Assembly (NCBI RefSeq): GCF_024498195.1 | Contig: NZ_CP101824.1 | Span: forward strand, 2,728,001-2,792,000 | DNA from: Halovivax cerinus | Lineage (GTDB): Archaea > Halobacteriota > Halobacteria > Halobacteriales > Natrialbaceae | Direction: 5' to 3' | Length of the DNA stretch: 64,000 nt | Shown here: in pieces, positions 1 through 64,000 of the stretch | Position numbering within the stretch: position 1 is the first letter of the stretch | Layout of the letters: every line of letters begins with the position of its first letter | The notes under the pieces: model-generated | The model's database searches: none | Told to the model about the DNA's origin: nothing | Seen by the model: only the letters and a program-made list of their open reading frames with translations | Made by a program: the position numbers and the translations under genes

Positions 1-32
1 ACTCGGCGGCTAGCCGGCGGCGACTCGGAACG

Positions 33-278
33 TCAGTTCGTCACGTCGTTTTCCTGCCGTTTCGCGTACGCGAAGACGGCGAGGCCGGTGACCAGCCAGA
101 CGACGGCTCCCACGCGAATGGCGAACTCGGCGCGGGTACCCCAGGTGGGCAGGTCTGCAGGGATCGAGAGGACGGCGACCGTCGGTGCGCCGACGACGAT
201 CGTCAGGACGAACGTCACCTGCATCACCCAGCCGTAGTCGAGGCCCTCGGGCGAACTCGTTTCGACGGGTTCTGGCAC
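33..278 (-). CDS. small two-TM membrane protein
   Basis: An 81-residue protein with two hydrophobic segments (about residues 15-36 and 50-71) separated by a short loop, and a charged C-terminal tail. It should sit in the cytoplasmic membrane. It looks like one of the small conserved haloarchaeal membrane families (possibly DUF5822, from memory only). The ATG at 278 is supported by a TATA-like CTTTAAGG on the minus strand about 27 nt upstream, as expected for a leaderless haloarchaeal mRNA. It is transcribed away from panB. Function unknown. Confidence 0.7.
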   Translation of the reverse strand: MPEPVETSSPEGLDYGWVMQVTFVLTIVVGAPTVAVLSIPADLPTWGTRAEFAIRVGAVVWLVTGLAVFAYAKRQENDVTN

Positions 279-300
279 ACCGGAACTCTCGCTGCCGGTA

Positions 301-309
301 CCTTAAAGT
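301..309 (-). promoter_or_regulatory. TATA box of the small membrane protein gene
   Basis: CTTTAAGG on the minus strand is centred about 27 nt before the ATG at 278. This is the normal haloarchaeal spacing for a leaderless transcript. Confidence 0.5.
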
Positions 310-489
310 CGACGTCACGCACCCGGAGTGGGTCGCCAGCGCATCGTACGGCGCCGCGTTCCTCATCGTGCCTCGCGTTGGATCATTCGCGCGTCTTAGG
401 GGTAGCACGTACGGCGTCGTCCGCTCCGATCGCGGCACGGTGGGACGCCAACCGGTGGAATTTACCCCATCGAGCCGAAGGAATCCACT

Positions 490-1302
490 ATGACGACCGT
501 CCGCGACCTGCGAGCCAAGGCGGGGTCCGAACCGATCACCATGCTGACGGCCTACGACGCTCCGGCGGCGGAGATCGTCGACGAGGCCGGCGTCGACGTG
601 ATCCTCGTCGGAGACAGCGTGGCGAACGCGGCGCTCGGATACGAGACGACGCTCCCGGTCGACGTCGACGCGATCGCCCACCACGTCGGCGCGGTCACCA
701 GAGCGACAGAGGACGCGATGGTCGTCGCCGACATGCCGTTCCTCTCGTTCGGGACGGACGAGCAATCGGCGATCGAGAACGCCGGGCGAATGCTACAGGA
801 AGAGGGTGCGGACGGAGTCAAACTCGAGAGCGGTCCACACACCGTCGACATCACCCGGCGCCTCGTCGAACTGGGGATCCCGGTGATGGCCCACCTCGGA
901 CTGACACCCCAGCACGTCAACCAGTACGGCGGGTTCCCGCGCCAGGGAACCGATCAGGAGAGCGCAGAGCGGATCCTCGAACTGGCCCGTGAGCACGAGG
1001 ACGCCGGCGCGTTCGCGCTCGTTCTGGAACACGTCCCGTCGAACGTCGCGCGGGACGTCACGAACGCGATCGAGATCCCGACGATCGGGATCGGGGCCGG
1101 ACCCGAGTGCGATGGGCAGGTACTCGTCTTCCACGACGCCGTCGGGATCAGCGAGTGGTCCCCGTCGTTCGCGGCGCAGTTCGGCGACGTCAGGGCCGAG
1201 ATGTCGTCGGCCGTCACCGAATACGTCGACGCCGTCGAGTCGGGAGCGTTTCCCGCCGACGAACACAGTCACGAGGAAGCGGATCTCGACGAACTGTACT
1301 GA
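490..1302 (+). CDS. panB: 3-methyl-2-oxobutanoate hydroxymethyltransferase (ketopantoate hydroxymethyltransferase)
   Basis: PanB transfers a hydroxymethyl group from methylene-tetrahydrofolate (or an archaeal C1 carrier) to 2-oxoisovalerate, giving ketopantoate for coenzyme A synthesis in the cytoplasm. The 270-residue length is normal. Family landmarks are present: GDS at 41-43 and D81 (metal ligands), K111-E113 in the KLE motif, and the GGFPRQG segment near 147-153. The C-terminus has an acidic, His-containing tail typical of halophiles. A TATA-like GAATTTACC at 458-466 lies about 28 nt before the ATG, so the gene is probably leaderless and monocistronic. It is convergent with the hydrolase gene that follows. 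Assignment is firm by motif and length. Confidence 0.95.
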   Translation: MTTVRDLRAKAGSEPITMLTAYDAPAAEIVDEAGVDVILVGDSVANAALGYETTLPVDVDAIAHHVGAVTRATEDAMVVADMPFLSFGTDEQSAIENAGRMLQEEGADGVKLESGPHTVDITRRLVELGIPVMAHLGLTPQHVNQYGGFPRQGTDQESAERILELAREHEDAGAFALVLEHVPSNVARDVTNAIEIPTIGIGAGPECDGQVLVFHDAVGISEWSPSFAAQFGDVRAEMSSAVTEYVDAVESGAFPADEHSHEEADLDELY

Positions 1303-1316
1303 CGGTTCCGCCAGAG

Positions 1317-2111
1317 TCACGACCGCGGCGAGACCGCGGTCTCGACGAACGACGCCAGTGCGTCGTTGAACGCGTCCGCGCGTTCGACCATCGACAGGTG
1401 GGCCGCGTCTTCGATCTCGACGAGCGACGCGTTGGGTATCGAGTCGGCGAGGTACTCGTGGAACCACGGGGGCGTGAGCTGGTCGTCGCTCCCGTAGAGG
1501 GCCAGGGTGGGGACGGTAATCTCGTCCAGTCGATCGCGGACGTCGAATCTGTGACAGGTGAGAAAATCGCGGTGGGTGACGGCCGACCCCGTCTCGCGCA
1601 TGGTTTCGATCGACCGTTCGCGCGTCGTCCGATCGGGATCGAGAAAGAGCTTGCCGGGCTCGTGGAGGAACTGGATCGCCCGTTCGAAATCGTCTTCCAG
1701 CCACTCTAGCAGGTCCGCCAGGACACCGAGGCGAGCGCCCGTCCCGGTGAGGACGGCCGCGTCGACGTCGGGGTCGCGTTCGAGGAGGAGGTGCTGGACG
1801 ACGGCACCACCGAGGGAGTTGCCGACGAGGACGCGGTCGTCGGTCTCCTCGAGGACGGCGAGAACGTCGTCCGCGTACGCCGAAAGCGTCTGGTACCCGG
1901 CCGTGGCGTCGACGTCGTCCGATTCGCCGTGGCCACTCAGGTCGAGCGTCGTGATCGGAAACTCGGTTGCCAGGGGGAGTTGTGCGTTCCAGACACGACC
2001 CGTCGCGCCACTCCCGTGGACGAAGCAACATCCGGGTGCGGATCCCTCCCCATCGCGTCGATCGACCCGGCGATAGGCAGTTCGTCTCCCCTGGTGCGTG
2101 ACGGTCTCCAT
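1317..2111 (-). CDS. alpha/beta-fold hydrolase
   Basis: A 264-residue single-domain alpha/beta hydrolase. Visible features are the oxyanion-loop HGSG (32-35), the nucleophile elbow GNSLGG with Ser99, an acid in GSDDQLTP (about D209/D210) and the catalytic His238 in AAHLSMVE. A lid region lies between about 125 and 185. These residues show a catalytically competent serine hydrolase. The substrate cannot be told from sequence; carboxylesterase, lactonase or C-C hydrolase activity are all possible. The gene is convergent with panB and has no partner on its own strand. Confidence 0.88.
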   Translation of the reverse strand: METVTHQGRRTAYRRVDRRDGEGSAPGCCFVHGSGATGRVWNAQLPLATEFPITTLDLSGHGESDDVDATAGYQTLSAYADDVLAVLEETDDRVLVGNSLGGAVVQHLLLERDPDVDAAVLTGTGARLGVLADLLEWLEDDFERAIQFLHEPGKLFLDPDRTTRERSIETMRETGSAVTHRDFLTCHRFDVRDRLDEITVPTLALYGSDDQLTPPWFHEYLADSIPNASLVEIEDAAHLSMVERADAFNDALASFVETAVSPRS

Positions 2112-2436
2112 ACGTCCTGTACGACGACCGGTCTCTTAAGCGCCGGTATCCGTTTTCGGACCACGGAGACCGGCCCCCGATCCAGGGGGTCGTCGCCGAC
2201 GCCATCGTGGCGTCCGAGCGCTGCCCGTCGTGGTTTCATCCCGGTGTCTGGACCGATCGTGACGGAACTGATCGTGACCCGATAGTCTCCCCACCGGTGA
2301 CGGTCCCGCTGCCTGGATGTTCACTGCCAGCGCAGTGTGAACCGCGAACAGTCACCTTTGATCGATTCGGGGGATGTAACGGGGTCGATGGGGAAAGTTA
2401 TATATACTAGTGTCCCTTACCTGGGGTTAGTAACAC
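2112..2436. other. intergenic region between divergent genes
   Basis: This 325-bp stretch separates the minus-strand hydrolase from the plus-strand Hsp20-like/CDC48 pair. The only clear element is the TATA box at 2397-2409. Short open frames here have unnatural composition and no recognisable family, so I see no gene. Confidence 0.5.
2397..2409 (+). promoter_or_regulatory. strong TATA box of the Hsp20-like/CDC48 pair
   Basis: GTTATATATACTA is one of the most AT-rich TATA elements in the window. It predicts a start site near 2428-2430, giving a leader of under 10 nt before the ATG at 2437. Confidence 0.65.
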
Positions 2437-2682
2437 ATGACACTCACCCAGCGTACCGGCGAATCACCGGTAATGGTGCGGACCTACGAGTACGACGACC
2501 GACTCGTCGTCGCGGATCTCGCGGATGCGTCCGCAGAACCGACGCTCGACGTCGTCGACGGGACGGCGATCGTCGTCGTAGACGACGACCAGTACGAGAT
2601 CGACCTCCCGGCGGACGGGTCGGTAGCGCACACGTTTATGAAAAACGGCGTGCTCAGCATCGAACTGGAGGGTACCCGATGA
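2437..2682 (+). CDS. Hsp20/alpha-crystallin-like small protein (DUF7127-like)
   Basis: An 81-residue acidic protein made of short beta-strand segments, ending in a [11 protein letters not shown] motif like the last strand of an alpha-crystallin domain (consensus G-V-L-x-I). I recall such proteins upstream of CDC48 in haloarchaea, annotated as DUF7127; the number is from memory. The stop codon overlaps the start of the CDC48 gene (ATGA), so the two are co-transcribed and translationally coupled. That suggests an adaptor or co-chaperone of the CDC48 ATPase, which is an inference from the context. It lacks the usual disordered N-terminus of Hsp20, so it may be a minimal crystallin fold. Confidence 0.75.
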
Positions 2683-4940
2683 AGCTTACCGTCAAACCGC
2701 TGAAACAGAAGGACGCCGGCCGCGGACTCGCCGCGATCGATCGCGCCTCGATGCGCGAGATCGGGCTCGAGAATGGCGATTACATCCTGATCCAGGGTAA
2801 CAGCGACGGCCGATCGGTCGCACGCGTGTGGCCGGGTTATCCCGAGGACGAAGGGAAGGGAATCATTCGTATCGACGGTCGCCTTCGACAGGAGGCGGGC
2901 GTGGGGATCGACGATCGGATCTCGGTCGAGGCGGCTGACGTCAAGCCGGCGACCACCGTCACCGTCGCGCTCCCGCAGAACCTGCGTATTCGTGGCGACA
3001 TCGGACCGCTCGTGCGCGACAAGCTTTCCGGACAGGCCGTTACGGAGGGACAGACGGTACCGTTTTCCTTCTCGTTCGGACCCATGGCCGGCTCCGGACA
3101 GTCCGTTCCGCTGAAGATCGCCGACACGTCGCCCACCGGGACCGTCGTCATCACCGACTCGACGTCGATCCAGATCGCGGAGAAACCGGCCGAACAGATC
3201 TCCAGCCCCGGCGGCGGCACGGAGGGCGTTCCGAACGTCACGTACGAGGACATCGGCGGCCTGGAGGACGAACTCGACCAGGTGCGTGAGATGATCGAAC
3301 TGCCGATGCGCCACCCCGAGCTGTTCCAGCAACTCGGCATCGAACCGCCGAAAGGTGTCTTGCTGCACGGCCCGCCGGGCACGGGGAAGACGCTGATGGC
3401 GAAGGCCGTCGCAAACGAGATCGACGCCCACTTCGAGACCATCTCCGGGCCGGAGATCATGTCGAAGTATTACGGCGAGTCCGAAGAGCAACTGCGCGAA
3501 GTGTTCGAGGAAGCCGAGGAGAACGCGCCCGCGATCGTCTTCATCGACGAGATCGATTCGATCGCCTCCAAGCGCGAGGAGACCAGCGGCGACGTCGAAC
3601 GTCGCGTCGTCGCCCAGCTCCTCTCGTTGATGGACGGCCTCGAAGAGCGCGGCCGGGTCACCGTCATCGCGGCGACGAATCGCGTCGACGCCATTGATCC
3701 CGCACTTCGACGCGGTGGCCGCTTCGACCGCGAGATCGAGATCGGCGTCCCGGACAAGGAAGGCCGAACCGAGATCTTGCAGGTCCACACGCGCGGCATG
3801 CCTCTCGTCGATTCGATCGACCTCGATCAGTACGCGGAGAACACACACGGCTTCGTCGGCGCCGACCTGGCGACGCTCGCCCGTGAGGCGGCGATGAACG
3901 CCCTGCGACGCATTCGCCCCGAACTCGACCTGGAAGAAGAGGAGATCGACGCGGACGTCCTCGAGTCGCTGCAGGTCTCCGAGACCGATTTCAAGGAGGC
4001 GCTCAAGGGCATCCAGCCCTCGGCGCTCCGCGAGGTCTTCGTCGAGGTGCCCGACGTCACCTGGGATTCCGTCGGTGGGCTCGAAGCAACCGAAGAGCGC
4101 TTGCGGGAGACGATCCAGTGGCCGCTCGACTACCCGGAGGTCTTCGCCGAGATGGACATGCAGGCACCGAAGGGCGTCCTCATGTACGGACCGCCGGGGA
4201 CCGGCAAGACGCTGCTCGCGAAAGCCGTCGCCAACGAGTCCCAGTCGAACTTCATCTCCGTCAAGGGTCCGGAGCTGTTGAACAAGTTCGTCGGTGAGTC
4301 GGAGAAGGGCATCCGCGAGGTCTTCGAGAAGGCGCGCGCGAACGCCCCGACCGTGATCTTCTTCGACGAGATCGACTCGATCGCGGGCGAACGCGGCCGG
4401 ACCACCGGCGACTCCGGCGTCTCCGAGCGGATGGTCAGCCAGCTGCTGACCGAACTCGACGGGCTCGAAGAACTGGAAGACGTCGTCGTCATCGCGACGA
4501 CGAACCGGCCCGATCTGATCGACCCGGCGCTGCTGCGCCCCGGTCGGCTGGACCGTCACGTCCACGTGCCGGTCCCCGACGAGGCAGCCCGTCGGAAGAT
4601 CTTCGAGGTCCACACCCGGGACAAGCCGCTCGCCGACGCGATCGACCTGGACTGGCTCGCGGCCGAGACCCAGGGCTACGTCGGCGCGGACATCGAGGCC
4701 GTCGCGCGAGAAGCCTCGATGGCAGCCACTCGCGAGTTCATCAACTCGGTCGATCCCGAGGAGATGGCCGACACCCTCGGCAACGTTCGCATCTCGAAGG
4801 ATCACTTCGAGCACGCGCTCGAAGAGGTCTCTCCGAGCGTCACGCCCGAGACCAAAGAGCGCTACGAGGAGATCGAAGAGCAGTTCGACACCGCCGAACC
4901 GGCACAGGAGAAAGACCAGCTCGGTCGGACCTTCCAGTAG
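2679..4940 (+). CDS. cdc48: CDC48/VAT-type AAA+ ATPase
   Basis: A 753-residue CDC48/p97 homologue: a double-psi barrel N domain (about 1-185), D1 ATPase with Walker A GPPGTGKT at 231-238 and Walker B ending in DE (290-291), then D2 with Walker A at 504-511 and Walker B DE near 563-564. In archaea this hexameric unfoldase feeds substrates to the proteasome and remodels complexes. The start at 2679 is chosen because the family N-terminus begins MKLTVKPL and the ATG overlaps the preceding stop; the open frame continues upstream without meaning. No intein is present. The C-terminus (DQLGRTFQ) lacks a clear HbYX proteasome-docking tail. Confidence 0.96.
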
Positions 4941-5133
4941 GCGGGTACGAGTACGTTTTGTCTCACGCGACGCCGTGACGGAGATCCGGTCGAGGTGGAC
5001 GAACCAACGTTCCCCCGGGGACGGACACGCAATAGCCCGCCTCCGACGACGTGCAGGATGAGCGTCAGTTGACTGTCCGGAATCGAAAAAGTTCGATTTA
5101 TTCTACTGTATCTTCTATCGGACGAATCCTGCC

Positions 5134-5565
5134 GTGCGTGCCATCCCTGATGGCCCCGACATCGCCCGCGCCTCTCTCGCTGCCGCGATCGTCCTCGCGA
5201 TACTCGCCGCACTTGCCTTCGTTGCAACGGCCGTCGCGGATCTCGCGGACCTCTCGCAGCCGACCACGGCGACGCTGCGAACGATCGTGGGTATCATCGT
5301 CGGCGTCGGCATCGTCCTCGCTACCGTCAACGGCGCGCTCGGTAACGACGTGCGCGTCGGTCTCGCTCCGGTCGTCGCAGCCATGCTCGCCGTCGTCGTC
5401 TGTCTGCTAGCGACGCTTGCACTCGGACTCAGCACGCCGGACGTTACGTGGACCGGCGTTTTCCTCATCAGCGCGTACGCCTTCGTCCTCGCCATTGCGG
5501 CCGGTGTCGGCGGGTTCGCCGTCGGCCGTGCCGGCCGCTGGCTGGTCGGTTCGATCGTAGGGTAG
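5134..5565 (+). CDS. four-TM hydrophobic membrane protein
   Basis: A 143-residue protein with about four hydrophobic helices (near 12-36, 47-66, 76-98 and 107-135), rich in Ala, Val and Gly, so an integral membrane protein. It starts with GTG. A TATA-like GATTTATTCT at 5095-5104 lies upstream and supports a short or absent leader. It stands alone between CDC48 and the convergent peroxiredoxin gene. No catalytic motif is visible and I do not recognise the family beyond a haloarchaeal type of small membrane protein. Confidence 0.75.
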   Translation: MRAIPDGPDIARASLAAAIVLAILAALAFVATAVADLADLSQPTTATLRTIVGIIVGVGIVLATVNGALGNDVRVGLAPVVAAMLAVVVCLLATLALGLSTPDVTWTGVFLISAYAFVLAIAAGVGGFAVGRAGRWLVGSIVG

Positions 5566-5631
5566 GTTCGTCGGTCGACCCGCTGCCGGTCAACCCCAGC
5601 GACACCCGGTAGGGGAATTCCCCAATTCCGT

Positions 5632-6084
5632 CTACAGCTCCGCCAGCACTTCTTCCGCGTGGCCCTCCGGATCGACGCCCTCGTAGGCGGCCGCGATCCG
5701 TCCATCTCCGTCGACGACGTACGTGTTCCGGAAGACGCCGTCGAACGTGTTCCCGAACATCTGTTTCTCGCCGTAGGAGTCGTACGCCGTGGCGACGCTG
5801 CCGTCCTCGTCCGAGAGGAGGTGGAAGTCGAGGTCGTAGTCGTCCGAGAAGTCGGCCAGGTCGGGGACCGGATCGTCGCTGATGCCGAGCACGGCGGCGT
5901 CGACTTCGTCGAGTTCCGGTCGCGCGTCACGGAACTCGCAAGCCTCGACCGTACAGCCCTCGGTGTTCGCACGTGGGTAGAAGTAGACGATCACCGGCTG
6001 GCCGGCGAACGACTCGAGCGATATCGGTTCGCCGTGTTGATTCGGCAGTTCGAACGACGGCGCGTCGGATCCTACGTCGAGCAT
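5632..6084 (-). CDS. bcp: thioredoxin-dependent peroxiredoxin (BCP/PrxQ type)
   Basis: A 150-residue AhpC/TSA-fold peroxiredoxin that reduces hydrogen peroxide and organic peroxides with thioredoxin as donor. The motif PRANTEGCTVEACEFRD carries the peroxidatic Cys (about C44) and, five residues on, the resolving Cys, the arrangement of the atypical two-cysteine BCP/PrxQ class. Usual members read P-x-x-x-T-x-G-C-T, so the Glu before Gly is a minor variation. The length is normal. The gene is monocistronic and convergent with the membrane protein gene. Confidence 0.93.
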   Translation of the reverse strand: MLDVGSDAPSFELPNQHGEPISLESFAGQPVIVYFYPRANTEGCTVEACEFRDARPELDEVDAAVLGISDDPVPDLADFSDDYDLDFHLLSDEDGSVATAYDSYGEKQMFGNTFDGVFRNTYVVDGDGRIAAAYEGVDPEGHAEEVLAEL

Positions 6085-6167
6085 ACCCGATAGATCACAA
6101 CCCCGTCCCGTAGGAGTGTCGGTTCTGGAATCACCGGTTTCCGGGTCGTCCGAGACGTCGCAGCCCG

Positions 6168-7082
6168 TTACTCGAGCGGTTTCGCCGCGTCGCGCTCGAT
6201 CAGCGGATCGGCGTTCGCCTCGGGGAGGGTGACGACGTCGTCGCTCGCGAGGGTGTACTCGCGGTCGTCCACGCCGAGGATCGAGCCGACGTCCGACGTG
6301 ATCTGGACGGTCACGCGGTCGACGGCCTCGTCAGCGTCTGTGCCCGCGACGTCGGTGGAGCCGTCCGCCTCGTCGGCGGGATCAGCTGTTGTGGAGTCTT
6401 CACCTGCCGCCGGTTCGTCGATGGCCGCGGAGGGATCGTTCGGGGGAACCGTTTCGTCCCGACGTCCCTCGCTCGCGCCGGCCGTATCGGTCGCAGAACC
6501 CATCGCGTCCGCCACGTCGAACGAGTCCTCCTCGGCACGTTCGGCAGGATCCGTTTCGACCGGTGGCTCGTCACTCGGCGGGGCGGGTGGCGCCTCTGTC
6601 GTCGCCTCAGTCTCGTCCAGTGTCCCTTCCTCTACAGCCCCCGTCTCTCGGACCGTCTCCGTTCGGTCGGTCCGTCCACCTCTGGTGTCGGCCGTCCTGC
6701 CCTCCAGCACCGAGAGGATCTCCGTCTTGTTGGTCTCGATGCGCTCGACGAGGTCGTCGAAGAGGGCAGCCTCCTCGCTGGTGAGACCCTCCGAGTTGGC
6801 AGTCATTCCCGCAGCGGCGAGGCTCGCCTGTTTGACGAGTTTTCCCATCCGCCGTTCGTAGATGGCCTCGGCGACGTCCTTCGCGGCTTCTATTTCGTCG
6901 GTGAGTCTGGCGACCTCGGGCGAGGCGAACGGATCCTCGTGTGCCGCGGCGATTTCGTCGCGTTCGGCTTCTAACCGTCCGATGTACTCGCCGACGTCCT
7001 GGTAGAACGACGGGCGCAGTTCCTGGAGGCTGTCCTTCTGGCGTTCCGTGTTTCGGACGGATCGAAGTTCCTCCAGATTCAT
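6168..7082 (-). CDS. GINS complex subunit Gins51-type (replication)
   Basis: A 304-residue protein whose first ~110 residues (begins MNLEELRSVRNTERQKD) form the helical A domain of archaeal Gins51/Gins15, followed by a long Glu/Asp/Thr/Ala-rich linker (about 115-250), then a small beta B domain (about 253-304, containing DVGSILGVDDREYTL). GINS binds MCM helicase and polymerase/primase at the replication fork. The gene follows priS on the same strand, as in many euryarchaea, so it probably shares its transcript, though a TATA-like TCTAAAAGG overlaps the priS stop and could drive it separately. The acidic linker is much longer than in non-halophiles. Confidence 0.9.
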   Translation of the reverse strand: MNLEELRSVRNTERQKDSLQELRPSFYQDVGEYIGRLEAERDEIAAAHEDPFASPEVARLTDEIEAAKDVAEAIYERRMGKLVKQASLAAAGMTANSEGLTSEEAALFDDLVERIETNKTEILSVLEGRTADTRGGRTDRTETVRETGAVEEGTLDETEATTEAPPAPPSDEPPVETDPAERAEEDSFDVADAMGSATDTAGASEGRRDETVPPNDPSAAIDEPAAGEDSTTADPADEADGSTDVAGTDADEAVDRVTVQITSDVGSILGVDDREYTLASDDVVTLPEANADPLIERDAAKPLE

Positions 7083-7207
7083 GTGTGGTGTGGGTCGAAT
7101 CGGTCGGCGCCGTGACGATCGGTCGCTGGAGACGGTCTCCGGATCCGGTCAGGTCCAGCGCACCGGGACCGGACGGGCCGGTTCGTCGATCAGGCGCCTG
7201 GTTCCTT

Positions 7208-8392
7208 TTAGACGCCCGATTCCTTTTCCTTCTCCGCGCGGCCGCGTGCCATGAGGAACATGGCGACGTGCTCTGGTAGTGATTGCTCACCGTCCGTGAC
7301 TGTAAAGCTGTCGCCACCGAGTTCGACGGGCCCGGCCCGCTCGACCGTCACCCGAATCTCGTGGCCGGTGAACGTCTCCGGGACGGCGTCGACCAGCGGG
7401 TCGAAGTCGTCGAGTTCGTCACGGGGAATGCGACGAACCGCGAGTGAACTCCCGCCGTGGAGGCTGCCGGGGAGTCTGATCAGCCGGTTGGTGTCGGTCG
7501 TCACCGGTTCGTCGATGGGGGCGTTCTCGGCGGTCACCGTCCGATCGGCGAATCGCTCGGCGAGCTGGGCGACGGCGGTGTGGACGGTCACGTTTCCGGC
7601 GGCGATCGCCTCGCGGTTGTTCGTCGCTGCGTTGAGTGCTGCCGTAGCCTTTCCGTCCCCGATCCCGTCGAAGGTCTGGAGTCGCTCTCGTGCCTCGTCT
7701 TCGTCCATCGAGAGGAGCTCGTCGACGAAGTCGACGAAGCGATCGTGGATGCGCCCGCCCCAGCCCCCTTCGGTACGAATCGTGCGGCGCTCGGTTGGCG
7801 TCTCCCTGCCCAGCCCCGCGACCGTCTCCGTCTCGATGAGGTGGTCGAACTCGAGTCCGATGCCGCGAACGTAATCGACGATCTCGCGACGGTGTTCCCG
7901 TTCGAGGTGGCGGATTTCGTCGTCGCGGACGTGGACGTGGTAGCCGCGGCCGCCGGAGAAGACGATCTCCATGTCGTCGAACCCGAAGTCGTCCTCGAGG
8001 AAGTCGAGGAGCCGTCGGAGCGCGTCCTTGCAGGTCGCGAGCATTTCGGCGTAGGAGTCCTCGCCGAGGGTGACGCCGGGCAGGTGATCCGCGTCGAGGT
8101 CGAAGACGAGATCGGACCGCTGCCACCCCTTCTCGTCCATCGAGTTCGCGCCCGGATCGTCGTACAGCCCGGCGGAGTAGTAGACGTGGCGCGGGCGTTC
8201 GCGTTCGAGGAAGGTCTCGATATCGCCGATGTCGAGGACGGATCGATGGCGAATCATCCGCGTGTTTGGGCCCGGCGACCAGGGAATGTACCCCCACTCC
8301 CTCGCCTCGACGGACGGGGGAGGTGTGATCGATGCGCGCCGATAGTAGTCCCTGAATCGGCCGCGAAGGTACGCACGCGTTCGCTCCTCCAT
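7208..8392 (-). CDS. priS: DNA primase small (catalytic) subunit
   Basis: A 394-residue archaeo-eukaryotic primase that makes the RNA primers for replication. The metal-binding FDLDADH motif (D98 and D100) and the downstream SGGRGYHVHV motif near 149-158 are intact. The following basic and hydrophobic motif around IRLPGSLHGGSS is the conserved nucleotide-binding region. Length is typical of haloarchaeal PriS. An acetyltransferase gene lies upstream and the GINS gene downstream on the same strand, linking priming and helicase activation in one cluster. No intein. Confidence 0.96.
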   Translation of the reverse strand: MEERTRAYLRGRFRDYYRRASITPPPSVEAREWGYIPWSPGPNTRMIRHRSVLDIGDIETFLERERPRHVYYSAGLYDDPGANSMDEKGWQRSDLVFDLDADHLPGVTLGEDSYAEMLATCKDALRRLLDFLEDDFGFDDMEIVFSGGRGYHVHVRDDEIRHLEREHRREIVDYVRGIGLEFDHLIETETVAGLGRETPTERRTIRTEGGWGGRIHDRFVDFVDELLSMDEDEARERLQTFDGIGDGKATAALNAATNNREAIAAGNVTVHTAVAQLAERFADRTVTAENAPIDEPVTTDTNRLIRLPGSLHGGSSLAVRRIPRDELDDFDPLVDAVPETFTGHEIRVTVERAGPVELGGDSFTVTDGEQSLPEHVAMFLMARGRAEKEKESGV

Positions 8393-8470
8393 TCGGCCCC
8401 CACTCGCCCGCGGGTACGTATAACTGTATTGGACGGGCCTCCAGACTCGGCGCCCGGTCCGGGGTTCTCG

Positions 8471-8956
8471 CTACCCGCGGACGAACTCGGAGAGGCGCTC
8501 GGTCAGGCCGGTATCGGTCGTCAGTTTGAGGTAGTAGGCGTCGCCGCCATCCTCGTAGTAGTTCTCGATGCGGCGGGTAATCTCGAAGCCGAGGTGTTCG
8601 TAGAACTGGAGCGCGTTCTCGTTCGTCGTGCGTGCGTGACACGTGACGGACCGATGCTGGTTCGCGACCTCGGACACCAGCCGTTTGCCGATGCCGTGTC
8701 CGCGACAGGTCGGATCGACTGCCAGAAAGAGGATATAGCCGTCGCGACGGACCGTGACGAAGCCGACCAGGTCCTCATCGCCGTGGTCGTGGACGATGCA
8801 GTAGACGGTCGATCGCCGGTAGGCATCCGAGAAGAAGTCCCACCGCTGCTTCAGGACCCCCTCGCGTTCGCGAATCCGCTCTTTGAGCTCCCAGGCATCG
8901 TCGACGAACTCGTCGCTGCCCGCAGAGACGACACGGCTATCGACGTTGACGCTCAC
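8471..8956 (-). CDS. GNAT-family N-acetyltransferase
   Basis: A 161-residue single GNAT domain. The acetyl-CoA motif A is seen as VDPTCRGHGIGKRL (R-x-x-G-x-G/A) near 82-95, and motif B as NENALQFYEHLGF near 113-125. It is similar to RimI-type enzymes, which acetylate protein N-termini, and position next to priS is common in haloarchaea, but the substrate cannot be fixed from sequence. The start at 8956 gives a full N-terminal strand; the divergent archease gene begins about 90 bp away. Confidence 0.88.
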   Translation of the reverse strand: MSVNVDSRVVSAGSDEFVDDAWELKERIREREGVLKQRWDFFSDAYRRSTVYCIVHDHGDEDLVGFVTVRRDGYILFLAVDPTCRGHGIGKRLVSEVANQHRSVTCHARTTNENALQFYEHLGFEITRRIENYYEDGGDAYYLKLTTDTGLTERLSEFVRG

Positions 8957-9049
8957 TGTCTCTGGGTACCAGCGTCGTCACTATAATTCTGCCGGCACCC
9001 CATATTCCGAATCGATGCACATACCGCCGTGGAACGCGTCGACTCACGC

Positions 9050-9460
9050 ATGCCGTACGAGCTTCGGCCGCACACGGCCGACGTGGCCGTCGCGGCTAGC
9101 GGACCGACCCTCGCCGCTGTCTTCGCGGCGACCGCGGAGGGGCTCGCCGCCGCGAGTTGTGACGACCGATCGGAGGCCGGGGAGGGACTCGCCGTCTCGG
9201 TCGAGGCCGAGTCCCGCGAGGCGCTGCTCTTCGAATACCTCGACGAACTCATCTACGTCCGCGACGTCGAATCGGTCCTCCCGGTCGACCACGCCGTCGA
9301 CGTGCACGAGACGGAGGGGACCTGGGCCCTCTCGGGGAGCGCGCGCGGAATCCCGCTCTCCGAGATAGACGCTCGCGAGGTCAAGGCGGTCACCTACGCG
9401 GACATGCGCTTAGAGGAGACCGCGGACGGGTGGGAAGCGTACGTCGTATTCGACGTGTAA
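9050..9460 (+). CDS. archease, activator of RtcB
   Basis: A 136-residue archease. It accelerates guanylylation and turnover of the RNA ligase RtcB during tRNA splicing. The conserved N-terminus YELRPHTADVAV with the metal-binding Asp, and the C-terminal EIDAREVKAVTYADM, identify the family. The ATG at 9050 is chosen over one seven codons earlier because the family starts at MPYEL. The RtcB gene follows after a 100-bp gap on the same strand and has its own TATA box, so the partners are neighbours but may be separately transcribed. Confidence 0.94.
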   Translation: MPYELRPHTADVAVAASGPTLAAVFAATAEGLAAASCDDRSEAGEGLAVSVEAESREALLFEYLDELIYVRDVESVLPVDHAVDVHETEGTWALSGSARGIPLSEIDAREVKAVTYADMRLEETADGWEAYVVFDV

Positions 9461-9533
9461 CCCTCGTCGACCGCCACCACCCGCTTCAGGAGTCGCCGCC
9501 CGGTATCGGACATTGGAAGCCAGGTGCCAACGC

Positions 9534-9541
9534 CTTTTAGG
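9534..9541 (+). promoter_or_regulatory. TATA box of rtcB
   Basis: CTTTTAGG is centred about 26 nt before the ATG at 9563, the normal leaderless spacing, and supports that start over an in-frame ATG at 9524. Confidence 0.55.
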
Positions 9542-9562
9542 ACCGCCGACGGACCTACGGGT

Positions 9563-11029
9563 ATGACCACCTACGACGCGAACGGCGTGACCCTGGAGCG
9601 GGTCCGCGAGTACGTCTGGGAGATACCACAGGACGGGGACATGCGGACCCCGGCGCGAGTACTCGCCAGCGAATCGCTCCTCGACGAGATCAGCGAGGAC
9701 AAGACGCTCGAACAGCTCACGAACACGACCCACCTCCCGGGGATCACCGACTACGCGATCTGCATGCCGGACGGCCACCAGGGCTACGGTTTCCCCGTCG
9801 GTGGGGTCGGGGCGATGGACGCCGAAAACGGCTGTATATCGCCCGGAGCGGTTGGCTACGACATCAACTGTGGGGTAAGAATGATGACAACTAACCTCAC
9901 CTACGACGACGTTCGGGGACGCGAACGCGAGCTCGTCGACTCGCTGTTCGCGAACGTGCCCTCGGGTCTCGGCGGCGGCGGCATCGTCGAGGCGGGGATC
10001 GACACCGTCGACGAGATCCTCGCACGCGGCGTCGACTGGGCGCTGGAGAACGGGTACGCCGTGCAGGACGACCTGCGTCACTGCGAGGACGAGGGCGTTC
10101 GCGAGGAGGCGGACCCGGCGATGATCTCGCAGAAGGCGAAAGACCGCGGAAAGAACCAGATCGGCTCGCTCGGGTCGGGCAACCACTTCCTCGAGGTCCA
10201 GCGCGTCACCGACGTCTTCGACGACGAGGTTGGTGCGGCGTTCGGCCTGACGGCGGACCAGATCGTCGTGCTGATCCACTGCGGTTCGCGCGGGCTGGGT
10301 CACCAGACGTGCAACGACTATCTGCGGAAGATCGAACAGCACCACCAGGGGCTACTCGCCCAGCTTCCGGACAAGGAACTCGCGGCGGCGCCGGCCGGGT
10401 CACAACTCGCCGAGGAGTACTACGCGGCGATGAACGCGGCGATCAACTTCGCCTGGGTCAACCGCCAGCTGATTATGCACCGAACCCGGGAGGTGTTCGA
10501 GCGTGTATTCGACCGTTCGTGGGAAGACATGGAGATGGATCTCCTGTACGACGTCGCACACAACATCGCGAAGAGGGAGACGCACACCGTCGGCGCGGAC
10601 GAGACGGAACGCGAACTCTACGTCCACCGAAAAGGGGCGACGAGAGCCTTCCCTGCGGGCCACCCCGAGGTCCCGGCTGCCTACCGTGACGTCGGCCAGC
10701 CAGTCATCATTCCGGGGAGTATGGGTGCAGGAAGCTACGTCCTCCGCGGCGGTGCGGCTTCGATGGACCTCACGTTCGGTTCGACGGCTCACGGCGCCGG
10801 CCGCCTCATGAGCCGCACGCAGGCGAAGAACGAGTACTGGGGCGGTGACGTGCAGGACGAACTCGCGGCCGATCACCAGATCTACGTCAAGGCCCAGTCC
10901 GGTGCGACGGTCGCCGAGGAGGCGCCAGGGGTCTACAAGGACGTCGACGAAGTCGTGCGCGTCTCCGACGCACTCGGAATCGGCGACAGAGTCGCCAGAA
11001 CGTTCCCTGTCTGTACCATCAAGGGCTGA
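9563..11029 (+). CDS. rtcB: RNA-splicing ligase RtcB
   Basis: A 488-residue RtcB, which joins tRNA exons (2',3'-cyclic phosphate to 5'-OH) using GTP and Mn2+. Metal-ligand segments include C103 in GYDINCGVRM and the GSLGSGNHF motif near 201-209, HCGSRGLGHQ near 239-248, and the guanylylated His410 in TAHGAGR. The start at 9563 fits both the family N-terminus and the TATA box. Length is normal and there is no intein, although inteins occur in some archaeal RtcB genes. It works with the archease gene just upstream. A (TC)n tract follows its stop codon. Confidence 0.96.
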   Translation: MTTYDANGVTLERVREYVWEIPQDGDMRTPARVLASESLLDEISEDKTLEQLTNTTHLPGITDYAICMPDGHQGYGFPVGGVGAMDAENGCISPGAVGYDINCGVRMMTTNLTYDDVRGRERELVDSLFANVPSGLGGGGIVEAGIDTVDEILARGVDWALENGYAVQDDLRHCEDEGVREEADPAMISQKAKDRGKNQIGSLGSGNHFLEVQRVTDVFDDEVGAAFGLTADQIVVLIHCGSRGLGHQTCNDYLRKIEQHHQGLLAQLPDKELAAAPAGSQLAEEYYAAMNAAINFAWVNRQLIMHRTREVFERVFDRSWEDMEMDLLYDVAHNIAKRETHTVGADETERELYVHRKGATRAFPAGHPEVPAAYRDVGQPVIIPGSMGAGSYVLRGGAASMDLTFGSTAHGAGRLMSRTQAKNEYWGGDVQDELAADHQIYVKAQSGATVAEEAPGVYKDVDEVVRVSDALGIGDRVARTFPVCTIKG

Positions 11030-11033
11030 CGCG

Positions 11034-11059
11034 TCTCTCTCTCTCTCTCTCTCTCTCTC
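11034..11059 (+). repeat. (TC)13 dinucleotide tract
   Basis: Thirteen uninterrupted TC dinucleotides begin five bases after the rtcB stop codon. A pyrimidine tract in this place could act as a transcript end or be a slippage-prone microsatellite. Another (TC)12 tract occurs at 53881. Confidence 0.9.
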
Positions 11060-11203
11060 GCATCGGCAACGGCTGGGCTCGGGTGATCTCGATCGATCGC
11101 GGCTGGGGCCACTATCGAAACCCTGGCTCCAGTTGCGAACCTGGCTCTATTGGCGACGCGTCACGGCGATCGCGTGACAGTTCGATCGTCGCCCACCTCG
11201 ACG

Positions 11204-11413
11204 TCACTGCAGTTTGAACGGACTGTCCTCGTCGTCCTCGTCGTCTTCGTCGACGTAGGGTTTTCTCGCACTGATCGTCACCGAGGCCTCCGGGTCGTCC
11301 TCGTCGGCCCAGGGACTCTCGTAGGCGGTGAGTTCGAGGTCGGTCACCTCCCAGCCTTCAGCCTCGATCAGTTCGACGAGCGTTCGGCCGTCCGCGAGCA
11401 TCTCGTCTTCCAT
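11204..11413 (-). CDS. small acidic hypothetical protein
   Basis: A 69-residue acidic protein. The N-terminal half (to about residue 47) looks like a compact alpha-beta fold with LVELIEAEGWEVTDLEL, and the C-terminal part is a run of Asp and Glu before a short FKLQ end. Codon use and acidity match real halophilic genes. No motif identifies a function. It lies alone between rtcB and the Bat-type regulator and could share a transcript with neither with confidence. Confidence 0.65.
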   Translation of the reverse strand: MEDEMLADGRTLVELIEAEGWEVTDLELTAYESPWADEDDPEASVTISARKPYVDEDDEDDEDSPFKLQ

Positions 11414-11722
11414 GGGCTACCCTCGATCCCCGGTCGTGTAGGTGTTGTGCCGTACGAGTGAACCCCTGGTGATACCCGTACAATCCGGGAGTTGCAGTCG
11501 AAGGACCCCTGCCGTATCCCGGGCCGAGAGTGACCCGTTTCGACGATGGAACCGGTTCGGTGGATCGGCCGACATGTACGCTTCAAATACAGTCTACTGA
11601 CATGACTACGAGAGGTGCAGTTCGACCGACACACCAGCTGGAATGACGTTCGACGCACACGTCAATTGGACGGGCATTCGTGTGTCCGGTCCGCTGGATC
11701 GCCCTTCGCAGGGTCGGGTCGG
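11414..11722. other. intergenic region, no gene recognised
   Basis: About 309 bp between the small acidic gene and the Bat-type regulator, both on the minus strand. Frames across it have low third-position GC or overlap the regulator in a shadow frame. There is a TATA-like TTCAAATAC near 11582 on the plus strand with no plausible gene after it. Confidence 0.4.
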
Positions 11723-12388
11723 TCACTCGCCCGCCGGATTGTCGACGTCGAGCGCTTCGGTGACGAGCCGCCTGTGTGCTCGTCGGAGACGTTCCGAGAG
11801 CGCCTGGTGGGAGATCTCGAGTTCCTTGGCGAGTCCCTCCATGTCTACGTCGCGCGGGATCTCGTAGTATCCCGATGCGAGCGCCGTCACGAGCGTCTCG
11901 TACTGCGCGTCGGTCAGACCGTACCGGCTCCGCTCGGTGAGTTCGAGTTCGTGTACTCTCGCGACGTCGATGGTGATCCCTGCGTCGGTCGCGGCGTCGT
12001 ACGTCTCGGAGAGTGCGTCGCGTTCGGGGACGAGGACGCGAAGCCGCCACTGCGCGCCCGAGCCCCTCGCGTCGAGTATCGTCGCCTCCCTGTCCGTCAG
12101 GTGTTCGACCGTCTCGACCACGGAGTCGGCCCACCGGATCCGGTACCGGTGTTCGTCCTCGCTGTTTGCGAGTCGGTTCGCGCTATCGACGGTCGGGTCG
12201 TCCGCGAGCTGCGTATCCAGACCGTCGAGCGCGTCTGGCTCGCCCCGGAACTGCACGTGTGGCATCGTCGAAGCCGCGTCCGACGCGACGATCGGCTCGA
12301 TCCGTACCTGGAGCGACGGGAGCCGGTCCAGTGATCGAGCGAGAGCGAACTCGTGAGCCGGTATCACGAGTTCGGCTGTCGTGCCCAT
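11723..12388 (-). CDS. Bat-type HTH (HTH-10) transcriptional regulator
   Basis: A 221-residue regulator of the bacterioopsin-activator type. The first ~150 residues resemble the beta-rich sensor part of haloarchaeal Bat-like proteins, and the C-terminal HTH-10 segment (about 155-215) carries the typical YGLTDAQYETLVTALASGYY start and ELEISHQALSERLRRAH recognition helix. Such proteins control genes for light, oxygen or metabolic responses. The start at 12388 (MGTTAELVIPAHEFAL) fits the family better than one eight codons upstream. The gene is divergent from moaA with a repeat-rich spacer between them; its targets are unknown. Confidence 0.9.
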   Translation of the reverse strand: MGTTAELVIPAHEFALARSLDRLPSLQVRIEPIVASDAASTMPHVQFRGEPDALDGLDTQLADDPTVDSANRLANSEDEHRYRIRWADSVVETVEHLTDREATILDARGSGAQWRLRVLVPERDALSETYDAATDAGITIDVARVHELELTERSRYGLTDAQYETLVTALASGYYEIPRDVDMEGLAKELEISHQALSERLRRAHRRLVTEALDVDNPAGE

Positions 12389-12610
12389 AGGGGGGCAACC
12401 ACCTCCAGTCAAATGAGTTGTCTTCAGTCGGCCGTGACCGTTCGCGCGTCCGATCGGTCCGTGGCTCCGGACCAGCCATCGTGTTCGGTTCTCGTCTGCG
12501 TCTCCGCCATCTACGGGCGGCGCAGACCGAGTGGCTGGGACCGTTCAGTAGACGCCGGGTATCGCACTGTCGAGCGACGCCGTCACTCCATCCCTCCTTC
12601 CCACTCACAC

Positions 12611-12730
12611 AATCTCTCACACTCTCTTACTCACACATATTCTCTCTCACACCCTCTTACTCACACATATTCTCTCACACACCCTCTTACTCACACACAT
12701 TCTCTCACACACATCCACTCCCTTACATCA
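12611..12730 (+). repeat. 30-bp pyrimidine-rich tandem repeat, three copies plus a degenerate fourth
   Basis: Units start at 12611, 12641 and 12671, each close to TCTCTCACACCCTCTTACTC followed by ACACATAT, with a decayed copy at 12701-12730. The plus strand is nearly all C, T and A, which gives strong strand asymmetry. The exact 30-bp period and few mismatches point to recent slippage or unequal exchange. Confidence 0.9.
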
Positions 12731-12793
12731 CTCTCTCGAACCACGTGACCCGAGGGGTTCACGGTGTTGGCCGTGATCCGGCGTCGGGGAACG

Positions 12794-12801
12794 AGTTTAT
12801 G
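12794..12801 (+). promoter_or_regulatory. TATA box of moaA
   Basis: AGTTTATG lies about 28 nt before the GTG at 12826, supporting a leaderless mRNA that starts with GTG. Confidence 0.5.
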
Positions 12802-12825
12802 CGGGTTCGGCGTGAATAGCGTGGC

Positions 12826-13893
12826 GTGCTCACCGACTCGTTCGATCGCGACGTGACGGGCGTTCGCGTCTCGCTGACCGATCGGTGTAACTTCGACTGC
12901 GTCTACTGCCACAACGAGGGGCTGGGAGACACGCGGGGTCCCGCGGCACCGCGGGATCACGAGATGGGGGCGGACGACGTCGTCCGCTTCCTCGAGGTCG
13001 CAACCGAGTTCGACGTCGAGGCGGTGAAGTTCACCGGCGGCGAACCGATGCTACGTGAGGATCTGGCGGAGATCGTCGCTCGAACGCCCGACGAACTGTC
13101 GGTGTCGATGACGACGAACGGGACGTTCCTTCCCGGGCGCGCCGAAGCGCTCGTCGATGCCGGGCTCGATCGGGTCAACATCTCACAGGACGCGCTCGAT
13201 CGGGAGACGTTCGCACAGGTTACACAGAGCGGGGCCTACGACGCCGTGTTGGAGGGCGTCGGCGCCGCGCTGGACGCCGGACTCGACCCCGTCAAACTCA
13301 ACGTCGTGGTCTTCGAGCGGACGGCCGGCTACGTCCCCGAGATGGTCGAACACGTGGCGGCGAATCCGGGACTCAGACTCCAGCTGATCGAGTACATGCC
13401 CGAGTTGACTGGCAATCCGGAGTGGGCGATCGACATGGCGCGTGTCCACGACTGGCTGGCCGAACGAGCGGTAGCGGTCGCAAACCGCGAGATGCACGAT
13501 CGGACACGGTACTGGATCGCGCCCGACGATGGGGACGAGCGTGGCGGCGAGGACCAGGTTCCGATCACCAGGGACTCGGTCGACGACGAGTCACCGCCGA
13601 TCGACGACGCCTCGCTGGGACTGGTCGAGATCGTCGACCCGGTCGAGAACCCAACGTTCTGTGCGAATTGCCACCGCGTCCGCGTGACCCACGACGGGTT
13701 TCTCAAAGGCTGTCTCAACCGGACTGACGACCTGCGGTCGATGGGCGAGATGACGAACTCCGAGATCCGCGAGGCGTTTCGTGAGGTCGTGGCGAATCGC
13801 GTCCCCTTCTACGGCGAGTACATGGTGCGGACGGACGAGGGTGGCTGGGAGGTAAACGACGAGTACGTCGAGCCACGCGCGTCGGTCGACTGA
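12826..13893 (+). CDS. moaA: GTP 3',8-cyclase (molybdenum cofactor step 1)
   Basis: A 355-residue radical-SAM enzyme that converts GTP to 3',8-cyclo-GTP, first step of molybdopterin synthesis. The N-terminal cluster motif CNFDCVYC has C21, C25 and C28; the second 4Fe-4S cluster is held by [18 protein letters not shown] near 273-290. The start is GTG, supported by the TATA box. The C-terminus lacks the terminal Gly-Gly of bacterial and human MoaA, ending instead in an acidic segment. An insert of about 25 acidic residues lies before the C-terminal cluster. It is not next to other moa genes here. Confidence 0.95.
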
Positions 13894-13979
13894 CGGGGAC
13901 GGCGGGCGTCGCTGACTCCGTCCGCTCCTGTCAACCGATGGAAGAACTTTAGGTGGTCTGGAAAATGGAGCCACCTAGC

Positions 13980-14873
13980 ATGCGATTCGACGACGCGTTC
14001 AAGGGAGGCCTCACCGTTCTCGGCATCGTCGCGATCGCTCTCGTGGCGGCGATCCTCGACGCTTCGTTGGATGTACCCAGTGAGACTGGCGGTGCGCCGG
14101 CGAGCCAGCAGTCCGGGCCTGTCGACCCGGTCGTCGTCCCCGAGATACCGCTGTTCGTTCAGGTGCTGGCGCTCGTCGTCGTGGCCTGTCTGGCGGGAGT
14201 TGTGGTGCTTTACATCGTCGACGAACCGATGGAGAGTCTCCTGATCGTCGTCGGTATCGTTCTCGGCGTGGCGCTCATTCTCGGGGTGTACACGCTGTTC
14301 AGCATCGTCGGTACCGGGCCCGGTCTTCGGGCCGGCGGATCCGAACCGACCGCTACCGGGATCGCGAGCTCGACCGAGGGGCAAGGCGGAAACGTAACTG
14401 CAGCGACGCTCTTCGCCGCCTCCCTCGGCGGCTTCTTCGTGGTATTCTTGGGGACGTTGGTGTACGTCCGCTGGCGAGGCGGTGAGACGGACCGGGCGGC
14501 GACCGACGAACCGGATCTGGACACTGACGCACCGGCAGTCGCGGTTGGCGCGGCTGCGGGCCGTGCGGCGACGCAGCTCGAAACGACCTCCCGACGGGAT
14601 CTGGAGAACACGATCTATCGGGCATGGCAGGAGATGACGTCACTCTTACCGGTCGAGTCGCCGGACACAACGACGCCCCGGGAGTTCGAGGCGGCGGCGG
14701 TCGACGTCGGGCTGGAACGCTCCGACGTCTCGGACCTGACCGACCTGTTCGAGGCGGTCCGGTACGGGTCTCTCGAATCGACGCCCACCCGCGAAGAGCA
14801 AGCGATCGACATCCTTCGGCGGATCGAATCACGGTACGGGGCGGACGACGGGAACGAGGTCGATCGCAAATGA
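13980..14873 (+). CDS. DUF4129-domain membrane protein
   Basis: A 297-residue protein with about four TM helices (near 10-30, 57-81, 90-112, 144-166) and a C-terminal cytoplasmic domain of about 80 residues beginning IYRAWQEMTSLL, which matches DUF4129. These domains commonly accompany DUF58 proteins, MoxR ATPases and transglutaminases in systems thought to assemble or modify surface proteins; that role is from general knowledge of the context. The start at 13980 follows an upstream in-frame ATG and places the first TM helix properly. Its stop overlaps the DUF58 gene by ATGA. Confidence 0.85.
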   Translation: MRFDDAFKGGLTVLGIVAIALVAAILDASLDVPSETGGAPASQQSGPVDPVVVPEIPLFVQVLALVVVACLAGVVVLYIVDEPMESLLIVVGIVLGVALILGVYTLFSIVGTGPGLRAGGSEPTATGIASSTEGQGGNVTAATLFAASLGGFFVVFLGTLVYVRWRGGETDRAATDEPDLDTDAPAVAVGAAAGRAATQLETTSRRDLENTIYRAWQEMTSLLPVESPDTTTPREFEAAAVDVGLERSDVSDLTDLFEAVRYGSLESTPTREEQAIDILRRIESRYGADDGNEVDRK

Positions 14874-17038
14874 GACACCGGGCGGCCGTCGCCGCAGTCG
14901 TGAGTGTCGGGTCGTTCGTACTCGGGGTCGCCATCCTCGTTGGCGGTGTCCCCGGCGACGTGTCGATCGCCGTCTTGTTACTCGTTGGGATGGCGACCGC
15001 GATGGTTGCTGCTTGGTCCGTGGTCAAACGTCGCGGCACGCAGCGTCGGTTCGACCTCCCCTCGGTCGAACGGGGACGGGCGGCTCCGATTCCGGGAGCG
15101 ACCCTCGAGGACGCGGTTGGCGAGTTCCACGAACGAACGACCGGAGCGGGACGGCCGGGCCGGCGAGCGGCGGCCGGCCTCTACGGGATCGCGATCGCCG
15201 TTCTCACCCGGTTTCGCGGACTGCCCGAGGACGACGCGACGGCGCTGCTCGACGACGGATCCTGGACCGACGATCCGTTCGCAGCCGGCTTGCTCTCGCC
15301 GACCCGCTCCGTGCCGTATCGGGATACGGGCCTTCGAACGAGGCTACTCCAGTACACGTCCCTCGTTCCGACGGCGACACTCCGCAATCGTGTGACGCGA
15401 CTCATCGAGACGAAATCCCGGTACACCGTCGCCATCGAGCGGACCGCCGCAGCGGTGACGAGAATCAGCGACGAGGCTCGCGGCGGGACGATCCTTCGTG
15501 GGGAACCCGATCACGTCGAGCCACCAGCCGACGGTATCAGCGTCCGGACGACCGATGGTCCCGTCGCGGCGCCGACGGAAGCCGGCCACCACCGGACGGC
15601 GTACTGGAACGGCATCGGCCTCGTCGCGTTGCTTCCCATCACGGTCGGCCTGTACGCGCGCGAACCGGCTGTGGTCTTGCTTGGCGCCGTAGCCGTGGCG
15701 TTCGCCGGTGTGGCATCGATCACGCGGGCTCCGAAACCCGATATCGACGTCACAAGAACCATCACGCCGGAGGAGCCGAAACCCGGTGAGCGCGTCGACG
15801 TGACCGTCACGATCGAGAACGCCTCGGCTTCGACGCTGTTCGACCTTCGGTACGTCGACGGCGTTCCGGCCCCGCTCTCGGTCGTCGCGGGGTCGGCGCG
15901 TCTCGGGACGGCGCTCGGCGCCGGTGAGTCGGTCTCGTACGAGTACACGCTGCGAGCGAGCCGCGGCCGCCACGAATTCGATCCCGGGCTCGCGGTGACA
16001 CGCGATCTGTTCCAGTCCGAAGAACGGGCGACGTACGTCCCATCGGAGTCGGTGATCGTCGCCGAACCGCCCCCGACGCCGCTGTCGCACGATCCGGCGC
16101 TGCGGCGGGTGGCCGGCACGTTCGGGTCGAGTTTCGCGACCGACGACGGCGGTGACGGAACGGCGTTTCACTCGGTGCGTGAGTACCGTCGTGGTGACCC
16201 GCTGAACCGCATCGACTGGAACCGTCGTGCGCGCACGGGTGAGCTCGCGACGCTGGAGTTCGAAGAAGAGTACGCCGGAAGCGTCCTTCTCCTCGTCGAC
16301 GCCCGGGCCGCTGCGTACGTTACGCACGAGCAGGGCGCACCGCACGCCGTCGACCGGGCGGTCACGGCTTGCAGCCGGCTGATCCCGACGTTGCTCGAAG
16401 AGGGTCACCACGTCGGTCTCGCGGCGGTCGGTCCCGCCGTCCGTGCGGCGTCGACAGACACGTCGGCTGGAGCGTGCTGGATTCCACCCCACACCGGTCG
16501 GACACACGAGCGCCGACTCGTGGCCGCGATGTCGGGACACCCCCAGTTCTCACCGTCGGTTCCGACCGGCGCGACCCGATGGCGGACGCAACTTCGCGAT
16601 CTCAAACGGCGACTCTCACAGAACGTGCAGGTGCTCTTCGTCTCTCCGCTCGTCGATAGTACCAGCGTGGAAATCCCTCGCCGACTCGAGGCGAGCGGGC
16701 ACGCCGTCTCCGTTCTGAGTCCGGATGCGACGGCGACCGCGACGGTGAGCCAGCGTCTCGCACGTGTCGCCAGGCTCATCCGTCGGTTCGACCTGCAGCG
16801 AAGTGGCATTCCGGTGATCCAGTGGGATGCCGGCGAGACCATCGAGGGGGCACTCGCCGGCGACGGGCGGACCGTCGGATCTGGACCCGGCGTTCTGGAT
16901 ACCGGTTCGGACGAGTCCGGACGGGAGGCTACTCGGTCTGCAGGTGCGTCGACGGACGAACCGAACGACGCCCCGACGGACATCCCAGAACGGGTGTCAC
17001 ACGCCGTATCTGGGCCCGAAGCCGGTGATCGCTCGTGA
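14870..17038 (+). CDS. DUF58-domain membrane protein
   Basis: A 722-residue protein. Two TM helices lie at the N-terminus (about 5-25 and 32-53), a further hydrophobic pair near 245-285, then a beta-rich domain, and the DUF58 core with the hallmark VREYRRGDPLNRIDWNRRAR near 440-460 followed by a VWA-like strand LLLVDARA. DUF58 proteins act with MoxR AAA+ ATPases in an unresolved assembly or activation role. The start at 14870 is fixed by the ATGA overlap with the DUF4129 gene. The last ~90 residues are acidic and disordered. No MoxR ATPase gene is present in this cluster. Confidence 0.88.
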   Translation: MRHRAAVAAVVSVGSFVLGVAILVGGVPGDVSIAVLLLVGMATAMVAAWSVVKRRGTQRRFDLPSVERGRAAPIPGATLEDAVGEFHERTTGAGRPGRRAAAGLYGIAIAVLTRFRGLPEDDATALLDDGSWTDDPFAAGLLSPTRSVPYRDTGLRTRLLQYTSLVPTATLRNRVTRLIETKSRYTVAIERTAAAVTRISDEARGGTILRGEPDHVEPPADGISVRTTDGPVAAPTEAGHHRTAYWNGIGLVALLPITVGLYAREPAVVLLGAVAVAFAGVASITRAPKPDIDVTRTITPEEPKPGERVDVTVTIENASASTLFDLRYVDGVPAPLSVVAGSARLGTALGAGESVSYEYTLRASRGRHEFDPGLAVTRDLFQSEERATYVPSESVIVAEPPPTPLSHDPALRRVAGTFGSSFATDDGGDGTAFHSVREYRRGDPLNRIDWNRRARTGELATLEFEEEYAGSVLLLVDARAAAYVTHEQGAPHAVDRAVTACSRLIPTLLEEGHHVGLAAVGPAVRAASTDTSAGACWIPPHTGRTHERRLVAAMSGHPQFSPSVPTGATRWRTQLRDLKRRLSQNVQVLFVSPLVDSTSVEIPRRLEASGHAVSVLSPDATATATVSQRLARVARLIRRFDLQRSGIPVIQWDAGETIEGALAGDGRTVGSGPGVLDTGSDESGREATRSAGASTDEPNDAPTDIPERVSHAVSGPEAGDRS

Positions 17039-17577
17039 CGACACACGACGCTCGACCGTCGGTCGTCGCCGGGATGTGTGCCCTGATTGCAGGCGTCGTC
17101 GGCGTCGCTGTCGCGGTACTCGGATCGGCCGAATCGGCTGCCATCGCCGTCCTCGGATTCGGCTTGCTCGTCTGGGCCGTTCGACGTGGCGGAACCGTTC
17201 CGCTCGATCTGGGCGCGATGATCCTGTTCCTCGCACTGGTTCACGCGACGGTTCGATCTCCCGGCGTGGTCGTAGCGTTCGTCGGGTCGCTCGCGGTGGT
17301 CCTCGCCTGGGACTTCGGACACACGGCTCGTGACGTGGGGCGCCAACTCGGGCGGGAATCCCGGACGAAGCGGCTCGAGATCGTTCGAATCGGGACGTCG
17401 ACGCTGGTCGGACTGGTCACCGTGACGCTCGCGTCCCTGGCTTTCCTCTCGGTTGGGACCGTCGGTTCCGTCGGTGCAGTGATCGCGCTGGTCCTGTCCG
17501 TCCTCTTCGTGACGATCGCGCTGGGTACCGGCGTCACCGCGGTACGCTCGCACGACGACGTGTTCAGGGACGTCTGA
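17035..17577 (+). CDS. multi-TM membrane protein of the DUF58 operon
   Basis: A 180-residue protein with about five or six hydrophobic helices and no other motif. It starts with GTG in a GTGA overlap with the DUF58 stop, so it is the third gene of a tightly coupled operon. I recall a haloarchaeal DUF (possibly DUF7519) in this place, but that is from memory. It is probably a membrane partner of the DUF4129/DUF58 proteins. Confidence 0.8.
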   Translation: MTTHDARPSVVAGMCALIAGVVGVAVAVLGSAESAAIAVLGFGLLVWAVRRGGTVPLDLGAMILFLALVHATVRSPGVVVAFVGSLAVVLAWDFGHTARDVGRQLGRESRTKRLEIVRIGTSTLVGLVTVTLASLAFLSVGTVGSVGAVIALVLSVLFVTIALGTGVTAVRSHDDVFRDV

Positions 17578-17676
17578 GAGTCGACTCGTGACCAATAACC
17601 GTACGTCGTCGTTACACGAGGGATACGGTGCCGTGCGACGGGGTCTCTTCTGGATAGGGGCCCGGCGTTTCGTTGC

Positions 17677-17685
17677 CCTTATGTA
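17677..17685 (+). promoter_or_regulatory. possible TATA box upstream of tRNA-Ser and the rpsM operon
   Basis: CCCTTATGT predicts a start near 17710, about 55 nt before the mature tRNA. No second TATA box is obvious between the tRNA and rpsM, so this promoter may serve both. Confidence 0.35.
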
Positions 17686-17764
17686 CCCGAGGGGGTGTAC
17701 CTTCGGGTACGTTACGCTGTAGGGGGTCCGCCCCCGAGTCCAGACGGGCGACGATAGAACGCGG

Positions 17765-17848
17765 GTCGTGGTAGCCAAGCAGGCCCAAGGCGCATGGTTG
17801 CTAACCATGTGGCGTCAAGCCTCCGGGGTTCGAATCCCCGCCACGACG
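17765..17848 (+). tRNA. tRNA-Ser (anticodon GCU)
   Basis: A class II tRNA. The acceptor stem GTCGTGG pairs with CCACGAC at 17841-17847, with G as discriminator. The anticodon arm CATGG-TTGCTAA-CCATG puts GCT at 17800-17802. A variable arm and the TPsiC loop GGTTCGAATCC follow. There is no intron and CCA is not encoded. It lies only 68 bp before the S13 gene and may be cotranscribed with the ribosomal protein operon. Confidence 0.97.
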
Positions 17849-17916
17849 TCCGTACCACAGAACAGGCTGGTGGGCCGAGCAGTCGGTTCCACCAGGGACA
17901 CGCAGATACACGATAC

Positions 17917-18441
17917 ATGAGCGAGGAAACACCGCACGAATCCGAAGACGAAGACCTCCAGTACTTCGTTCGGATCGGTCAGACCGACCTCGACGGGACG
18001 AAGTCCGTCGAGCGGGCGCTGACCGGTCTCGACGGGATCGGCCGGCGAACGGCCAGGCTCGTCGCGAACGAAGCTGGCGTCGACCGAACCGCCACGTTCG
18101 GCGCACTCGACGAGGCCGCGATCGACGAGGTCGTCGGCGTCGTCGAATCGCTGGACGAACAGATTCCCGACTGGCTGACGAACCGTCCGGGCGACTTCTA
18201 CACGGGCGAGACGGAACACGTGGTCGGCAACGACCTCGGTCTCACCCGACAGCAGGACATCAACCGGATGAAGATGATCGACTCCTACAAAGGTGCCCGC
18301 CACAAGCGCGGCCAGAAGGTTCGCGGCCAGCGGACCAAGTCCACCGGCCGCACCGAGGGGACGATCGGCGTCAACGTCGAGGAGATCCGCGAGGAACAGG
18401 CCGAGGAGGCCGCCGCTGCCGAAGAGGAGGGTGATGAATAA
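17917..18441 (+). CDS. rpsM: 30S ribosomal protein S13
   Basis: A 174-residue S13, which sits in the 30S head and contacts tRNA and the 50S subunit. The archaeal N-terminal extension is acidic (MSEETPHESEDEDLQYF). Family features include GLDGIGRRTARLVANEAGVD and the basic C-terminal SYKGARHKRGQKVRGQRTK, followed by a Glu/Ala-rich tail. The ATG at 17917 fits haloarchaeal homologues. It heads the archaeal block S13-S4-S11-Rpo3 and its stop overlaps the S4 start (TAATG). Confidence 0.97.
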   Translation: MSEETPHESEDEDLQYFVRIGQTDLDGTKSVERALTGLDGIGRRTARLVANEAGVDRTATFGALDEAAIDEVVGVVESLDEQIPDWLTNRPGDFYTGETEHVVGNDLGLTRQQDINRMKMIDSYKGARHKRGQKVRGQRTKSTGRTEGTIGVNVEEIREEQAEEAAAAEEEGDE

Positions 18442-18962
18442 TGGCGCTCGGAACCGACACCAAACACTACGAGACGCCGAACCACCCCTACCAGGGCGAG
18501 CGTATCGCGAGCGAACACTCGCTACTCGACCGCTACGGCCTGTCGAACAAGGAAGAACTCTGGCGAGCGCAGTCCGAACTTCGATCCTACCGACGCGAAG
18601 CTCGGGAGCTGCTGGGACAGGCCCAGGGCGACGAGGTCGTACAGCGGCGATCCGAGGAGTTCCTCGGTCGCCTGAAGCGCGTCGGCGTCCTCGACGAGGC
18701 CGAAGGACTCGGCGACGTTCTGGGACTGGAGATCGAAGACGTTCTCGAACGCCGCCTCCAGACGGTCGTCTACCGCAAAGGGCTGGCCAACACCCCCCAG
18801 CAGGCTCGTCAGTTCATCACGCACGGCCACGTCACGATCGGCGATCGTCGCCACCGCGTCCCCTCCTACGTCGTCGACGTCGACGAGGAAGACGACGTGG
18901 CGTTCGACGGGACCAGTCCGCTGGCCGACGAACTGCACCCGGAACGCGCGGAGGGCCAATAA
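18441..18962 (+). CDS. rpsD: 30S ribosomal protein S4
   Basis: A 173-residue archaeal S4, a primary 16S rRNA binder. It begins [22 protein letters not shown], and the S4 RNA-binding domain is seen as the [16 protein letters not shown] region near 117-132. The start overlaps the S13 stop by one base. Length and position between S13 and S11 are standard for archaea. The last residues are acidic. Confidence 0.97.
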
Positions 18963-18963
18963 C

Positions 18964-19353
18964 ATGAGTCAGGACGACGACAAGTGGGGTATCGCCCACG
19001 TGCACGCATCGTTCAACAACACCATCATGACCGTGACGGACCTCACCGGTGCGGAGACGATCGCGAAGTCCTCCGGCGGGACAGCGGTCAAACAGAACCG
19101 CGACGAAGCCTCGCCCTACGCGGCCATGCAGATGGCCGAGGGTGTCGCCGAAGAGGTCAAGGCAGCAGGTATCACCGGTCTCCACGTCCGCGTCCGCGGA
19201 CCTGGCGGCAACCTCCAGAAGTCACCTGGTCCCGGTGCGCAGGCGACGATCCGGGCACTCGCACGCTCGGGTATCGAGATCGGACGCATCGAGGACGTCA
19301 CGCCGATCCCACACGACGGATCGCGCGCACCGAAGGGCAAGGGCGGATTCTAG
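18964..19353 (+). CDS. rpsK: 30S ribosomal protein S11
   Basis: A 129-residue S11, located on the 30S platform beside the mRNA exit. Motifs include [28 protein letters not shown] and the C-terminal [17 protein letters not shown]. The gene follows S4 after one base and precedes the RNA polymerase D subunit, the usual archaeal alpha-operon-like arrangement. Confidence 0.97.
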
Positions 19354-19357
19354 ATCC

Positions 19358-20110
19358 ATGGCAGCCGACTACGACGTCGAGTTCGTCGAACGCGCCGATC
19401 GGGAGGCCAGAATCCTCGTCCGCGGGATCACCCCCGCGTTCGCCAACGGCATCCGCCGGGCGATGATCGCCGACGTCCCAACGCTGGCGATCGACACCGT
19501 CCGGTTTATCGAGAACTCCTCGGTCATGTTCGACGAGCAACTGGGACTGCGACTCGGCCTCGTCCCGCTGACGACGCCGCGACACGACGAGTTCGGTGAG
19601 GAGGACGTCGTAACGCTCTCGATCGACGTCGAAGGTCCCGGAACCGCCTACTCCGGCGACCTCGTCTCTGCCGAACCGGACCTGGTGAAACCTGCCGACG
19701 AGAACGTCCCGATTATACACCTGAAGGACGGCCAGCGCCTCGAAGCGGAAGCCGACGCGGTCTACGACCGTGGAAAGGATCACGCGAAGCACCAGGGCGG
19801 CGTCGCCGTGGGCTATCGCCACCTTCAGCACGTTACAGTGGAGGGAGACCTCCCGGAGTTCGAGGACGAGGAGCGACGGATCGTCCGCGGCGTCATCGAG
19901 GACGACGGCGACCTGATCCCGACGAGCGAGTTCGGTCACGACCTGACCGAGCGCTATCCGGGTAAGGAGGTTTCCGTCGAAGACGTTCCGAACGCCTTCG
20001 TCTTCCACGTCGAGACCGACGGTTCGTTCTCCGTCGAGGAGCTGGTGACGCGGGCCATCGATTCGATCGACGACCGCGCAGCAGAACTGGAAGCAGCCGT
20101 ACAGCTATAA
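19358..20110 (+). CDS. rpoD: DNA-directed RNA polymerase subunit D (Rpo3)
   Basis: A 250-residue Rpo3, the alpha/RPB3 homologue on which archaeal RNA polymerase assembles with subunits L, N and P. It starts [12 protein letters not shown] and carries the dimerisation motif [18 protein letters not shown]. No cysteine appears in the protein, so the ferredoxin-like Fe-S domain found in Sulfolobus and many methanogens is replaced here by an acidic, cluster-free version, as in other haloarchaea. The start at 19358 is chosen by homology; the open frame runs far upstream in a shadow of S11. Confidence 0.96.
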
Positions 20111-20237
20111 CAGAGACCAATGACCCGCCACCACACTTCGGACCCGACGTACGCCGGCGCCGCGAGCGACGAGACCGGCGACCGATCCGTTCGGATCGAA
20201 AGCGGTTTGAAGGGGCGGCGGGTAGACGGAAGTGCAC

Positions 20238-20322
20238 GCAGGGATAGCCAAGTCAGGCCAACGGCGCAGCGTTCAGGGCGCTGTCTCGTAGGAGTCCGCA
20301 GGTTCAAATCCTGCTCCCTGCA
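20238..20322 (+). tRNA. tRNA-Leu (anticodon CAG)
   Basis: A class II tRNA lying inside the ribosomal protein cluster between rpoD and rpl18e, as known in other haloarchaea. The acceptor stem GCAGGGA pairs with TCCCTGC at 20315-20321, and A is the discriminator. The anticodon arm CAGCG-TTCAGGG-CGCTG places CAG at 20274-20276. It has a long variable arm and the TPsiC sequence GGTTCAAATCC. There is no intron. Confidence 0.97.
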
Positions 20323-20379
20323 TCACTTCTGGGCGAGTTACACTCGCAAGCGGACCACACAGACTATCGGAGGATATCA

Positions 20380-20733
20380 ATGAGTACGAAGACCAACCCG
20401 AGGCTCACAGACCTCATCGCCGAGTTGAAGTCTACGTCCCGCTCCCGGGACGCGGACGTCTGGCGCGACATCGCCGATCGCCTCGAGAAGCCCAGGTCGA
20501 ACCACGCAGAGGTAAACCTGGGACGCATCGAGCGATACGCACGCGAAGACGAGACCGTCATCGTCCCCGGCAAGGTGCTGGGGAGCGGTCGTCTGCGCAA
20601 GAACGTCACCGTCGCCGCCGTCGACGCGTCGTCGTCGGCCGCGACGAAGATCGACCAGGTCGGCGAGTACGTACCGATCGAACAGCTGTTAGAAGACAAC
20701 CCCGACGGATCCGACCTCCGGGTGATCGCATGA
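20380..20733 (+). CDS. rpl18e: 50S ribosomal protein L18e
   Basis: A 117-residue L18e (L15 family), a eukaryote-type large-subunit protein. It starts [20 protein letters not shown] and contains [10 protein letters not shown] and [16 protein letters not shown] Shine-Dalgarno-like GGAGG lies just before the start, unlike most genes here. Its last codon overlaps the L13 start (ATGA). It follows tRNA-Leu directly. Confidence 0.96.
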
Positions 20734-21179
20734 GCGTCGCCGAATTCGACGCCGACGTCGTCGTCGACGCCCGCGATTGCATCCTGGGTCGCGTCGCCAG
20801 CCAGGTCGCCCAGCGCGCACTGGACGGCGAACGCGTCGCGATCGTCAACGCAGAGGATGCCGTCATCACGGGCGACACGGAGGACGTGTTCGAGACCTAC
20901 CGAACCAGAGCACAGCTCGGGTCCGACCGCGGCCCCAACTACCCGAAACGACCGGACACGATCTTCAAGCGCTCCGTCCGCGGCATGCTTCCGTACAAGA
21001 AGCCGCGCGGACGCGAGGCGTTCTCGAACGTTCGCGTCTACGTCGGCAACCCGTACGAGGGAGACGACGACCGCGAGGCGACGGTCCTCGAGGATACGTC
21101 GCTGGATCGCCTGTCGAACATTCGCTTCGTCCACCTGGGCGAGGTCGCAGATCAACTGGGTGCCAACGTCACATGGTAA
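20730..21179 (+). CDS. rplM: 50S ribosomal protein L13
   Basis: A 149-residue L13, an early 23S rRNA-binding protein. Features include [22 protein letters not shown] and [20 protein letters not shown]. It is coupled to L18e by a 4-bp overlap and to S9 by a 7-bp overlap, so the three are translated together. Length normal for archaea. Confidence 0.96.
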
Positions 21180-21571
21180 CGAACACGAGCGGAAAGAAGA
21201 AGACGGCCGTGGCGCGGGCCACCGTCACCGACGGCGAGGGCCGCGTCCGGATCAACGCACAGCCGGTCGAACTGGTCGAGCCGCAGATGTCGCGACTCAA
21301 GATGCTCGAGCCGTTCCGCATCGCGGGCGACGAGCTGCGAGACGGGATCGACATCACCGTCCGCGTCGAGGGCGGCGGTATCAGCGGACAGGCCGACGCC
21401 GTCCGCACCGCGATCGCACGCGGTATCGTCCAGCACACGAACGACGCCGAACTGCGCGACGCGTTCATGTCGTTCGATCGCTCGCTGCTGGTGAACGACG
21501 TTCGCCAGTCCGAATCGAAGAAGTGGGGCGGCCCCGGCGCACGGGCTCGCTACCAGAAATCCTACCGCTAA
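21173..21571 (+). CDS. rpsI: 30S ribosomal protein S9
   Basis: A 132-residue S9, whose C-terminal tail reaches the P-site tRNA. It begins [18 protein letters not shown] and ends with the conserved [14 protein letters not shown] tail. The ATG at 21173 overlaps the end of L13 by 7 bp; the frame continues upstream as a shadow of L13 and that longer reading is rejected. It precedes the small polymerase subunit genes. Confidence 0.96.
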
Positions 21572-21583
21572 GGTGATTCAACT

Positions 21584-21778
21584 ATGATGGTTCCGGTCCG
21601 GTGTTTCACGTGCGGCACGGTCGTCGCCGAGCACTGGGAAGAGTTCGAAGAACGCGCCCGCGAGGGTGACGAGGACCCCGCCGAGGTCCTGGACGACCTC
21701 GGCGTCGACCGGTTCTGCTGCCGGCGCATGCTCGTCAGCCACACCGACCTCGTGGACGTCGTCTCGCCCTACCAGTAA
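21584..21778 (+). CDS. rpoN: DNA-directed RNA polymerase subunit N (Rpo10)
   Basis: A 64-residue Rpo10 (RPB10 homologue), a zinc protein of the polymerase assembly platform. The ligands are in VRCFTCG (C-x-x-C) and the adjacent pair RFCCRR, the family signature. A clear Shine-Dalgarno AGGTGAT lies at 21573-21579. The start may be either of two consecutive ATG codons. It sits between S9 and Rpo6, as in most archaea. Confidence 0.96.
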
Positions 21779-21781
21779 CCC

Positions 21782-21967
21782 ATGCAACAGGAACGATACA
21801 ACCGGTACGAGAAGGCCCGGATCCTCGGCGCCCGCGCGCTGCAGGTGTCCTACGGCGCACCCGTACTGATCGAGACCGACCAGACGGAGCCGATCCTCAT
21901 CGCCGCGGAGGAGTACGACGAGGGCGTGCTTCCGTTCACGGTCAATCGAAGCCAGGCATCGACATGA
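21782..21967 (+). CDS. rpoK: DNA-directed RNA polymerase subunit K (Rpo6)
   Basis: A 61-residue Rpo6 (omega/RPB6 homologue), which helps the large subunit fold. It shows the family core [20 protein letters not shown] and the [15 protein letters not shown] end. It lacks the long acidic N-terminus of eukaryotic RPB6, as usual in archaea. Its stop overlaps the enolase start by ATGA. Confidence 0.95.
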
Positions 21968-23169
21968 CGCTGATCACCGACGTCCGGCTGCGCGAGATCC
22001 TCGATTCCCGGGGCAACCCAACGGTCGAGGCCGACGTCGTGACCGAGAGCGGCGGCTTTGGCCGCGCTGCGGCTCCGTCGGGGGCCAGCACGGGCGAGTA
22101 CGAGGCGATCGAGCGACCGTCGGGCGAGGCCATCGCGGCGGCACGCGAGCGGGCCGTCCCCCGGCTCGTCGGTGACGCGTACGCGGGCAACCAGCGCGAG
22201 GTCGACGCGATCCTTCGGGCGGCCGACGGGACCGACAACTTCGCGGAGATCGGTGCCAACAGCGCGGTCGCCATCTCGATGGCGGCGGCGAAGGCCGGCG
22301 CGGACGTCCTGGGTGCGCCGCTCTTCCAGCACCTGGGTGGGACGTTCCGGGGTAACTCGTTCCCTACGCCGCTCGGGAACGTCGTCGGGGGTGGCGAACA
22401 CGCTACCGACGCGACGGACATCCAGGAGTTTCTCGCCGCGCCGGTGGGAGCGCCGAGCGTTCAGGACGCGGTGTTCGCGAACGCGGCCGTCCACGCAGCC
22501 GTGGCGGACGTGCTGGACGAACGGGACGAGCCAGCGGGCAAGGGTGACGAGGGCGCGTGGGCGCCGTCGGTGACCGACGCCGAGGCGTTCGAGATCGTCG
22601 ACGACGCGGTCGGCCGCGTCGAGGACGAGGTCGGGTTCGAAATCGGCTTCGGGCTCGACGTTGCCGCGTCGGAACTCTACGACGCCGATGCCGACGAGTA
22701 CGTCTACAGCGACCGAACCCGCTCGACCGACGAGCAGATCGCCTACGTCGCCGACCTCGTCTCCGAGTACGACCTCGTCTACGTCGAGGACCCGCTCGAC
22801 GAGGACGATTACGACGCGTACGCCGAACTCACGGATCGAACCGGTGACGAGACGCTGATCTGCGGCGACGATCTCTTCGTGACGAACGTCGATCGTCTGC
22901 GTACCGGTATCGATGGGGGTGCGGCCAACGCCATCCTGATCAAGCCGAATCAGATCGGTACCCTCTCGGACGCGTTCGACGCGATCGAACTCGCGACCGA
23001 ACACGGCTACGAGGCCGTCGTCTCCCACCGTTCGGGTGAGACCGAAGACGCGACCATCGCACACCTCGCCGTCGCGACCGACGCCGCCTTCATCAAGACG
23101 GGGGCCGTCGGCGGCGAGCGCACCGCCAAGCTGAACGAACTGATCCGCATCGAAGACGACGCACTATGA
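21964..23169 (+). CDS. eno: enolase
   Basis: A 401-residue enolase, converting 2-phosphoglycerate to phosphoenolpyruvate in the cytoplasm. Landmarks include [27 protein letters not shown]-like [13 protein letters not shown], and the C-terminal [20 protein letters not shown] and SHRSGETED (catalytic Lys and phosphate-binding Ser/Arg). Its place between rpoK and rpsB is the standard archaeal arrangement, with 4-bp overlaps on both sides. Confidence 0.96.
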
Positions 23170-23963
23170 CAGAGAACGATACACCACAGGAGGGTCTCGA
23201 CGCCGCCGAGGATGAGATCGACGAGGAGCCGGCCGAAGGGGCCGGCCCCGCCGCCGAATCCGAGGAGGTCGACGAGGCCGCAACAGCAGAGACCGCCGAG
23301 GCGCCCGCCGAGGCCGAACCAGCCGACGAGGAACTCGACGAGTCGGGTCCGTCGCTCGACGACGACGTCATGAGCGACGAGGACGCAGACCTCCTCATCC
23401 CCGTCGAGGACTACCTGGGTGCCGGTGTCCACATCGGGACCCAGCAGAAGACCGAGGACATGGAGCGGTTTATCCACCGCGTCCGGACCGACGGACTCTA
23501 CGTCCTCGACGTCTCGATGACCGACCGTCGCATCCGGACGGCTGCGGACTTCCTCGAGAACTACGCGCCGGAGCAGATCCTGGTGACCTCGTCCCGTCAG
23601 TACGGCCGCTTCCCGGCCGAGAAGTTCGCCGAAGCCGTCGGCGCCCGCGCCCGAACGGGCCGTTTCATCCCCGGCACGCTCACCAACCCGAAGTACGACG
23701 GCTACATCGAACCGGACGTGCTGGTCGTCACGGACCCGATCGGCGACGCCCAGGCCGTCAAGGAGGCGATCACGGTCGGCATCCCGGTCATCGCGATGTG
23801 CGACTCGAACAACCAGACCGGTAACGTCGACCTCGTCGTTCCGACCAACAACAAGGGTCGAAAGGCCCTCTCGGTCGTCTACTGGCTGCTGGCAAACGAG
23901 GTTCTGGATCGCCGCGGCGCGGAACCGTCCTACGCGCTCGAAGACTTCGAGAGCCTGGTGTAA
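23166..23963 (+). CDS. rpsB: 30S ribosomal protein S2
   Basis: A 265-residue S2. The folded domain begins about residue 75 ([20 protein letters not shown]) and ends [17 protein letters not shown]. The first ~70 residues are an acidic Glu/Ala-rich extension absent from non-halophilic S2, but common in haloarchaea. The start overlaps the enolase stop (ATGA). The gene closes the ribosomal part of the cluster. Confidence 0.95.
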
Positions 23964-24086
23964 GGGTCGAGTTTCTGTGTCTTCTGTTCGTCCTGTACCC
24001 ACGAGCGACTGCCACCTTCGTTCGATCACACCGTTCGGCGACCGGACAGGGAAAGAGTTACCTGTCGACCGGTTCGACTCCCGAAC

Positions 24087-24215
24087 ATGAAGGACGTCCT
24101 CTACGAGTTCGAGGAGGAGACGATCCCACCGGTCGTGGCGATGGCAGCGGCCGCGTTAGTCGGACTGTTCGCTCTCGGGTTCGTGTACAAACTCGTCTCT
24201 GTGCTGGTGCTCTAG
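24087..24215 (+). CDS. 42-residue single-TM microprotein
   Basis: A short frame from ATG to TAG encoding 42 residues. The N-terminus is acidic (MKDVLYEFEEETIPP) and the rest is one hydrophobic helix (about 16-42) ending at the stop, so an N-in membrane microprotein is likely. Third positions are strongly G/C, as in neighbouring genes, and it lies in an otherwise empty gap between rpsB and mvk. It is too short for most gene finders. I recall small proteins at this place in haloarchaea, but the function is unknown. Confidence 0.65.
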   Translation: MKDVLYEFEEETIPPVVAMAAAALVGLFALGFVYKLVSVLVL

Positions 24216-24274
24216 TGCGTCTACCGGTCGCCGGACGGCGAGCGTCGACGGGGTGTGTGCGACCGAGAAGACAG

Positions 24275-24282
24275 CAATTAAG
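24275..24282 (+). promoter_or_regulatory. TATA box of mvk
   Basis: CAATTAAG is centred about 28 nt before the ATG at 24307. This supports the shorter start and a leaderless mvk-ipk transcript. Confidence 0.6.
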
Positions 24283-24306
24283 CCGGGAGGGACGAATCCT
24301 CAGGAT

Positions 24307-25293
24307 ATGACTCGTTCGAGCGCTCCCGGGAAGGTGTATCTCTTCGGGGAGCATGCGGTGGTCTACGGCGAACCGGCCGTTCCCTGCGCGATCGAACGGC
24401 GGGCGCGAGTCGGCGTCGAACCGCGAGACGACGCGACGCTGCGCGTTCACTCCGACGACCTCAGTCTGGACGGGTTCACCGTGGAGTACTCCGGTTCGAC
24501 GACGGGAACTCCGGATATCGACGTGGCAGAGTCGCTGGTCGACGCGGCGATGGGCTACGTCGACGAAGCGATCGGGCAGGTGCGCGACGTGACCGGCGAT
24601 ACCGAGACCGGTTTCGACGTGACTATCGAGAGCGACATTCCGCTGGGGGCGGGCATCGGTTCGTCCGCTGCCGTGGTCGTGGCGGCGATCGACGCGGCGA
24701 GCCGAGCCCTCGGCGTCGAACTATCGACTGACGAACTCGCCGAACGGGCCTACCGGACCGAACTCGCCGTCCAGGACGGGCAGGCCTCGCGTGCCGATAC
24801 GTTCTGTTCTGCGACGGGTGGCGCCGTTCGCGTCGAGGGAGCAGACTGTCGGTCGATCGCGGCGCCCGACCTGCCGTTCGTGATCGGGTTCGACGGCGGT
24901 GCGGGGGACACTGGCGCGTTAGTCGCCGGCGTCCGCCAGCTTCGCGAGGAGTACGACTTCGCCGCCGAGACGATCGAGTCGATCGGCGATATCGTCAGAC
25001 GGGGTGAACGGATTCTCGCCGACGGAGACGTCGAGGAACTCGGTGAACTGATGGACTTCAATCACGGATTGCTCTCGGCGCTCGGTGTCTCCTCGCGATC
25101 GCTCGATTCGATGGTCTGGGCCGCTCGCGAAGCCGGCGCCCACGGGGTGAAACTGACCGGCGCGGGCGGCGGCGGCTGTATCGTCGCGCTGGATCCGACG
25201 CCGGAGACGGCGACGGCGTTGCGGTACCTGCCCGGCTGTGAGGAGGTGTTTCGTGCGGAACTTGCGACCGACGGGGTGAAACGACTCGAATGA
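24307..25293 (+). CDS. mvk: mevalonate kinase
   Basis: A 328-residue GHMP kinase that phosphorylates mevalonate, first committed step after HMG-CoA reductase in isoprenoid (archaeal lipid) synthesis. Motifs are APGKVYLFGEHAVVYGEPA at the N-terminus, the ATP loop PLGAGIGSSAAVV near 115-127, and GVKLTGAGGGGCIVAL near the C-terminus. The start at 24307 is supported by the family N-terminus and TATA box. Its stop overlaps the isopentenyl phosphate kinase gene, the next enzyme of the archaeal pathway. Confidence 0.96.
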   Translation: MTRSSAPGKVYLFGEHAVVYGEPAVPCAIERRARVGVEPRDDATLRVHSDDLSLDGFTVEYSGSTTGTPDIDVAESLVDAAMGYVDEAIGQVRDVTGDTETGFDVTIESDIPLGAGIGSSAAVVVAAIDAASRALGVELSTDELAERAYRTELAVQDGQASRADTFCSATGGAVRVEGADCRSIAAPDLPFVIGFDGGAGDTGALVAGVRQLREEYDFAAETIESIGDIVRRGERILADGDVEELGELMDFNHGLLSALGVSSRSLDSMVWAAREAGAHGVKLTGAGGGGCIVALDPTPETATALRYLPGCEEVFRAELATDGVKRLE

Positions 25294-26048
25294 CGATCGT
25301 CCTGAAACTCGGCGGGAGCGTGATCACCGAGAAGGACCGCCCCGAGACGCTCGACGGCAGGGCGCTCGACGAAACGGCGGACGCGATCGCCGAGGCGCTC
25401 GCAGACGGGACCGTCGAGGACATCGTTCTGGTCCACGGCGGCGGTAGTTTCGGCCATCACCACGCGAACGAGTTTGGCGTGAGCACGACCGCCGGTAGCC
25501 ACGCGGTCGACGCCGTCCACGCGATCCACGGCGCGATGACGACACTCAATCGGTTCGTCCTCCAGCGGCTGCTCGACCGTGACGTGCCCGCCGTACCGGT
25601 CGCCCCGTTTTCTGCCGCCTATCGAAGCGGAGACGGTGCCCTTACCCTCCCGACCGGGCAGGTCGAGACGCTGCTGGGGGAGGGGTTCGTCCCCGTGTTG
25701 CACGGCGACATCGTCGCCCACGTCGGTGCGGGCGTGACCGTCGTGAGCGGTGACGAACTCGTCGTCGAACTGGCCGACCGCCTCGGGGCCGATCGGGTCG
25801 GTCTCTGCTCTGCGGTGCCGGGCGTCCTCGATGGGAACGATGCGGTGATCGAGCGAATCGAGAGCCACGAGGACGTCGCGTCGGTGCTCGGTGACAGCGA
25901 TACGACGGACGTGACCGGCGGGATGAGTAGCAAGGTCCGCGCGTTGCTGGCGCTCGACGGACCGGCGTCGATTTTCGATCTGGACGGATTGACCGCGTTT
26001 CTCGCGGGCGAGCGCCCAGGGACGACCGTCGACGGCGAGCGTCAGTGA
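25290..26048 (+). CDS. ipk: isopentenyl phosphate kinase
   Basis: A 252-residue amino-acid-kinase-fold enzyme that phosphorylates isopentenyl phosphate to isopentenyl diphosphate, the last step of the archaeal mevalonate route. Visible are the N-terminal VLKLGGSVITEK, the HGGGSFGHHHA loop with its substrate-specific His, and TTDVTGGMSSKVRALL. It is translationally coupled to mvk by ATGA. A gap of 748 bp follows before the RNase J gene. Confidence 0.95.
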   Translation: MTIVLKLGGSVITEKDRPETLDGRALDETADAIAEALADGTVEDIVLVHGGGSFGHHHANEFGVSTTAGSHAVDAVHAIHGAMTTLNRFVLQRLLDRDVPAVPVAPFSAAYRSGDGALTLPTGQVETLLGEGFVPVLHGDIVAHVGAGVTVVSGDELVVELADRLGADRVGLCSAVPGVLDGNDAVIERIESHEDVASVLGDSDTTDVTGGMSSKVRALLALDGPASIFDLDGLTAFLAGERPGTTVDGERQ

Positions 26049-26542
26049 CCCGACCCGGTATCGTGGAGCGAAGCGACCCGTCGGAGTCTCGCCAGGTGTC
26101 GGTCCGTTCGCGCTCTCTCTCGGTGTTGCAGACGACCGCCGTGTCGAAGCGGAGGTCCCCGAGTCGTCGCGTCCCGTGGTTCGAGCGTGCAACGACGGGC
26201 TACCCACGTAGCCGGCCGGGAGAATATCGATGAAGCGCAACAGGGTCCGGCCGATCGCGTGCTGCCTGCGCAGGTCGACGGCGACCGCGCTGACGCGCCG
26301 GGTCAGGACGCCGTTCGTCCTGTCTTCGCCGACCTCCAGGCCGTGGTTCATTGTCCCGGCGTCCCGGCTCCGTCATCGGGATCGACGATCGCTGCGTCTG
26401 GTCGGACGTGCCGTGACCGGTCACGACACTCGCAGTGGCGCCGGTGACCGACTCGGGATACTCCGGGCGGCTTCGTCTCGGCCCGACCCCTGACGGGCCC
26501 GTGTCCTGGTCACGTTCGATCGCCGGCCCGTCACCAGCGTCG

Positions 26543-26558
26543 GCGGCGGTACCGCCGC
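26543..26558. promoter_or_regulatory. 16-bp perfect palindrome upstream of a TATA box
   Basis: GCGGCGGTACCGCCGC is its own reverse complement and ends 12 bp before a TATA-like element. That is where an activator or BRE-overlapping repressor could bind. A functional role is inferred. Confidence 0.35.
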
Positions 26559-26570
26559 GAGGATCCACGC

Positions 26571-26578
26571 CTTTAAGC
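26571..26578 (+). promoter_or_regulatory. TATA-like box for the RNase J-idsA transcript
   Basis: CTTTAAGC predicts a transcript start near 26598, about 200 nt before the RNase J ATG. Most genes in this window instead have TATA boxes about 27 nt from the start codon. Confidence 0.4.
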
Positions 26579-26796
26579 CGATCGGGCCTGTACCCCCGGA
26601 CAACCGAGCGAACGGTCGTCCCGGGACGAACGGAGGGCGACCGGCGATCCGCCGGCAGACGGCGATGTGGGCCTCCGGCCCGTACGCCCGACGGCGGACG
26701 ACTCGACGCAGTCGGGACCCCGCATCCGGTCGAGCAGTCGACCGTGCTCGCGGGCGCCGGTCGACCCCTGCGGGGCGGGCCGACTCGGACACAACT

Positions 26797-28149
26797 ATGG
26801 AAATCGAAATTGCAACGATAGGCGGCTACGAGGAAGTTGGACGGCAGATGACTGCCGTCCGCGCGGGCAACGACGTCGTCATCTTCGACATGGGACTGAA
26901 CCTCTCGCAGGTTCTGATCCACGACAACGTCGAGACCGAACGGATGCACAGTCTCGATCTGATCGACATGGGCGCGATTCCGGACGACCGGGTTATGTCC
27001 GACCTCGAGGGCGACGTGCAGGCGATCGTCCCGACGCACGGTCACTTAGACCACATCGGCGCCATCTCGAAACTCGCCCACCGGTACAACGCGCCGGTCG
27101 TCGCGACGCCGTTTACGATCGAGCTGGTCAAACAGCAGATCGAGAGCGAACAGAAGTTCGGCGTCGAGAACGATCTGATCAAGATGGATCCCGGCGAGAC
27201 GATGTCGATCGGCGACAGCGGCCAGGTCGACCTCGAGTTCGTCAACGTCACTCACTCGATCATCGACGCCATCAACCCGGTCCTCCACACGCCCGAGGGC
27301 GCCATCGTCTACGGGCTGGACAAACGCATGGATCACACGCCGGTCATCGGCGACCCGATCGACATGGAACGCTTCCGCGAGATCGGTCGAGAGGGCCAGG
27401 GTGTCCTGTGTTACATCGAGGACTGTACGAACGCGAACAAGCAGGGTCGCACGCCGAGTGAATCCGTCGCGAGACGCCACCTGAAGGACGTCATCTACAG
27501 TCTGGAGGACTACGACGGCGGCATCGTCGCGACGACGTTCTCGAGTCACATCTCCCGGGTCACCTCGCTCGTGGAGTTCGCCAACGATATCGGCCGCCAG
27601 CCGGTCTTGCTGGGTCGGTCGATGGAGAAGTACTCTGGGACCGCGGAACGACTCGACTTCGTCGACTTCCCCGACGATCTGGGTATGTTCGGTCACCGCA
27701 AGTCGGTCGACCGAACGTTCAAACGCATCATGAACGAAGGCAAAGAGAACTTCCTGCCCGTCGTCACTGGCCACCAGGGAGAACCGCGCGCGATGCTCAC
27801 CCGGATGGCCCGCGGCGAGACGCCGTACGAACTGGACGAGGGCGACAAGGTCGTCTTCTCTGCGCGCGTCATCCCGGAACCCACCAACGAGGGCCAGCGC
27901 TACCAGGCCGAGAAGCTCCTTGGCATGCAGGGCGCACGCATCTACTCCGACATCCACGTCTCCGGCCACCTCAACCAGGAGGGTCACTACGAGATGCTAC
28001 AGGCGCTGCAACCCCAGCACATCATCCCGGCCCATCAGGACATGAAGGGCTTCTCTGGGTACGTCGGCCTCGCACAGAGCGAGGGGTACAAACTCGGTCG
28101 TGATCTGCACGTCACGTCGAACGGCAACCTGATCCAGCTGGTCGAGTGA
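26797..28149 (+). CDS. RNase J-type ribonuclease (metallo-beta-lactamase/beta-CASP)
   Basis: A 450-residue RNase J homologue, a 5'-to-3' exoribonuclease of mRNA and rRNA. The zinc motif HGHLDH is at 81-86, further ligands occur in THSIIDA and the beta-CASP region contains TTFSSHISR and [13 protein letters not shown], with the last His in the [10 protein letters not shown] segment and IIPAHQD. The start at 26797 ([10 protein letters not shown]) is chosen by homology; 44 upstream in-frame codons have non-coding composition. The idsA gene follows after one base, a pairing known in haloarchaea. Confidence 0.94.
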
Positions 28150-28150
28150 G

Positions 28151-29203
28151 ATGACGACCCCCGAGGCACGCGAACAGGCGGTGCTCGAAGCGGTCCGGAA
28201 GCGGCGCGAACTCGTCAACGACGCGATCCCGGAGGAGTTACCGATCCGTCGTCCGGAGCGCCTCTACGAGGCCTCGCGGTACCTGCTCGACGCGGGTGGC
28301 AAGCGCCTCCGGCCGTCGGTGTTACTCGTCACGGCGGAGGCTCTCACCGACGTCGATCCGCTCACGGAGTCGTATCGGTCGTTCGAACCGCTCGACGATT
28401 CGTCGCCGATCGACATCCTGGCGGCAGCGATCAGCGTCGAAGTGATCCAGTCGTTCACCCTGATCCACGACGACATCATGGACGACGACGACCTTCGACG
28501 TGGCGTCCCGGCCGTCCATCGCGAGTACGACGTAGAGACGGCGATTCTCGCCGGCGACACGCTGTACTCGAAGGCGTTCGAGATCATGCTCGATACGGGC
28601 GCCGAGACGGACCGGATGGTCCGCGCGCTCGACGTCCTCGCGAACACCTGTACGCAGATCTGCGAGGGCCAGTCGCTCGACGTCCAGTTCGAGGAACGCG
28701 ACCGGGTCACGACCGACGAGTACCTGGAAATGGTCGAACAGAAGACGGCGGTCCTCTACGCAGCGTCGGCTGCCCTGCCCGCGGTCCTCCTCGGTGCCGA
28801 CGACGAGACCGTCGACGCGCTCTATGGCTACGGGCTCGACATCGGACGCGGGTTCCAGATCCACGACGACGTCCTCGATCTCACCGTCCCGAGCGAGACG
28901 CTCGGCAAACAACGCGGCAGCGACCTCGTCGAGAACAAACAGACCCTGATCACCGTCCACGCCCGCGAGCAGGGTGTGTCGGTCGACTCCCTCGTCGACA
29001 CGGACGACGTCGACGCCGTCACAGAAGCGGAGATCGACAGTGCCGTCGCCGAACTCGAAGCGGCAGGCAGCATCGAGTACGCCCGGGCGAAAGCCCACGA
29101 ACTCGTCTCGCAGGGCAAAGGTCGCCTCGACGTCCTTCCCGAGAACGAGGCCCGGACACTGCTCGAAACCCTCGCCGAGTATCTCGTCGAGCGCGGCTAC
29201 TGA
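28151..29203 (+). CDS. idsA: geranylgeranyl diphosphate synthase
   Basis: A 350-residue trans-prenyl transferase that builds the C20 chains of archaeal ether lipids. The first Asp-rich motif is DDIMD at 107-111 and the second is IHDDVLD near 236-242; the lysine/arginine pocket GGKRLRP lies at 49-55. A Phe at position 102, five residues before the first motif, is consistent with stopping at C20 as in Sulfolobus GGPP synthase. It is cotranscribed with the RNase J gene and lies downstream of mvk/ipk, so the isoprenoid genes are clustered. Confidence 0.94.
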   Translation: MTTPEAREQAVLEAVRKRRELVNDAIPEELPIRRPERLYEASRYLLDAGGKRLRPSVLLVTAEALTDVDPLTESYRSFEPLDDSSPIDILAAAISVEVIQSFTLIHDDIMDDDDLRRGVPAVHREYDVETAILAGDTLYSKAFEIMLDTGAETDRMVRALDVLANTCTQICEGQSLDVQFEERDRVTTDEYLEMVEQKTAVLYAASAALPAVLLGADDETVDALYGYGLDIGRGFQIHDDVLDLTVPSETLGKQRGSDLVENKQTLITVHAREQGVSVDSLVDTDDVDAVTEAEIDSAVAELEAAGSIEYARAKAHELVSQGKGRLDVLPENEARTLLETLAEYLVERGY

Positions 29204-29286
29204 GCCAGTACAGACCCGTTTTCGGCGCCGAATCGACGCTCGAAACGGAGCGTGGGTTTTTGTCCGCCAGGTCGGTACGTCCCGAC

Positions 29287-29886
29287 ATGACGCAACCGCA
29301 GGGTCCCAGATCACTCTCTCGCCGCACTCTACTCGCCGCTGGCCTGTCGGCCGGGATTACGGCCGTCGCCGGGTGCACCTCCCTGGTCGGAAACACGTCA
29401 GACGGGTCGACGTTCGACCCTGAGGAACCGTCCGACCCGCCGACGGGGACGCCGAACGAACTCCACTACGTGCTCGAAGAGCGAACGCCCCAGCACGAAC
29501 TCGACGTCGAGTCCATCTACGAGAGCGACGGTGATCTGATCGTCGAGTACTACTCCGACGCCGACGCGTCGGTGGACGAGAACGCGACCGGCGAGAACGC
29601 CTCGATCGTCGTCAGGGAAGGTGGACCGCTGTACAACTTCACGATGGAAGAGGCGGGCGTGATCGCCGAAGCGTTCAACCAGGTGTGCATCCAGTACGGC
29701 TCCGGCGACGAGTACGACATGCTCGTCGGGGAGCTCGTCAATCCACTGGAAAACCAGCCGTGGGGTTGGGGCGCCGAGACCGCCTGGTTCACAGAGTACA
29801 ACGCGGGCAACATCACGCGAACCGACGTCGTTCAGCGAATGGGTCAGTACGTCGTCTACGAGGAAGACGTGACGGCGAGCGAGTAG
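29287..29886 (+). CDS. secreted lipoprotein with Tat signal, function unknown
   Basis: A 199-residue protein with a twin-arginine signal LSRRTLLAAGLSAG and a lipobox ending AVAGC, Cys30, so a Tat-exported, lipid-anchored surface protein of the haloarchaeal kind. The mature part is acidic, with a short Thr/Pro/Asp linker and a domain of about 140 residues without known motifs. The start at 29287 puts the twin arginines at 12-13. It lies alone between idsA and the convergent VWA lipoprotein gene. Confidence 0.8.
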   Translation: MTQPQGPRSLSRRTLLAAGLSAGITAVAGCTSLVGNTSDGSTFDPEEPSDPPTGTPNELHYVLEERTPQHELDVESIYESDGDLIVEYYSDADASVDENATGENASIVVREGGPLYNFTMEEAGVIAEAFNQVCIQYGSGDEYDMLVGELVNPLENQPWGWGAETAWFTEYNAGNITRTDVVQRMGQYVVYEEDVTASE

Positions 29887-29990
29887 TGATGCAGACGCTT
29901 CTAGTGAGCGTCCACGCCGTTCGGTACATCCCCAATCGCCGAACCAGCGGTCGGGCGCGGACGTCCGTGGCCGAGTTGTCGAGAGCGATT

Positions 29991-30034
29991 GGAGCCGAGC
30001 GGTTCGGTAGCGTGATCGGAGCCGAGCGGTTCGG
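29991..30034 (+). repeat. 17-bp direct repeat (two copies, 27-bp period)
   Basis: GGAGCCGAGCGGTTCGG occurs exactly at 29991-30007 and again at 30018-30034, between two convergent genes. Flanking bases are partly repeated too. It may mark a small duplication. Confidence 0.8.
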
Positions 30035-30057
30035 CCGGAACCTACCGTCCCTCTCGA

Positions 30058-31719
30058 TCAGTCGGTGGGTGGCGAGACGGTAGTGGCGCTCTCGTTGGTT
30101 CCGACGGCCGTCTCTCCGTCGGCGGAGGTCTCGAGGATCGTCGCCATCGTCTCGAGTTCCTGATCGAGCGCGTCGTCACCGATGGCGTCAGCTTCGGCGG
30201 AGAAGTACGACCGGAACGTCGCGAACCGCTCGACGTACGCCGGCGAGAGTCGTAAGTCGGTCGACTGGCGTTCCCACTCACCGAGGGCCACCGTCTCGGA
30301 CTCGTCGATCCCCGCGTCGGGTGGGTCCGGGTCGTCGCCTGCGAGTGTGGCGCGTTCGTACTCGATCCAGTGCTGTGTGAGCGTGGCGTATCGAGTGAGC
30401 AGGACGGCCTTCCGGACGCTGTCGGTCTCGAAGTACTCCGGTTGGCGATCGTCGAATCGGAGGTGTTCGGTCGTCTCGTGGCGTTCGCCCGACCGGTCCT
30501 CGTAACTCGCCGTCAGTTCCAGTGTCGATTCGTCCCCCGTTCGATTCAGTTGTAGCAGGATGACTCCACCCCTGCTGGCGCCGTCCTCTGTGGGGGAGGG
30601 AAACAGCGTGTTGACCGACATGAGCTCGCCGGTCGCGTCGTCGGCGTCGGGTGAGCCGTAGACGGATTCGATCTCGTATCCCGGGGCGTCCAGGGTGAGC
30701 TCTAGGTCGTAGACCATCGGCGTGACCATGTAGGCGAACTCCTCGCCCATCCGCTCCTCGAAGCGCTCGGCGGCGTGGACGCTGTAATAGTTCGCCCCGC
30801 GAACGGCCGTGATCGCGTCGACCAGTTCGGAGTTGAAGTCCAGTCCGACGCCGACGAACGTCGAGTGAATCCCGCGGTCGGCGTCGGCGTCGAGACGCGA
30901 TTCGAGCCCGTCGGCGCTCGTCTCCCCGATGTTCGGCATCGCGTCGGTCAGGTAGACGACGCGAGTGTCGTAGCCCTCCTCGCCGACGTGCCCCTCGGCG
31001 AGCCCGCGTGCCCGGTCCATTCCCGCTTCGAGATCGGTCCCGCCGCCGGCCCGGATCGACTGGACGTCGTCCGCGAGGGCTGTTCTATCGCGGTCGCCCA
31101 TCCGGTCTAGCGGTACGACGGTGTCGGCCCCGCTGTCGAACGTGACGAGTCCGAAGCGGTCGTCGGCCTCGAGCTGGTCGGTGAGCGCGACGACGGCGTC
31201 GGTCGCCGCGTCCATCTTCGGTTTCGTCTTCCGGTCCTCTGCCGCCGTCTCGTTGTCGGCCGTTCTTGGGCCGTCGTAGTAATACTCGGCCATCGGCGAC
31301 GACATCGACCCGGACGTGTCGAGCACGACCACGAGGTTGAGCCGTTCGCGTTCGAAGTCGGAGGCGTTCAGGTTGGAATTCAGTCCGACGGAGAGGTACG
31401 GTTCCGTCTCGTTCGAGAGCGGATCGGCCGTGACGGCGCGGCTGTAGGCCGGACAGAACGACTCGTCACACTCGTGATCACCCGTTTCGAAGTAATAGTC
31501 GTAGTACAGTCCCTCGTGCGTGATGTCCGTGGTAGTCGGGAGGTACCCCGATTCGACGTTCTCACGAAACGCGTCAGCATCTTGTGCACCACCGACCGCG
31601 TACCCGAGGTCGTTGCCACCGGCGTCGCTCTGGAGTCCGCCGTACGAACAGCCCGCCAGTACCACCACGACCACGAGCGTGAGCGCCATGGGTCCGCGCT
31701 CGCGAGCCAATCGCACCAT
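30058..31719 (-). CDS. VWA-domain lipoprotein (YfbK-like)
   Basis: A 553-residue surface lipoprotein. The signal MVRLARERGPMALTLVVVVVLAGC has a lipobox with Cys24 but no twin arginines, so Sec export or an atypical signal. An N-terminal region with YLPTTTDITHEGLYYDYYF precedes a von Willebrand factor A domain whose MIDAS motif is VVLDTSGSMSS. The rest resembles the bacterial YfbK group. Metal-dependent adhesion or complex assembly outside the cell is likely. ATG at 31719 is favoured; a GTG at 31725 is an alternative. A strong TATA (31738-31752) lies about 26 nt upstream. Confidence 0.85.
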   Translation of the reverse strand: MVRLARERGPMALTLVVVVVLAGCSYGGLQSDAGGNDLGYAVGGAQDADAFRENVESGYLPTTTDITHEGLYYDYYFETGDHECDESFCPAYSRAVTADPLSNETEPYLSVGLNSNLNASDFERERLNLVVVLDTSGSMSSPMAEYYYDGPRTADNETAAEDRKTKPKMDAATDAVVALTDQLEADDRFGLVTFDSGADTVVPLDRMGDRDRTALADDVQSIRAGGGTDLEAGMDRARGLAEGHVGEEGYDTRVVYLTDAMPNIGETSADGLESRLDADADRGIHSTFVGVGLDFNSELVDAITAVRGANYYSVHAAERFEERMGEEFAYMVTPMVYDLELTLDAPGYEIESVYGSPDADDATGELMSVNTLFPSPTEDGASRGGVILLQLNRTGDESTLELTASYEDRSGERHETTEHLRFDDRQPEYFETDSVRKAVLLTRYATLTQHWIEYERATLAGDDPDPPDAGIDESETVALGEWERQSTDLRLSPAYVERFATFRSYFSAEADAIGDDALDQELETMATILETSADGETAVGTNESATTVSPPTD

Positions 31720-31737
31720 ACACACTCTTCAAAGACG

Positions 31738-31752
31738 ATATACTAATATATT
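31738..31752 (-). promoter_or_regulatory. TATA box of the VWA lipoprotein gene
   Basis: The minus strand reads ATATATTAGTATAT about 26 nt upstream of the ATG at 31719, an unusually AT-rich promoter that implies a leaderless and perhaps highly expressed transcript. Confidence 0.6.
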
Positions 31753-31859
31753 CTCCTGGGTGAAAAATCGACTACACCCGATAGCTGGGTGCGCGTTCGG
31801 TCCGACCGGCCGGTCGAACATCGCGGCTGTTTTGATGGCTCCCCCTAAACTGACGGCTA

Positions 31860-33578
31860 ATGGACGAGGAGGTACGCGAACGCGTCGAGCGCGAGGTCGA
31901 AAAGCACGCGCTGTTGAACGCTGTCAAGCACGAGAGCGACGCGAACGTCGGGGCGATCATGGGGCCGCTCATGGGGGACAATCCGGACTTCCGTCCCCAC
32001 GGCGACGAGATTCCAGGGATCGCAGGCCCGATAGTGAACGAGGTGAACGACCTCTCCCACGAGGAGCGTCGTGACCGCATCGCCGAACTGGCCCCAGAGG
32101 AACTGGCCGAGATCGAAGCCGAGGACGAGGAGGACGAGTGGGACCTGCCCGCGCTCCCGAACGCCGAGGACGTCGAGGAGGTTCGGATGCGCTGTGCGCC
32201 GAATCCGAACGGGCCGTGGCACGTGGGCCACGCGCGGATGCCCGCGGTCATCGGCACCTACCGAGAGCGCTACGACGGCTGGTTCTGCGTCAGGTTCGAC
32301 GACACCGACCCGGAGACGAAGCGCCCCGATCTGAACGCGTACGACGACATTCTCGAGGACGTCGAGTACCTCGGGTTCGAACCGGACGCCGTCTACCGGG
32401 CCAGCGACCGCGTCGAGACCTACTACGACCACGCCCGGGAACTGATCGAACTGGACGGTGCCTACACCTGCTCGTGTTCCGGCGAAACGTTCAGCGAGCT
32501 GAAAAACGACGGGACGGCCTGTCCGCATCGCGAGAAAGACCCGGCGACAGTCCGTCAGGAGTTCGAGGCGATGGTCGATGGGGAGTACGAGAGCGGCGAG
32601 ATGGTTCTGCGGGTCAAGACCGACATCGACCACAAGAATCCGGCCCTGCGCGACTTCGTCGCCTTCCGGATGATCGATACGCCCCATCCCCGCGACGTGG
32701 CCAGCGACTACCGATGCTGGCCGATGCTGGACTTCCAGTCCGGTATCGACGACCACCTGCTCGGCGTCACGCACATCATCCGGGGTATCGACCTGCAGGA
32801 CTCCGCGAAGAAACAGCGCTTCGTCTACGACTACTTCGAGTGGGAGTACCCCGAGGTCGTCCACTGGGGGCACGTCCAGTTAGACGCCTACGACGTCCCG
32901 ATGAGCACTTCGTCGATCAAGGAGTCGATCGACGCCGGCGAACTGGACGGCTGGGACGACCCACGGGCTCCAACGCTCGCGAGCCTTCGGCGACGGGGAA
33001 TCCGGGGCGAGGCGATAACGGACGCGATGGTCGGACTCGGCACCTCGACGTCGAACGTCGATCTGGCGATGAGCACCATCTACGCGAACAACCGGGAGCG
33101 AATCGACGACGAGAGCGACCGCTACTTCTTCGTCCGCGACGGCACCGAGGTCCAGCTCGGCGGAAGCCCGCCCGGGGAAGCGAACCCGCCGCTGCATCCC
33201 GATCACGAGGACCGCGGCGTCCGGGAGATCCCCGTCGGCGACACCGTTCTCGTGGAACCCGCGGATCTGCCCGACCGCGAGGGCCGCCTCTGGCTGAAGG
33301 GGTTAGGTTGCTTCCGCTACACCCGGGACGCGCTGCAGTACTCCGGCGAGGACATCGAGGTCGTGAGGGACGGCGACGTCGAGGTCGTCCACTGGGTTCC
33401 CGCGGACGACGCCGTCGCCGTCCGGATGCGAACGATGGAGGGTGACGTTTCGGGCCACGCCGAACCCGGCGTCGCCGACCTGGCGCCGGACGAGACGGTC
33501 CAGTTCGTCCGCGTCGGCTACGCCCGGATCGACCGCCACGACGACGGAGAGACGGTCGCGTACTTCTCACACCCGTAA
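31860..33578 (+). CDS. gltX: glutamyl-tRNA synthetase (archaeal type)
   Basis: A 572-residue class I synthetase charging tRNA-Glu (and, in archaea, also tRNA-Gln for later amidation). An archaeal N-terminal helical domain (1-~95) precedes the catalytic domain with the HIGH-like PNGPWHVGHA at 116-125 and a KMSKS-like PMSTSS near 345; the Lys-rich consensus is poorly kept, as usual in this family. The C-terminal beta-barrels bind the anticodon. Length matches haloarchaeal homologues. A tRNA-Glu gene lies about 9 kb downstream. Confidence 0.95.
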   Translation: MDEEVRERVEREVEKHALLNAVKHESDANVGAIMGPLMGDNPDFRPHGDEIPGIAGPIVNEVNDLSHEERRDRIAELAPEELAEIEAEDEEDEWDLPALPNAEDVEEVRMRCAPNPNGPWHVGHARMPAVIGTYRERYDGWFCVRFDDTDPETKRPDLNAYDDILEDVEYLGFEPDAVYRASDRVETYYDHARELIELDGAYTCSCSGETFSELKNDGTACPHREKDPATVRQEFEAMVDGEYESGEMVLRVKTDIDHKNPALRDFVAFRMIDTPHPRDVASDYRCWPMLDFQSGIDDHLLGVTHIIRGIDLQDSAKKQRFVYDYFEWEYPEVVHWGHVQLDAYDVPMSTSSIKESIDAGELDGWDDPRAPTLASLRRRGIRGEAITDAMVGLGTSTSNVDLAMSTIYANNRERIDDESDRYFFVRDGTEVQLGGSPPGEANPPLHPDHEDRGVREIPVGDTVLVEPADLPDREGRLWLKGLGCFRYTRDALQYSGEDIEVVRDGDVEVVHWVPADDAVAVRMRTMEGDVSGHAEPGVADLAPDETVQFVRVGYARIDRHDDGETVAYFSHP

Positions 33579-33666
33579 GAAAACGGCGTGGAGACGAACG
33601 CTCGCCACGCTGGAGCGTGACGATGCCCCGTCCCCGGGTGGACTCAATCGCGGGTCTCTTCGACGG

Positions 33667-33831
33667 TCAGCCCAGCAGGTCGTCGCTCCCGTCCGGTCGC
33701 GGGTCGGCGACGACACCCTCCTGACGGCCGAGAACGCGAGCGTGGGCCGCACAGACGAGGCGATTCTCGGCCCACGGGATGTGGAGTTCCACGACGGCGG
33801 GCCGCTCGCAGTCGTCTTCGGCGCAGTCCAT
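33667..33831 (-). CDS. 54-residue cysteine microprotein (putative zinc finger)
   Basis: A short minus-strand frame from ATG at 33831 to TGA at 33667. It encodes 54 residues with Cys3, Cys8, Cys27 and His30, spaced C-x4-C-x18-C-x2-H, which fits a small zinc-binding module; the core reads AVVELHIPWAENRLVCAAH. Third positions are strongly G/C, and the acidic C-terminus fits a halophilic protein. It is convergent with gltX and divergent from the SDR gene. I believe similar unnamed haloarchaeal proteins exist, but no function is known to me. Confidence 0.7.
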   Translation of the reverse strand: MDCAEDDCERPAVVELHIPWAENRLVCAAHARVLGRQEGVVADPRPDGSDDLLG

Positions 33832-33938
33832 GGCGACTCTCGCGGGGCCGGCGAGTAGGATTTTTCGGTCCTGGCAGGCACGCGTCCCTGCCGTCCAGAA
33901 TCGACCGGGTTATGGTGTCCGGGGCAAAGGACGAGACG

Positions 33939-34727
33939 ATGACACGCGGCGCGATCGTCGTCGGTGCGTCGTCGGGCATCGGTGCGGCTCTCGCCCGCCG
34001 ACTCGCCGCGGATGGGTACGAACTCGGGCTGGCCGCCCGTCGAACGGATCGGCTGACCGAACTCGGCGAGGAACTCCCGACGCAGGCGTACGTCGCGACG
34101 ATGGACGTGACCGACACCGACGCGGCTCGCGAGGCCTTCGACGACCTCACGGCGGCGATGGACCGCGTCGAACTCGTCGTACTCTCGGCCGGCGTCGGGT
34201 CGATCAACCGCGAGCTGGAGTGGCCGCCCGAACGCGAGACGATCGCGGTGAACGTACGCGGATTCACGGCCCTGGCGACGGCGGCGATCGAGTACTTCGA
34301 GCGCGGACGGAGTGGGCCGACCGCCGATTCTGAGACCGCGACTCGTCGTGCACACTCGTCCGATCCGCCGATAGACGGCCACCTCGTCGGTATCTCCTCC
34401 GTCGCCGCGGGGTTCGGTAGTCCCGACGCCCCGGCGTACAACGCCTCGAAGGCGTTCGTGAGTCGGTACCTGGAGGGGCTTCGTCACCGCCAGTCTACAC
34501 GACTCGCCGACGTCGCCATCACGACGGTCGAACCCGGATTCGTCGACACTGACATGGCCCTCGGCGATGACCTCTTCTGGCTGTGTTCGCCGGAGACGGC
34601 CGCCGATCGGATCCACTGGGCGATCGAGAACCGGCGAAGACACGTCTACGTCACGCGCCGGTGGCGCCTGATCGCCTGGCTGTTCGCGATACTCCCGGAA
34701 TCCATCGCTCGACGGCTCCTGACGTAG
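33939..34727 (+). CDS. short-chain dehydrogenase/reductase
   Basis: A 262-residue SDR. The Rossmann cofactor loop GASSGIG lies near 8-14, the catalytic Ser in GISSVAAG and the YNASK motif (Tyr and Lys) follow near 150-180. The basic RRTDRL after strand 2 suggests NADPH preference. A 20-residue charged insert (ADSETATRRAHSS) interrupts the domain before the catalytic Ser. The start at 33939 is nine codons after an upstream ATG and fits a TATA-like GGGTTATGG at 33907-33915. Substrate unknown. Confidence 0.85.
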   Translation: MTRGAIVVGASSGIGAALARRLAADGYELGLAARRTDRLTELGEELPTQAYVATMDVTDTDAAREAFDDLTAAMDRVELVVLSAGVGSINRELEWPPERETIAVNVRGFTALATAAIEYFERGRSGPTADSETATRRAHSSDPPIDGHLVGISSVAAGFGSPDAPAYNASKAFVSRYLEGLRHRQSTRLADVAITTVEPGFVDTDMALGDDLFWLCSPETAADRIHWAIENRRRHVYVTRRWRLIAWLFAILPESIARRLLT

Positions 34728-34751
34728 TGGTGGCACTCGCTCGTCGTGGAT

Positions 34752-37073
34752 TCACTCGTCGTGGAATCGGTCACGGAGGTCTCGAACGAGATGGGCAGCC
34801 GCGTCGCCGACGAGCGTCGAATCCGTTCCGTAGTGATCGACGAGCGGACAGAGCGCGTCGCCGAACGATCGCATGCACTGGCCCGGAGAGTGGTACCCGA
34901 GTTCGGCAGCGACCTCGGGCCAGGGTCGAGCCTGGAGTCCGCGACGAACGAAGAGCCGGTCGGCCCTGGTCGACGGGACCGCCGTGTCGAGGGTCGGCTG
35001 TTCGATCAGGTACCGCACCAGCACGGGTCGAAACGGGCCCGGATCGACGTCGAACAGCCCAGGACCGTACGCGGCGCCGGCGATCAGTCGCCAGTCGTGT
35101 TCGTCATGGGGGAGCGGTGGTGCGGCGTCGGTCGGGATCGAACGAAGGATCGCCCTCGCGGTGTCGGCGTCGAGGTCGCCGAGTGCGTCACCGAGGACTG
35201 CGGGTACACGGGCGGCGAATCTGCGGGCGTGTCGGTCTCGCAGCGAGCGGCCCGCGTCACTCGTCGGGTGGAGGACGATAGCGGAGTACGCTCCGCTACG
35301 GTCGTTCCGAGTCGTCGAGGTGTGGATCGCGCCGTAGTCGTTCCGCTGCCAGAAGCGAAGTAGGTCCGGCGTCGCGCCGAATCCCGACCCCAGCCAGTCG
35401 ACGTCGTCGGCGCACTCCTCGTGTATCTTCGCGAGGAGGTGCGACCCGAGGCCCCGGGAACGGACGGCGTGATGGGTCGCGATCCGCACGATCCGGTACC
35501 CCACGGTCTCACCGGCCGACTCGTCCCTGAGCTGGCTCGTCAGGACGTCGGGGAGCATGTTTCCCCTGATCCGAGCGCCCTCGTACATCTCCGCGCGGGT
35601 CTCGGCGTCGAGTCCGCCCTCCCGTGCGAGCAGTGCCACGGCGACGACGTGACCGTCGTGTTCGAGCGTGCGGACGGTCACGTTCGGAGCGTCGAGCAGT
35701 CGCGCGAGGTCCGTCGGTTCGGTCCGGTAGTGCGCCAGGACGAGCAAGCCGAACGTCTCTCTGAGGCGGTGTTCGTCGCCGACGAGCGTCTCCGGGTCCG
35801 GACGCTCGTACGTGACGGATTCCGGCGTGGCGTCGGCGACGAGCGGGTCGACTGGCGGGCCGGCGTCGAGTGCGAGAACGCGGAACGCCCAGGTTTCGAT
35901 GGGGTCGCCGGCGGCGTACCGGATCGGTTCGACGAGCGACAGTGCCGTCACGTCGTGGGGCGCGTCGTCGAGTCGATCACGGAACCTGACGGCGAATCCG
36001 CGCCCCGTTCCTTCGTAGCCGTGGACGGTCGTGGCGTAGGCGACCTGGTCTGCGGCGAGCGTGGTCTCGAGGATCGAGACCGGAAGCGTGGCGGCCTCGT
36101 CGACGATCACGACGTCGGGTTCGTCGATCCACGCGTCCACGTTACTCGCCGGTTCGAACCGCACGCGACCGCCGGTGTCCGTTCGGACGGGTATCGCTTC
36201 GGACGCGTCACGACCGGACGACGGATCGGTCTCTTCGGGTTCGCTCTCCCCGACGAGTTCGCGGGCCCGAGCGAACACCTCGCCGCAGCCGTCGGCTGAC
36301 TGCGCCGTGACCGCCACGTCGAGACCCGATAGCGCCAGCGCTCCGGCAGCGAGACCCGCCGCGCTCGACTTGCCGCGGCCCCGATCGGCCTCGAGGACGA
36401 TGGCTCGCGATCCGACGTCGGCGTCGCGAAACGGTTCGAACGCCGCGACCGCCTCACGCTGATCGGCCGTCAGGCACGCCTCGTAGGCCGTGTCGGGAAA
36501 GTCACCGGTGACCGCGTCGGATGGTTGCGACGGCTCGACCTCCAGCCGCGGTGCGGGGTGGATCAGCCCGTCTCGACGGACCCGGTCGTCGTCGACGTCG
36601 ACGATCGCGATGCCAGGGTGGCGCCTGAGCGTCTCGACGAGGCGACGTCGAAAGTGTCCGGTGACCGATTCGACCGCGACGGGTGGTGCTGCGAGCGTTT
36701 CGTCGAAGGCGTCTCGCGTCTCCGGCCAGTCGTCGAGCGGCGGCGCGATGAGGACGAGGAGTCCCCCGCCGTCGACTGCCCCGACGACACTCCCGAGCGC
36801 GTTCGGTCGGAGTGCCTGGTGCGTGTCGATCGCGATCACCTCTCGCGTGGTACCGAGGAGGCGATTCGCGGTCGACTGCGAACGGTACTCACAGCGGAGT
36901 CGGTCTTCGGGACCGACGAGCGTCGTGTCTCCGATCGATACTGAGAGCGCGTCGAGCACTGCTTCGAGGTGCCTGTAGCCAGCCTCTCTGTCACCGGTGA
37001 GCACGAGGAGCCGCCGTTCGTCGACGGGCTTCGCGTCGGTACGGAGTGCCTTCGCGACCGACACCGAGTGCAT
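34752..37073 (-). CDS. tmcA: tRNA(Met) cytidine acetyltransferase
   Basis: A 773-residue TmcA/Kre33-type enzyme that makes N4-acetylcytidine in tRNA and rRNA using acetyl-CoA and ATP. Domains in order: an N-terminal DUF1726-like part (1-~190), a helicase-like ATPase with Walker A EADRGRGKSS near 228-237 and DEAATLP motif near 325, a GNAT acetyltransferase region (about 420-560, with IATHHAVRSRGLGSHLL) and a C-terminal tail. The start at 37073 (MHSVSVAKAL) is preferred because the 89 upstream codons lack coding character. It is convergent with the SDR gene. Confidence 0.93.
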   Translation of the reverse strand: MHSVSVAKALRTDAKPVDERRLLVLTGDREAGYRHLEAVLDALSVSIGDTTLVGPEDRLRCEYRSQSTANRLLGTTREVIAIDTHQALRPNALGSVVGAVDGGGLLVLIAPPLDDWPETRDAFDETLAAPPVAVESVTGHFRRRLVETLRRHPGIAIVDVDDDRVRRDGLIHPAPRLEVEPSQPSDAVTGDFPDTAYEACLTADQREAVAAFEPFRDADVGSRAIVLEADRGRGKSSAAGLAAGALALSGLDVAVTAQSADGCGEVFARARELVGESEPEETDPSSGRDASEAIPVRTDTGGRVRFEPASNVDAWIDEPDVVIVDEAATLPVSILETTLAADQVAYATTVHGYEGTGRGFAVRFRDRLDDAPHDVTALSLVEPIRYAAGDPIETWAFRVLALDAGPPVDPLVADATPESVTYERPDPETLVGDEHRLRETFGLLVLAHYRTEPTDLARLLDAPNVTVRTLEHDGHVVAVALLAREGGLDAETRAEMYEGARIRGNMLPDVLTSQLRDESAGETVGYRIVRIATHHAVRSRGLGSHLLAKIHEECADDVDWLGSGFGATPDLLRFWQRNDYGAIHTSTTRNDRSGAYSAIVLHPTSDAGRSLRDRHARRFAARVPAVLGDALGDLDADTARAILRSIPTDAAPPLPHDEHDWRLIAGAAYGPGLFDVDPGPFRPVLVRYLIEQPTLDTAVPSTRADRLFVRRGLQARPWPEVAAELGYHSPGQCMRSFGDALCPLVDHYGTDSTLVGDAAAHLVRDLRDRFHDE

Positions 37074-37361
37074 ACCCGACCCGTCGCACCCGCGTGGGGT
37101 AACTCCACCGTTCCGCACGGTCGGTCGGCCACCACCGATGCCGAGCGATCGGACCGGTGGACCGAGCGGATGGTCCGAATGCTGCGCTCGATCGACGGCC
37201 CTTCCGGGCACATTCGAACCGAACCGACGGTGGTGCGGTTGGACACCGATATCGTGATCGTAACGGGACACGTCTTCACGTCCCTCCCTATCTCGACCCG
37301 ACGCTCTCGGGCGACCGTTCGACGTGCGCATCGGTGTCACCCCGAATTTCGTTTGAACACG

Positions 37362-37369
37362 CTTTTATG
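37362..37369 (+). promoter_or_regulatory. TATA box of rpl7ae
   Basis: CTTTTATG predicts a start near 37391-37394, so the mRNA would have a leader of about 130 nt. Most transcripts here appear leaderless, which makes this one stand out. Confidence 0.55.
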
Positions 37370-37409
37370 GGGGGCACCGTTACTCAAGCCTACACCCTAC
37401 GCGGGGTTG

Positions 37410-37505
37410 ATGATGCTCCTAGCCGCACAGGAACTCCGCCGGAACGTGATTCCGGAACGGGGCACCCAGCGCCCCACCGGCAGGGGAGCGCGAGCCCGCG
37501 CGTAG
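37410..37505 (+). CDS. possible 31-residue upstream frame in the rpl7ae leader
   Basis: ATG at 37410 (another at 37413) opens a frame of 31 codons ending in TAG at 37503-37505, just before the Shine-Dalgarno of rpl7ae. Its product would be basic (many Arg). It may be chance, or a short leader peptide whose translation affects the leader fold. No further support is visible. Confidence 0.2.
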
Positions 37506-37507
37506 GA

Positions 37508-37514
37508 GAGGTGA
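37508..37514 (+). promoter_or_regulatory. Shine-Dalgarno site of rpl7ae
   Basis: GAGGTGA, complementary to the 16S 3' end, lies 7 nt before the ATG at 37522. It overlaps sequence that can pair with CTCCTA upstream. Confidence 0.8.
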
Positions 37515-37521
37515 ACAACCA

Positions 37522-37884
37522 ATGTCAGTCTACGTCACTATCGACGTCCCGGCCGACCTTCAAGAGGACGCCCTCGAGGCCCTCGAAGTCGCCCGAGACA
37601 CAGGACGCGTAAAGAAAGGAACGAACGAAACCACGAAAGCGATCGAGCGCGGCAACGCCGACCTCGTCTACGTCGCCGAAGACGTCTCCCCCGAGGAGAT
37701 CGTCATGCACCTGCCCGAACTCGCCGACGAGAAGGGTATTCCGGTCGTCTTCGTCGAGACCCAGGACGACGTCGGTCACGCCGCCGGCCTCGAAGTCGGC
37801 TCCGCCGCCGCCGCGATCGTCGACACCGGCGATGCCGACGACGACGTCGATGACATCGCTGGCAAGATCGAGGACCTCGAGTGA
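37522..37884 (+). CDS. rpl7ae: 50S ribosomal protein L7Ae
   Basis: A 120-residue L7Ae, which binds kink-turns in 23S rRNA, box C/D and H/ACA guide RNAs and archaeal RNase P. The RNA-binding signature [18 protein letters not shown] and the [17 protein letters not shown] region are intact. It has a long structured leader with a clear ribosome-binding site. It heads the archaeal operon L7Ae-S28e-L24e-Ndk. Confidence 0.96.
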
Positions 37885-37895
37885 GGTGATCAGAG

Positions 37896-38120
37896 ATGAG
37901 CGCTGAAGAGGGTGAAAGCGGCTCCACGCCCGCCGAAGTCATCGAGATCGTCGGCAAGACCGGCATGCACGGCGAAGCCATGCAGGTCAAGTGTCGGATC
38001 AAGGAGGGCGAGAACCAGGGTCGCATCATCACTCGCAACTGCCTCGGGCCGGTCCGCGAGGGGGACGTCCTCCAGCTACGCGAGACCGCACGCGAGGCCG
38101 ATTCGATCGGAGGACAGTGA
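37896..38120 (+). CDS. rps28e: 30S ribosomal protein S28e
   Basis: A 74-residue S28e, a small OB-fold protein at the mRNA exit of the 30S subunit. Core motifs: [19 protein letters not shown] and [19 protein letters not shown] Shine-Dalgarno GAGGTGAT lies at 37881-37888 with 7-nt spacing. It lies 11 bp after rpl7ae and 2 bp before rpl24e. Confidence 0.96.
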
Positions 38121-38122
38121 CG

Positions 38123-38572
38123 ATGGTCGAGACACGAACCTGCGATTACACGGGCGAAGAGATCGAACCCGGGACGGGCATCATGTACGTCCGGACCGAC
38201 GGGACCGTGCTCCACTTCGTCGACTCGAAAGCAGAGAAGAACTACCTGATGGGCCGCGAACCGCGCGACCTTGAGTGGACCGAGGAGGGCCGTCGAGGCA
38301 AGGAGTCGACGCGAGCAGCGGAGACCGAGGCGACTCCCGACGACGCCGAACCCGGATCGGATGACGCCGAGGACGCGGACACGGAGACCCAAGAATCCGG
38401 CGACGTGGACGAAGCCTCCGACGACGCAGACGCACCAACCGACGGTGACGAATCCGACACCGCGTCGGACGAAGACACCGAAGAATCCGACACCCAATCG
38501 GACGGTGACGGTGACGAATCCGACACCGCCGCTGACGACGACGCCGAGGATTCCGAGGAGGCCGAGGCATGA
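38123..38572 (+). CDS. rpl24e: 50S ribosomal protein L24e with long acidic tail
   Basis: The first ~60 residues are L24e ([19 protein letters not shown] through [17 protein letters not shown]). The remaining ~85 residues are almost only Asp, Glu, Ser, Thr and Ala, with repeated SDTxSDxDTEESDT-like units. Typical L24e is about 60-70 residues with a four-Cys zinc finger; here only C7 remains, while the other three zinc positions are Thr, Val and Ala, so zinc binding is lost. GGAGG precedes the start. Its stop overlaps ndk by ATGA, which argues that the tail is really translated. Confidence 0.93.
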
Positions 38573-39033
38573 CCGATGACGAACGCACGTTCGTGATGGT
38601 CAAGCCCGACGCCTTCGCACGCGGACTTGTCGGCGAGGTCGTCTCTCGACTCGAAGATCGCGGGCTCAAACTCGTCGGCCTCAAGGTCGAGAACATGCCC
38701 CGCGACCGGGCCGAAGAGCACTACGCGGAACACGAGGACAAGCCCTTCTACGACGACCTGGTCGACTTCATCACGTCCGGTCCGGTCGTCCCCATGGTCT
38801 GGGAGGGACAGGACGCGACGCGACAGGTCCGCCAGATGATCGGCGAGACCGACCCGCTCGAGGCGGCACCCGGAACGATCCGCGGTGACTACGCACTCGA
38901 CCTCGGTCGGAACGTCGTTCACGCGGCGGACAACGAAGACGTGGGCGCGAACGAGCGCGAGATCGCGATCCACTTCGACGAGGACGAGCTGGTCGAGTAC
39001 GACCAGCACGACGCCTCGTGGCTCTACGAGTAG
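38569..39033 (+). CDS. ndk: nucleoside diphosphate kinase
   Basis: A 154-residue Ndk, which transfers the gamma phosphate between nucleoside tri- and diphosphates through a phospho-His. N-terminal [18 protein letters not shown] and the catalytic RNVVHAADN (His near 118) are intact. The start overlaps L24e by 4 bp. Ndk following L24e is a conserved archaeal arrangement. Length normal. Confidence 0.96.
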
Positions 39034-39206
39034 TCGCCCCGAGTTACTGGGGCCTCTCATCCAGTGTGCGAACTGACGATTCGATAGCGTAGTCTCTTCT
39101 TTGCCGGTGTAACCGTTAACACGTGGACCGTCGTGGGTCCCGGTGAGGAGTTCGCGGGAATCCAACCGCCGGATCCGTTGCGCTGTGGTATCGTTTCACT
39201 CCTCAA

Positions 39207-39216
39207 CGTTTAACAC
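39207..39216 (+). promoter_or_regulatory. TATA box of sod
   Basis: CGTTTAACAC predicts a start near 39237, about a dozen bases before the ATG at 39250. Confidence 0.5.
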
Positions 39217-39249
39217 TCGCGCGAACGAACACCTCTTCGGGTGTCCACA

Positions 39250-39852
39250 ATGACCGAACACGAACTTCCACCACTTCCGTACGACTACGACGCGCTCGAA
39301 CCATCGATTTCCGAACAGGTCGTCACCTGGCATCACGACACGCACCACCAGGGCTACGTCAACGGGCTGAACGCGGCCGAAGAGACCCTCGCCGAGAACC
39401 GTGAGAGCGGTGACTTCGGCAGTTCGCCCGGTGCCATCGGGAACGTGACCCACAACGGCAGTGGGCACTACCTCCACACGATGTTCTGGGAGAACATGTC
39501 CCCCAACGGCGGCGGCGAACCCGAGGGTGACCTCGCCGACCGCATCGAGGAGGACTTCGGTTCCTACGAGGGCTGGAAGGGCGAATTCGAGGCCGCAGCC
39601 GGCGCTGCCGGTGGCTGGGCGCTCCTCGTCTACGATCCCGTCTCGAAGCAGCTCCGTAACATCGTCGTCGACAAGCACGACCAGGGCGCGCTCTGGGGAT
39701 CCCACCCGATCCTCGCGCTCGACGTCTGGGAACACTCGTACTACTACGACTACGGTCCGGACCGCGGCGACTTCATCGACAGCTTCTTCGACGTCGTCAA
39801 CTGGGACTCCGTCGCGGAGGAGTACCAGAAGTGTCTGGATCACTTCGAGTAA
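39250..39852 (+). CDS. sod: superoxide dismutase (Mn/Fe)
   Basis: A 200-residue Mn/Fe superoxide dismutase. Metal ligands are visible in TWHHDTHHQGYVNGLN (His), SGHYLHTMFWENM (His) and the C-terminal DVWEHSYYYDYG (Asp, His). Halophilic Mn-SODs start MTEHELPPLPYDYDAL, so the ATG at 39250 is preferred over a GTG nine bases earlier. It is monocistronic and probably responds to oxygen. Confidence 0.95.
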   Translation: MTEHELPPLPYDYDALEPSISEQVVTWHHDTHHQGYVNGLNAAEETLAENRESGDFGSSPGAIGNVTHNGSGHYLHTMFWENMSPNGGGEPEGDLADRIEEDFGSYEGWKGEFEAAAGAAGGWALLVYDPVSKQLRNIVVDKHDQGALWGSHPILALDVWEHSYYYDYGPDRGDFIDSFFDVVNWDSVAEEYQKCLDHFE

Positions 39853-39996
39853 CTGCCCGACCGACAGCGTCGAACTCCGTATTTTATCGCCACCCGTCCC
39901 CGAGCGACTGCACCGGGGTGCACCGATCGTCGGCGGACGACGTCCGTCGTCGGCACTGCCGGGGGTTTTAGGACCCATCCGTTCGTAGCCGGGGGT

Positions 39997-40263
39997 ATGC
40001 CACGACCGAAATCGTCGTTCGAGGAGACCTACCCCTGTGACTTCTACGAACCCGAGGATCTCATGGAGTCGGGACAGCTGTACACGGTTTACGAGATTGC
40101 CAGACTCCTCCAGGGCCTGGAGCCGACCGCAGAACTCGATCGGGAGACAGAAGATATCTTGCTCGACTGGGCGATCCCGTGGATCATGATCAACGCAGAC
40201 GATCTCGTGGTCGCGGAACCCCAATCCGACGACGAGCCAGGCTACTACGGGTTGGCTGACTGA
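39997..40263 (+). CDS. small acidic conserved protein
   Basis: An 88-residue acidic protein with YPCDFYEPEDLMESGQLYTVYEIARLLQ and a predicted helix-rich core; possibly the haloarchaeal DUF5827 family (from memory). A TATA-like GGGTTTTAGG near 39963 gives leaderless spacing. It stands alone between sod and the MBL hydrolase. Its single Cys is not part of a motif. Function unknown. Confidence 0.75.
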   Translation: MPRPKSSFEETYPCDFYEPEDLMESGQLYTVYEIARLLQGLEPTAELDRETEDILLDWAIPWIMINADDLVVAEPQSDDEPGYYGLAD

Positions 40264-40406
40264 CGGGCGACTCGGTCTGGCTGACGGTTTCTCCGTCGTT
40301 CGGACCCGGTACCTGTCGAACGACGAACGGCCGTCCGCTCGCGGACCTGCGATAGATTCGTTGGTGGCCTCGTCGAGTCGGACTGTCGGTGACGGAGACC
40401 GATTCC

Positions 40407-40985
40407 TCAGTGGCGTCGAGCCATCCGAGCCGCGAGCGAGACGTGTTCTGCGGGATCGTCGGTCACGCTCGGGCCGTGACCGGCGTGGAGTTCCCGCAGG
40501 CTATCGTCGATGGTCGACGCGAGCCGATCGATGCTATCGATCAGCGTCGCACGGTCTCCTTCGGGGAGGTCGGTACGTCCGAACCCACCGTTCTGGAAGA
40601 CGAGGTCGCCGGCGAAGAGGATCCCCGCTTCGGCGGCGTACAGACACAGGTGATCGTCCTTGTGTCCGGGTGTGTGGATGGCTACGTAGTCGTGATCGCC
40701 GAGCCGTATCCCCTCGCCATCCGCGAGTTCGTCCGTGACGCCGTCGGCCGTGACGTCGAATCCGCGGACGGGCACGTCGAACCGATCCGTCACGTCCGAC
40801 AGGGCACCGACGTGGTCCGGATGGGTGTGGGTCAGTACCACTTCGTCGATAGCGTCGACGTGAGACTCGATCGCGTCGACGACGTCGAAGTTCGCCCCGG
40901 TATCGACCACCACTCGCCGGTCGCCGTCGACGAGGAACGCGTTGCTGGTGAACGCCGTTTCCGCCGCGGCGAGGTTCACGATCAT
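40407..40985 (-). CDS. MBL-fold metallo-hydrolase
   Basis: A 192-residue metallo-beta-lactamase-fold hydrolase. The zinc motif THTHPDHVG near 52-60, IHTPGHKDDH near 108-117, FAGDLVF and a C-terminal AGHGPS are all present, so the two-metal site is intact. The family includes glyoxalase II and other thioesterases; the size and lack of extra domains do not decide the substrate. The start at 40985 (MIVNLAAAETAF) is chosen; the open frame continues 137 codons upstream with non-coding character. It is divergent from the next gene. Confidence 0.9.
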   Translation of the reverse strand: MIVNLAAAETAFTSNAFLVDGDRRVVVDTGANFDVVDAIESHVDAIDEVVLTHTHPDHVGALSDVTDRFDVPVRGFDVTADGVTDELADGEGIRLGDHDYVAIHTPGHKDDHLCLYAAEAGILFAGDLVFQNGGFGRTDLPEGDRATLIDSIDRLASTIDDSLRELHAGHGPSVTDDPAEHVSLAARMARRH

Positions 40986-41130
40986 GGGTCGACTAGGACG
41001 GACACTCGTTTGTGCGTGTCGACTACCGATCGAGTCGTCGGAGAACGGCTCTCGATTCGACGATGTGATACGTCCTGATGGGGTTTCCGATTCACAACCT
41101 CTATGGGGGGTCCCGCCGAACTCCCCACGA

Positions 41131-42336
41131 ATGAAACGGTCGCTTGCTGTGATCCTGGTCGCGGTGGTCGCGTCAGGTCTGCTGGTGAGCGTCGTTCTCG
41201 TCTCGATGACCGACCAGCCGTCCGGGGCGCCGTCGCCGATCAACGAAACGGCGACGACGGCGGTAAACTCGACCGTCGCGACGTCAGCACAGGAGTTCGA
41301 CCGGACCACGTTCGACATCAGTGTCGCCGAAGACGGGTCAGCGAGGTGGACGTTCGAATACGAACGGACGCTCGAGTCGACGGAGGAGGTCGACAACTTC
41401 GAGGCCTACGCGAGTCGGTTCGAGTCCGAAGAGACCGACCTCTACACGAAGTTCACGGAACAGGCCACGGCGCTCGTCACGGACGGCCAACGCTACACCG
41501 ACCGTGAAATGGCGGCGACGGACTTCAATCGGACGGCCCGTGTCGAGCGATCGGTCAATACGAACGGCGTCGTCGAGATGTCGTTTACCTGGGAGGGATT
41601 CGCCGCGACGGAATCCGGGCGAGTCGTCGTGTCCGACGTCTTCGAGGGCGGGTTCTACATCATGGCCGATCAGAAGTTGCGCATTCGGGCCGGGGACGGC
41701 CTCGCGTTCGATCAAGTGTACCCGGACCCGGAGGCACGGTTCCCCGAACTGCACGAACGCGACCAGGTGGTCTGGCGAGGGGAACGTGAGTTCATCAGCG
41801 GTCGGCCGTACGTCGTTCTCGTCCCGGAGGAGAGTGCTGGGGCGACCGGCGAGCAGGACTCCATTTCCACGCCGGTCGCGATCGGTGGTGCAATCGTGGG
41901 TCTCGGACTGGTTGCTGGGCTCGCGCTGGCAGTCGCGAGACGACACCGGTATCCGGATATATTCGCATCCCTCCCCTCCCCCTTCGAAACGCAGGAAACT
42001 GCCACCGGCGACGAAGGTGGACCGCCACCGGCCGACACGGGAGCGGCTCGCGAACCGGGCCAGGGGACGGATTCGACGAGTCCGATCTCCGACGCCGAAC
42101 TCATGACGGACGAAGATCGCGTGGTCTCGTTACTCACCGAGAACGGCGGTCGCATGAAGCAGGTACAGATCGTCGAGGAGACCGACTGGTCGAAGTCGAA
42201 GGTCAGTATGTTGCTCTCGGAGATGGAGTCCGAAGGGACGATCAGCAAACTCCGCGTCGGCCGCGAGAACATCATCAGTCTCGATGGCTTCGAACCGGAA
42301 GCCGCGCGTTCGCCACACGAGAACGACTCCCGCTGA
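41131..42336 (+). CDS. membrane-anchored winged-HTH protein (DUF7345/DUF7343-like)
   Basis: A 401-residue protein: N-terminal signal/TM helix (about 5-27), an extracellular beta-rich domain of about 200 residues with acidic surface, a second TM helix (about 249-273), a disordered linker, and a C-terminal winged helix (about 327-385) with MKQVQIVEETDWSKSKVSMLLSEME. It thus carries a DNA-binding domain directly joined to an outward sensor through one membrane crossing. Similar haloarchaeal proteins are annotated by DUF numbers (recalled from memory). The start at 41131 puts the TM helix at the N-terminus. Confidence 0.85.
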   Translation: MKRSLAVILVAVVASGLLVSVVLVSMTDQPSGAPSPINETATTAVNSTVATSAQEFDRTTFDISVAEDGSARWTFEYERTLESTEEVDNFEAYASRFESEETDLYTKFTEQATALVTDGQRYTDREMAATDFNRTARVERSVNTNGVVEMSFTWEGFAATESGRVVVSDVFEGGFYIMADQKLRIRAGDGLAFDQVYPDPEARFPELHERDQVVWRGEREFISGRPYVVLVPEESAGATGEQDSISTPVAIGGAIVGLGLVAGLALAVARRHRYPDIFASLPSPFETQETATGDEGGPPPADTGAAREPGQGTDSTSPISDAELMTDEDRVVSLLTENGGRMKQVQIVEETDWSKSKVSMLLSEMESEGTISKLRVGRENIISLDGFEPEAARSPHENDSR

Positions 42337-42353
42337 CGGCCTTGAAACGGAAC

Positions 42354-42361
42354 GCTTAAAC
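42354..42361 (+). promoter_or_regulatory. TATA box upstream of tRNA-Glu
   Basis: GCTTAAAC predicts a start near 42385, giving a 5' leader of about 35 nt to be removed by RNase P. Confidence 0.45.
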
Positions 42362-42419
42362 TGGTTTCCCCGCAACTATTGAGTAGACACGTCGACCCCT
42401 CCGCGGGATGGGCGTGCGG

Positions 42420-42494
42420 GCTCCGTTGGTGTAGTCCGGCCAATCATCTTGCCCTCTCACGGCAAGGACCAGGGTTCGAATCCCTGACGGAGCA
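42420..42494 (+). tRNA. tRNA-Glu (anticodon CUC)
   Basis: The acceptor stem GCTCCGT pairs with ACGGAGC at 42487-42493, with A as discriminator. The anticodon arm TTGCC-CTCTCAC-GGCAA carries CTC, and the TPsiC sequence is GGTTCGAATCC. There is no intron. Its 3' end is repeated 110 bp downstream. Confidence 0.97.
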
Positions 42495-42496
42495 CT
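42473..42496 (+). repeat. att-like copy 1 at the 3' end of tRNA-Glu
   Basis: GGTTCGAATCCCTGACGGAG plus CACT, 24 bp, covers the TPsiC arm and acceptor stem of the tRNA and two following bases. An identical copy occurs at 42583-42606, the pattern left by a tyrosine-integrase element at a tRNA gene. Confidence 0.85.
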
Positions 42497-42582
42497 TTGC
42501 TGCGAACGAACGTGAGCAGCAAATGCGACCCTGGATTCGAATCAGACCAGTCGCGCGCAGCGAAGCGAGCACGTCTGGGCGT

Positions 42583-42606
42583 GGTTCGAATCCCTGACGG
42601 AGCACT
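42583..42606 (+). repeat. att-like copy 2, downstream of tRNA-Glu
   Basis: Exact 24-bp copy of 42473-42496. Only about 86 bp separate the two copies and no integrase gene is present, so this looks like a scar after loss of an element or a small duplication. Confidence 0.85.
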
Positions 42607-42652
42607 ACAGCGAACGAGTTTTGCGAGTGAAATAAGCGCGCCCGGGTGGGTG

Positions 42653-43129
42653 TTAGCGGAGCGGAGTCACAGCCCGCACGGCGACGTTGTGCGGTTCGAA
42701 ACGAAGTGAGAACCGCGAAACGCGAACGATACCGGCTGCAGGCGGTTCACATACTCGGTGGCGCACGAGTTTTGCGTGCCGTCGGGCGGTCGGCACCCGC
42801 CGACGACCGGAACGGGGTCGATCCGACCGCGAGATCGCTGCGCACAACTCGACGACGCCCGGGGAGGAACTGAGAGCCATTCTGCAACGTAGCACCTGGA
42901 GCGTCTCGGCAGTCGGCCACTGATTCATTCGATACCCTTCGACGAGGTGTATTAGCGCCAGTATCCCCAGAAACGCGGTAACCGCCCCTCCGAGCGCCAC
43001 GACCCCGTCACCCGGTGCGAGCAACACCATGATACCGAATCCGATCACGGCTGAGGCGATACGTATCAACGCACGTTCTGGACCAGACATTTCATCTGGA
43101 GAGGTGTGTGGTGACAGTACCGATACCAT
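42653..43129 (-). pseudogene. truncated or extended small membrane-protein gene
   Basis: The first ~75 residues look real: a short N-terminus, then hydrophobic IRIASAVIGFGIMVLLAPG and AVTAFLGILALIHLVEGYRM (two TM helices). After about residue 80 the translation becomes Arg- and Ser-rich and unlike a folded protein, and it overlaps the repeat-rich sequence beside the att-like scar. A start at 43129, or at 43090, is possible; a TATA-like run lies about 25 nt before 43129. I infer a gene whose 3' part was replaced by other sequence. Confidence 0.4.
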
Positions 43130-43341
43130 TGCTGCGATTTACGTCTTAGTATTGTATGTTCTATACGATGTGTGTATGTGTGTGTGGTCAGCCAGTATTA
43201 CTATTCTGTATGTAACACAGATACTTCTACCTACCACTCCTTCCGACAGTACCGTTGTTGTACTAGTAGCGTCCAGGCGGCATAGATTGAGTCGCGACGC
43301 CAGACTTCTCCGACCTGGGTGGGATCGACCGTCGCCAATAC

Positions 43342-43350
43342 GGTATAAAT
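43342..43350 (+). promoter_or_regulatory. TATA box upstream of the TRAM-domain gene
   Basis: GGTATAAAT predicts a start near 43373, about 40 nt before the ATG at 43414. A second weaker TTAAAG lies at 43374-43379. Confidence 0.5.
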
Positions 43351-43413
43351 CGAGTGCTATTACCGAATGTGTTAAAGACAGTCGGCGGTGTAGACCGATA
43401 CAGTGACTTTCGA

Positions 43414-43845
43414 ATGATAGAAATCGACGACTCCCTCCGGACGGTGTTCACTGGGCGTATCGAACGACGCGACGACGCGTACGTCGTCGAGGTTCCTCGG
43501 TCCGAGGTCGACCACCGATCGGTCACGGCTGGCGAGACGTACCGCGTCGCACTGATCGAGTCGACGAACGCTTCGTCGGGTCCTCCGGACGGGATCGCGG
43601 ACCGACGGGAGACACCATCGAGACCGACGTCGCGACCGGAGCCGCCGGTGACGGAGGGAGAGGAACGCGAGGTGACTATCGAGGCGATTGGCGAGCAGGG
43701 CGACGGGATCGCCAAGGTCGAACGGGGCTACGTCGTGATCGTCGAGGGGGCAACCCCCGGCGATACGCCCACCGTCCGGATCGACGACGTTACGCAGAAC
43801 GTCGCCTTCGCGAGCGTCGTGGACGCCGATCGGGCGATTCGCTGA
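43414..43845 (+). CDS. TRAM-domain RNA-binding protein
   Basis: A 143-residue protein. The C-terminal ~65 residues are a TRAM domain (VTIEAIGEQGDGIAKVERGY and VIVEGATPGDTPTVRID), a small beta-barrel that binds RNA. The first ~50 residues form a separate beta-rich part, and a Pro/Ser/Arg linker lies between. Stand-alone TRAM proteins in archaea act as RNA chaperones related to cold-shock-like roles. The start at 43414 (MIEIDDSLR) is chosen over an earlier GTG. It borders the low-density patch. Confidence 0.88.
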   Translation: MIEIDDSLRTVFTGRIERRDDAYVVEVPRSEVDHRSVTAGETYRVALIESTNASSGPPDGIADRRETPSRPTSRPEPPVTEGEEREVTIEAIGEQGDGIAKVERGYVVIVEGATPGDTPTVRIDDVTQNVAFASVVDADRAIR

Positions 43846-43973
43846 GAGGCGCTCGTCCGTCGACGGTCCCACGCAGGGGGGGCGCCGTGCCACAGAATTC
43901 ACTCCCAGGGTCGTTCGTTCGACCCCGGTTGCCAAGGACCACCTTTTTAGCCCCTCCGTCGTGCAGGACCGGC

Positions 43974-45518
43974 ATGGACGAGTCGGATCTGGTCACGCGA
44001 ACGGCGGACGTGCTCTCGACAGACCCGGATGCGTATCAGTCCGCGGTCGACGAGGAGGCCGTGATGTTGACGGAGGCGCTGGCCGAGGGCGTCTTCGACA
44101 ACCCGCAGGCGATCGTCGGCCTGGAGTACGAGTTTTACGCCGTCGACGCCGACGACGCCTCCCTCGTTCGCGTCCCACGGCGATTACTGGACCTCATCGG
44201 CTTCGAGAAGGAGCTCGGATTGCACAACGCGGAGATGACGACGAGCCCGCAGCCGCTGTCGGCTCACGGGCTCAGGGCGCAGGAGTCCGAGGTCAAGGCG
44301 CGCCTGGAGACCGCGTTGTCGGTGACGAGTACGGAGGACATGCGCCTGGTGAGCGATTCGATGTGGACCATCCCACCCGCCGGCGAGACGGCCCGGGGCT
44401 ACCTCACGGAGAGCGTCGAACGGTCGGTCGAGGTGGACGGGGACGAGCGCAGCCTCCGGTTCGCGGCGAACATGAGCGACTCGGCGCGGTATCACGCGAT
44501 GGCGAACACGGATCGTGCGACGGCAGCGGGGATGCGGATCGACGCTCCACACGTCTCGATGGAGGCAGACACGGTGATGCCCGAGAGTTTGATCACTTCG
44601 ATCCAGCCGCACTACCAGGTTCCCCACGCGGACGATCTCCCGGCGTACTTCAACTACGCGCTCCGGGTCGCCGGGCCGCTGCTCGCGCTCGGGGCCAATT
44701 CACCGTTCTTCCCGCCGGATTGTTACGACGACGGGACGACCGTCGCGGACGCACTCGCCGATGGCTGGCGTGAACACCGGGTCAGCGTGTTCGAGACGGT
44801 GCTAAACGCAGATCGCGAGGAACCGGGGAAGGTCAGGTTTCCGGCCGACCTGGTCTCGACCGAAGAGGCGGTCGATCGCATCGCCGCAGACGATGCGGTC
44901 GTCCCCATGCCGGTCCAGAAACACGGCCGATACGACGACCGGTTCGCCCACCTCAGACGGACCCACGGCACCTACTGGCGGTGGGTGCGCCCCGTCTTCG
45001 ACGGCGTTTCCCGATCGGCGGCCAACGCCAGGATCGAGTTCCGGCCGATCCCCGCCCAGCCGACGGTTCGCGACTCGATCGCCTTCCAGGCGGTCTTTGC
45101 TGGTCTCATGGAGAGCCTCCCCCGGCTCGAACACCCGGTCGCCGACCTGGAGTGGGAGTACGCCCGCGAGAACTTCTACGGCGCGATGCGGGACGGCTTC
45201 GATGCGGAGTTGTTCTGGATCACCAACGACGGCCACGAGACGACCGACGTCGACGCGGTGTTCGCAGACATCCTCGCCTACGCCACGGACGGTCTGACCA
45301 GCCGCGGGCTCTCGAGCACGGAGGCGGCAGCCTACGTGGACCCTCTCCGCAAGCGAGTCAAACGGCGGACGGCTCCAGCCGATTGGAAGCGTGATAGAGT
45401 CCGTGAACTGGCCGACGACGGCGCGACGCTCGCGGAGGCTATCCCGGAGATGCAGCGGGCGTACGTAGACGCCCAGCGCGAGACGATCCTCGAGGGATCC
45501 TTCGCCGACTGGCTCTGA
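43974..45518 (+). CDS. glutamate-cysteine ligase-like (GCS2-related) protein
   Basis: A 514-residue carboxylate-amine ligase-like protein. It has VGLEYEFYAVDADD near the N-terminus (the glutamate/metal-binding LEEE-like strand), NAEMTTSPQPLS, a SARYHAMA segment and RIEFRPIPAQPTVRDSI, all consistent with the GCS2 fold. It is longer than the usual ~360-residue haloarchaeal GshA, so it may be a paralogue rather than the gamma-glutamylcysteine enzyme itself. Start at 43974 is preferred over an upstream ATG. Monocistronic. The reaction is not certain. Confidence 0.75.
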   Translation: MDESDLVTRTADVLSTDPDAYQSAVDEEAVMLTEALAEGVFDNPQAIVGLEYEFYAVDADDASLVRVPRRLLDLIGFEKELGLHNAEMTTSPQPLSAHGLRAQESEVKARLETALSVTSTEDMRLVSDSMWTIPPAGETARGYLTESVERSVEVDGDERSLRFAANMSDSARYHAMANTDRATAAGMRIDAPHVSMEADTVMPESLITSIQPHYQVPHADDLPAYFNYALRVAGPLLALGANSPFFPPDCYDDGTTVADALADGWREHRVSVFETVLNADREEPGKVRFPADLVSTEEAVDRIAADDAVVPMPVQKHGRYDDRFAHLRRTHGTYWRWVRPVFDGVSRSAANARIEFRPIPAQPTVRDSIAFQAVFAGLMESLPRLEHPVADLEWEYARENFYGAMRDGFDAELFWITNDGHETTDVDAVFADILAYATDGLTSRGLSSTEAAAYVDPLRKRVKRRTAPADWKRDRVRELADDGATLAEAIPEMQRAYVDAQRETILEGSFADWL

Positions 45519-45699
45519 GTCGGTTCTCCGCGTCACGGGTCCACGGCGTCACGCTGTCGGTAGTCGATCGGGTCCGCTCTGATATTCGATCCGGTCGAGG
45601 TACGATGACGTGCGAGCCGGCATTGCTGGCGGTGTCACGATTCCGGAGCCGACCACCGGGGCCGCAACACCTTAGCCGCCCCTCCCGCAAGGTCCGTCC

Positions 45700-46692
45700 A
45701 TGGTCACGTTCCTCTCCGGCGGGACCGGAACGCCGAAGCTCCTCGACGGAGCGACGGCCGCGTTCACGCCGGCGGAAACGACCGTCGTCGCAAACACCGG
45801 CGACGACGTCGAACTCGGTGGTCTCTTCGTCTCTCCCGACGTCGATACCCTTCTCTTCCAGGGGGGCGGGGTGCTGGACCGTGGCACGTGGTGGGGCATC
45901 AACGGGGATACGCACCGGACGCACGACGCGCTCCTCGACCTCGCAGGGTCGATGGGTCGCTCGACCGAGCCGACGTACCTTCCCGAATCGCGCCAGACAG
46001 CCGGTCGGGATATCGCCGACTGGCGGCGCTTCTCGGGCGTCGGCGAGTTCATGACGATCGGCGATCGGGATCGGGCGGTTCACCTCACGCGGACGAGCCT
46101 GTTAGACGAGGGAAAGACCCTGTCGGAGGCGACCGCGGCGATCGCGCGCGCCTTCGGCATCACGATCGACATCCTGCCGATGAGTGACGACTCGGTCGCG
46201 ACGCTCGTCCACACCGACGAGGGTCTGATGCACTTTCAGGAGTTCTGGGTCGCGAACGACGGTGAGCCAGCAATCGAGAACGTCGAGTTCAGGGGATCGG
46301 CGACGGCCGAACCTGCGCCGGGCGTCCTCGAAGCGCTCGGGGACGTCGTCGTCGTGGGACCGTCGAACCCGATCACGAGCATCGGGCCGATGCTCTCGGT
46401 CTCCGGAATCGGCGACGCACTCGCGGAGACCACCGTCGTGGCCGTCTCACCGTTCCTCGGCGGGGACGCGTTTTCGGGCCCCGCGGCGAAACTCATGGGT
46501 GCGGTCGGTGCGCCGCCCGGAACCGCGGGTCTCCCCGCGGTGTACCCGTTCGCGGACGCCTTCGTCGTCGACGACTCGGACTCGGGGTCGTTCGATCGAC
46601 CGACCGTCGAGACGGACATCCGCATCGACTCGCCCGACGACGCCCGTCGTGTCGTCGACGCCGTCGCCCGGGCGATCGATCTCGTGGAGTGA
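45700..46692 (+). CDS. cofD: 2-phospho-L-lactate transferase (coenzyme F420)
   Basis: A 330-residue CofD, which joins the phospholactyl (or enolpyruvyl) guanylyl donor to Fo to form F420-0. It starts [18 protein letters not shown], contains [19 protein letters not shown], and the conserved [13 protein letters not shown]. Haloarchaea make F420 for redox and repair. It leads a group of four genes on the same strand: cofD, a TIM-barrel protein, a CitG-like protein and DUF447, followed by S17e. Confidence 0.95.
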
Positions 46693-46713
46693 GTCGGGAG
46701 GGCACGTACCGAC

Positions 46714-47526
46714 ATGGCTACCGACTCACCGTTCGAACCGAGACTCGCCCTGGCGAGCCTGAGTGGGGAGTCAGACGCGACCTGGGCCCGGCAGGGTTCG
46801 GACGCGGCGGGTGCCGCGTTCCTCGGCGGTATCGCCCTCGACGAACCGGCCAGAGAGGCCGCTCGCGTCCTCGTCGCCCGCGGCCGGTCGGAATTTCTGC
46901 CACCCGATCCGATCAGCTTCGTCGACGAACAGCTCGCGGCGATCGGGTCCGCGCCGATCCGGCCCGGGATCAACGTTCGGTCGACCACCGTCGAGCCAAT
47001 CGAGACCGTTGCCCGCGTCTGTCGACGCCACGATGCGCTGCTCGAGGTGAACGCACACTGTCGCCAGGACGAACTTCGCGAGGTCGGCTGTGGGGAGACG
47101 CTCCTTGGCGATACAGATCGACTCTGCGAGTACGTCTCGGCGGCCGCCTCGTCCGGGGCCACGGTGGGGGCGAAGGTTCGCGCGGAGGTACCCGGCGTCG
47201 ACCTTCCTGCGACCGCTCGCGCTATCGAGGAAGCGGGCGCGTCGTTCGTCCACGTCGATGCGATGGATTCTGAACCCGTCGTCGCTGCGGTCGCCGACGC
47301 GACGGACCTGTTCGTGATCGCGAACAACGGCGTTCGCGACGAGCGGACGGTCTCCGAGTACGTCGCGTACGGCGCCGACGCGGTAAGTATCGGCCGACCG
47401 AGCGACGACCGGCGCGTGCGCGAACGCGTCGCGGCCGCTGTTTCCCGTCACCTGGGGTCCGACGACCGGCCCGGTCCGACCGACGGCGATCGGATCGCGT
47501 CGTCCGGGTCGGTGGAAAAGGGCTAA
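46714..47526 (+). CDS. Dus-like FMN TIM-barrel protein
   Basis: A 270-residue protein of the tRNA-dihydrouridine-synthase-like TIM-barrel group. Visible features: VNAHCRQDE (near the usual catalytic Cys loop), GAKVRAEVPG (FMN contacts), HVDAMD and IANNGVRDER. It lacks the RNA-binding helical domain of true Dus and its short length suggests another FMN-dependent reaction. It lies 21 bp after cofD, so it is probably in the same operon, with possible links to flavin-type cofactors. Confidence 0.72.
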   Translation: MATDSPFEPRLALASLSGESDATWARQGSDAAGAAFLGGIALDEPAREAARVLVARGRSEFLPPDPISFVDEQLAAIGSAPIRPGINVRSTTVEPIETVARVCRRHDALLEVNAHCRQDELREVGCGETLLGDTDRLCEYVSAAASSGATVGAKVRAEVPGVDLPATARAIEEAGASFVHVDAMDSEPVVAAVADATDLFVIANNGVRDERTVSEYVAYGADAVSIGRPSDDRRVRERVAAAVSRHLGSDDRPGPTDGDRIASSGSVEKG

Positions 47527-47550
47527 GGACGGTCCTCGCCCAGGATCAGT

Positions 47551-48402
47551 ATGAACGGGCCCGCGGATCGCGCTCAACTCGCGCTGTTGCTCGAAGTCGC
47601 CGGGACGCCGAAACCGGGGAACGTCGATCGGGAGCGCGATCTGTCTGCTCTCCGTTTCGAGCACTTCCTCGCGGGTGCCGTCGGTTCGCGAACGGGACTC
47701 GACATGGCCGAGGCGGGCGACCCTGTCGGCGCGGCGTTCGAACGATCGGTCGCGGGCATGGCGACACAGGAGGGTGGCAACACGCAATTCGGTTCGCTCC
47801 TCTTGCTCGTCCCGCTGGTGAGCGCGGCCGCCGCCGAACTGACCCCGGAACGGTGTGACGACGTCGTCTCCGAGACGACGGTGGCCGACGCGGAAGCGTT
47901 CTATCGCGCGTTCGATCACGTCTCCGTCGCCGTGGACGATCCACCGGCGGACGCGGCCGCTCTCGACGTTCGTCGCGGCTCGGACGCGATACCGGCCGTC
48001 CGGGAGCGAGGACTCGACCTGCAGTCGGTCCTCGAACTGGGTGTGCCCGGCGACGACGTCGCCAGGGAGTGGGTGACGGGATTCGAGCGGTCTTTCGCGG
48101 CGGCCGACCGACTCGGGGACCGGTCCGGACCGGTGGTCGACCGCACCGCCGCCGTCTATCTGTCGCTGCTGGCCGAGCGGCCGGACACGCTCGTCGTGAC
48201 TCGGCACGGGGAGTCGGTCGCCGCGGACGTGCGCGAACGGGCGTCGACGCTGGCCGAACGGGACGCGGTCGTGACCGATCGTCCGGCCGTCACCACATTC
48301 GCAGACGACCTTGTGGCCGAAGGGATCAATCCGGGAACGACGGCCGATCTCGTCGCGGCCGGCCTCTTCATCGCGCTGGAGCGAGGAACGATCTCCGTAT
48401 GA
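47551..48402 (+). CDS. CitG/MdcB-like triphosphoribosyl-dephospho-CoA synthase family protein
   Basis: A 283-residue helical protein of the CitG family. Family features are KPGNVDRERD at the N-terminus, a GTGLDMAEAGD-like stretch near 48-60, and GGNTQFGSLLLLVPL near 76-90. In bacteria CitG makes the prosthetic-group precursor of citrate lyase; haloarchaea lack that enzyme, so this copy must do something else. Archaeal CitG-like genes occur with cofactor genes. It overlaps the DUF447 gene by ATGA. Confidence 0.85.
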   Translation: MNGPADRAQLALLLEVAGTPKPGNVDRERDLSALRFEHFLAGAVGSRTGLDMAEAGDPVGAAFERSVAGMATQEGGNTQFGSLLLLVPLVSAAAAELTPERCDDVVSETTVADAEAFYRAFDHVSVAVDDPPADAAALDVRRGSDAIPAVRERGLDLQSVLELGVPGDDVAREWVTGFERSFAAADRLGDRSGPVVDRTAAVYLSLLAERPDTLVVTRHGESVAADVRERASTLAERDAVVTDRPAVTTFADDLVAEGINPGTTADLVAAGLFIALERGTISV

Positions 48403-49112
48403 CCGGGTCGAACGAGTCGAATCGAAGGGTGGAGTCGGTAGCCAGCGATGGCGAGGATCCGTCGACTGCCGGTGGGGCCAAACCGTCCGACTGTGGCGCG
48501 GACGAAACCGCACCAGAGAGGGTGGACGACGGCGGCGTCGACTGGCCCGTCGAACTGACCGGCGTGACCGAGTCGCTGGTGACGACGCTCGGGCCGAACG
48601 ACCGGTGGAACGTCGCCCCGCTCGGACTCTTCGCCGGCGACCCGGTGACGGCGACGACGTGGGGCGCCACGCGAACGCGTCGGAACGTCGACCGAACGGG
48701 TGAGGGATACGTCCAGTTCGTCACCGACCCGGTCACGTTCGTCGACGCGGCCCTCTCCATCGTCGAGACGACGAATCCGGTGGTCGATCAGGCCCACGCC
48801 TGGGCTCACGTCGAGTTCACGCGGGTCGATTCGGGCCACGATGGCGACACCGAGTGGGTCCGCTGGGCGCTCGTTCCGGTCGAGACGACGATCGTCTCCC
48901 GAACCGTCCCGACGCTTTCGCGCGGGCTCGGCGCCGTCATCGAGGCTAGCGTCGCCGCCTCGCGCCTCGGTACGGACGCCTACGACGAGTCGACGTGTCG
49001 GCGAACGATCGCTCGCGCGGGCGACGTCGTCGAGCGGGCGGGCAGTCCGCGCGAACGCGAGGCGTTCGATCGATTGCTCGCCCACGTTGACGAGGATATC
49101 ACCCTCGAATAA
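48399..49112 (+). CDS. DUF447-domain protein (flavin-reductase-like)
   Basis: A 237-residue protein. The first ~45 residues are acidic and disordered; the rest matches DUF447 (VELTGVTESLVTTLGPNDRWNVAPLGL). The fold resembles split-barrel flavin-binding proteins. The ATG overlaps the CitG-like stop, so the two are coupled. DUF447 and CitG-like genes are recalled near methanopterin-related genes in other archaea and methylotrophs; haloarchaea may use them in another C1 or folate-like route. That link is inference. Confidence 0.8.
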   Translation: MTGSNESNRRVESVASDGEDPSTAGGAKPSDCGADETAPERVDDGGVDWPVELTGVTESLVTTLGPNDRWNVAPLGLFAGDPVTATTWGATRTRRNVDRTGEGYVQFVTDPVTFVDAALSIVETTNPVVDQAHAWAHVEFTRVDSGHDGDTEWVRWALVPVETTIVSRTVPTLSRGLGAVIEASVAASRLGTDAYDESTCRRTIARAGDVVERAGSPREREAFDRLLAHVDEDITLE

Positions 49113-49181
49113 GCGCTGCCGTCCCGTTCTGCCACGTTCCAGCGCGGGCGCTCCGGTCGTCGCGGCCACCGGAAAACGGTG

Positions 49182-49190
49182 TCTTTTAAG
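49182..49190 (+). promoter_or_regulatory. TATA box of rps17e
   Basis: TCTTTTAAG lies about 27 nt before the ATG at 49214, a classic leaderless promoter. It separates rps17e from the upstream operon. Confidence 0.55.
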
Positions 49191-49213
49191 GTCCGCGGGT
49201 CGGAGCCACACGC

Positions 49214-49402
49214 ATGGCCATCAAACCCGCCTACGTGAAGAAGACTGCGACGCTCCTCATGGAGCGCTACCCGGACGCCTTCACGGACGACTTCGAGCAG
49301 AACAAAGAGAGCGTCGAGAAACTCACGAACATCGAATCGAAGGGCGTTCGCAACCGCATCGCCGGCTACGTCACGCGCAAGCAGGGCGTTCCCGCGGCCT
49401 GA
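49214..49402 (+). CDS. rps17e: 30S ribosomal protein S17e
   Basis: A 62-residue S17e, a small helical 30S protein shared with eukaryotes. It begins [20 protein letters not shown] and contains [17 protein letters not shown]. The length is typical for archaea. It has its own promoter and lies between the DUF447 gene and a convergent membrane-protein gene; an rps17e-asd neighbourhood is common in euryarchaea. Confidence 0.95.
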
Positions 49403-49641
49403 AACTGGTTTCGTTCGGACACAGATTCGTCGTGCACCGGTGGTGAGCGACAGCCGCGTGTCGAAGCGCCGCCTGGAAACGGACGTCCCCTCGTGGAACC
49501 ACCGAGACGCCGTGGCGGGACGAACGCAGCGAGAAGTCGTTCGACGATCGACCGCCGCTCCTCGTCGCCTCAGCTGGTCGATCAGTTCGGTCGAAAAGAC
49601 GCCTGCGGGATCGTTCGGAACCGGTTTCGGTGGTCAGGGCG

Positions 49642-49920
49642 TCAGTGCGAGGCGTCCGGGTTCCAGGAGAAGTCCGCGACCGTCCCGAGGACGACGGCGA
49701 CCAGACCGACGATCACCGAGAGGAACGCGGTCAGGACCGGTGCGAGCGTATTTTGCCGTGGGGTGTTTTTGAGCAACTGGTTCCAGATCTCTCCGTAGAA
49801 ACCGAGGATAGTATACGCGCCGTAGAGCACGAGGACGATCCCGAGGATGAGGACGAGGCGGTTGACGATCTTCCCGTTCATCAGCGTGTCGTAGATCGGA
49901 TCGGTGATTTTGCTGAACAT
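49642..49920 (-). CDS. small two-TM membrane protein
   Basis: A 92-residue protein with two TM helices (about 22-44 and 58-82) and charged ends; it begins MFSKITDPIYDTLMNGKI. The ATG at 49920 is preferred over a longer frame with non-coding N-terminus. It is convergent with rps17e and divergent from asd. No function is visible. Confidence 0.7.
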   Translation of the reverse strand: MFSKITDPIYDTLMNGKIVNRLVLILGIVLVLYGAYTILGFYGEIWNQLLKNTPRQNTLAPVLTAFLSVIVGLVAVVLGTVADFSWNPDASH

Positions 49921-50137
49921 GGTCGATAGGGGTGCTCGCTGGTGGCCCGGTGGTCGACCGGTTCGCCCCCAGCGGCGTTCGTTGCTCGGACGATTTCGCT
50001 CCGGTCGCTTAATATCTTCTATCCGCGAGCGATCGTGATCGCTCACGTGGTGTCCGTGCTCCAGTCGACTCCGCAGACAGAGTCCAGTTTTGCACGCACC
50101 CAAACGGCTTTCTCCGCGGACTTCCGAGGGAAGCGCA

Positions 50138-51175
50138 ATGAGCGTTAGAGTCGGAATTCTCGGAGCGACCGGTGCCGTCGGGCAGCGTCTCGTCGAGTTA
50201 TTGGCCCCGCACCCGTCGTTCGAGATCGCGTCGGTGACGGCGAGCGAGTCGAGCGCAGGGGCGACCTACCGGGACGCGGCGAAGTGGCGCACGGGATCCC
50301 CGATTCCCGATGCGGTCGCGAACGTCGAGGTCGTCCCGACCGAGCCCTCGGCCGTCCCGGACGACGTGTCACTCCTGTTCTCTGCCCTCCCCTCGGACGT
50401 CGGCGCCCGGGTCGAGCCCGCATTCTGTGAGGCGGGGTACGTGGTCTCGTCGAACGCCTCGAACGAACGGATGGCGGACGACGTGCCGCTCGTCATCCCC
50501 GAACTCAATGCCGATCACCTTGCGCTACTCGACGTACAGCGGGCAGAGCGCGGCTGGGATGGCGCGCTCGTCAAGAACCCGAATTGCTCGACGATCACGT
50601 TCGTCCCCACGCTCGCGCCCCTCTCCGAGTACGGACTCGAACGCGTCCACGTTGCGACGCTCCAGGCCGTCTCCGGTGCGGGCTACGACGGTGTCTCGTC
50701 GATGGAGATCGTGGACAACGCCCTCCCCCACATCGGCGGTGAGGCCGAGAAGCTGGAGACCGAGTCGCGAAAACTGCTCGGCTCGTTCGACGGGTCGGCC
50801 ATCGATCACCACGACGTGACCGTCTCGGCGTCGGTCAATCGAATCCCGACGCTCGACGGGCACCTAGAGAACGTCTGGGTCGAAACCGACGACGACGTCA
50901 CGCCGGAGGCGGCCGCGGAGGCGATGGCCGCCTATCCGGGAATCGACCTCCACACGGCCCCCGATCCGTTCATCGAGGTGCTGTCCGAGCCAGATCGACC
51001 GCAGCCACGTCTCGACCGGAACCGGGGCGACGGCATGGCCGTCTCCGTGGGTGGGCTGGAATCGTCGGCGACCGGCGGCCTGCAGTACAACTGTCTCGCG
51101 CACAATACGATCCGCGGGGCGGCCGGCGCGAGCGTACTGAACGGCGAACTGCTCGTCGATCGCGGCTACGTCTGA
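50138..51175 (+). CDS. asd: aspartate-semialdehyde dehydrogenase
   Basis: A 345-residue Asd, which reduces aspartyl phosphate to aspartate semialdehyde for threonine, methionine and lysine synthesis. It has VGILGATGAVGQRLVELL (NADPH-binding), the catalytic Cys in KNPNCSTIT near 148, GAGYDGVSSMEI, and a conserved His near the C-terminus. The ATG at 50138 follows an A/G-rich GAGGGAAGC. Archaeal/fungal-type length. A promoter is not obvious. Confidence 0.95.
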   Translation: MSVRVGILGATGAVGQRLVELLAPHPSFEIASVTASESSAGATYRDAAKWRTGSPIPDAVANVEVVPTEPSAVPDDVSLLFSALPSDVGARVEPAFCEAGYVVSSNASNERMADDVPLVIPELNADHLALLDVQRAERGWDGALVKNPNCSTITFVPTLAPLSEYGLERVHVATLQAVSGAGYDGVSSMEIVDNALPHIGGEAEKLETESRKLLGSFDGSAIDHHDVTVSASVNRIPTLDGHLENVWVETDDDVTPEAAAEAMAAYPGIDLHTAPDPFIEVLSEPDRPQPRLDRNRGDGMAVSVGGLESSATGGLQYNCLAHNTIRGAAGASVLNGELLVDRGYV

Positions 51176-51254
51176 GCCCGGGGACCAGTCCTCTCGCTCG
51201 CGGGCGGTGACAGTGCAAGCGAGGAAGCGACCGTCTCGTCTCCGGCGCCGTCGA

Positions 51255-51316
51255 CACCGCGAGTCGCCCCTTCACCACGCTCGGGTTCACCGCGAGTCGA
51301 GCCTTCACCACGCTCG
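51255..51316 (+). repeat. two near-identical 29-bp direct repeats (33-bp period)
   Basis: CACCGCGAGTCG followed by CCTTCACCACGCTCG occurs at 51255-51283 and again, with two differences, at 51288-51316. It lies between asd and the hydroxyacyl-CoA dehydrogenase promoter. A local duplication or a pair of operator sites are both possible. Confidence 0.8.
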
Positions 51317-51330
51317 TGGCCGCTTCCGAA

Positions 51331-51340
51331 CGGCTTAATC
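51331..51340 (+). promoter_or_regulatory. TATA box of the hydroxyacyl-CoA dehydrogenase gene
   Basis: CGGCTTAATC is centred about 27 nt before the ATG at 51363, indicating a leaderless bicistronic transcript. Confidence 0.55.
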
Positions 51341-51362
51341 CGCCGGCGGTGACAGTCACCGT

Positions 51363-52262
51363 ATGCGCGTAGGCGTACTCGGAGCGGGAACGATGGGACA
51401 GGGTATCGCCCAGGTCGCCGCACAGGCCGGCCACGACGTCGTGGTCAGAGACATCGAGTCTGAATTCGTCGAAGACGGACTCGACGGGATCGAGTCGACG
51501 CTCGCGGAGGGTGTCGAACGTGAGAAGGTGACGCCGGACGAGAAGGCGGCCACGCTCGATCGACTGTCGGGGACGACTGACCTGGAGACTGCCGTCTCGG
51601 AGTCCGATCTGGTGATCGAGGCCGTCCCCGAGGACATGGATCTCAAACAGGAGACGTTCACGTCTGTCGAGGAATCGGCGGATGAGGAGACGATCATCGC
51701 GTCGAACACCTCCGCGCTCTCGGTGACCGAGATCGCGAGCGCGCTGGAGCGACCGGAACGGGCGATCGGGCTGCACTTTTTCAACCCCGTCCACCTGATG
51801 TCGCTCGTCGAGGTCGTGGTTCCCGAACGGACGAGCGACGAGACCGTCGAGACGGCCGAGGCGTTCGTCGACGGAATCGGGAAGTCACCGATCACGGTCC
51901 GCGATTCCCCAGGATTCGCATCGTCACGTCTCGGGGTCACGCTCGGCGTCGAGGCCATTCGGATGGTCGAGACCGGCGTCGCATCGCCCCGCGACGTCGA
52001 TCGGGCGATGACGCTCGGGTACAACCACCCGATGGGCCCGATCGAACTCACGGACGTGGTCGGTCTCGACGTCCGCCTCGACATCCTCGAACACCTCCGG
52101 GAGGAACTCGGCGAGCGGTTCAAACCGCCGCAACTGCTCAGACAGAAAGTCCGCGCTGGCAACCTCGGTCGAAAGACCGGCGAAGGGTTCTACGTCTGGG
52201 AGGACGGCGAGATCGTCGGGGTGAGCGACGGCGCGATGAGCTCCCCGGAGGGTGACCGATGA
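51363..52262 (+). CDS. 3-hydroxyacyl-CoA dehydrogenase
   Basis: A 299-residue NAD-dependent dehydrogenase oxidising 3-hydroxyacyl-CoA to 3-oxoacyl-CoA. The Rossmann loop GAGTMGQGIAQVAAQ lies near 7-21, the catalytic His is in GLHFFNPVHLM, and VRDSPGFASSRLG and DVVGLDVRLDI lie further on. It overlaps the enoyl-CoA hydratase gene by 4 bp, so the pair provides two consecutive steps of beta-oxidation, or of PHA/short-chain acyl-CoA turnover. Confidence 0.94.
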   Translation: MRVGVLGAGTMGQGIAQVAAQAGHDVVVRDIESEFVEDGLDGIESTLAEGVEREKVTPDEKAATLDRLSGTTDLETAVSESDLVIEAVPEDMDLKQETFTSVEESADEETIIASNTSALSVTEIASALERPERAIGLHFFNPVHLMSLVEVVVPERTSDETVETAEAFVDGIGKSPITVRDSPGFASSRLGVTLGVEAIRMVETGVASPRDVDRAMTLGYNHPMGPIELTDVVGLDVRLDILEHLREELGERFKPPQLLRQKVRAGNLGRKTGEGFYVWEDGEIVGVSDGAMSSPEGDR

Positions 52263-53125
52263 GCGACGACGCATCGGCGGACGACGCCTCGTCTGAGTCA
52301 CCCGACGGTGCGGTCACCGGCGACGTGACCGAAACGTCGTTCGAGACGGTACAGGTCGAGATCGGCCAGCGTGCCGAGAACGTCGCGACGGTAACGATCG
52401 ACCGACCCGACGCGAGAAACGCGCTCAACGGAACCGTCAGAGCGGAACTGAAGGCCGCACTGCCAGCGCTCGAAGCGGACGACAGCACCCGCGTCGTCGT
52501 CCTCACGGGCTCGGACGAGGCGAACGCGTTCGTCGCAGGCGCCGACGTGAGTGAACTCCGCGAGCGCGGGCTGGTAGAGCAGCGCGAGAAGAGCGAGCGA
52601 CCGCGCGTCTACGAGGTCGTCGACGAGCTCGACGTGCCGGTGATCGCCCGGGTGAACGGCCACGCACTCGGCGGCGGGTGCGAACTCGCGACCGCCTGCG
52701 ACGTCCGCATCGCAGACGAACGGGCCAAACTCGGCCAGCCGGAGATCACGCTCGGCCTCATCCCCGGCGGGGGCCGAACGCAGCGACTCCCGCGTCTCGT
52801 CGGACCCGGGCAGGCGAAACGCCTGATCCTCTCGGGCGACGTGATCGACGCCGAAGAGGCCCACGAGATCGGGCTCGTCGAGGACGTCTGTGCGCCGGAC
52901 GAACTCGACGATGCGGTGTACGATCTCGCGGCGTCGATGGCTGCCAACAGTCCGCTCGCGCTCGAATACGCCAAAGACGCGATTCAGGCGAGCGCCCGGC
53001 TCCCGCTCGACAGCGGGATCGACTACGAATCGGAACTGTTCGTCCAGCTGTTCGCCACCGACGACAAGAACGAGGGCATCGACGCGTTCTTCGAGGACCG
53101 CGAACCGGAGTGGCGCGGTCGGTAG
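52259..53125 (+). CDS. enoyl-CoA hydratase
   Basis: A 288-residue crotonase-fold hydratase. The oxyanion-hole segment FVAGADVSEL and the catalytic-loop segment NGHALGGGCELATACD plus GLIPGGGRTQRLPRL (with the second Glu) are present. The first ~25 residues are an acidic tail. It is translationally coupled to the hydroxyacyl-CoA dehydrogenase gene, and the two act in sequence on the same acyl-CoA chain. Confidence 0.94.
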   Translation: MSDDASADDASSESPDGAVTGDVTETSFETVQVEIGQRAENVATVTIDRPDARNALNGTVRAELKAALPALEADDSTRVVVLTGSDEANAFVAGADVSELRERGLVEQREKSERPRVYEVVDELDVPVIARVNGHALGGGCELATACDVRIADERAKLGQPEITLGLIPGGGRTQRLPRLVGPGQAKRLILSGDVIDAEEAHEIGLVEDVCAPDELDDAVYDLAASMAANSPLALEYAKDAIQASARLPLDSGIDYESELFVQLFATDDKNEGIDAFFEDREPEWRGR

Positions 53126-53315
53126 CGACGACCCGTACCCGGGTCCGTCGATCGGACGGACCGTCGTTCGATTGCAACGCGAGCACTCGGGTGAGTAGCG
53201 TATGCGGGTGGCGTTCTCTCAAATCGAAATCCGGCGAGAACGTCAGATCTGAACCGGCAATCGGTGAACGCGATGTCGGTGGCGGGGTTCGTCGATCGAC
53301 GTCGACGGTGCTTCT

Positions 53316-53546
53316 TCAGTCTGCGTTGACGGCGGTCGGCTGACTCGTTCCGGCGGTCGCTCGATGGGTGGCGACGTCGTCCTGCGGGCCATTGATGAAC
53401 AGGGCGTGGCCGATCAGGCCGGTCGCCACGAGTGCGCCACCCGGAATCGCCGTGATCGTCGGCAACCCGGCGACGGTCAACACGGCGGCGATTCCGAGCA
53501 GCGATACCGGAATGAGGGCCAGAACCAGATCGTAGTATCGAGCCAT
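53316..53546 (-). CDS. small two-TM membrane protein
   Basis: A 76-residue protein, MARYYDLVLALIPVSLLG..., with two TM helices (about 6-27 and 32-52) and a hydrophilic C-terminus. A TATA box on the minus strand at 53571-53580 lies about 28 nt before the ATG, which supports the start. Function unknown; small haloarchaeal membrane proteins of this shape are common. Confidence 0.72.
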   Translation of the reverse strand: MARYYDLVLALIPVSLLGIAAVLTVAGLPTITAIPGGALVATGLIGHALFINGPQDDVATHRATAGTSQPTAVNAD

Positions 53547-53570
53547 AGTTGTTACGTACTACGTCAAAGC

Positions 53571-53580
53571 GCTATATAAA
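53571..53580 (-). promoter_or_regulatory. TATA box of the small membrane protein gene
   Basis: The minus strand reads TTTATATAGC about 28 nt upstream of the ATG at 53546. Confidence 0.6.
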
Positions 53581-53880
53581 GATTTTCCATATTCTAACTG
53601 TACTTGATCGGCTTACCACGACGATAGTGGGTGGATCCATAGCATAAGTTATGCAGTGAATTTCCCCCCTGGACGTGGGATGCGGCGACGCCAATCGCCG
53701 TCGAGACGAGACGACCCTGTAGCGCGAGCTGGTTCAGCCAGAACGGACCGCGGAGGAGAACGGAACGTTGCGGACAGTGAGGGGACCGAATCGAGAATGG
53801 TAGTGGCGAGGTGTTCGTGATAGACCGACTGTGACGCGGCGCTCGTACCCGACGCTCGCAGGCGTTAGCGGAGCTGATCT

Positions 53881-53904
53881 CTCTCTCTCTCTCTCTCTCT
53901 CTCG
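53881..53904 (+). repeat. (TC)12 dinucleotide tract
   Basis: Twelve TC dinucleotides on the plus strand in an intergenic gap, like the one at 11034. Confidence 0.9.
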
Positions 53905-53970
53905 AACCCTGCAACCACATCGATCCAGTGAGGTCGGTCGTCGATCGGTTCGAACGGACGCCCAGAGCGA

Positions 53971-54402
53971 CTACAGCCGTTCCTCACGGGATCGAACGAC
54001 CCATTCGAACGTGAGGCGCGACCCGAGAACAGCGACGGAACCCAGGCCCACCATCACGGCCATGAACGACCACGGCACGTTCCCAGGGGCGACCGGCGAC
54101 CCGCGGATCAGAAAGGCGACGTTCGTCGCGGCGAGCCAGCAGATCAGGACCGACCGGAGGTGCGTTGTGAGTCCGATCCGCCGTCGATCGCGGTACAGGT
54201 TCGAGAGCGTCGCACACCCGATCCAGCCGAGTACGAACGGGGCGATTGTCGCCAGGGCGTACCCCGGATCTTCGATCGGGTCGCCCCGGTGTCTCAGCAG
54301 TCCGAGCAGCGCGAGACCACCGATGACGAAGCTATCGACGGCGAGTGCCCTGATCTCTCCGTTCGCCACCGACTCAAATCGAGTAGGTAATCGCTCGAGC
54401 AC
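53971..54402 (-). CDS. DUF3054-type four-TM membrane protein
   Basis: A protein of about 143 residues with roughly four TM helices (near 24-40, 47-66, 85-103, 113-134) and the conserved-looking FVIGGLALLGLLRHRG and WLAATNVAFLIRGSPV, which fit the DUF3054 family of haloarchaeal membrane proteins. There is no ATG near the proper N-terminus; GTG at 54402 or 54369 must be used, and the much longer frame upstream is a shadow of the neighbouring J-domain gene. The function is unknown. Confidence 0.7.
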   Translation of the reverse strand: MLERLPTRFESVANGEIRALAVDSFVIGGLALLGLLRHRGDPIEDPGYALATIAPFVLGWIGCATLSNLYRDRRRIGLTTHLRSVLICWLAATNVAFLIRGSPVAPGNVPWSFMAVMVGLGSVAVLGSRLTFEWVVRSREERL

Positions 54403-54475
54403 GGTCGTGCGTCGGTGCCCAGGGACTATCCGTGTCTCGATTTCGCAGGAGGTGTCCGGGTCCACGGAGAGCAGA

Positions 54476-54484
54476 ACTAATATA
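54476..54484 (+). promoter_or_regulatory. TATA box of the J-domain zinc protein
   Basis: ACTAATATA is centred about 28 nt before the ATG at 54509, which is why that start is preferred to the ATG at 54497. Confidence 0.5.
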
Positions 54485-54508
54485 TCACGACCACATATGT
54501 CGAGACAG

Positions 54509-55171
54509 ATGGGTGTCGCCGACGAGACGCAGCGAGGCTGTGACGGCTGTGACCGGTCCGTCGCGGTGGCCGACCTCACGACCGTCTCGATGCCGGACGG
54601 GACGCTCGTCGCGTGCTGTCCACGCTGTACTCCACACGCCCGTGCAGCCGCGAAACGGGCCGCAGAACTGGATACGACGAAAGGAACCTGTGACGGCTGT
54701 CGAACGACCGTCGCGGAGTCGGATCTGGAGGACGTCGTTCTCACCGACGGCGCCGTGGTCTCCCTCTGTGGGTCCTGCAGGGAGGACCGACCAGGTCGAT
54801 CGAGGACCCCGTCGTCGGGGGTCGCCGATACCGAGACGACGGAGATCGCACGTCGAAAGTCGCTGTGTACCCACTGTCACGAGTGGGTCGACGAGGAACG
54901 CTATCGCGTGACGCTCGTGGACGATCGGGCGGAGAAACTGTGTGAGACCTGCAAGGAGACGGCCGTGGAGACGGGGATCGTCGTCGACGTCTCGATGCGA
55001 CGGACCGACGCGAGAGACATTCTCGGCGTCGACGAAGGCGCATCCACCGCCGCTATTCGATCCGCGTTTCAGACTCAGATCAAGAACGCTCACCCAGATC
55101 GCCCGACCGGCACCAGGGAGGCGTTTCGACTCGTCACGGAGGCCTACGACCGGTTGCGATCGTCTCAGTGA
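54509..55171 (+). CDS. J-domain protein with three CxxC-CxxC zinc ribbons
   Basis: A 220-residue protein (224 if it starts at 54497). Three modules each hold two CxxC pairs: CDGC...CCPRC, CDGC...CGSC and CTHC...CETC; the middle one is followed by a disordered spacer. The last ~60 residues are a J domain with RDILGVDEGAS and the HPD triad in NAHPDRPTG, which should stimulate an Hsp70/DnaK ATPase. Unlike DnaJ, the J domain is C-terminal and there is no Gly/Phe region. This domain order suggests a client- or metal-sensing co-chaperone (inference). Confidence 0.85.
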   Translation: MGVADETQRGCDGCDRSVAVADLTTVSMPDGTLVACCPRCTPHARAAAKRAAELDTTKGTCDGCRTTVAESDLEDVVLTDGAVVSLCGSCREDRPGRSRTPSSGVADTETTEIARRKSLCTHCHEWVDEERYRVTLVDDRAEKLCETCKETAVETGIVVDVSMRRTDARDILGVDEGASTAAIRSAFQTQIKNAHPDRPTGTREAFRLVTEAYDRLRSSQ

Positions 55172-55228
55172 GCCGACCGCTGCCATTCGACATCCATTTC
55201 CGTGGGGGTGGATCGGGAACCGCGTCGG

Positions 55229-55849
55229 TTACGCCGTCTCCGGTGTGGACGCGTCGCGTCTGACGAATCCGATCGTCGCCGGATCGAAGAAGTAGGCGGT
55301 ATCGCAGACGTCGCAGGCCGTCTCGAGCAACTGACCGTGTTTGTGCAGTTTCCAGAGTTTCGTCTGTCCCTCTTCGAGTTCCAGCGTGACCGGGTGACCG
55401 CAGTCGGCCAGCGTACACGGAAACCGGATGTACCAGTTCGGCACCGAAAGCGCCCCGAGGGGGGCGAGCTCGGCTCGCAGCCGACTGAGGAGGTTGAACA
55501 CCGTCACCGTCAGATTCTCACGATTCAGCGTGACGCCCTCGACACCGTCTACGAATCCGCCGCCGAGATCTGCACGCTCGTACAGCGGCAGGACCGGAAT
55601 CCCCTTCGCGATCGCGTAGCCGATCTCCTGGTTGATCCACTTGCTGTCGGCCGACGATTCCGTCAACACCGCGACGACGACGTCGCTGTTGGCGAGTCGT
55701 CCTTCCAGTCGGTCACGGCTCCGTCCGGACTCGACGGCTTCCAGGGCGAGGTGGACGCCAAACGGGAAATTTTTCACCGTCGCGAAGATCTCCTGGACGA
55801 TCGCGAGGTCCGCCGGATCGTGCGAGACGAAGACCTGTTCCCCGGACAT
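55229..55849 (-). CDS. TIR-domain protein with C-terminal zinc ribbon
   Basis: A 206-residue protein. The N-terminal TIR fold (about 1-125) starts EQVFVSHDPADLAIVQEI and contains SDVVVAVLTESSADSKWINQE, where E75 is the candidate catalytic Glu of NAD-cleaving TIRs. The C-terminal part has C145-x4-C150 and C179-x2-C182, a probable zinc ribbon. TIR proteins in prokaryotes often act in antiphage defence by degrading NAD or making signals. No partner gene such as a CRISPR-like or STAND gene lies beside it. Start at 55849 fits a minus-strand AT-rich run about 35 nt upstream. Confidence 0.85.
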   Translation of the reverse strand: MSGEQVFVSHDPADLAIVQEIFATVKNFPFGVHLALEAVESGRSRDRLEGRLANSDVVVAVLTESSADSKWINQEIGYAIAKGIPVLPLYERADLGGGFVDGVEGVTLNRENLTVTVFNLLSRLRAELAPLGALSVPNWYIRFPCTLADCGHPVTLELEEGQTKLWKLHKHGQLLETACDVCDTAYFFDPATIGFVRRDASTPETA

Positions 55850-55995
55850 TTTCGGTTAGTCTACCACGGGTGTACACCATTATTAATGTACCTACATCCC
55901 TCGCAGGGAGGTGATGGTCCTGACTGAACCCCGGTGGGTTTTTAGATTCCAAAGGAGACTGGGTCGAACGATATCGGACGATCGACCGTACCTCG

Positions 55996-56151
55996 CCGAC
56001 CCGTCGGAGTGACGTGACCATCACCGACCCGTCGGAGTGAGTACAATATCACCGACCAGTCAGAGTGGGTACAATACTACCGACCCGTCGGAGTGAGTAC
56101 AATATCACCGACCAGTCAGAGTGACGTGAATACCACAGTCCGTTCAAAGTG
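55996..56151 (+). repeat. 28-bp tandem repeat, five copies plus a degenerate sixth
   Basis: The core CCGACCCGTCGGAGTG or CCGACCAGTCAGAGTG begins at 55996, 56024, 56052, 56080 and 56108, exactly 28 bp apart; a decayed copy at 56136 runs into the end of tpiA. Copies 3 and 5 share the A/A variant while 1, 2 and 4 have C/G, so units were duplicated in groups. The unit is mostly followed by AGTACAATAT. There are no unique spacers, so it is not a CRISPR array. Confidence 0.92.
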
Positions 56152-56788
56152 GGTCGACCAGCGATTCGAGGGCGGCTGCCGGGTCGTCGGCCTTCGCGAC
56201 GCCGCTGGCGAGCAGGACGCCTTCGGCACCGAGCTCGCGGGCGGCCACCACGTCCTGGCCGGTCGAGATGCCTGCCCCGCAGAGGACGGCGACCGACTCG
56301 TCGACGCCGTCGACGGCAGTCACGGCGGACTCGACGATCTCCGGGTCCGCCTGGCTGACTGGCGTGCCGGTCCCGATGAGTGCGGGCGGCTCGATCGCGA
56401 CCGCGTCGGGTCCGAGTGCCGCGGCGGCGGCCGCCTGCTCGGGCGTGTTCGCGCAGACGATCGTCTCGAGATCGGCCCGGTCGCTCGCCGACAGACCCTC
56501 GTCCAGCTGATCGAGGCGGATCCTGTGCTCCGAGTGGTTGAGGAGTGTCCCGGTAGCGCCCGCGTCAGCGACCGATTCGGCGAGTATCGATCCCGTGTTG
56601 CTCCCCGGTTCGATCGGATCCACGTGCTGTGCCCAGGTTTCGACGCCCGTGTCGGCGACCGCGTCGATCGCCGTCGGTTGCGGGGCGACGGCCAGTCGGG
56701 CGTCTGTCGTCGGCTCCACAGCTGCAGCCGCCTCGGCGACCGCGACCTGATCGCACGGATACGTCTTGGTGTTGACGAGGACGAACAT
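56144..56788 (-). CDS. tpiA: triosephosphate isomerase
   Basis: A 214-residue archaeal-type TIM barrel interconverting dihydroxyacetone phosphate and glyceraldehyde-3-phosphate. It starts [15 protein letters not shown] (Lys motif), has the catalytic His in LLNHSEHR near 82, the catalytic Glu in [11 protein letters not shown] near 127, and the phosphate loop [10 protein letters not shown]. Short compared with bacterial enzymes, as is usual for archaea. The start at 56788 replaces a longer shadow frame. Its last codons overlap the degenerate end of the 28-bp repeat block. Confidence 0.95.
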
Positions 56789-56849
56789 ACCCGAACGGCT
56801 TCCGGGCGGCAGGAAAAGCCTTGCGAGTCGGTGGGACGGCGCGAAGCGG

Positions 56850-57401
56850 TCAGTCCTTGCGTTTGACGACGTCGCCGAGCGTGTAGCTGCCGGTGCTCGA
56901 TCCGCCGCTCCACTCGGCGTCCTCGTCGCTCCCGCTGCTTGCGGTGAGCGAGACGTCGAGGAAGCGTTCGAGTTTCGACTGGACGTCGTCGCTCGGGAGC
57001 GTCTCACCGCGCTCGAGTTTTCGGATCAGGCTCGCCTTCTCGTTGAGTTCGTTCGCGAGGTCGGACTGACTCAGGCCCGCCTCCTCGCGTGCCTGTCGGA
57101 TGGTGTCGTCGTAATCCGGCGCCAGTTCGTCCATCTCGTCGAACATGTCCGAACTGCGGCCACCACCGCCGCGACCGCCGGAGGCTCCGCCGGCTCCCGA
57201 CGTGCCGGACGACGACCCGCTGGTCCCGTCGGATCCCGAACTCCCGGTCGAGTACTTCGTCGACGTACTCGAGGTCGAACTCGGCGTCTGCACCTCCGTC
57301 CCGAAGTCGGTACAGTTCGAGCAGACGTCCAGCTTCGCCCCCTCGACCTTGATGGTCTTCGGGGCCTGCGTCTCGGCGCCACACATCTCACACTGAACCA
57401 T
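56850..57401 (-). CDS. multiprotein bridging factor MBF1
   Basis: A 183-residue archaeal MBF1. The N-terminal zinc ribbon has CEMCG and CSNC (C4, C7, C27, C30), a flexible Ser/Gly-rich linker follows, then an XRE-type helix-turn-helix (about 95-150) with [17 protein letters not shown]-like [15 protein letters not shown]. It is a conserved protein thought to act in transcription or in translation on the ribosome. The start at 57401 is the ATG before the zinc ribbon. The linker is longer than usual. Confidence 0.93.
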
Positions 57402-57467
57402 GCGCCAGGATATGTCGTGGCGAGTGATAAAGGATGCGCCCCCGGTGGTCGACCCAGCGGACGGCGC

Positions 57468-58079
57468 CTACTCGAGGGCCGTCCACGCGTAGTAAAACCG
57501 CTGCAGAGCGGTCAGGTGACCGACGGCGGCGAGGAAGGCGAGGAGCCACCAGACGAGTCCGTGTCCGCCGTACGTGCCCGAGAGTGGGACGACGAGCAGT
57601 CCCACCAGGCCGATGAGGGCGAGTCGATCCGCGCGACCGACGAGACCGCCGTAGACGCGGTCTAGACCGACTGCCTGAGCCTGCGTTCCGAGGTACGAGG
57701 TCAGGAGGACGCCGCTCACGGCGGCGAACCCGAGCGGGTAAGCGTCGATACCCGCGGCGAGTCCGGCGATGATCACGACATCCGCGTACCGATCGAGGAC
57801 GTGGTCGAGCAGGTCGCCGGCCTGCGAAGCGACGGCCTGTTTTCGGGCGAGGGCCCCGTCCACGACGTCGAGCCAGCCGTTCGCCAGGACGGCCAGTGCG
57901 GCGACGGCGTACCACCACTGCTCGGCCACGCCCCCGAGATAGAACGCCCCCGCGGCGGCCAAGGCCATCGCGAACGCGACGACGCTCACCCCGTTGGGCG
58001 TCATCCCCGCACGGTCGAACCCGTTCACGAACGGTCGGAGCGCCCCCGAGATGTACGGACGGAGTGAGTCGAGCGTCAT
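57468..58079 (-). CDS. CDP-alcohol phosphatidyltransferase family protein
   Basis: A 203-residue membrane enzyme that joins a CDP-lipid to an alcohol. The signature D-x2-D-G-x2-A-R-x8-G-x3-D-x3-D is seen in DVVDGALARKQAVASQAGD followed by LLDHVLDRYAD. Several TM helices surround it. In archaea such enzymes make archaetidylinositol phosphate or archaetidylserine; the exact head group is not readable here. Its ATG overlaps the adenylate-kinase stop (ATGA), linking it to the hisC-kinase genes. Confidence 0.88.
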   Translation of the reverse strand: MTLDSLRPYISGALRPFVNGFDRAGMTPNGVSVVAFAMALAAAGAFYLGGVAEQWWYAVAALAVLANGWLDVVDGALARKQAVASQAGDLLDHVLDRYADVVIIAGLAAGIDAYPLGFAAVSGVLLTSYLGTQAQAVGLDRVYGGLVGRADRLALIGLVGLLVVPLSGTYGGHGLVWWLLAFLAAVGHLTALQRFYYAWTALE

Positions 58080-58675
58080 CCCAGGTACCCCACGAAGTCG
58101 ACCGTCCCGGCGCTGGGATCGCGCTTTCCAACCACGACATCGGCGATGCGATCGGCGACGGACACCGGATCGATGTCGGTCGTGTCGATCTCGTAGACCG
58201 CGTCGCGACCGTGGATCTCGACCGCCTCGGCGAGGATGACGTCGAGCGCCTCGCTCTCGGCGTTCTCCCGGGCCTTCGCGGCCGATTCGCCCCGATCGCG
58301 AAGTCGTCGTTCGAGCTCGGTTGGCTCACACCGCAGGACGACGACGCGGTCTGCCTGGAGGTGGTGGGAGAGGTGTGACTCGACGACCAGCGGCGCGCGG
58401 TCGTCGACCGCCGCTTCGAGCGCGTCGAGGTCGGCGATCACGCTGTCTCTGTCCTCGTCGACGTCGGTGTACAGCGACTCCGATTCGAGGAGGTCGTTCA
58501 GGTGACAGACGCCGTCCGTGCTGAGGCGGTTCCGGCCGCTCGACAGTTCGGCGCGGATTTCGCCGTCGGTCGCCACCGACCCGAGATCAACTCCTCGGTC
58601 GCCGAACCGGTCGGGAAGGAGTTCCGTCGCCGACGTCTTTCCGGTCCCCGGCGTGCCGGTGACGGCGATCCTCAC
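58076..58675 (-). CDS. AK6/Fap7-type adenylate kinase-like NTPase
   Basis: A 199-residue P-loop protein beginning VRIAVTGTPGTGKTSATELLPD (read from GTG at 58675), with Walker A GTPGTGKT, and the VVESHLSHHLQADRVVVLRC segment typical of AK6. In eukaryotes and archaea this family acts in 18S/16S rRNA maturation with S11 and has weak adenylate kinase activity. The GTG overlaps the hisC stop by GTGA, so the three genes hisC, kinase and transferase are a coupled operon. Confidence 0.88.
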   Translation of the reverse strand: MRIAVTGTPGTGKTSATELLPDRFGDRGVDLGSVATDGEIRAELSSGRNRLSTDGVCHLNDLLESESLYTDVDEDRDSVIADLDALEAAVDDRAPLVVESHLSHHLQADRVVVLRCEPTELERRLRDRGESAAKARENAESEALDVILAEAVEIHGRDAVYEIDTTDIDPVSVADRIADVVVGKRDPSAGTVDFVGYLG

Positions 58676-59829
58676 GACTCGTTCACCTCCCGGTCGGTGG
58701 CGGCTCCTCCGGCGTCGCCTCGATCGGGAGTCGGATCGCGAGCATCGAGTACGGCGTTGATCGCCTCCGCGGCTCGCTTCGTCTCCGACTCCGTCCCGCA
58801 GGTGACCCGGATGCAACCGGGGAGCCCGAAACTCGTACAGTCCCGGACGATGACGCCGCGTTCTTGCAGGTCCGACGCGACACCGGCCCCGTCCCCGACG
58901 TCGAAGAGGACGAAGTTCCCCTCGCTCGGCCAGGCGGGTGCCTCGACGCGGGTGGCGAGGTGCTCGCGGGCCCAGCGGACAGATTCCACGGTCATCTCGA
59001 CGTGTTCTGCGTCCTCGAGGGCGGCCAGCCCGGCCCGGCAGGCGAGTTCGCTCGCGGCGAATGGGGTGTTCACCCGGGCGTAGGCGTCGGCCCACGCGTC
59101 GGGCACCACGGCGTATCCCAGGCGAACCCCGGCGAGGCCGTAGGCTTTCGAGAACGTTCGAATCACGGCGACGTCCTCACGCGCGTCGAATCCCTTGCGC
59201 CCCTCGATCAGCGCGACGGCGCTGTCCGTCTCCGCGAACTCGCCGTAGGCCTCGTCGACGACGACGAGCGTCCGGTCGCTCGTCCCGTCGGCCAGACGCT
59301 CGATCGCGTCGAGGGACATCGTCGTTCCCGACGGGTTGTGCGGACTGGTCAGGTAGACGATCCGTTCGCCGTCGTATGTACCGAGGATGGAATCAGGATC
59401 CTGCGCGAAGTCTCGGTCCTTCGAGAGCACGTACGCGTCGAGCGTTCCGTGGTGGAACCTGGTGCTCATGGCGTAGTACGCGAATCCGGGTTTCGGGACG
59501 AGGACGGCGTCACCTGGATCGAGCATCGCTCGCGAGAGGTAGTCGATCGCGCCGTCGCCCCCGTTGCCGAGCCAGATCTGGCCGGACGAGACGTCCCACC
59601 GATCGGCGAGCGCGTCGGTCAGGTCCGCGTGGGCGGCCTTCGGGTAGTCGCTGGCCGTCTCCGCGGCCTCGCGCAGGGCTTCGACGGCGGCCGGGGCGGG
59701 GCCGTGCGGGTTCTCGTTCGAGGAGAGCGTGACGAACGATGCCGGGTCGCGACCGAGTTCGCGCGCCACCTCCTCGATACCCCGGCCCGCCTCGTAGGTC
59801 GCGTGGGCCGAGAGGTCTCGTGGCTGCAT
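58672..59829 (-). CDS. hisC: histidinol-phosphate aminotransferase
   Basis: A 385-residue PLP fold type I aminotransferase in histidine synthesis. The ENPHGPAPAAVEALREA segment, the DEAYGEF motif, TFSKAYGLAGVRLGYAV with the PLP lysine, and the C-terminal Arg-containing end fit HisC. A TATA-like CCTTAAGA on the minus strand at 59852-59860 lies about 27 nt upstream of the ATG at 59829, supporting a leaderless start. It is the first gene of the three-gene operon. Confidence 0.94.
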   Translation of the reverse strand: MQPRDLSAHATYEAGRGIEEVARELGRDPASFVTLSSNENPHGPAPAAVEALREAAETASDYPKAAHADLTDALADRWDVSSGQIWLGNGGDGAIDYLSRAMLDPGDAVLVPKPGFAYYAMSTRFHHGTLDAYVLSKDRDFAQDPDSILGTYDGERIVYLTSPHNPSGTTMSLDAIERLADGTSDRTLVVVDEAYGEFAETDSAVALIEGRKGFDAREDVAVIRTFSKAYGLAGVRLGYAVVPDAWADAYARVNTPFAASELACRAGLAALEDAEHVEMTVESVRWAREHLATRVEAPAWPSEGNFVLFDVGDGAGVASDLQERGVIVRDCTSFGLPGCIRVTCGTESETKRAAEAINAVLDARDPTPDRGDAGGAATDREVNES

Positions 59830-59851
59830 GGACGATAGTGCTCACCGACGA

Positions 59852-59860
59852 CTCTTAAGG
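59852..59860 (-). promoter_or_regulatory. TATA box of hisC
   Basis: The minus strand reads CCTTAAGA about 27 nt before the hisC ATG. Confidence 0.5.
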
Positions 59861-59949
59861 TGTCCGCAATCCGGGAGTCCGCAAGTATTCGTCTGTGGGG
59901 GCGACAAGGCCGGGGACGGGTCTAGACGACGACAGGGCCTGGGCCCGCT

Positions 59950-61494
59950 CTAGACGAAGTCACCGAGCCCGGACTGTCCGTCGTCCCCCGATTCGTCGTC
60001 GCCGGACGCCCCGTCGCCGCTGGATCCGTCGGGGTCTCCGGATGCGTCGTCCACGCCCTCGGGGGAATCCGCCGAATCGACGTCGTCGCCCGACCCGTTC
60101 GATCCCACCAGTGTTCGTTGATTCGACGGCTCCGACCGATCGTCGTCCTGGGAATCGTCGATCGTCTCGTCGTCGGACCTGACGGCGTCTAGGAAGGCGT
60201 CGCCGGAGTGTTCGACCGCCGCTTCCTCGCGGCGGTTCTCGGCGTCCTCGACGATGGAACCGACCTTGTTGGTGTCTTTCCCACTTCCTGTGACGAACGA
60301 GACGTCGGCCTCGTCGAGTTCGTAGGCCGCCGCCATCTCGACGGTGAGCTCTCGATTCCGACAGTGATGCGTCATTTCGGCGAGGTAGGGCAGGACGTCG
60401 TTGCGGGCGGTCGCGATGCTGACTCCCTCGCGCTCGGCGATGCGGCCGGCGATCGCGTCGCGCGTGTCCCGGCTGCTGCGAGTCCGTCCGAGTTTCGACC
60501 AGTAACTCGGCGGCCCGTAGCGCGTCCAGCCGCCCTTCGGCTCGCGCCGGGAGGCGGCGACCCCGGCGGTCATGTTGTCCGTCGCGTAGCGCCAGTAGCT
60601 GTAGTTCTGCGTCGCGCGGACACGACCCAGCCACCGGTCCGCGTTCGAGAGGTACCCGTAGGCGTCTGCGAGTTCGGTCCCCGCGTAGTCCTTCGGCACG
60701 TTGTCCTCGATCCAGTTGATCAGGTCGTCCGGCGTCTCGTCGACGTCGTAGGATGCTTTCAGGGCCCCTTCGGCGTCCGTCTCCTTGATGAGATCGTCGA
60801 GGAAGTCGAAGATCCCCTCGGTCCGGTCGCGCTGGCCGGTGACGACGTCGTCTTCGGTGAGCCGGTCACTCTCCTCGGCGACCGCCTGGAGATCGTTGAC
60901 GGCCGATCGGAGGTCGCCGCTCGTGTTCTCTGCGATCGCGCGGAGGGCGTCCTCCTCGAACTCGATCCCCTCCTTCCGGCAGATGTCGCGCAGGACGGGC
61001 ACGATCGACCGGGTGGAGACGTCTCGAAACTCGATGGTCTCGCAGGCGTTGCGAAGCGCGTTACCCATGTCGTAGAACTCGTTTGCCACCAGCACCATCG
61101 GCTGGTTCGCCGACTTGACGACGTCCGTGACGGCACGCGATCCCCCGTAATCGGCGTTGCCGTGGAAGTTGTCGGCCTCGTCCAGGATCAATAGCCGGCG
61201 ACCGCTGGTCCCGCCCGTCAGCGTTCCCGACTTCGAGGCCTCGCCCGCCACGCGCTCGATGATGTCTTTCCCTCGGTGGTCGCTCGCGTTGAGTTCCATC
61301 ACCGGCCAGTCCATGTCGTTCGCGAGCGCGTGAGCGGCGGAGGTCTTGCCGACGCCTGGACTGCCGTGGACGATCACCGCTTTCCGGTGGTCGTCCCAGC
61401 TCTCGGCCCACTCGCGGAGTTCGTCCCGGGCCGTGTCGTTTCCGCGCACCGCCGACAGCGTGTCGGGTCGGTACTTCTCGGTCCAGTCGGTCAT
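59950..61494 (-). CDS. rfcL: replication factor C large subunit
   Basis: A 514-residue RfcL, the large clamp-loader subunit that loads PCNA. Walker A HGSPGVGKTS is near 43-52, Walker B DEAD at 105-108, and the RFC collar follows. The last ~120 residues are acidic and low-complexity, ending QSGLGDFV, which resembles a PCNA-interacting peptide (Q-x-x-L-x-x-F-V) at the extreme C-terminus. Start at 61494 (MTDWTEKYRPDTL) by family N-terminus. No intein, unlike some haloarchaeal RFC genes. Confidence 0.95.
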   Translation of the reverse strand: MTDWTEKYRPDTLSAVRGNDTARDELREWAESWDDHRKAVIVHGSPGVGKTSAAHALANDMDWPVMELNASDHRGKDIIERVAGEASKSGTLTGGTSGRRLLILDEADNFHGNADYGGSRAVTDVVKSANQPMVLVANEFYDMGNALRNACETIEFRDVSTRSIVPVLRDICRKEGIEFEEDALRAIAENTSGDLRSAVNDLQAVAEESDRLTEDDVVTGQRDRTEGIFDFLDDLIKETDAEGALKASYDVDETPDDLINWIEDNVPKDYAGTELADAYGYLSNADRWLGRVRATQNYSYWRYATDNMTAGVAASRREPKGGWTRYGPPSYWSKLGRTRSSRDTRDAIAGRIAEREGVSIATARNDVLPYLAEMTHHCRNRELTVEMAAAYELDEADVSFVTGSGKDTNKVGSIVEDAENRREEAAVEHSGDAFLDAVRSDDETIDDSQDDDRSEPSNQRTLVGSNGSGDDVDSADSPEGVDDASGDPDGSSGDGASGDDESGDDGQSGLGDFV

Positions 61495-61590
61495 CGTGTG
61501 TAGTTGGGATGAGCCGCGTTTAGTGGTTCCGGAGACGCCCGCGACCGGCGTCGGCGATGCGCCTAACTCCGTCGTCACACACTACCCGGT

Positions 61591-62340
61591 ATGGAGGTCG
61601 CGATCCTGACCGTCGGCGACGAACTGCTCGCTGGCGAGACGACGAACACCAACGCCTCGTGGCTCGCCGCCGAGATTACGGGACGCGGCGCTTCGGTTCG
61701 CCGAATCTGCACCGTTCCGGACGATCGACGCGTCATCGCAGACGCGGTTGCGGACTTTCATGGGCGGTACGACGCCGTGGTCGTCACCGGTGGGCTGGGC
61801 GACACTCCCGACGACGTGACGATGGTCGCCGTCGCGGACGCGCTGGATCGCGAGTTCGTCGTGAACGAGCGGGCCCGCGAGCGGCTGGTCGAGAAGATCG
61901 ACCAACTCCGGACCGATCGGCCCGAGCTCTTCGAGGAGCACGACCTCGAACTGGACCCGGCGTCCAGTGCCCGTCTTCCGGACGGAGCGCGCCCGTTGGT
62001 GACGGACGCGGGCTGGGCGCCGGGCTGCGTGGTGGCGTCAATCTACGTGTTCGCCGGGATTCCTGAGGAGATGCGCGCGGCGTTCGACCGCGTGGCCGAC
62101 GACTTCGGCGGCGACGCCGTCAGCCGAACGGTCTACACGCCCGTCCCCGAGGGCGCGCTTACGGGCCTGCTCGCGGACGCCGACGATCGATTCGACGTGA
62201 CCGTCGCGAGTCACCCGCGGCCGGGAGCCGATCCGGGCCGGGTCAAGGTCGCCGGAACCGACCCCGAGACGGTCGACGAGGCGATGGCCTGGCTCGAAGA
62301 CCGGCTGGAGACTGTCGATCCGCCGGACGAAGCACGATAG
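61591..62340 (+). CDS. CinA/MoaB-like molybdopterin-binding-domain protein
   Basis: A 249-residue protein with the MoCF-biosynthesis fold of CinA-type competence/damage-inducible proteins: VAILTVGDELLAGETTNTNASW near the N-terminus, the VVVTGGLGDTPDDVT loop, and GCVVASIYVFAGIPEEM. It lacks the deamidase C-terminal domain of bacterial CinA. Homologues are linked to NAD-related or molybdopterin-like ligand binding; the reaction here is not certain. It is divergent from rfcL with about 96 bp between starts. Confidence 0.87.
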   Translation: MEVAILTVGDELLAGETTNTNASWLAAEITGRGASVRRICTVPDDRRVIADAVADFHGRYDAVVVTGGLGDTPDDVTMVAVADALDREFVVNERARERLVEKIDQLRTDRPELFEEHDLELDPASSARLPDGARPLVTDAGWAPGCVVASIYVFAGIPEEMRAAFDRVADDFGGDAVSRTVYTPVPEGALTGLLADADDRFDVTVASHPRPGADPGRVKVAGTDPETVDEAMAWLEDRLETVDPPDEAR

Positions 62341-62394
62341 TCGCCCGTTTCGGCGATGATAACCGAATCCCAGTCGTCCACATCGTTCCCGCCC

Positions 62395-62889
62395 TCAGAG
62401 ATCCCGGGCGACCATCTCGCCCCAGCCGTCGAAGCCGTGGCGCTCGTAGAACCCGTATGCGCGCTCGTTGTCGGCGTCGACGTCGAGAACCAGCCGATCG
62501 AGCGGGAGGTCCTGTTCGCTAGCCACATCGACGGCGGCATCCATCAGCGCGTCGGCGACGTCCGTACCGCGGTACTCGGGATCGACGTAGAGCTCGTTGA
62601 GGACGGCCGCGTCCCAGATCAGCGAGAGTGTCTCGGGGAGGACGAAGACGTAGCCGACGGGAGTGCCGTCGGCGAACGCCATGGTCACCGCGCGTGGCTC
62701 GTCGGCGAGACAGCGATCGACCCACTCGAGGTAGCGCGTTCGGTACTCGTCGGTCACCTTTCCCTCGTAGGCGGCCTGCTTGTCTGCACTCCCGGTCTCG
62801 CTCCCGAGTTCCAGTTCGAACGCTCGCTTGAACTCCCACAGCGCCTCGCGGTCGGTCTCCGGATCGTACGGTCGAACGTCGACGGTCAT
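62395..62889 (-). CDS. GNAT-family N-acetyltransferase
   Basis: A 164-residue GNAT domain. Motif A is VDPEYRGTDVADALMDAAV near 108-126; note that the usual second Gly of R-G-x-G/A is replaced (RGTDVADAL), a minor variation. ADNERAYGFYERHGFDGWG is the C-terminal motif B. The first ~90 residues are acidic. Substrate unknown. It is convergent with the CinA-like gene. Confidence 0.85.
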   Translation of the reverse strand: MTVDVRPYDPETDREALWEFKRAFELELGSETGSADKQAAYEGKVTDEYRTRYLEWVDRCLADEPRAVTMAFADGTPVGYVFVLPETLSLIWDAAVLNELYVDPEYRGTDVADALMDAAVDVASEQDLPLDRLVLDVDADNERAYGFYERHGFDGWGEMVARDL

Positions 62890-62949
62890 CGACGGACGTT
62901 ACCCGGCGAGTCCCTTCGTCGTATCGGTATCCGTGAGACTGGCTGCCGA

Positions 62950-63618
62950 TCAGCGCTCGGTGTCACCAGTCCGGACGTCCTCGAAGATGCGAACGCCGAC
63001 GGCGAGGTAGCCGGCCAGTGCGACGACGAACCGCTCTCCGTTGTACGCGATCGGGAAGATTCGTTCAGGCTCGGGTTCGGGCTGGGGACCCGGATCGAAA
63101 CCGGTCCGATAGTGTGTGTCCTCGGTCGTGCCGACCGTCGTCGACTCCGAGACGGTTCGCGTGCCTTCCTCGCTCGTCGAGAACTCGACGAACGTCTGGA
63201 CGAACCCGTCGTGGTTCGAGAGGTAGAGTTTCCCCGAGAGGTCGTAGAACTGGTCGTGGAGCGGCCAGAGGAGGTTGACGCCGTTGAAGAACGCGTCCAG
63301 CAGGACGTGAGCGAAGAGCAGACACCCGAGCGTGGCCCAGAGGGTACGCGGTCCGCCCGGCCCCAGTCGAGTCCGGACGATCGACTCCGATCGAAGTCGG
63401 GTGTCCCAGTAGAGCGCCGCGCCGGGGACGAGGACCACGAAGATGTTGTGCAGTGCTGCCCGGTGGGTTCCGTCCCACACCATGCCGATCAACGTGTCCA
63501 GATCGAGTGCGGCCGTCGCCGCCAGCACGACCAGGATCGCCTTCGTGTCGAACCGGTCGCCGAGCAGGGCGATGCCCAGAAGGCCAGCCAGTCCGACGTG
63601 GACGACGGTCGATGGCAT
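62950..63618 (-). CDS. membrane metal-dependent hydrolase (DUF457/YdjM-like)
   Basis: A 222-residue membrane protein with about four TM helices and the family signature MPSTVVHVGLAGLLG, ALDLDTLIG, HNIFVV and HVLLDAFFNGVNLLWPL, where His and Asp form the likely metal site. The family is associated with membrane-bound hydrolysis and, in bacteria, with LexA-regulated genes. The segment from about 140 to 185 is hydrophilic with a Pro/Glu run. Divergent from the HTH gene at the window edge. Confidence 0.85.
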   Translation of the reverse strand: MPSTVVHVGLAGLLGIALLGDRFDTKAILVVLAATAALDLDTLIGMVWDGTHRAALHNIFVVLVPGAALYWDTRLRSESIVRTRLGPGGPRTLWATLGCLLFAHVLLDAFFNGVNLLWPLHDQFYDLSGKLYLSNHDGFVQTFVEFSTSEEGTRTVSESTTVGTTEDTHYRTGFDPGPQPEPEPERIFPIAYNGERFVVALAGYLAVGVRIFEDVRTGDTER

Positions 63619-63755
63619 AGTGGGTCCTTCGCGTCGTCACCCTTGTACGTTTCTCCGTGACAGTCACGGGACACGAACGATCTCTGCCTCGTCACGCTTC
63701 GCGCGTCGACGTCCCGGTTCGATACGTACTTGCCAGTCCCGTCGAATGGGCGGGC

Positions 63756-64000
63756 ATGAGCGACGACGGGATCAAGGGTGCCCTCGCCGAGAAGATGGCC
63801 GGAGAGGTCGTCCTGTCGAGCGATCCCGGGGCGACGATTCGCAAGTGGCGGACGGACTTCGGCATCTCGCAGACGGCTCTCGCCGACGAACTCGACGTGT
63901 CGGCGTCCGTCGTCTCCGATTACGAGAGCGGCCGCCGAGAGAACCCCGGGATCGGCGTGGTCGGGCGCATCGTGTCCGGCTTGCTCGCCATCGACGAGCA
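63756..64000 (+). CDS. HTH (XRE-type) transcriptional regulator, partial
   Basis: The first 81 codons of a gene cut off by the window end. After a short N-terminus (MSDDGIKGALAEKMAGEVVL) lies a helix-turn-helix of the XRE/Cro type: TIRKWRTDFGISQTALAD and SASVVSDYESGRRENPG. This arrangement, HTH preceded by an acidic leader, is typical of archaeal predicted regulators with a C-terminal effector domain that would be off the window. Target unknown. Confidence 0.85.
   Translation, partial: MSDDGIKGALAEKMAGEVVLSSDPGATIRKWRTDFGISQTALADELDVSASVVSDYESGRRENPGIGVVGRIVSGLLAIDE

Follow-up and report, generated by a model that had tools for sequence, protein, structure and literature searches.

We analysed a window of 64,000 nt from the Halovivax cerinus genome (contig NZ_CP101824.1, positions 2,728,001 to 2,792,000 of the forward strand), to whose full length all the coordinates given here refer. 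The gene under study occupies positions 55229-55849 of the minus strand, begins with ATG, is conserved across Natrialbaceae and encodes a protein of 206 aa, for which we coined the name TIRzn, as it joins a TIR domain to a zinc module. The TIR domain covers residues 4-130 (55460-55840, minus strand), as assigned by Pfam TIR_2 and by the PDB fold matches of an AlphaFold2 model, and it contains the putative catalytic glutamate E75 (55625-55627, minus strand) of the motif W71-x3-E75, which we singled out for its invariance and its alignment with bacterial TIR NADases. Residues 134-202 (55244-55450, minus strand) make up a C-terminal Cys4 zinc module with C145, C150, C179 and C182, similar to the redox switch of Hsp33.

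A TATA-like box, ATTAATAA, is located at -38 to -31 (55880-55887, minus strand) and is read here as TIRzn's own promoter. Since a TATA-like match is present about 29-40 nt upstream of the start in most of the loci, TIRzn is probably transcribed on its own, as a separate transcription unit. In this sense the original prediction, made from the letters of the same DNA, was right that the gene stands alone, but its gene context is strongly conserved. The conserved upstream neighbours, both on the minus strand and both recognized by eye from their translations, are the genes for triosephosphate isomerase (TIM, 56144-56791) and for an MBF1-like protein (56850-57401). On the other side, convergent with TIRzn, lies the gene that we call ZnJ (54509-55171, plus strand), coding for three C-x2-C pairs followed by a C-terminal J domain with HPD, and considered a candidate partner. 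Two membrane proteins, predicted by eye at 53971-54465 and 53316-53546, adjoin ZnJ in most Natrialbaceae.

The block of 28-bp repeats pointed out on the promoter side of the gene is real and consists of five tandem copies (55996-56136, no strand) between the TIM and TIRzn genes. We found no copy of the repeat elsewhere in the Halovivax genome or in the fetched loci of the relatives and, as it is confined to one place in one genome, it is probably incidental; we thus rejected it as a part of the TIRzn system. Several other Natrialbaceae (loci L011, L012, L013, L024 and L087) have a short gene between TIM and TIRzn, which codes for about 130-145 aa and has the motif LENRLMSHGIY. Judging from the gap lengths, it is widespread but apparently absent from Halovivax; in this genome the repeat block lies there instead.

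The assignment of the TIR domain, already proposed in the original prediction, goes beyond chance, with a TIR_2 match at E 1.5e-10 (42.1 bits, against a Pfam cut-off of 28), which is also the sole TIR_2 match in the 3.9-Mb Halovivax genome. ThsB_TIR was above its Pfam cut-off as well (E 7.9e-7, 29.9 bits), and the PADLOC ThsB models matched at 2.5e-6 or weaker, with partial coverage. In the AlphaFold2 model of TIRzn (mean pLDDT 83) the first ~140 residues resemble the TIR structures of SARM1, SPARTA, RPS4, AbTir and ThsB, with Z of 11-13; deoxyribosyltransferases and DNPH1, which have the broader fold in common with it, also matched the model. E75, in the segment S-K-W-I-N-Q-E, had been proposed as a catalytic-type glutamate, and profile alignments agree, as W71-x3-E75 falls on the catalytic W-x3-E of the NAD-cleaving bacterial TIRs. 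Every haloarchaeal member (68/68) and every methanogen member (20/20) has this residue. The TIR domain is apparently intact as an enzyme domain, of the kind by which NAD is cut in immune and cell-death responses, and an enzymology of the NAD type is plausible.

The methanogen members came from a deeper search of Halobacteriota with a profile built from 31 haloarchaeal TIRzn members, in which full-length matches, some 190 aa long, came up in methanogens of the Methanosarcina and Methanothrix types, a class that we take to include Methanosarcina acetivorans C2A. Alignment of the haloarchaeal and methanogen profiles with hhalign gave a probability of 99.3% over 182 columns, spanning both domains. 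The two archaeal classes are about 25% identical, yet E75 and the four cysteines are unchanged; precisely, E75, G77, R125, W139, the four cysteines and T192 were invariant in all the 51 divergent members, of which 31 are from haloarchaea and 20 from methanogens. The haloarchaea alone retain W71, which the methanogens have lost, and the first cysteine pair is C-x4-C in the former and C-x2-C in the latter. No conserved neighbour gene was found at the methanogen loci. In the Methanothrix-type genomes we also observed additional degraded or truncated copies, chiefly of the zinc-module end (L148, L149 and L150-L153); we had considered these as free-standing domains consisting of the ribbon only, a reading that we rejected.

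The cysteines C145-x4-C150 and C179-x2-C182 are as had been described, and all four were invariant in the 68 haloarchaeal members. The accompanying idea of a zinc ribbon stands as far as a Cys4 module is concerned; a generic nucleic-acid-binding ribbon is a less apt description than a module like the Hsp33 redox switch. When a profile of the module only was searched against all PDB sequences, the top match was the zinc domain of E. coli Hsp33 (1xjh, E 3.6e-5), Hsp33 1i7f had an E of 0.001 and the nearest match other than Hsp33 was at 0.015. The hhalign comparison of the module with eleven Hsp33 switch domains gave 95.4%, E 1.9e-8 and a score of 42.9. With haloarchaea and methanogens taken separately the scores were 34.0 and 31.3, against a null, obtained for each group by shuffling the non-Cys columns and preserving the cysteines, with a mean of about 11.7 and a maximum of 24.2. 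In the reverse search, the Hsp33 profile placed TIRzn members at ranks 1-45 among 17,171 ORFs, a background that was drawn from the fetched loci and includes zinc-finger proteins. Each of the 34 zinc modules scored with the Hsp33 profile exceeded the 99th percentile of its Cys-preserving shuffles.

A zinc domain of the PyrI_C type was considered as well, as some methanogen modules match PyrI_C (best E 9.9e-6, in one member). The PyrI control in hhalign was far lower than Hsp33 for the haloarchaea and for the whole set, and we rejected this candidate on hhalign probabilities of 1.5-45% versus 85-95% for Hsp33, lower still with the full alignment. Foldseek and VIA-align, run on the isolated 69-residue module modelled without zinc, returned only noise, and Hsp33 was not among the matches. 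As regards the cysteine motifs of Hsp33 (CxC and CxxC), CxxC is present in TIRzn and CxC is absent, and the N-terminal chaperone domain of Hsp33 is absent too, residues 1-130 being the TIR domain. An alphaproteobacterial Hsp33 (L175) ends in C-x2-C-x3-Y-V-L-D-P-T-T-L-G-F, similar to the Y-x-F-D-P-A-T-I-G-F of the haloarchaeal TIRzn. These profile comparisons point to a likeness between the module and the redox-switch domain of Hsp33 that is new here; we call it Hsp33-switch-like, and not Hsp33, because CxC is missing and the fold searches of the module gave no significant match. We found no published description of the TIR-zinc pair in the open-access papers searched.

TIRzn was present, in one copy each, in 94 of the 391 Halobacteria genomes. 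Natrialbaceae account for most of them (87 of the 101 genomes sampled from this family), and outside this family the gene was found in one genus of each of two other Halobacteria families; nearly all the named relatives are Natrialbaceae, such as Halovivax, Natrinema, Natrialba, Natronorubrum and Haloterrigena. In Haloterrigena sp. H1 (L043) the copy is out of frame past about residue 132, owing to either a pseudogene or a sequencing error. The gene order hisC-AK-pgsA-MBF1-TIM-TIRzn, converging on ZnJ, is kept at most loci and also in a second family, and the protein distances of TIRzn track the distances obtained for the genes on either side (r 0.52-0.75). The viral contigs searched yielded no relative, and the sole full-length match in the plasmid collection was a 987-kb Natrinema record. 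TIRzn is a resident, vertically inherited archaeal gene, family-wide and not universal in haloarchaea. The original prediction had set a universal distribution and a housekeeping context against a defence role; the context is indeed housekeeping, and the distribution is family-wide rather than universal.

A strong ZnJ match (E of at most 1e-18, those next in rank being 1e-11 or weaker) was present in 79 of the 94 TIRzn carriers in Halobacteria and lacking in the other 15, versus 2 of the 297 non-carriers, counts that ignore shared ancestry and adjacency, from which much of the signal comes. The zinc pairs and the HPD J domain were conserved in 45 ZnJ sequences. Both genes are present but far apart in f10 g67 and in the Natrialbaceae genus f1 g18 (our labels). 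The co-occurrence is suggestive of a functional link between ZnJ and TIRzn.

An antiphage role, in which TIRzn would deplete NAD or make a cyclic-ADPR signal upon infection, was part of the original prediction and is in keeping with the ThsB_TIR and weak PADLOC ThsB matches, and with the many prokaryotic TIRs known in general as antiphage enzymes. It fared poorly against presence in most Natrialbaceae, housekeeping synteny and the lack of viral relatives. The conserved neighbours are TIM, MBF1, pgsA, AK, hisC and ZnJ, without a Thoeris effector ThsA (SIR2-SLOG or other), and the methanogens have no conserved neighbour at all; a STALD/ThsA search of 21 genomes gave zero matches, with a control that was likewise silent, and we give it no weight. 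As a single-copy, syntenic and vertically inherited gene, without a relative in the viral contigs and with a single full-length one in the plasmid collection, TIRzn is unlike a mobile defence gene, and we dropped the reading of a mobile defence island on synteny and distribution. TIRzn may have a resident immune role, and we regard antiphage defence as quite improbable. Much the same can be said of a nucleotide or nucleoside N-glycosidase similar to DNPH1 or the 2'-deoxyribosyltransferases, acting in salvage or sanitation with a purely structural zinc module. The E-I-G-x-A motif and the PDB sequence and fold matches to 7m5h, 7o62 and human DNPH1 are in its favour, but the match to Nuc_deoxyrib_tr (PF05014; E 2.1e-4) has 21.9 bits, below the gathering cut-off of 28.8, TIR_2 is far stronger, and the residue aligned with the Asp that precedes the catalytic Glu of these enzymes varies among TIRzn members.

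Slightly better placed, and still improbable, is a housekeeping enzyme of RNA turnover, in which the TIR would remove nicotinamide from NAD-capped transcripts (deNAMing) and the zinc module would bind RNA. The archaeal TcpA and several bacterial TIRs carry out such a Glu-dependent removal from NAD-RNA (PMC10937652), NAD-RNAs are present in Haloferax volcanii (PMC10663502), and this role is consistent with vertical inheritance and with the absence of a partner operon. Nevertheless, the top match of the zinc module is the Hsp33 switch and not an RNA-binding ribbon, the archaeal TIR TcpO is without activity on NAD-RNA (PMC10937652), and TIRzn is missing from most haloarchaeal families. We give equally little weight to a non-catalytic scaffold, in which the TIR would serve to assemble a complex, and chaperone or stress-protein interactions would involve the zinc module together with ZnJ. 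Many TIRs are adapters, W71 is lost in the methanogens and ZnJ co-occurs with TIRzn, all of which fit this role, whereas a glutamate kept in every divergent member is unusual for an adapter.

The explanation that we tentatively prefer, while placing it below even chances, is that TIRzn is a resident TIR glycosidase of NAD or an NAD-type substrate, which a zinc/thiol switch restrains until oxidative or zinc stress frees it. Hsp33 becomes active when its cysteines are oxidized and zinc is lost, as its switch then unfolds, and its clients are handed to DnaK/DnaJ (PMC7423844). For TIRzn, the architecture, the conservation and the inheritance are observed, and catalysis, substrate, gating and the ZnJ link are inferred. 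By this scheme, the TIR, with E75 as catalytic residue, would most likely cleave the nicotinamide-ribose bond of NAD+ or of an NAD derivative, and the module, when zinc-bound and reduced, would most likely keep the TIR off; oxidation or zinc loss would let the TIRs assemble and turn over NAD, resulting in an oxidative-stress signal or a controlled shutdown. In haloarchaea, ZnJ is probably tied functionally to TIRzn and could, for instance, reset or restrain it. The zinc/thiol-switched reading is weakened by the replacement of CxC, as the thiols may then react differently and the role of zinc may be purely structural, by the loss of W71 and of any conserved neighbour in the methanogens, by the isolated-module fold search without Hsp33, by the PyrI_C matches and by the carriers that lack ZnJ. 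In its most specific form, i.e. an ancient, vertically inherited TIR NADase with an Hsp33-type zinc/thiol domain that senses oxidants directly, signals or triggers a controlled shutdown and has a dedicated J-domain partner in haloarchaea, it is rather unlikely.

Prokaryotic TIR enzymes have been studied mostly as mobile antiphage weapons. A core TIR long kept by two archaeal classes together with a redox-switch-like domain would, if this reading is true, represent a native, non-mobile TIR pathway, for which Methanosarcina and Natrialbaceae relatives offer genetically tractable hosts. The Hsp33 switch is the best-studied protein redox switch, and TIRzn, again if the reading is true, would tie oxidative stress directly to NAD cleavage.

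Among the known systems, TIRzn shares with the TIR NADases (SARM1, AbTir, TcpB/BtpA and the archaeal TcpA) the TIR fold and a glutamate similarly placed in the motif, which reads W-x3-E in haloarchaea, but it has an Hsp33-like zinc module, with which no member is described in the open-access papers searched. Thoeris ThsB, a TIR that produces cyclic ADPR, is likewise a small TIR protein, whose Pfam family TIRzn matches above the cut-off, whereas TIRzn has no adjoining ThsA, is a core syntenic gene and carries an additional zinc domain. With the nucleoside 2-deoxyribosyltransferases and DNPH1 it has in common a related fold and the E-I-G-x-A motif, and it differs in being below the family cut-off and in the variable position before the Glu. 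The likeness to the Hsp33 (HslO) switch consists of two cysteine pairs about 30 residues apart, the second a CxxC followed by Y-x-F in the haloarchaeal members, and of a significant profile similarity; TIRzn differs in having C-x4-C or C-x2-C in place of CxC, in being fused to a TIR and not to a chaperone domain, and in being archaeal, whereas Hsp33 has been reported as absent from archaea (PMC7423844).
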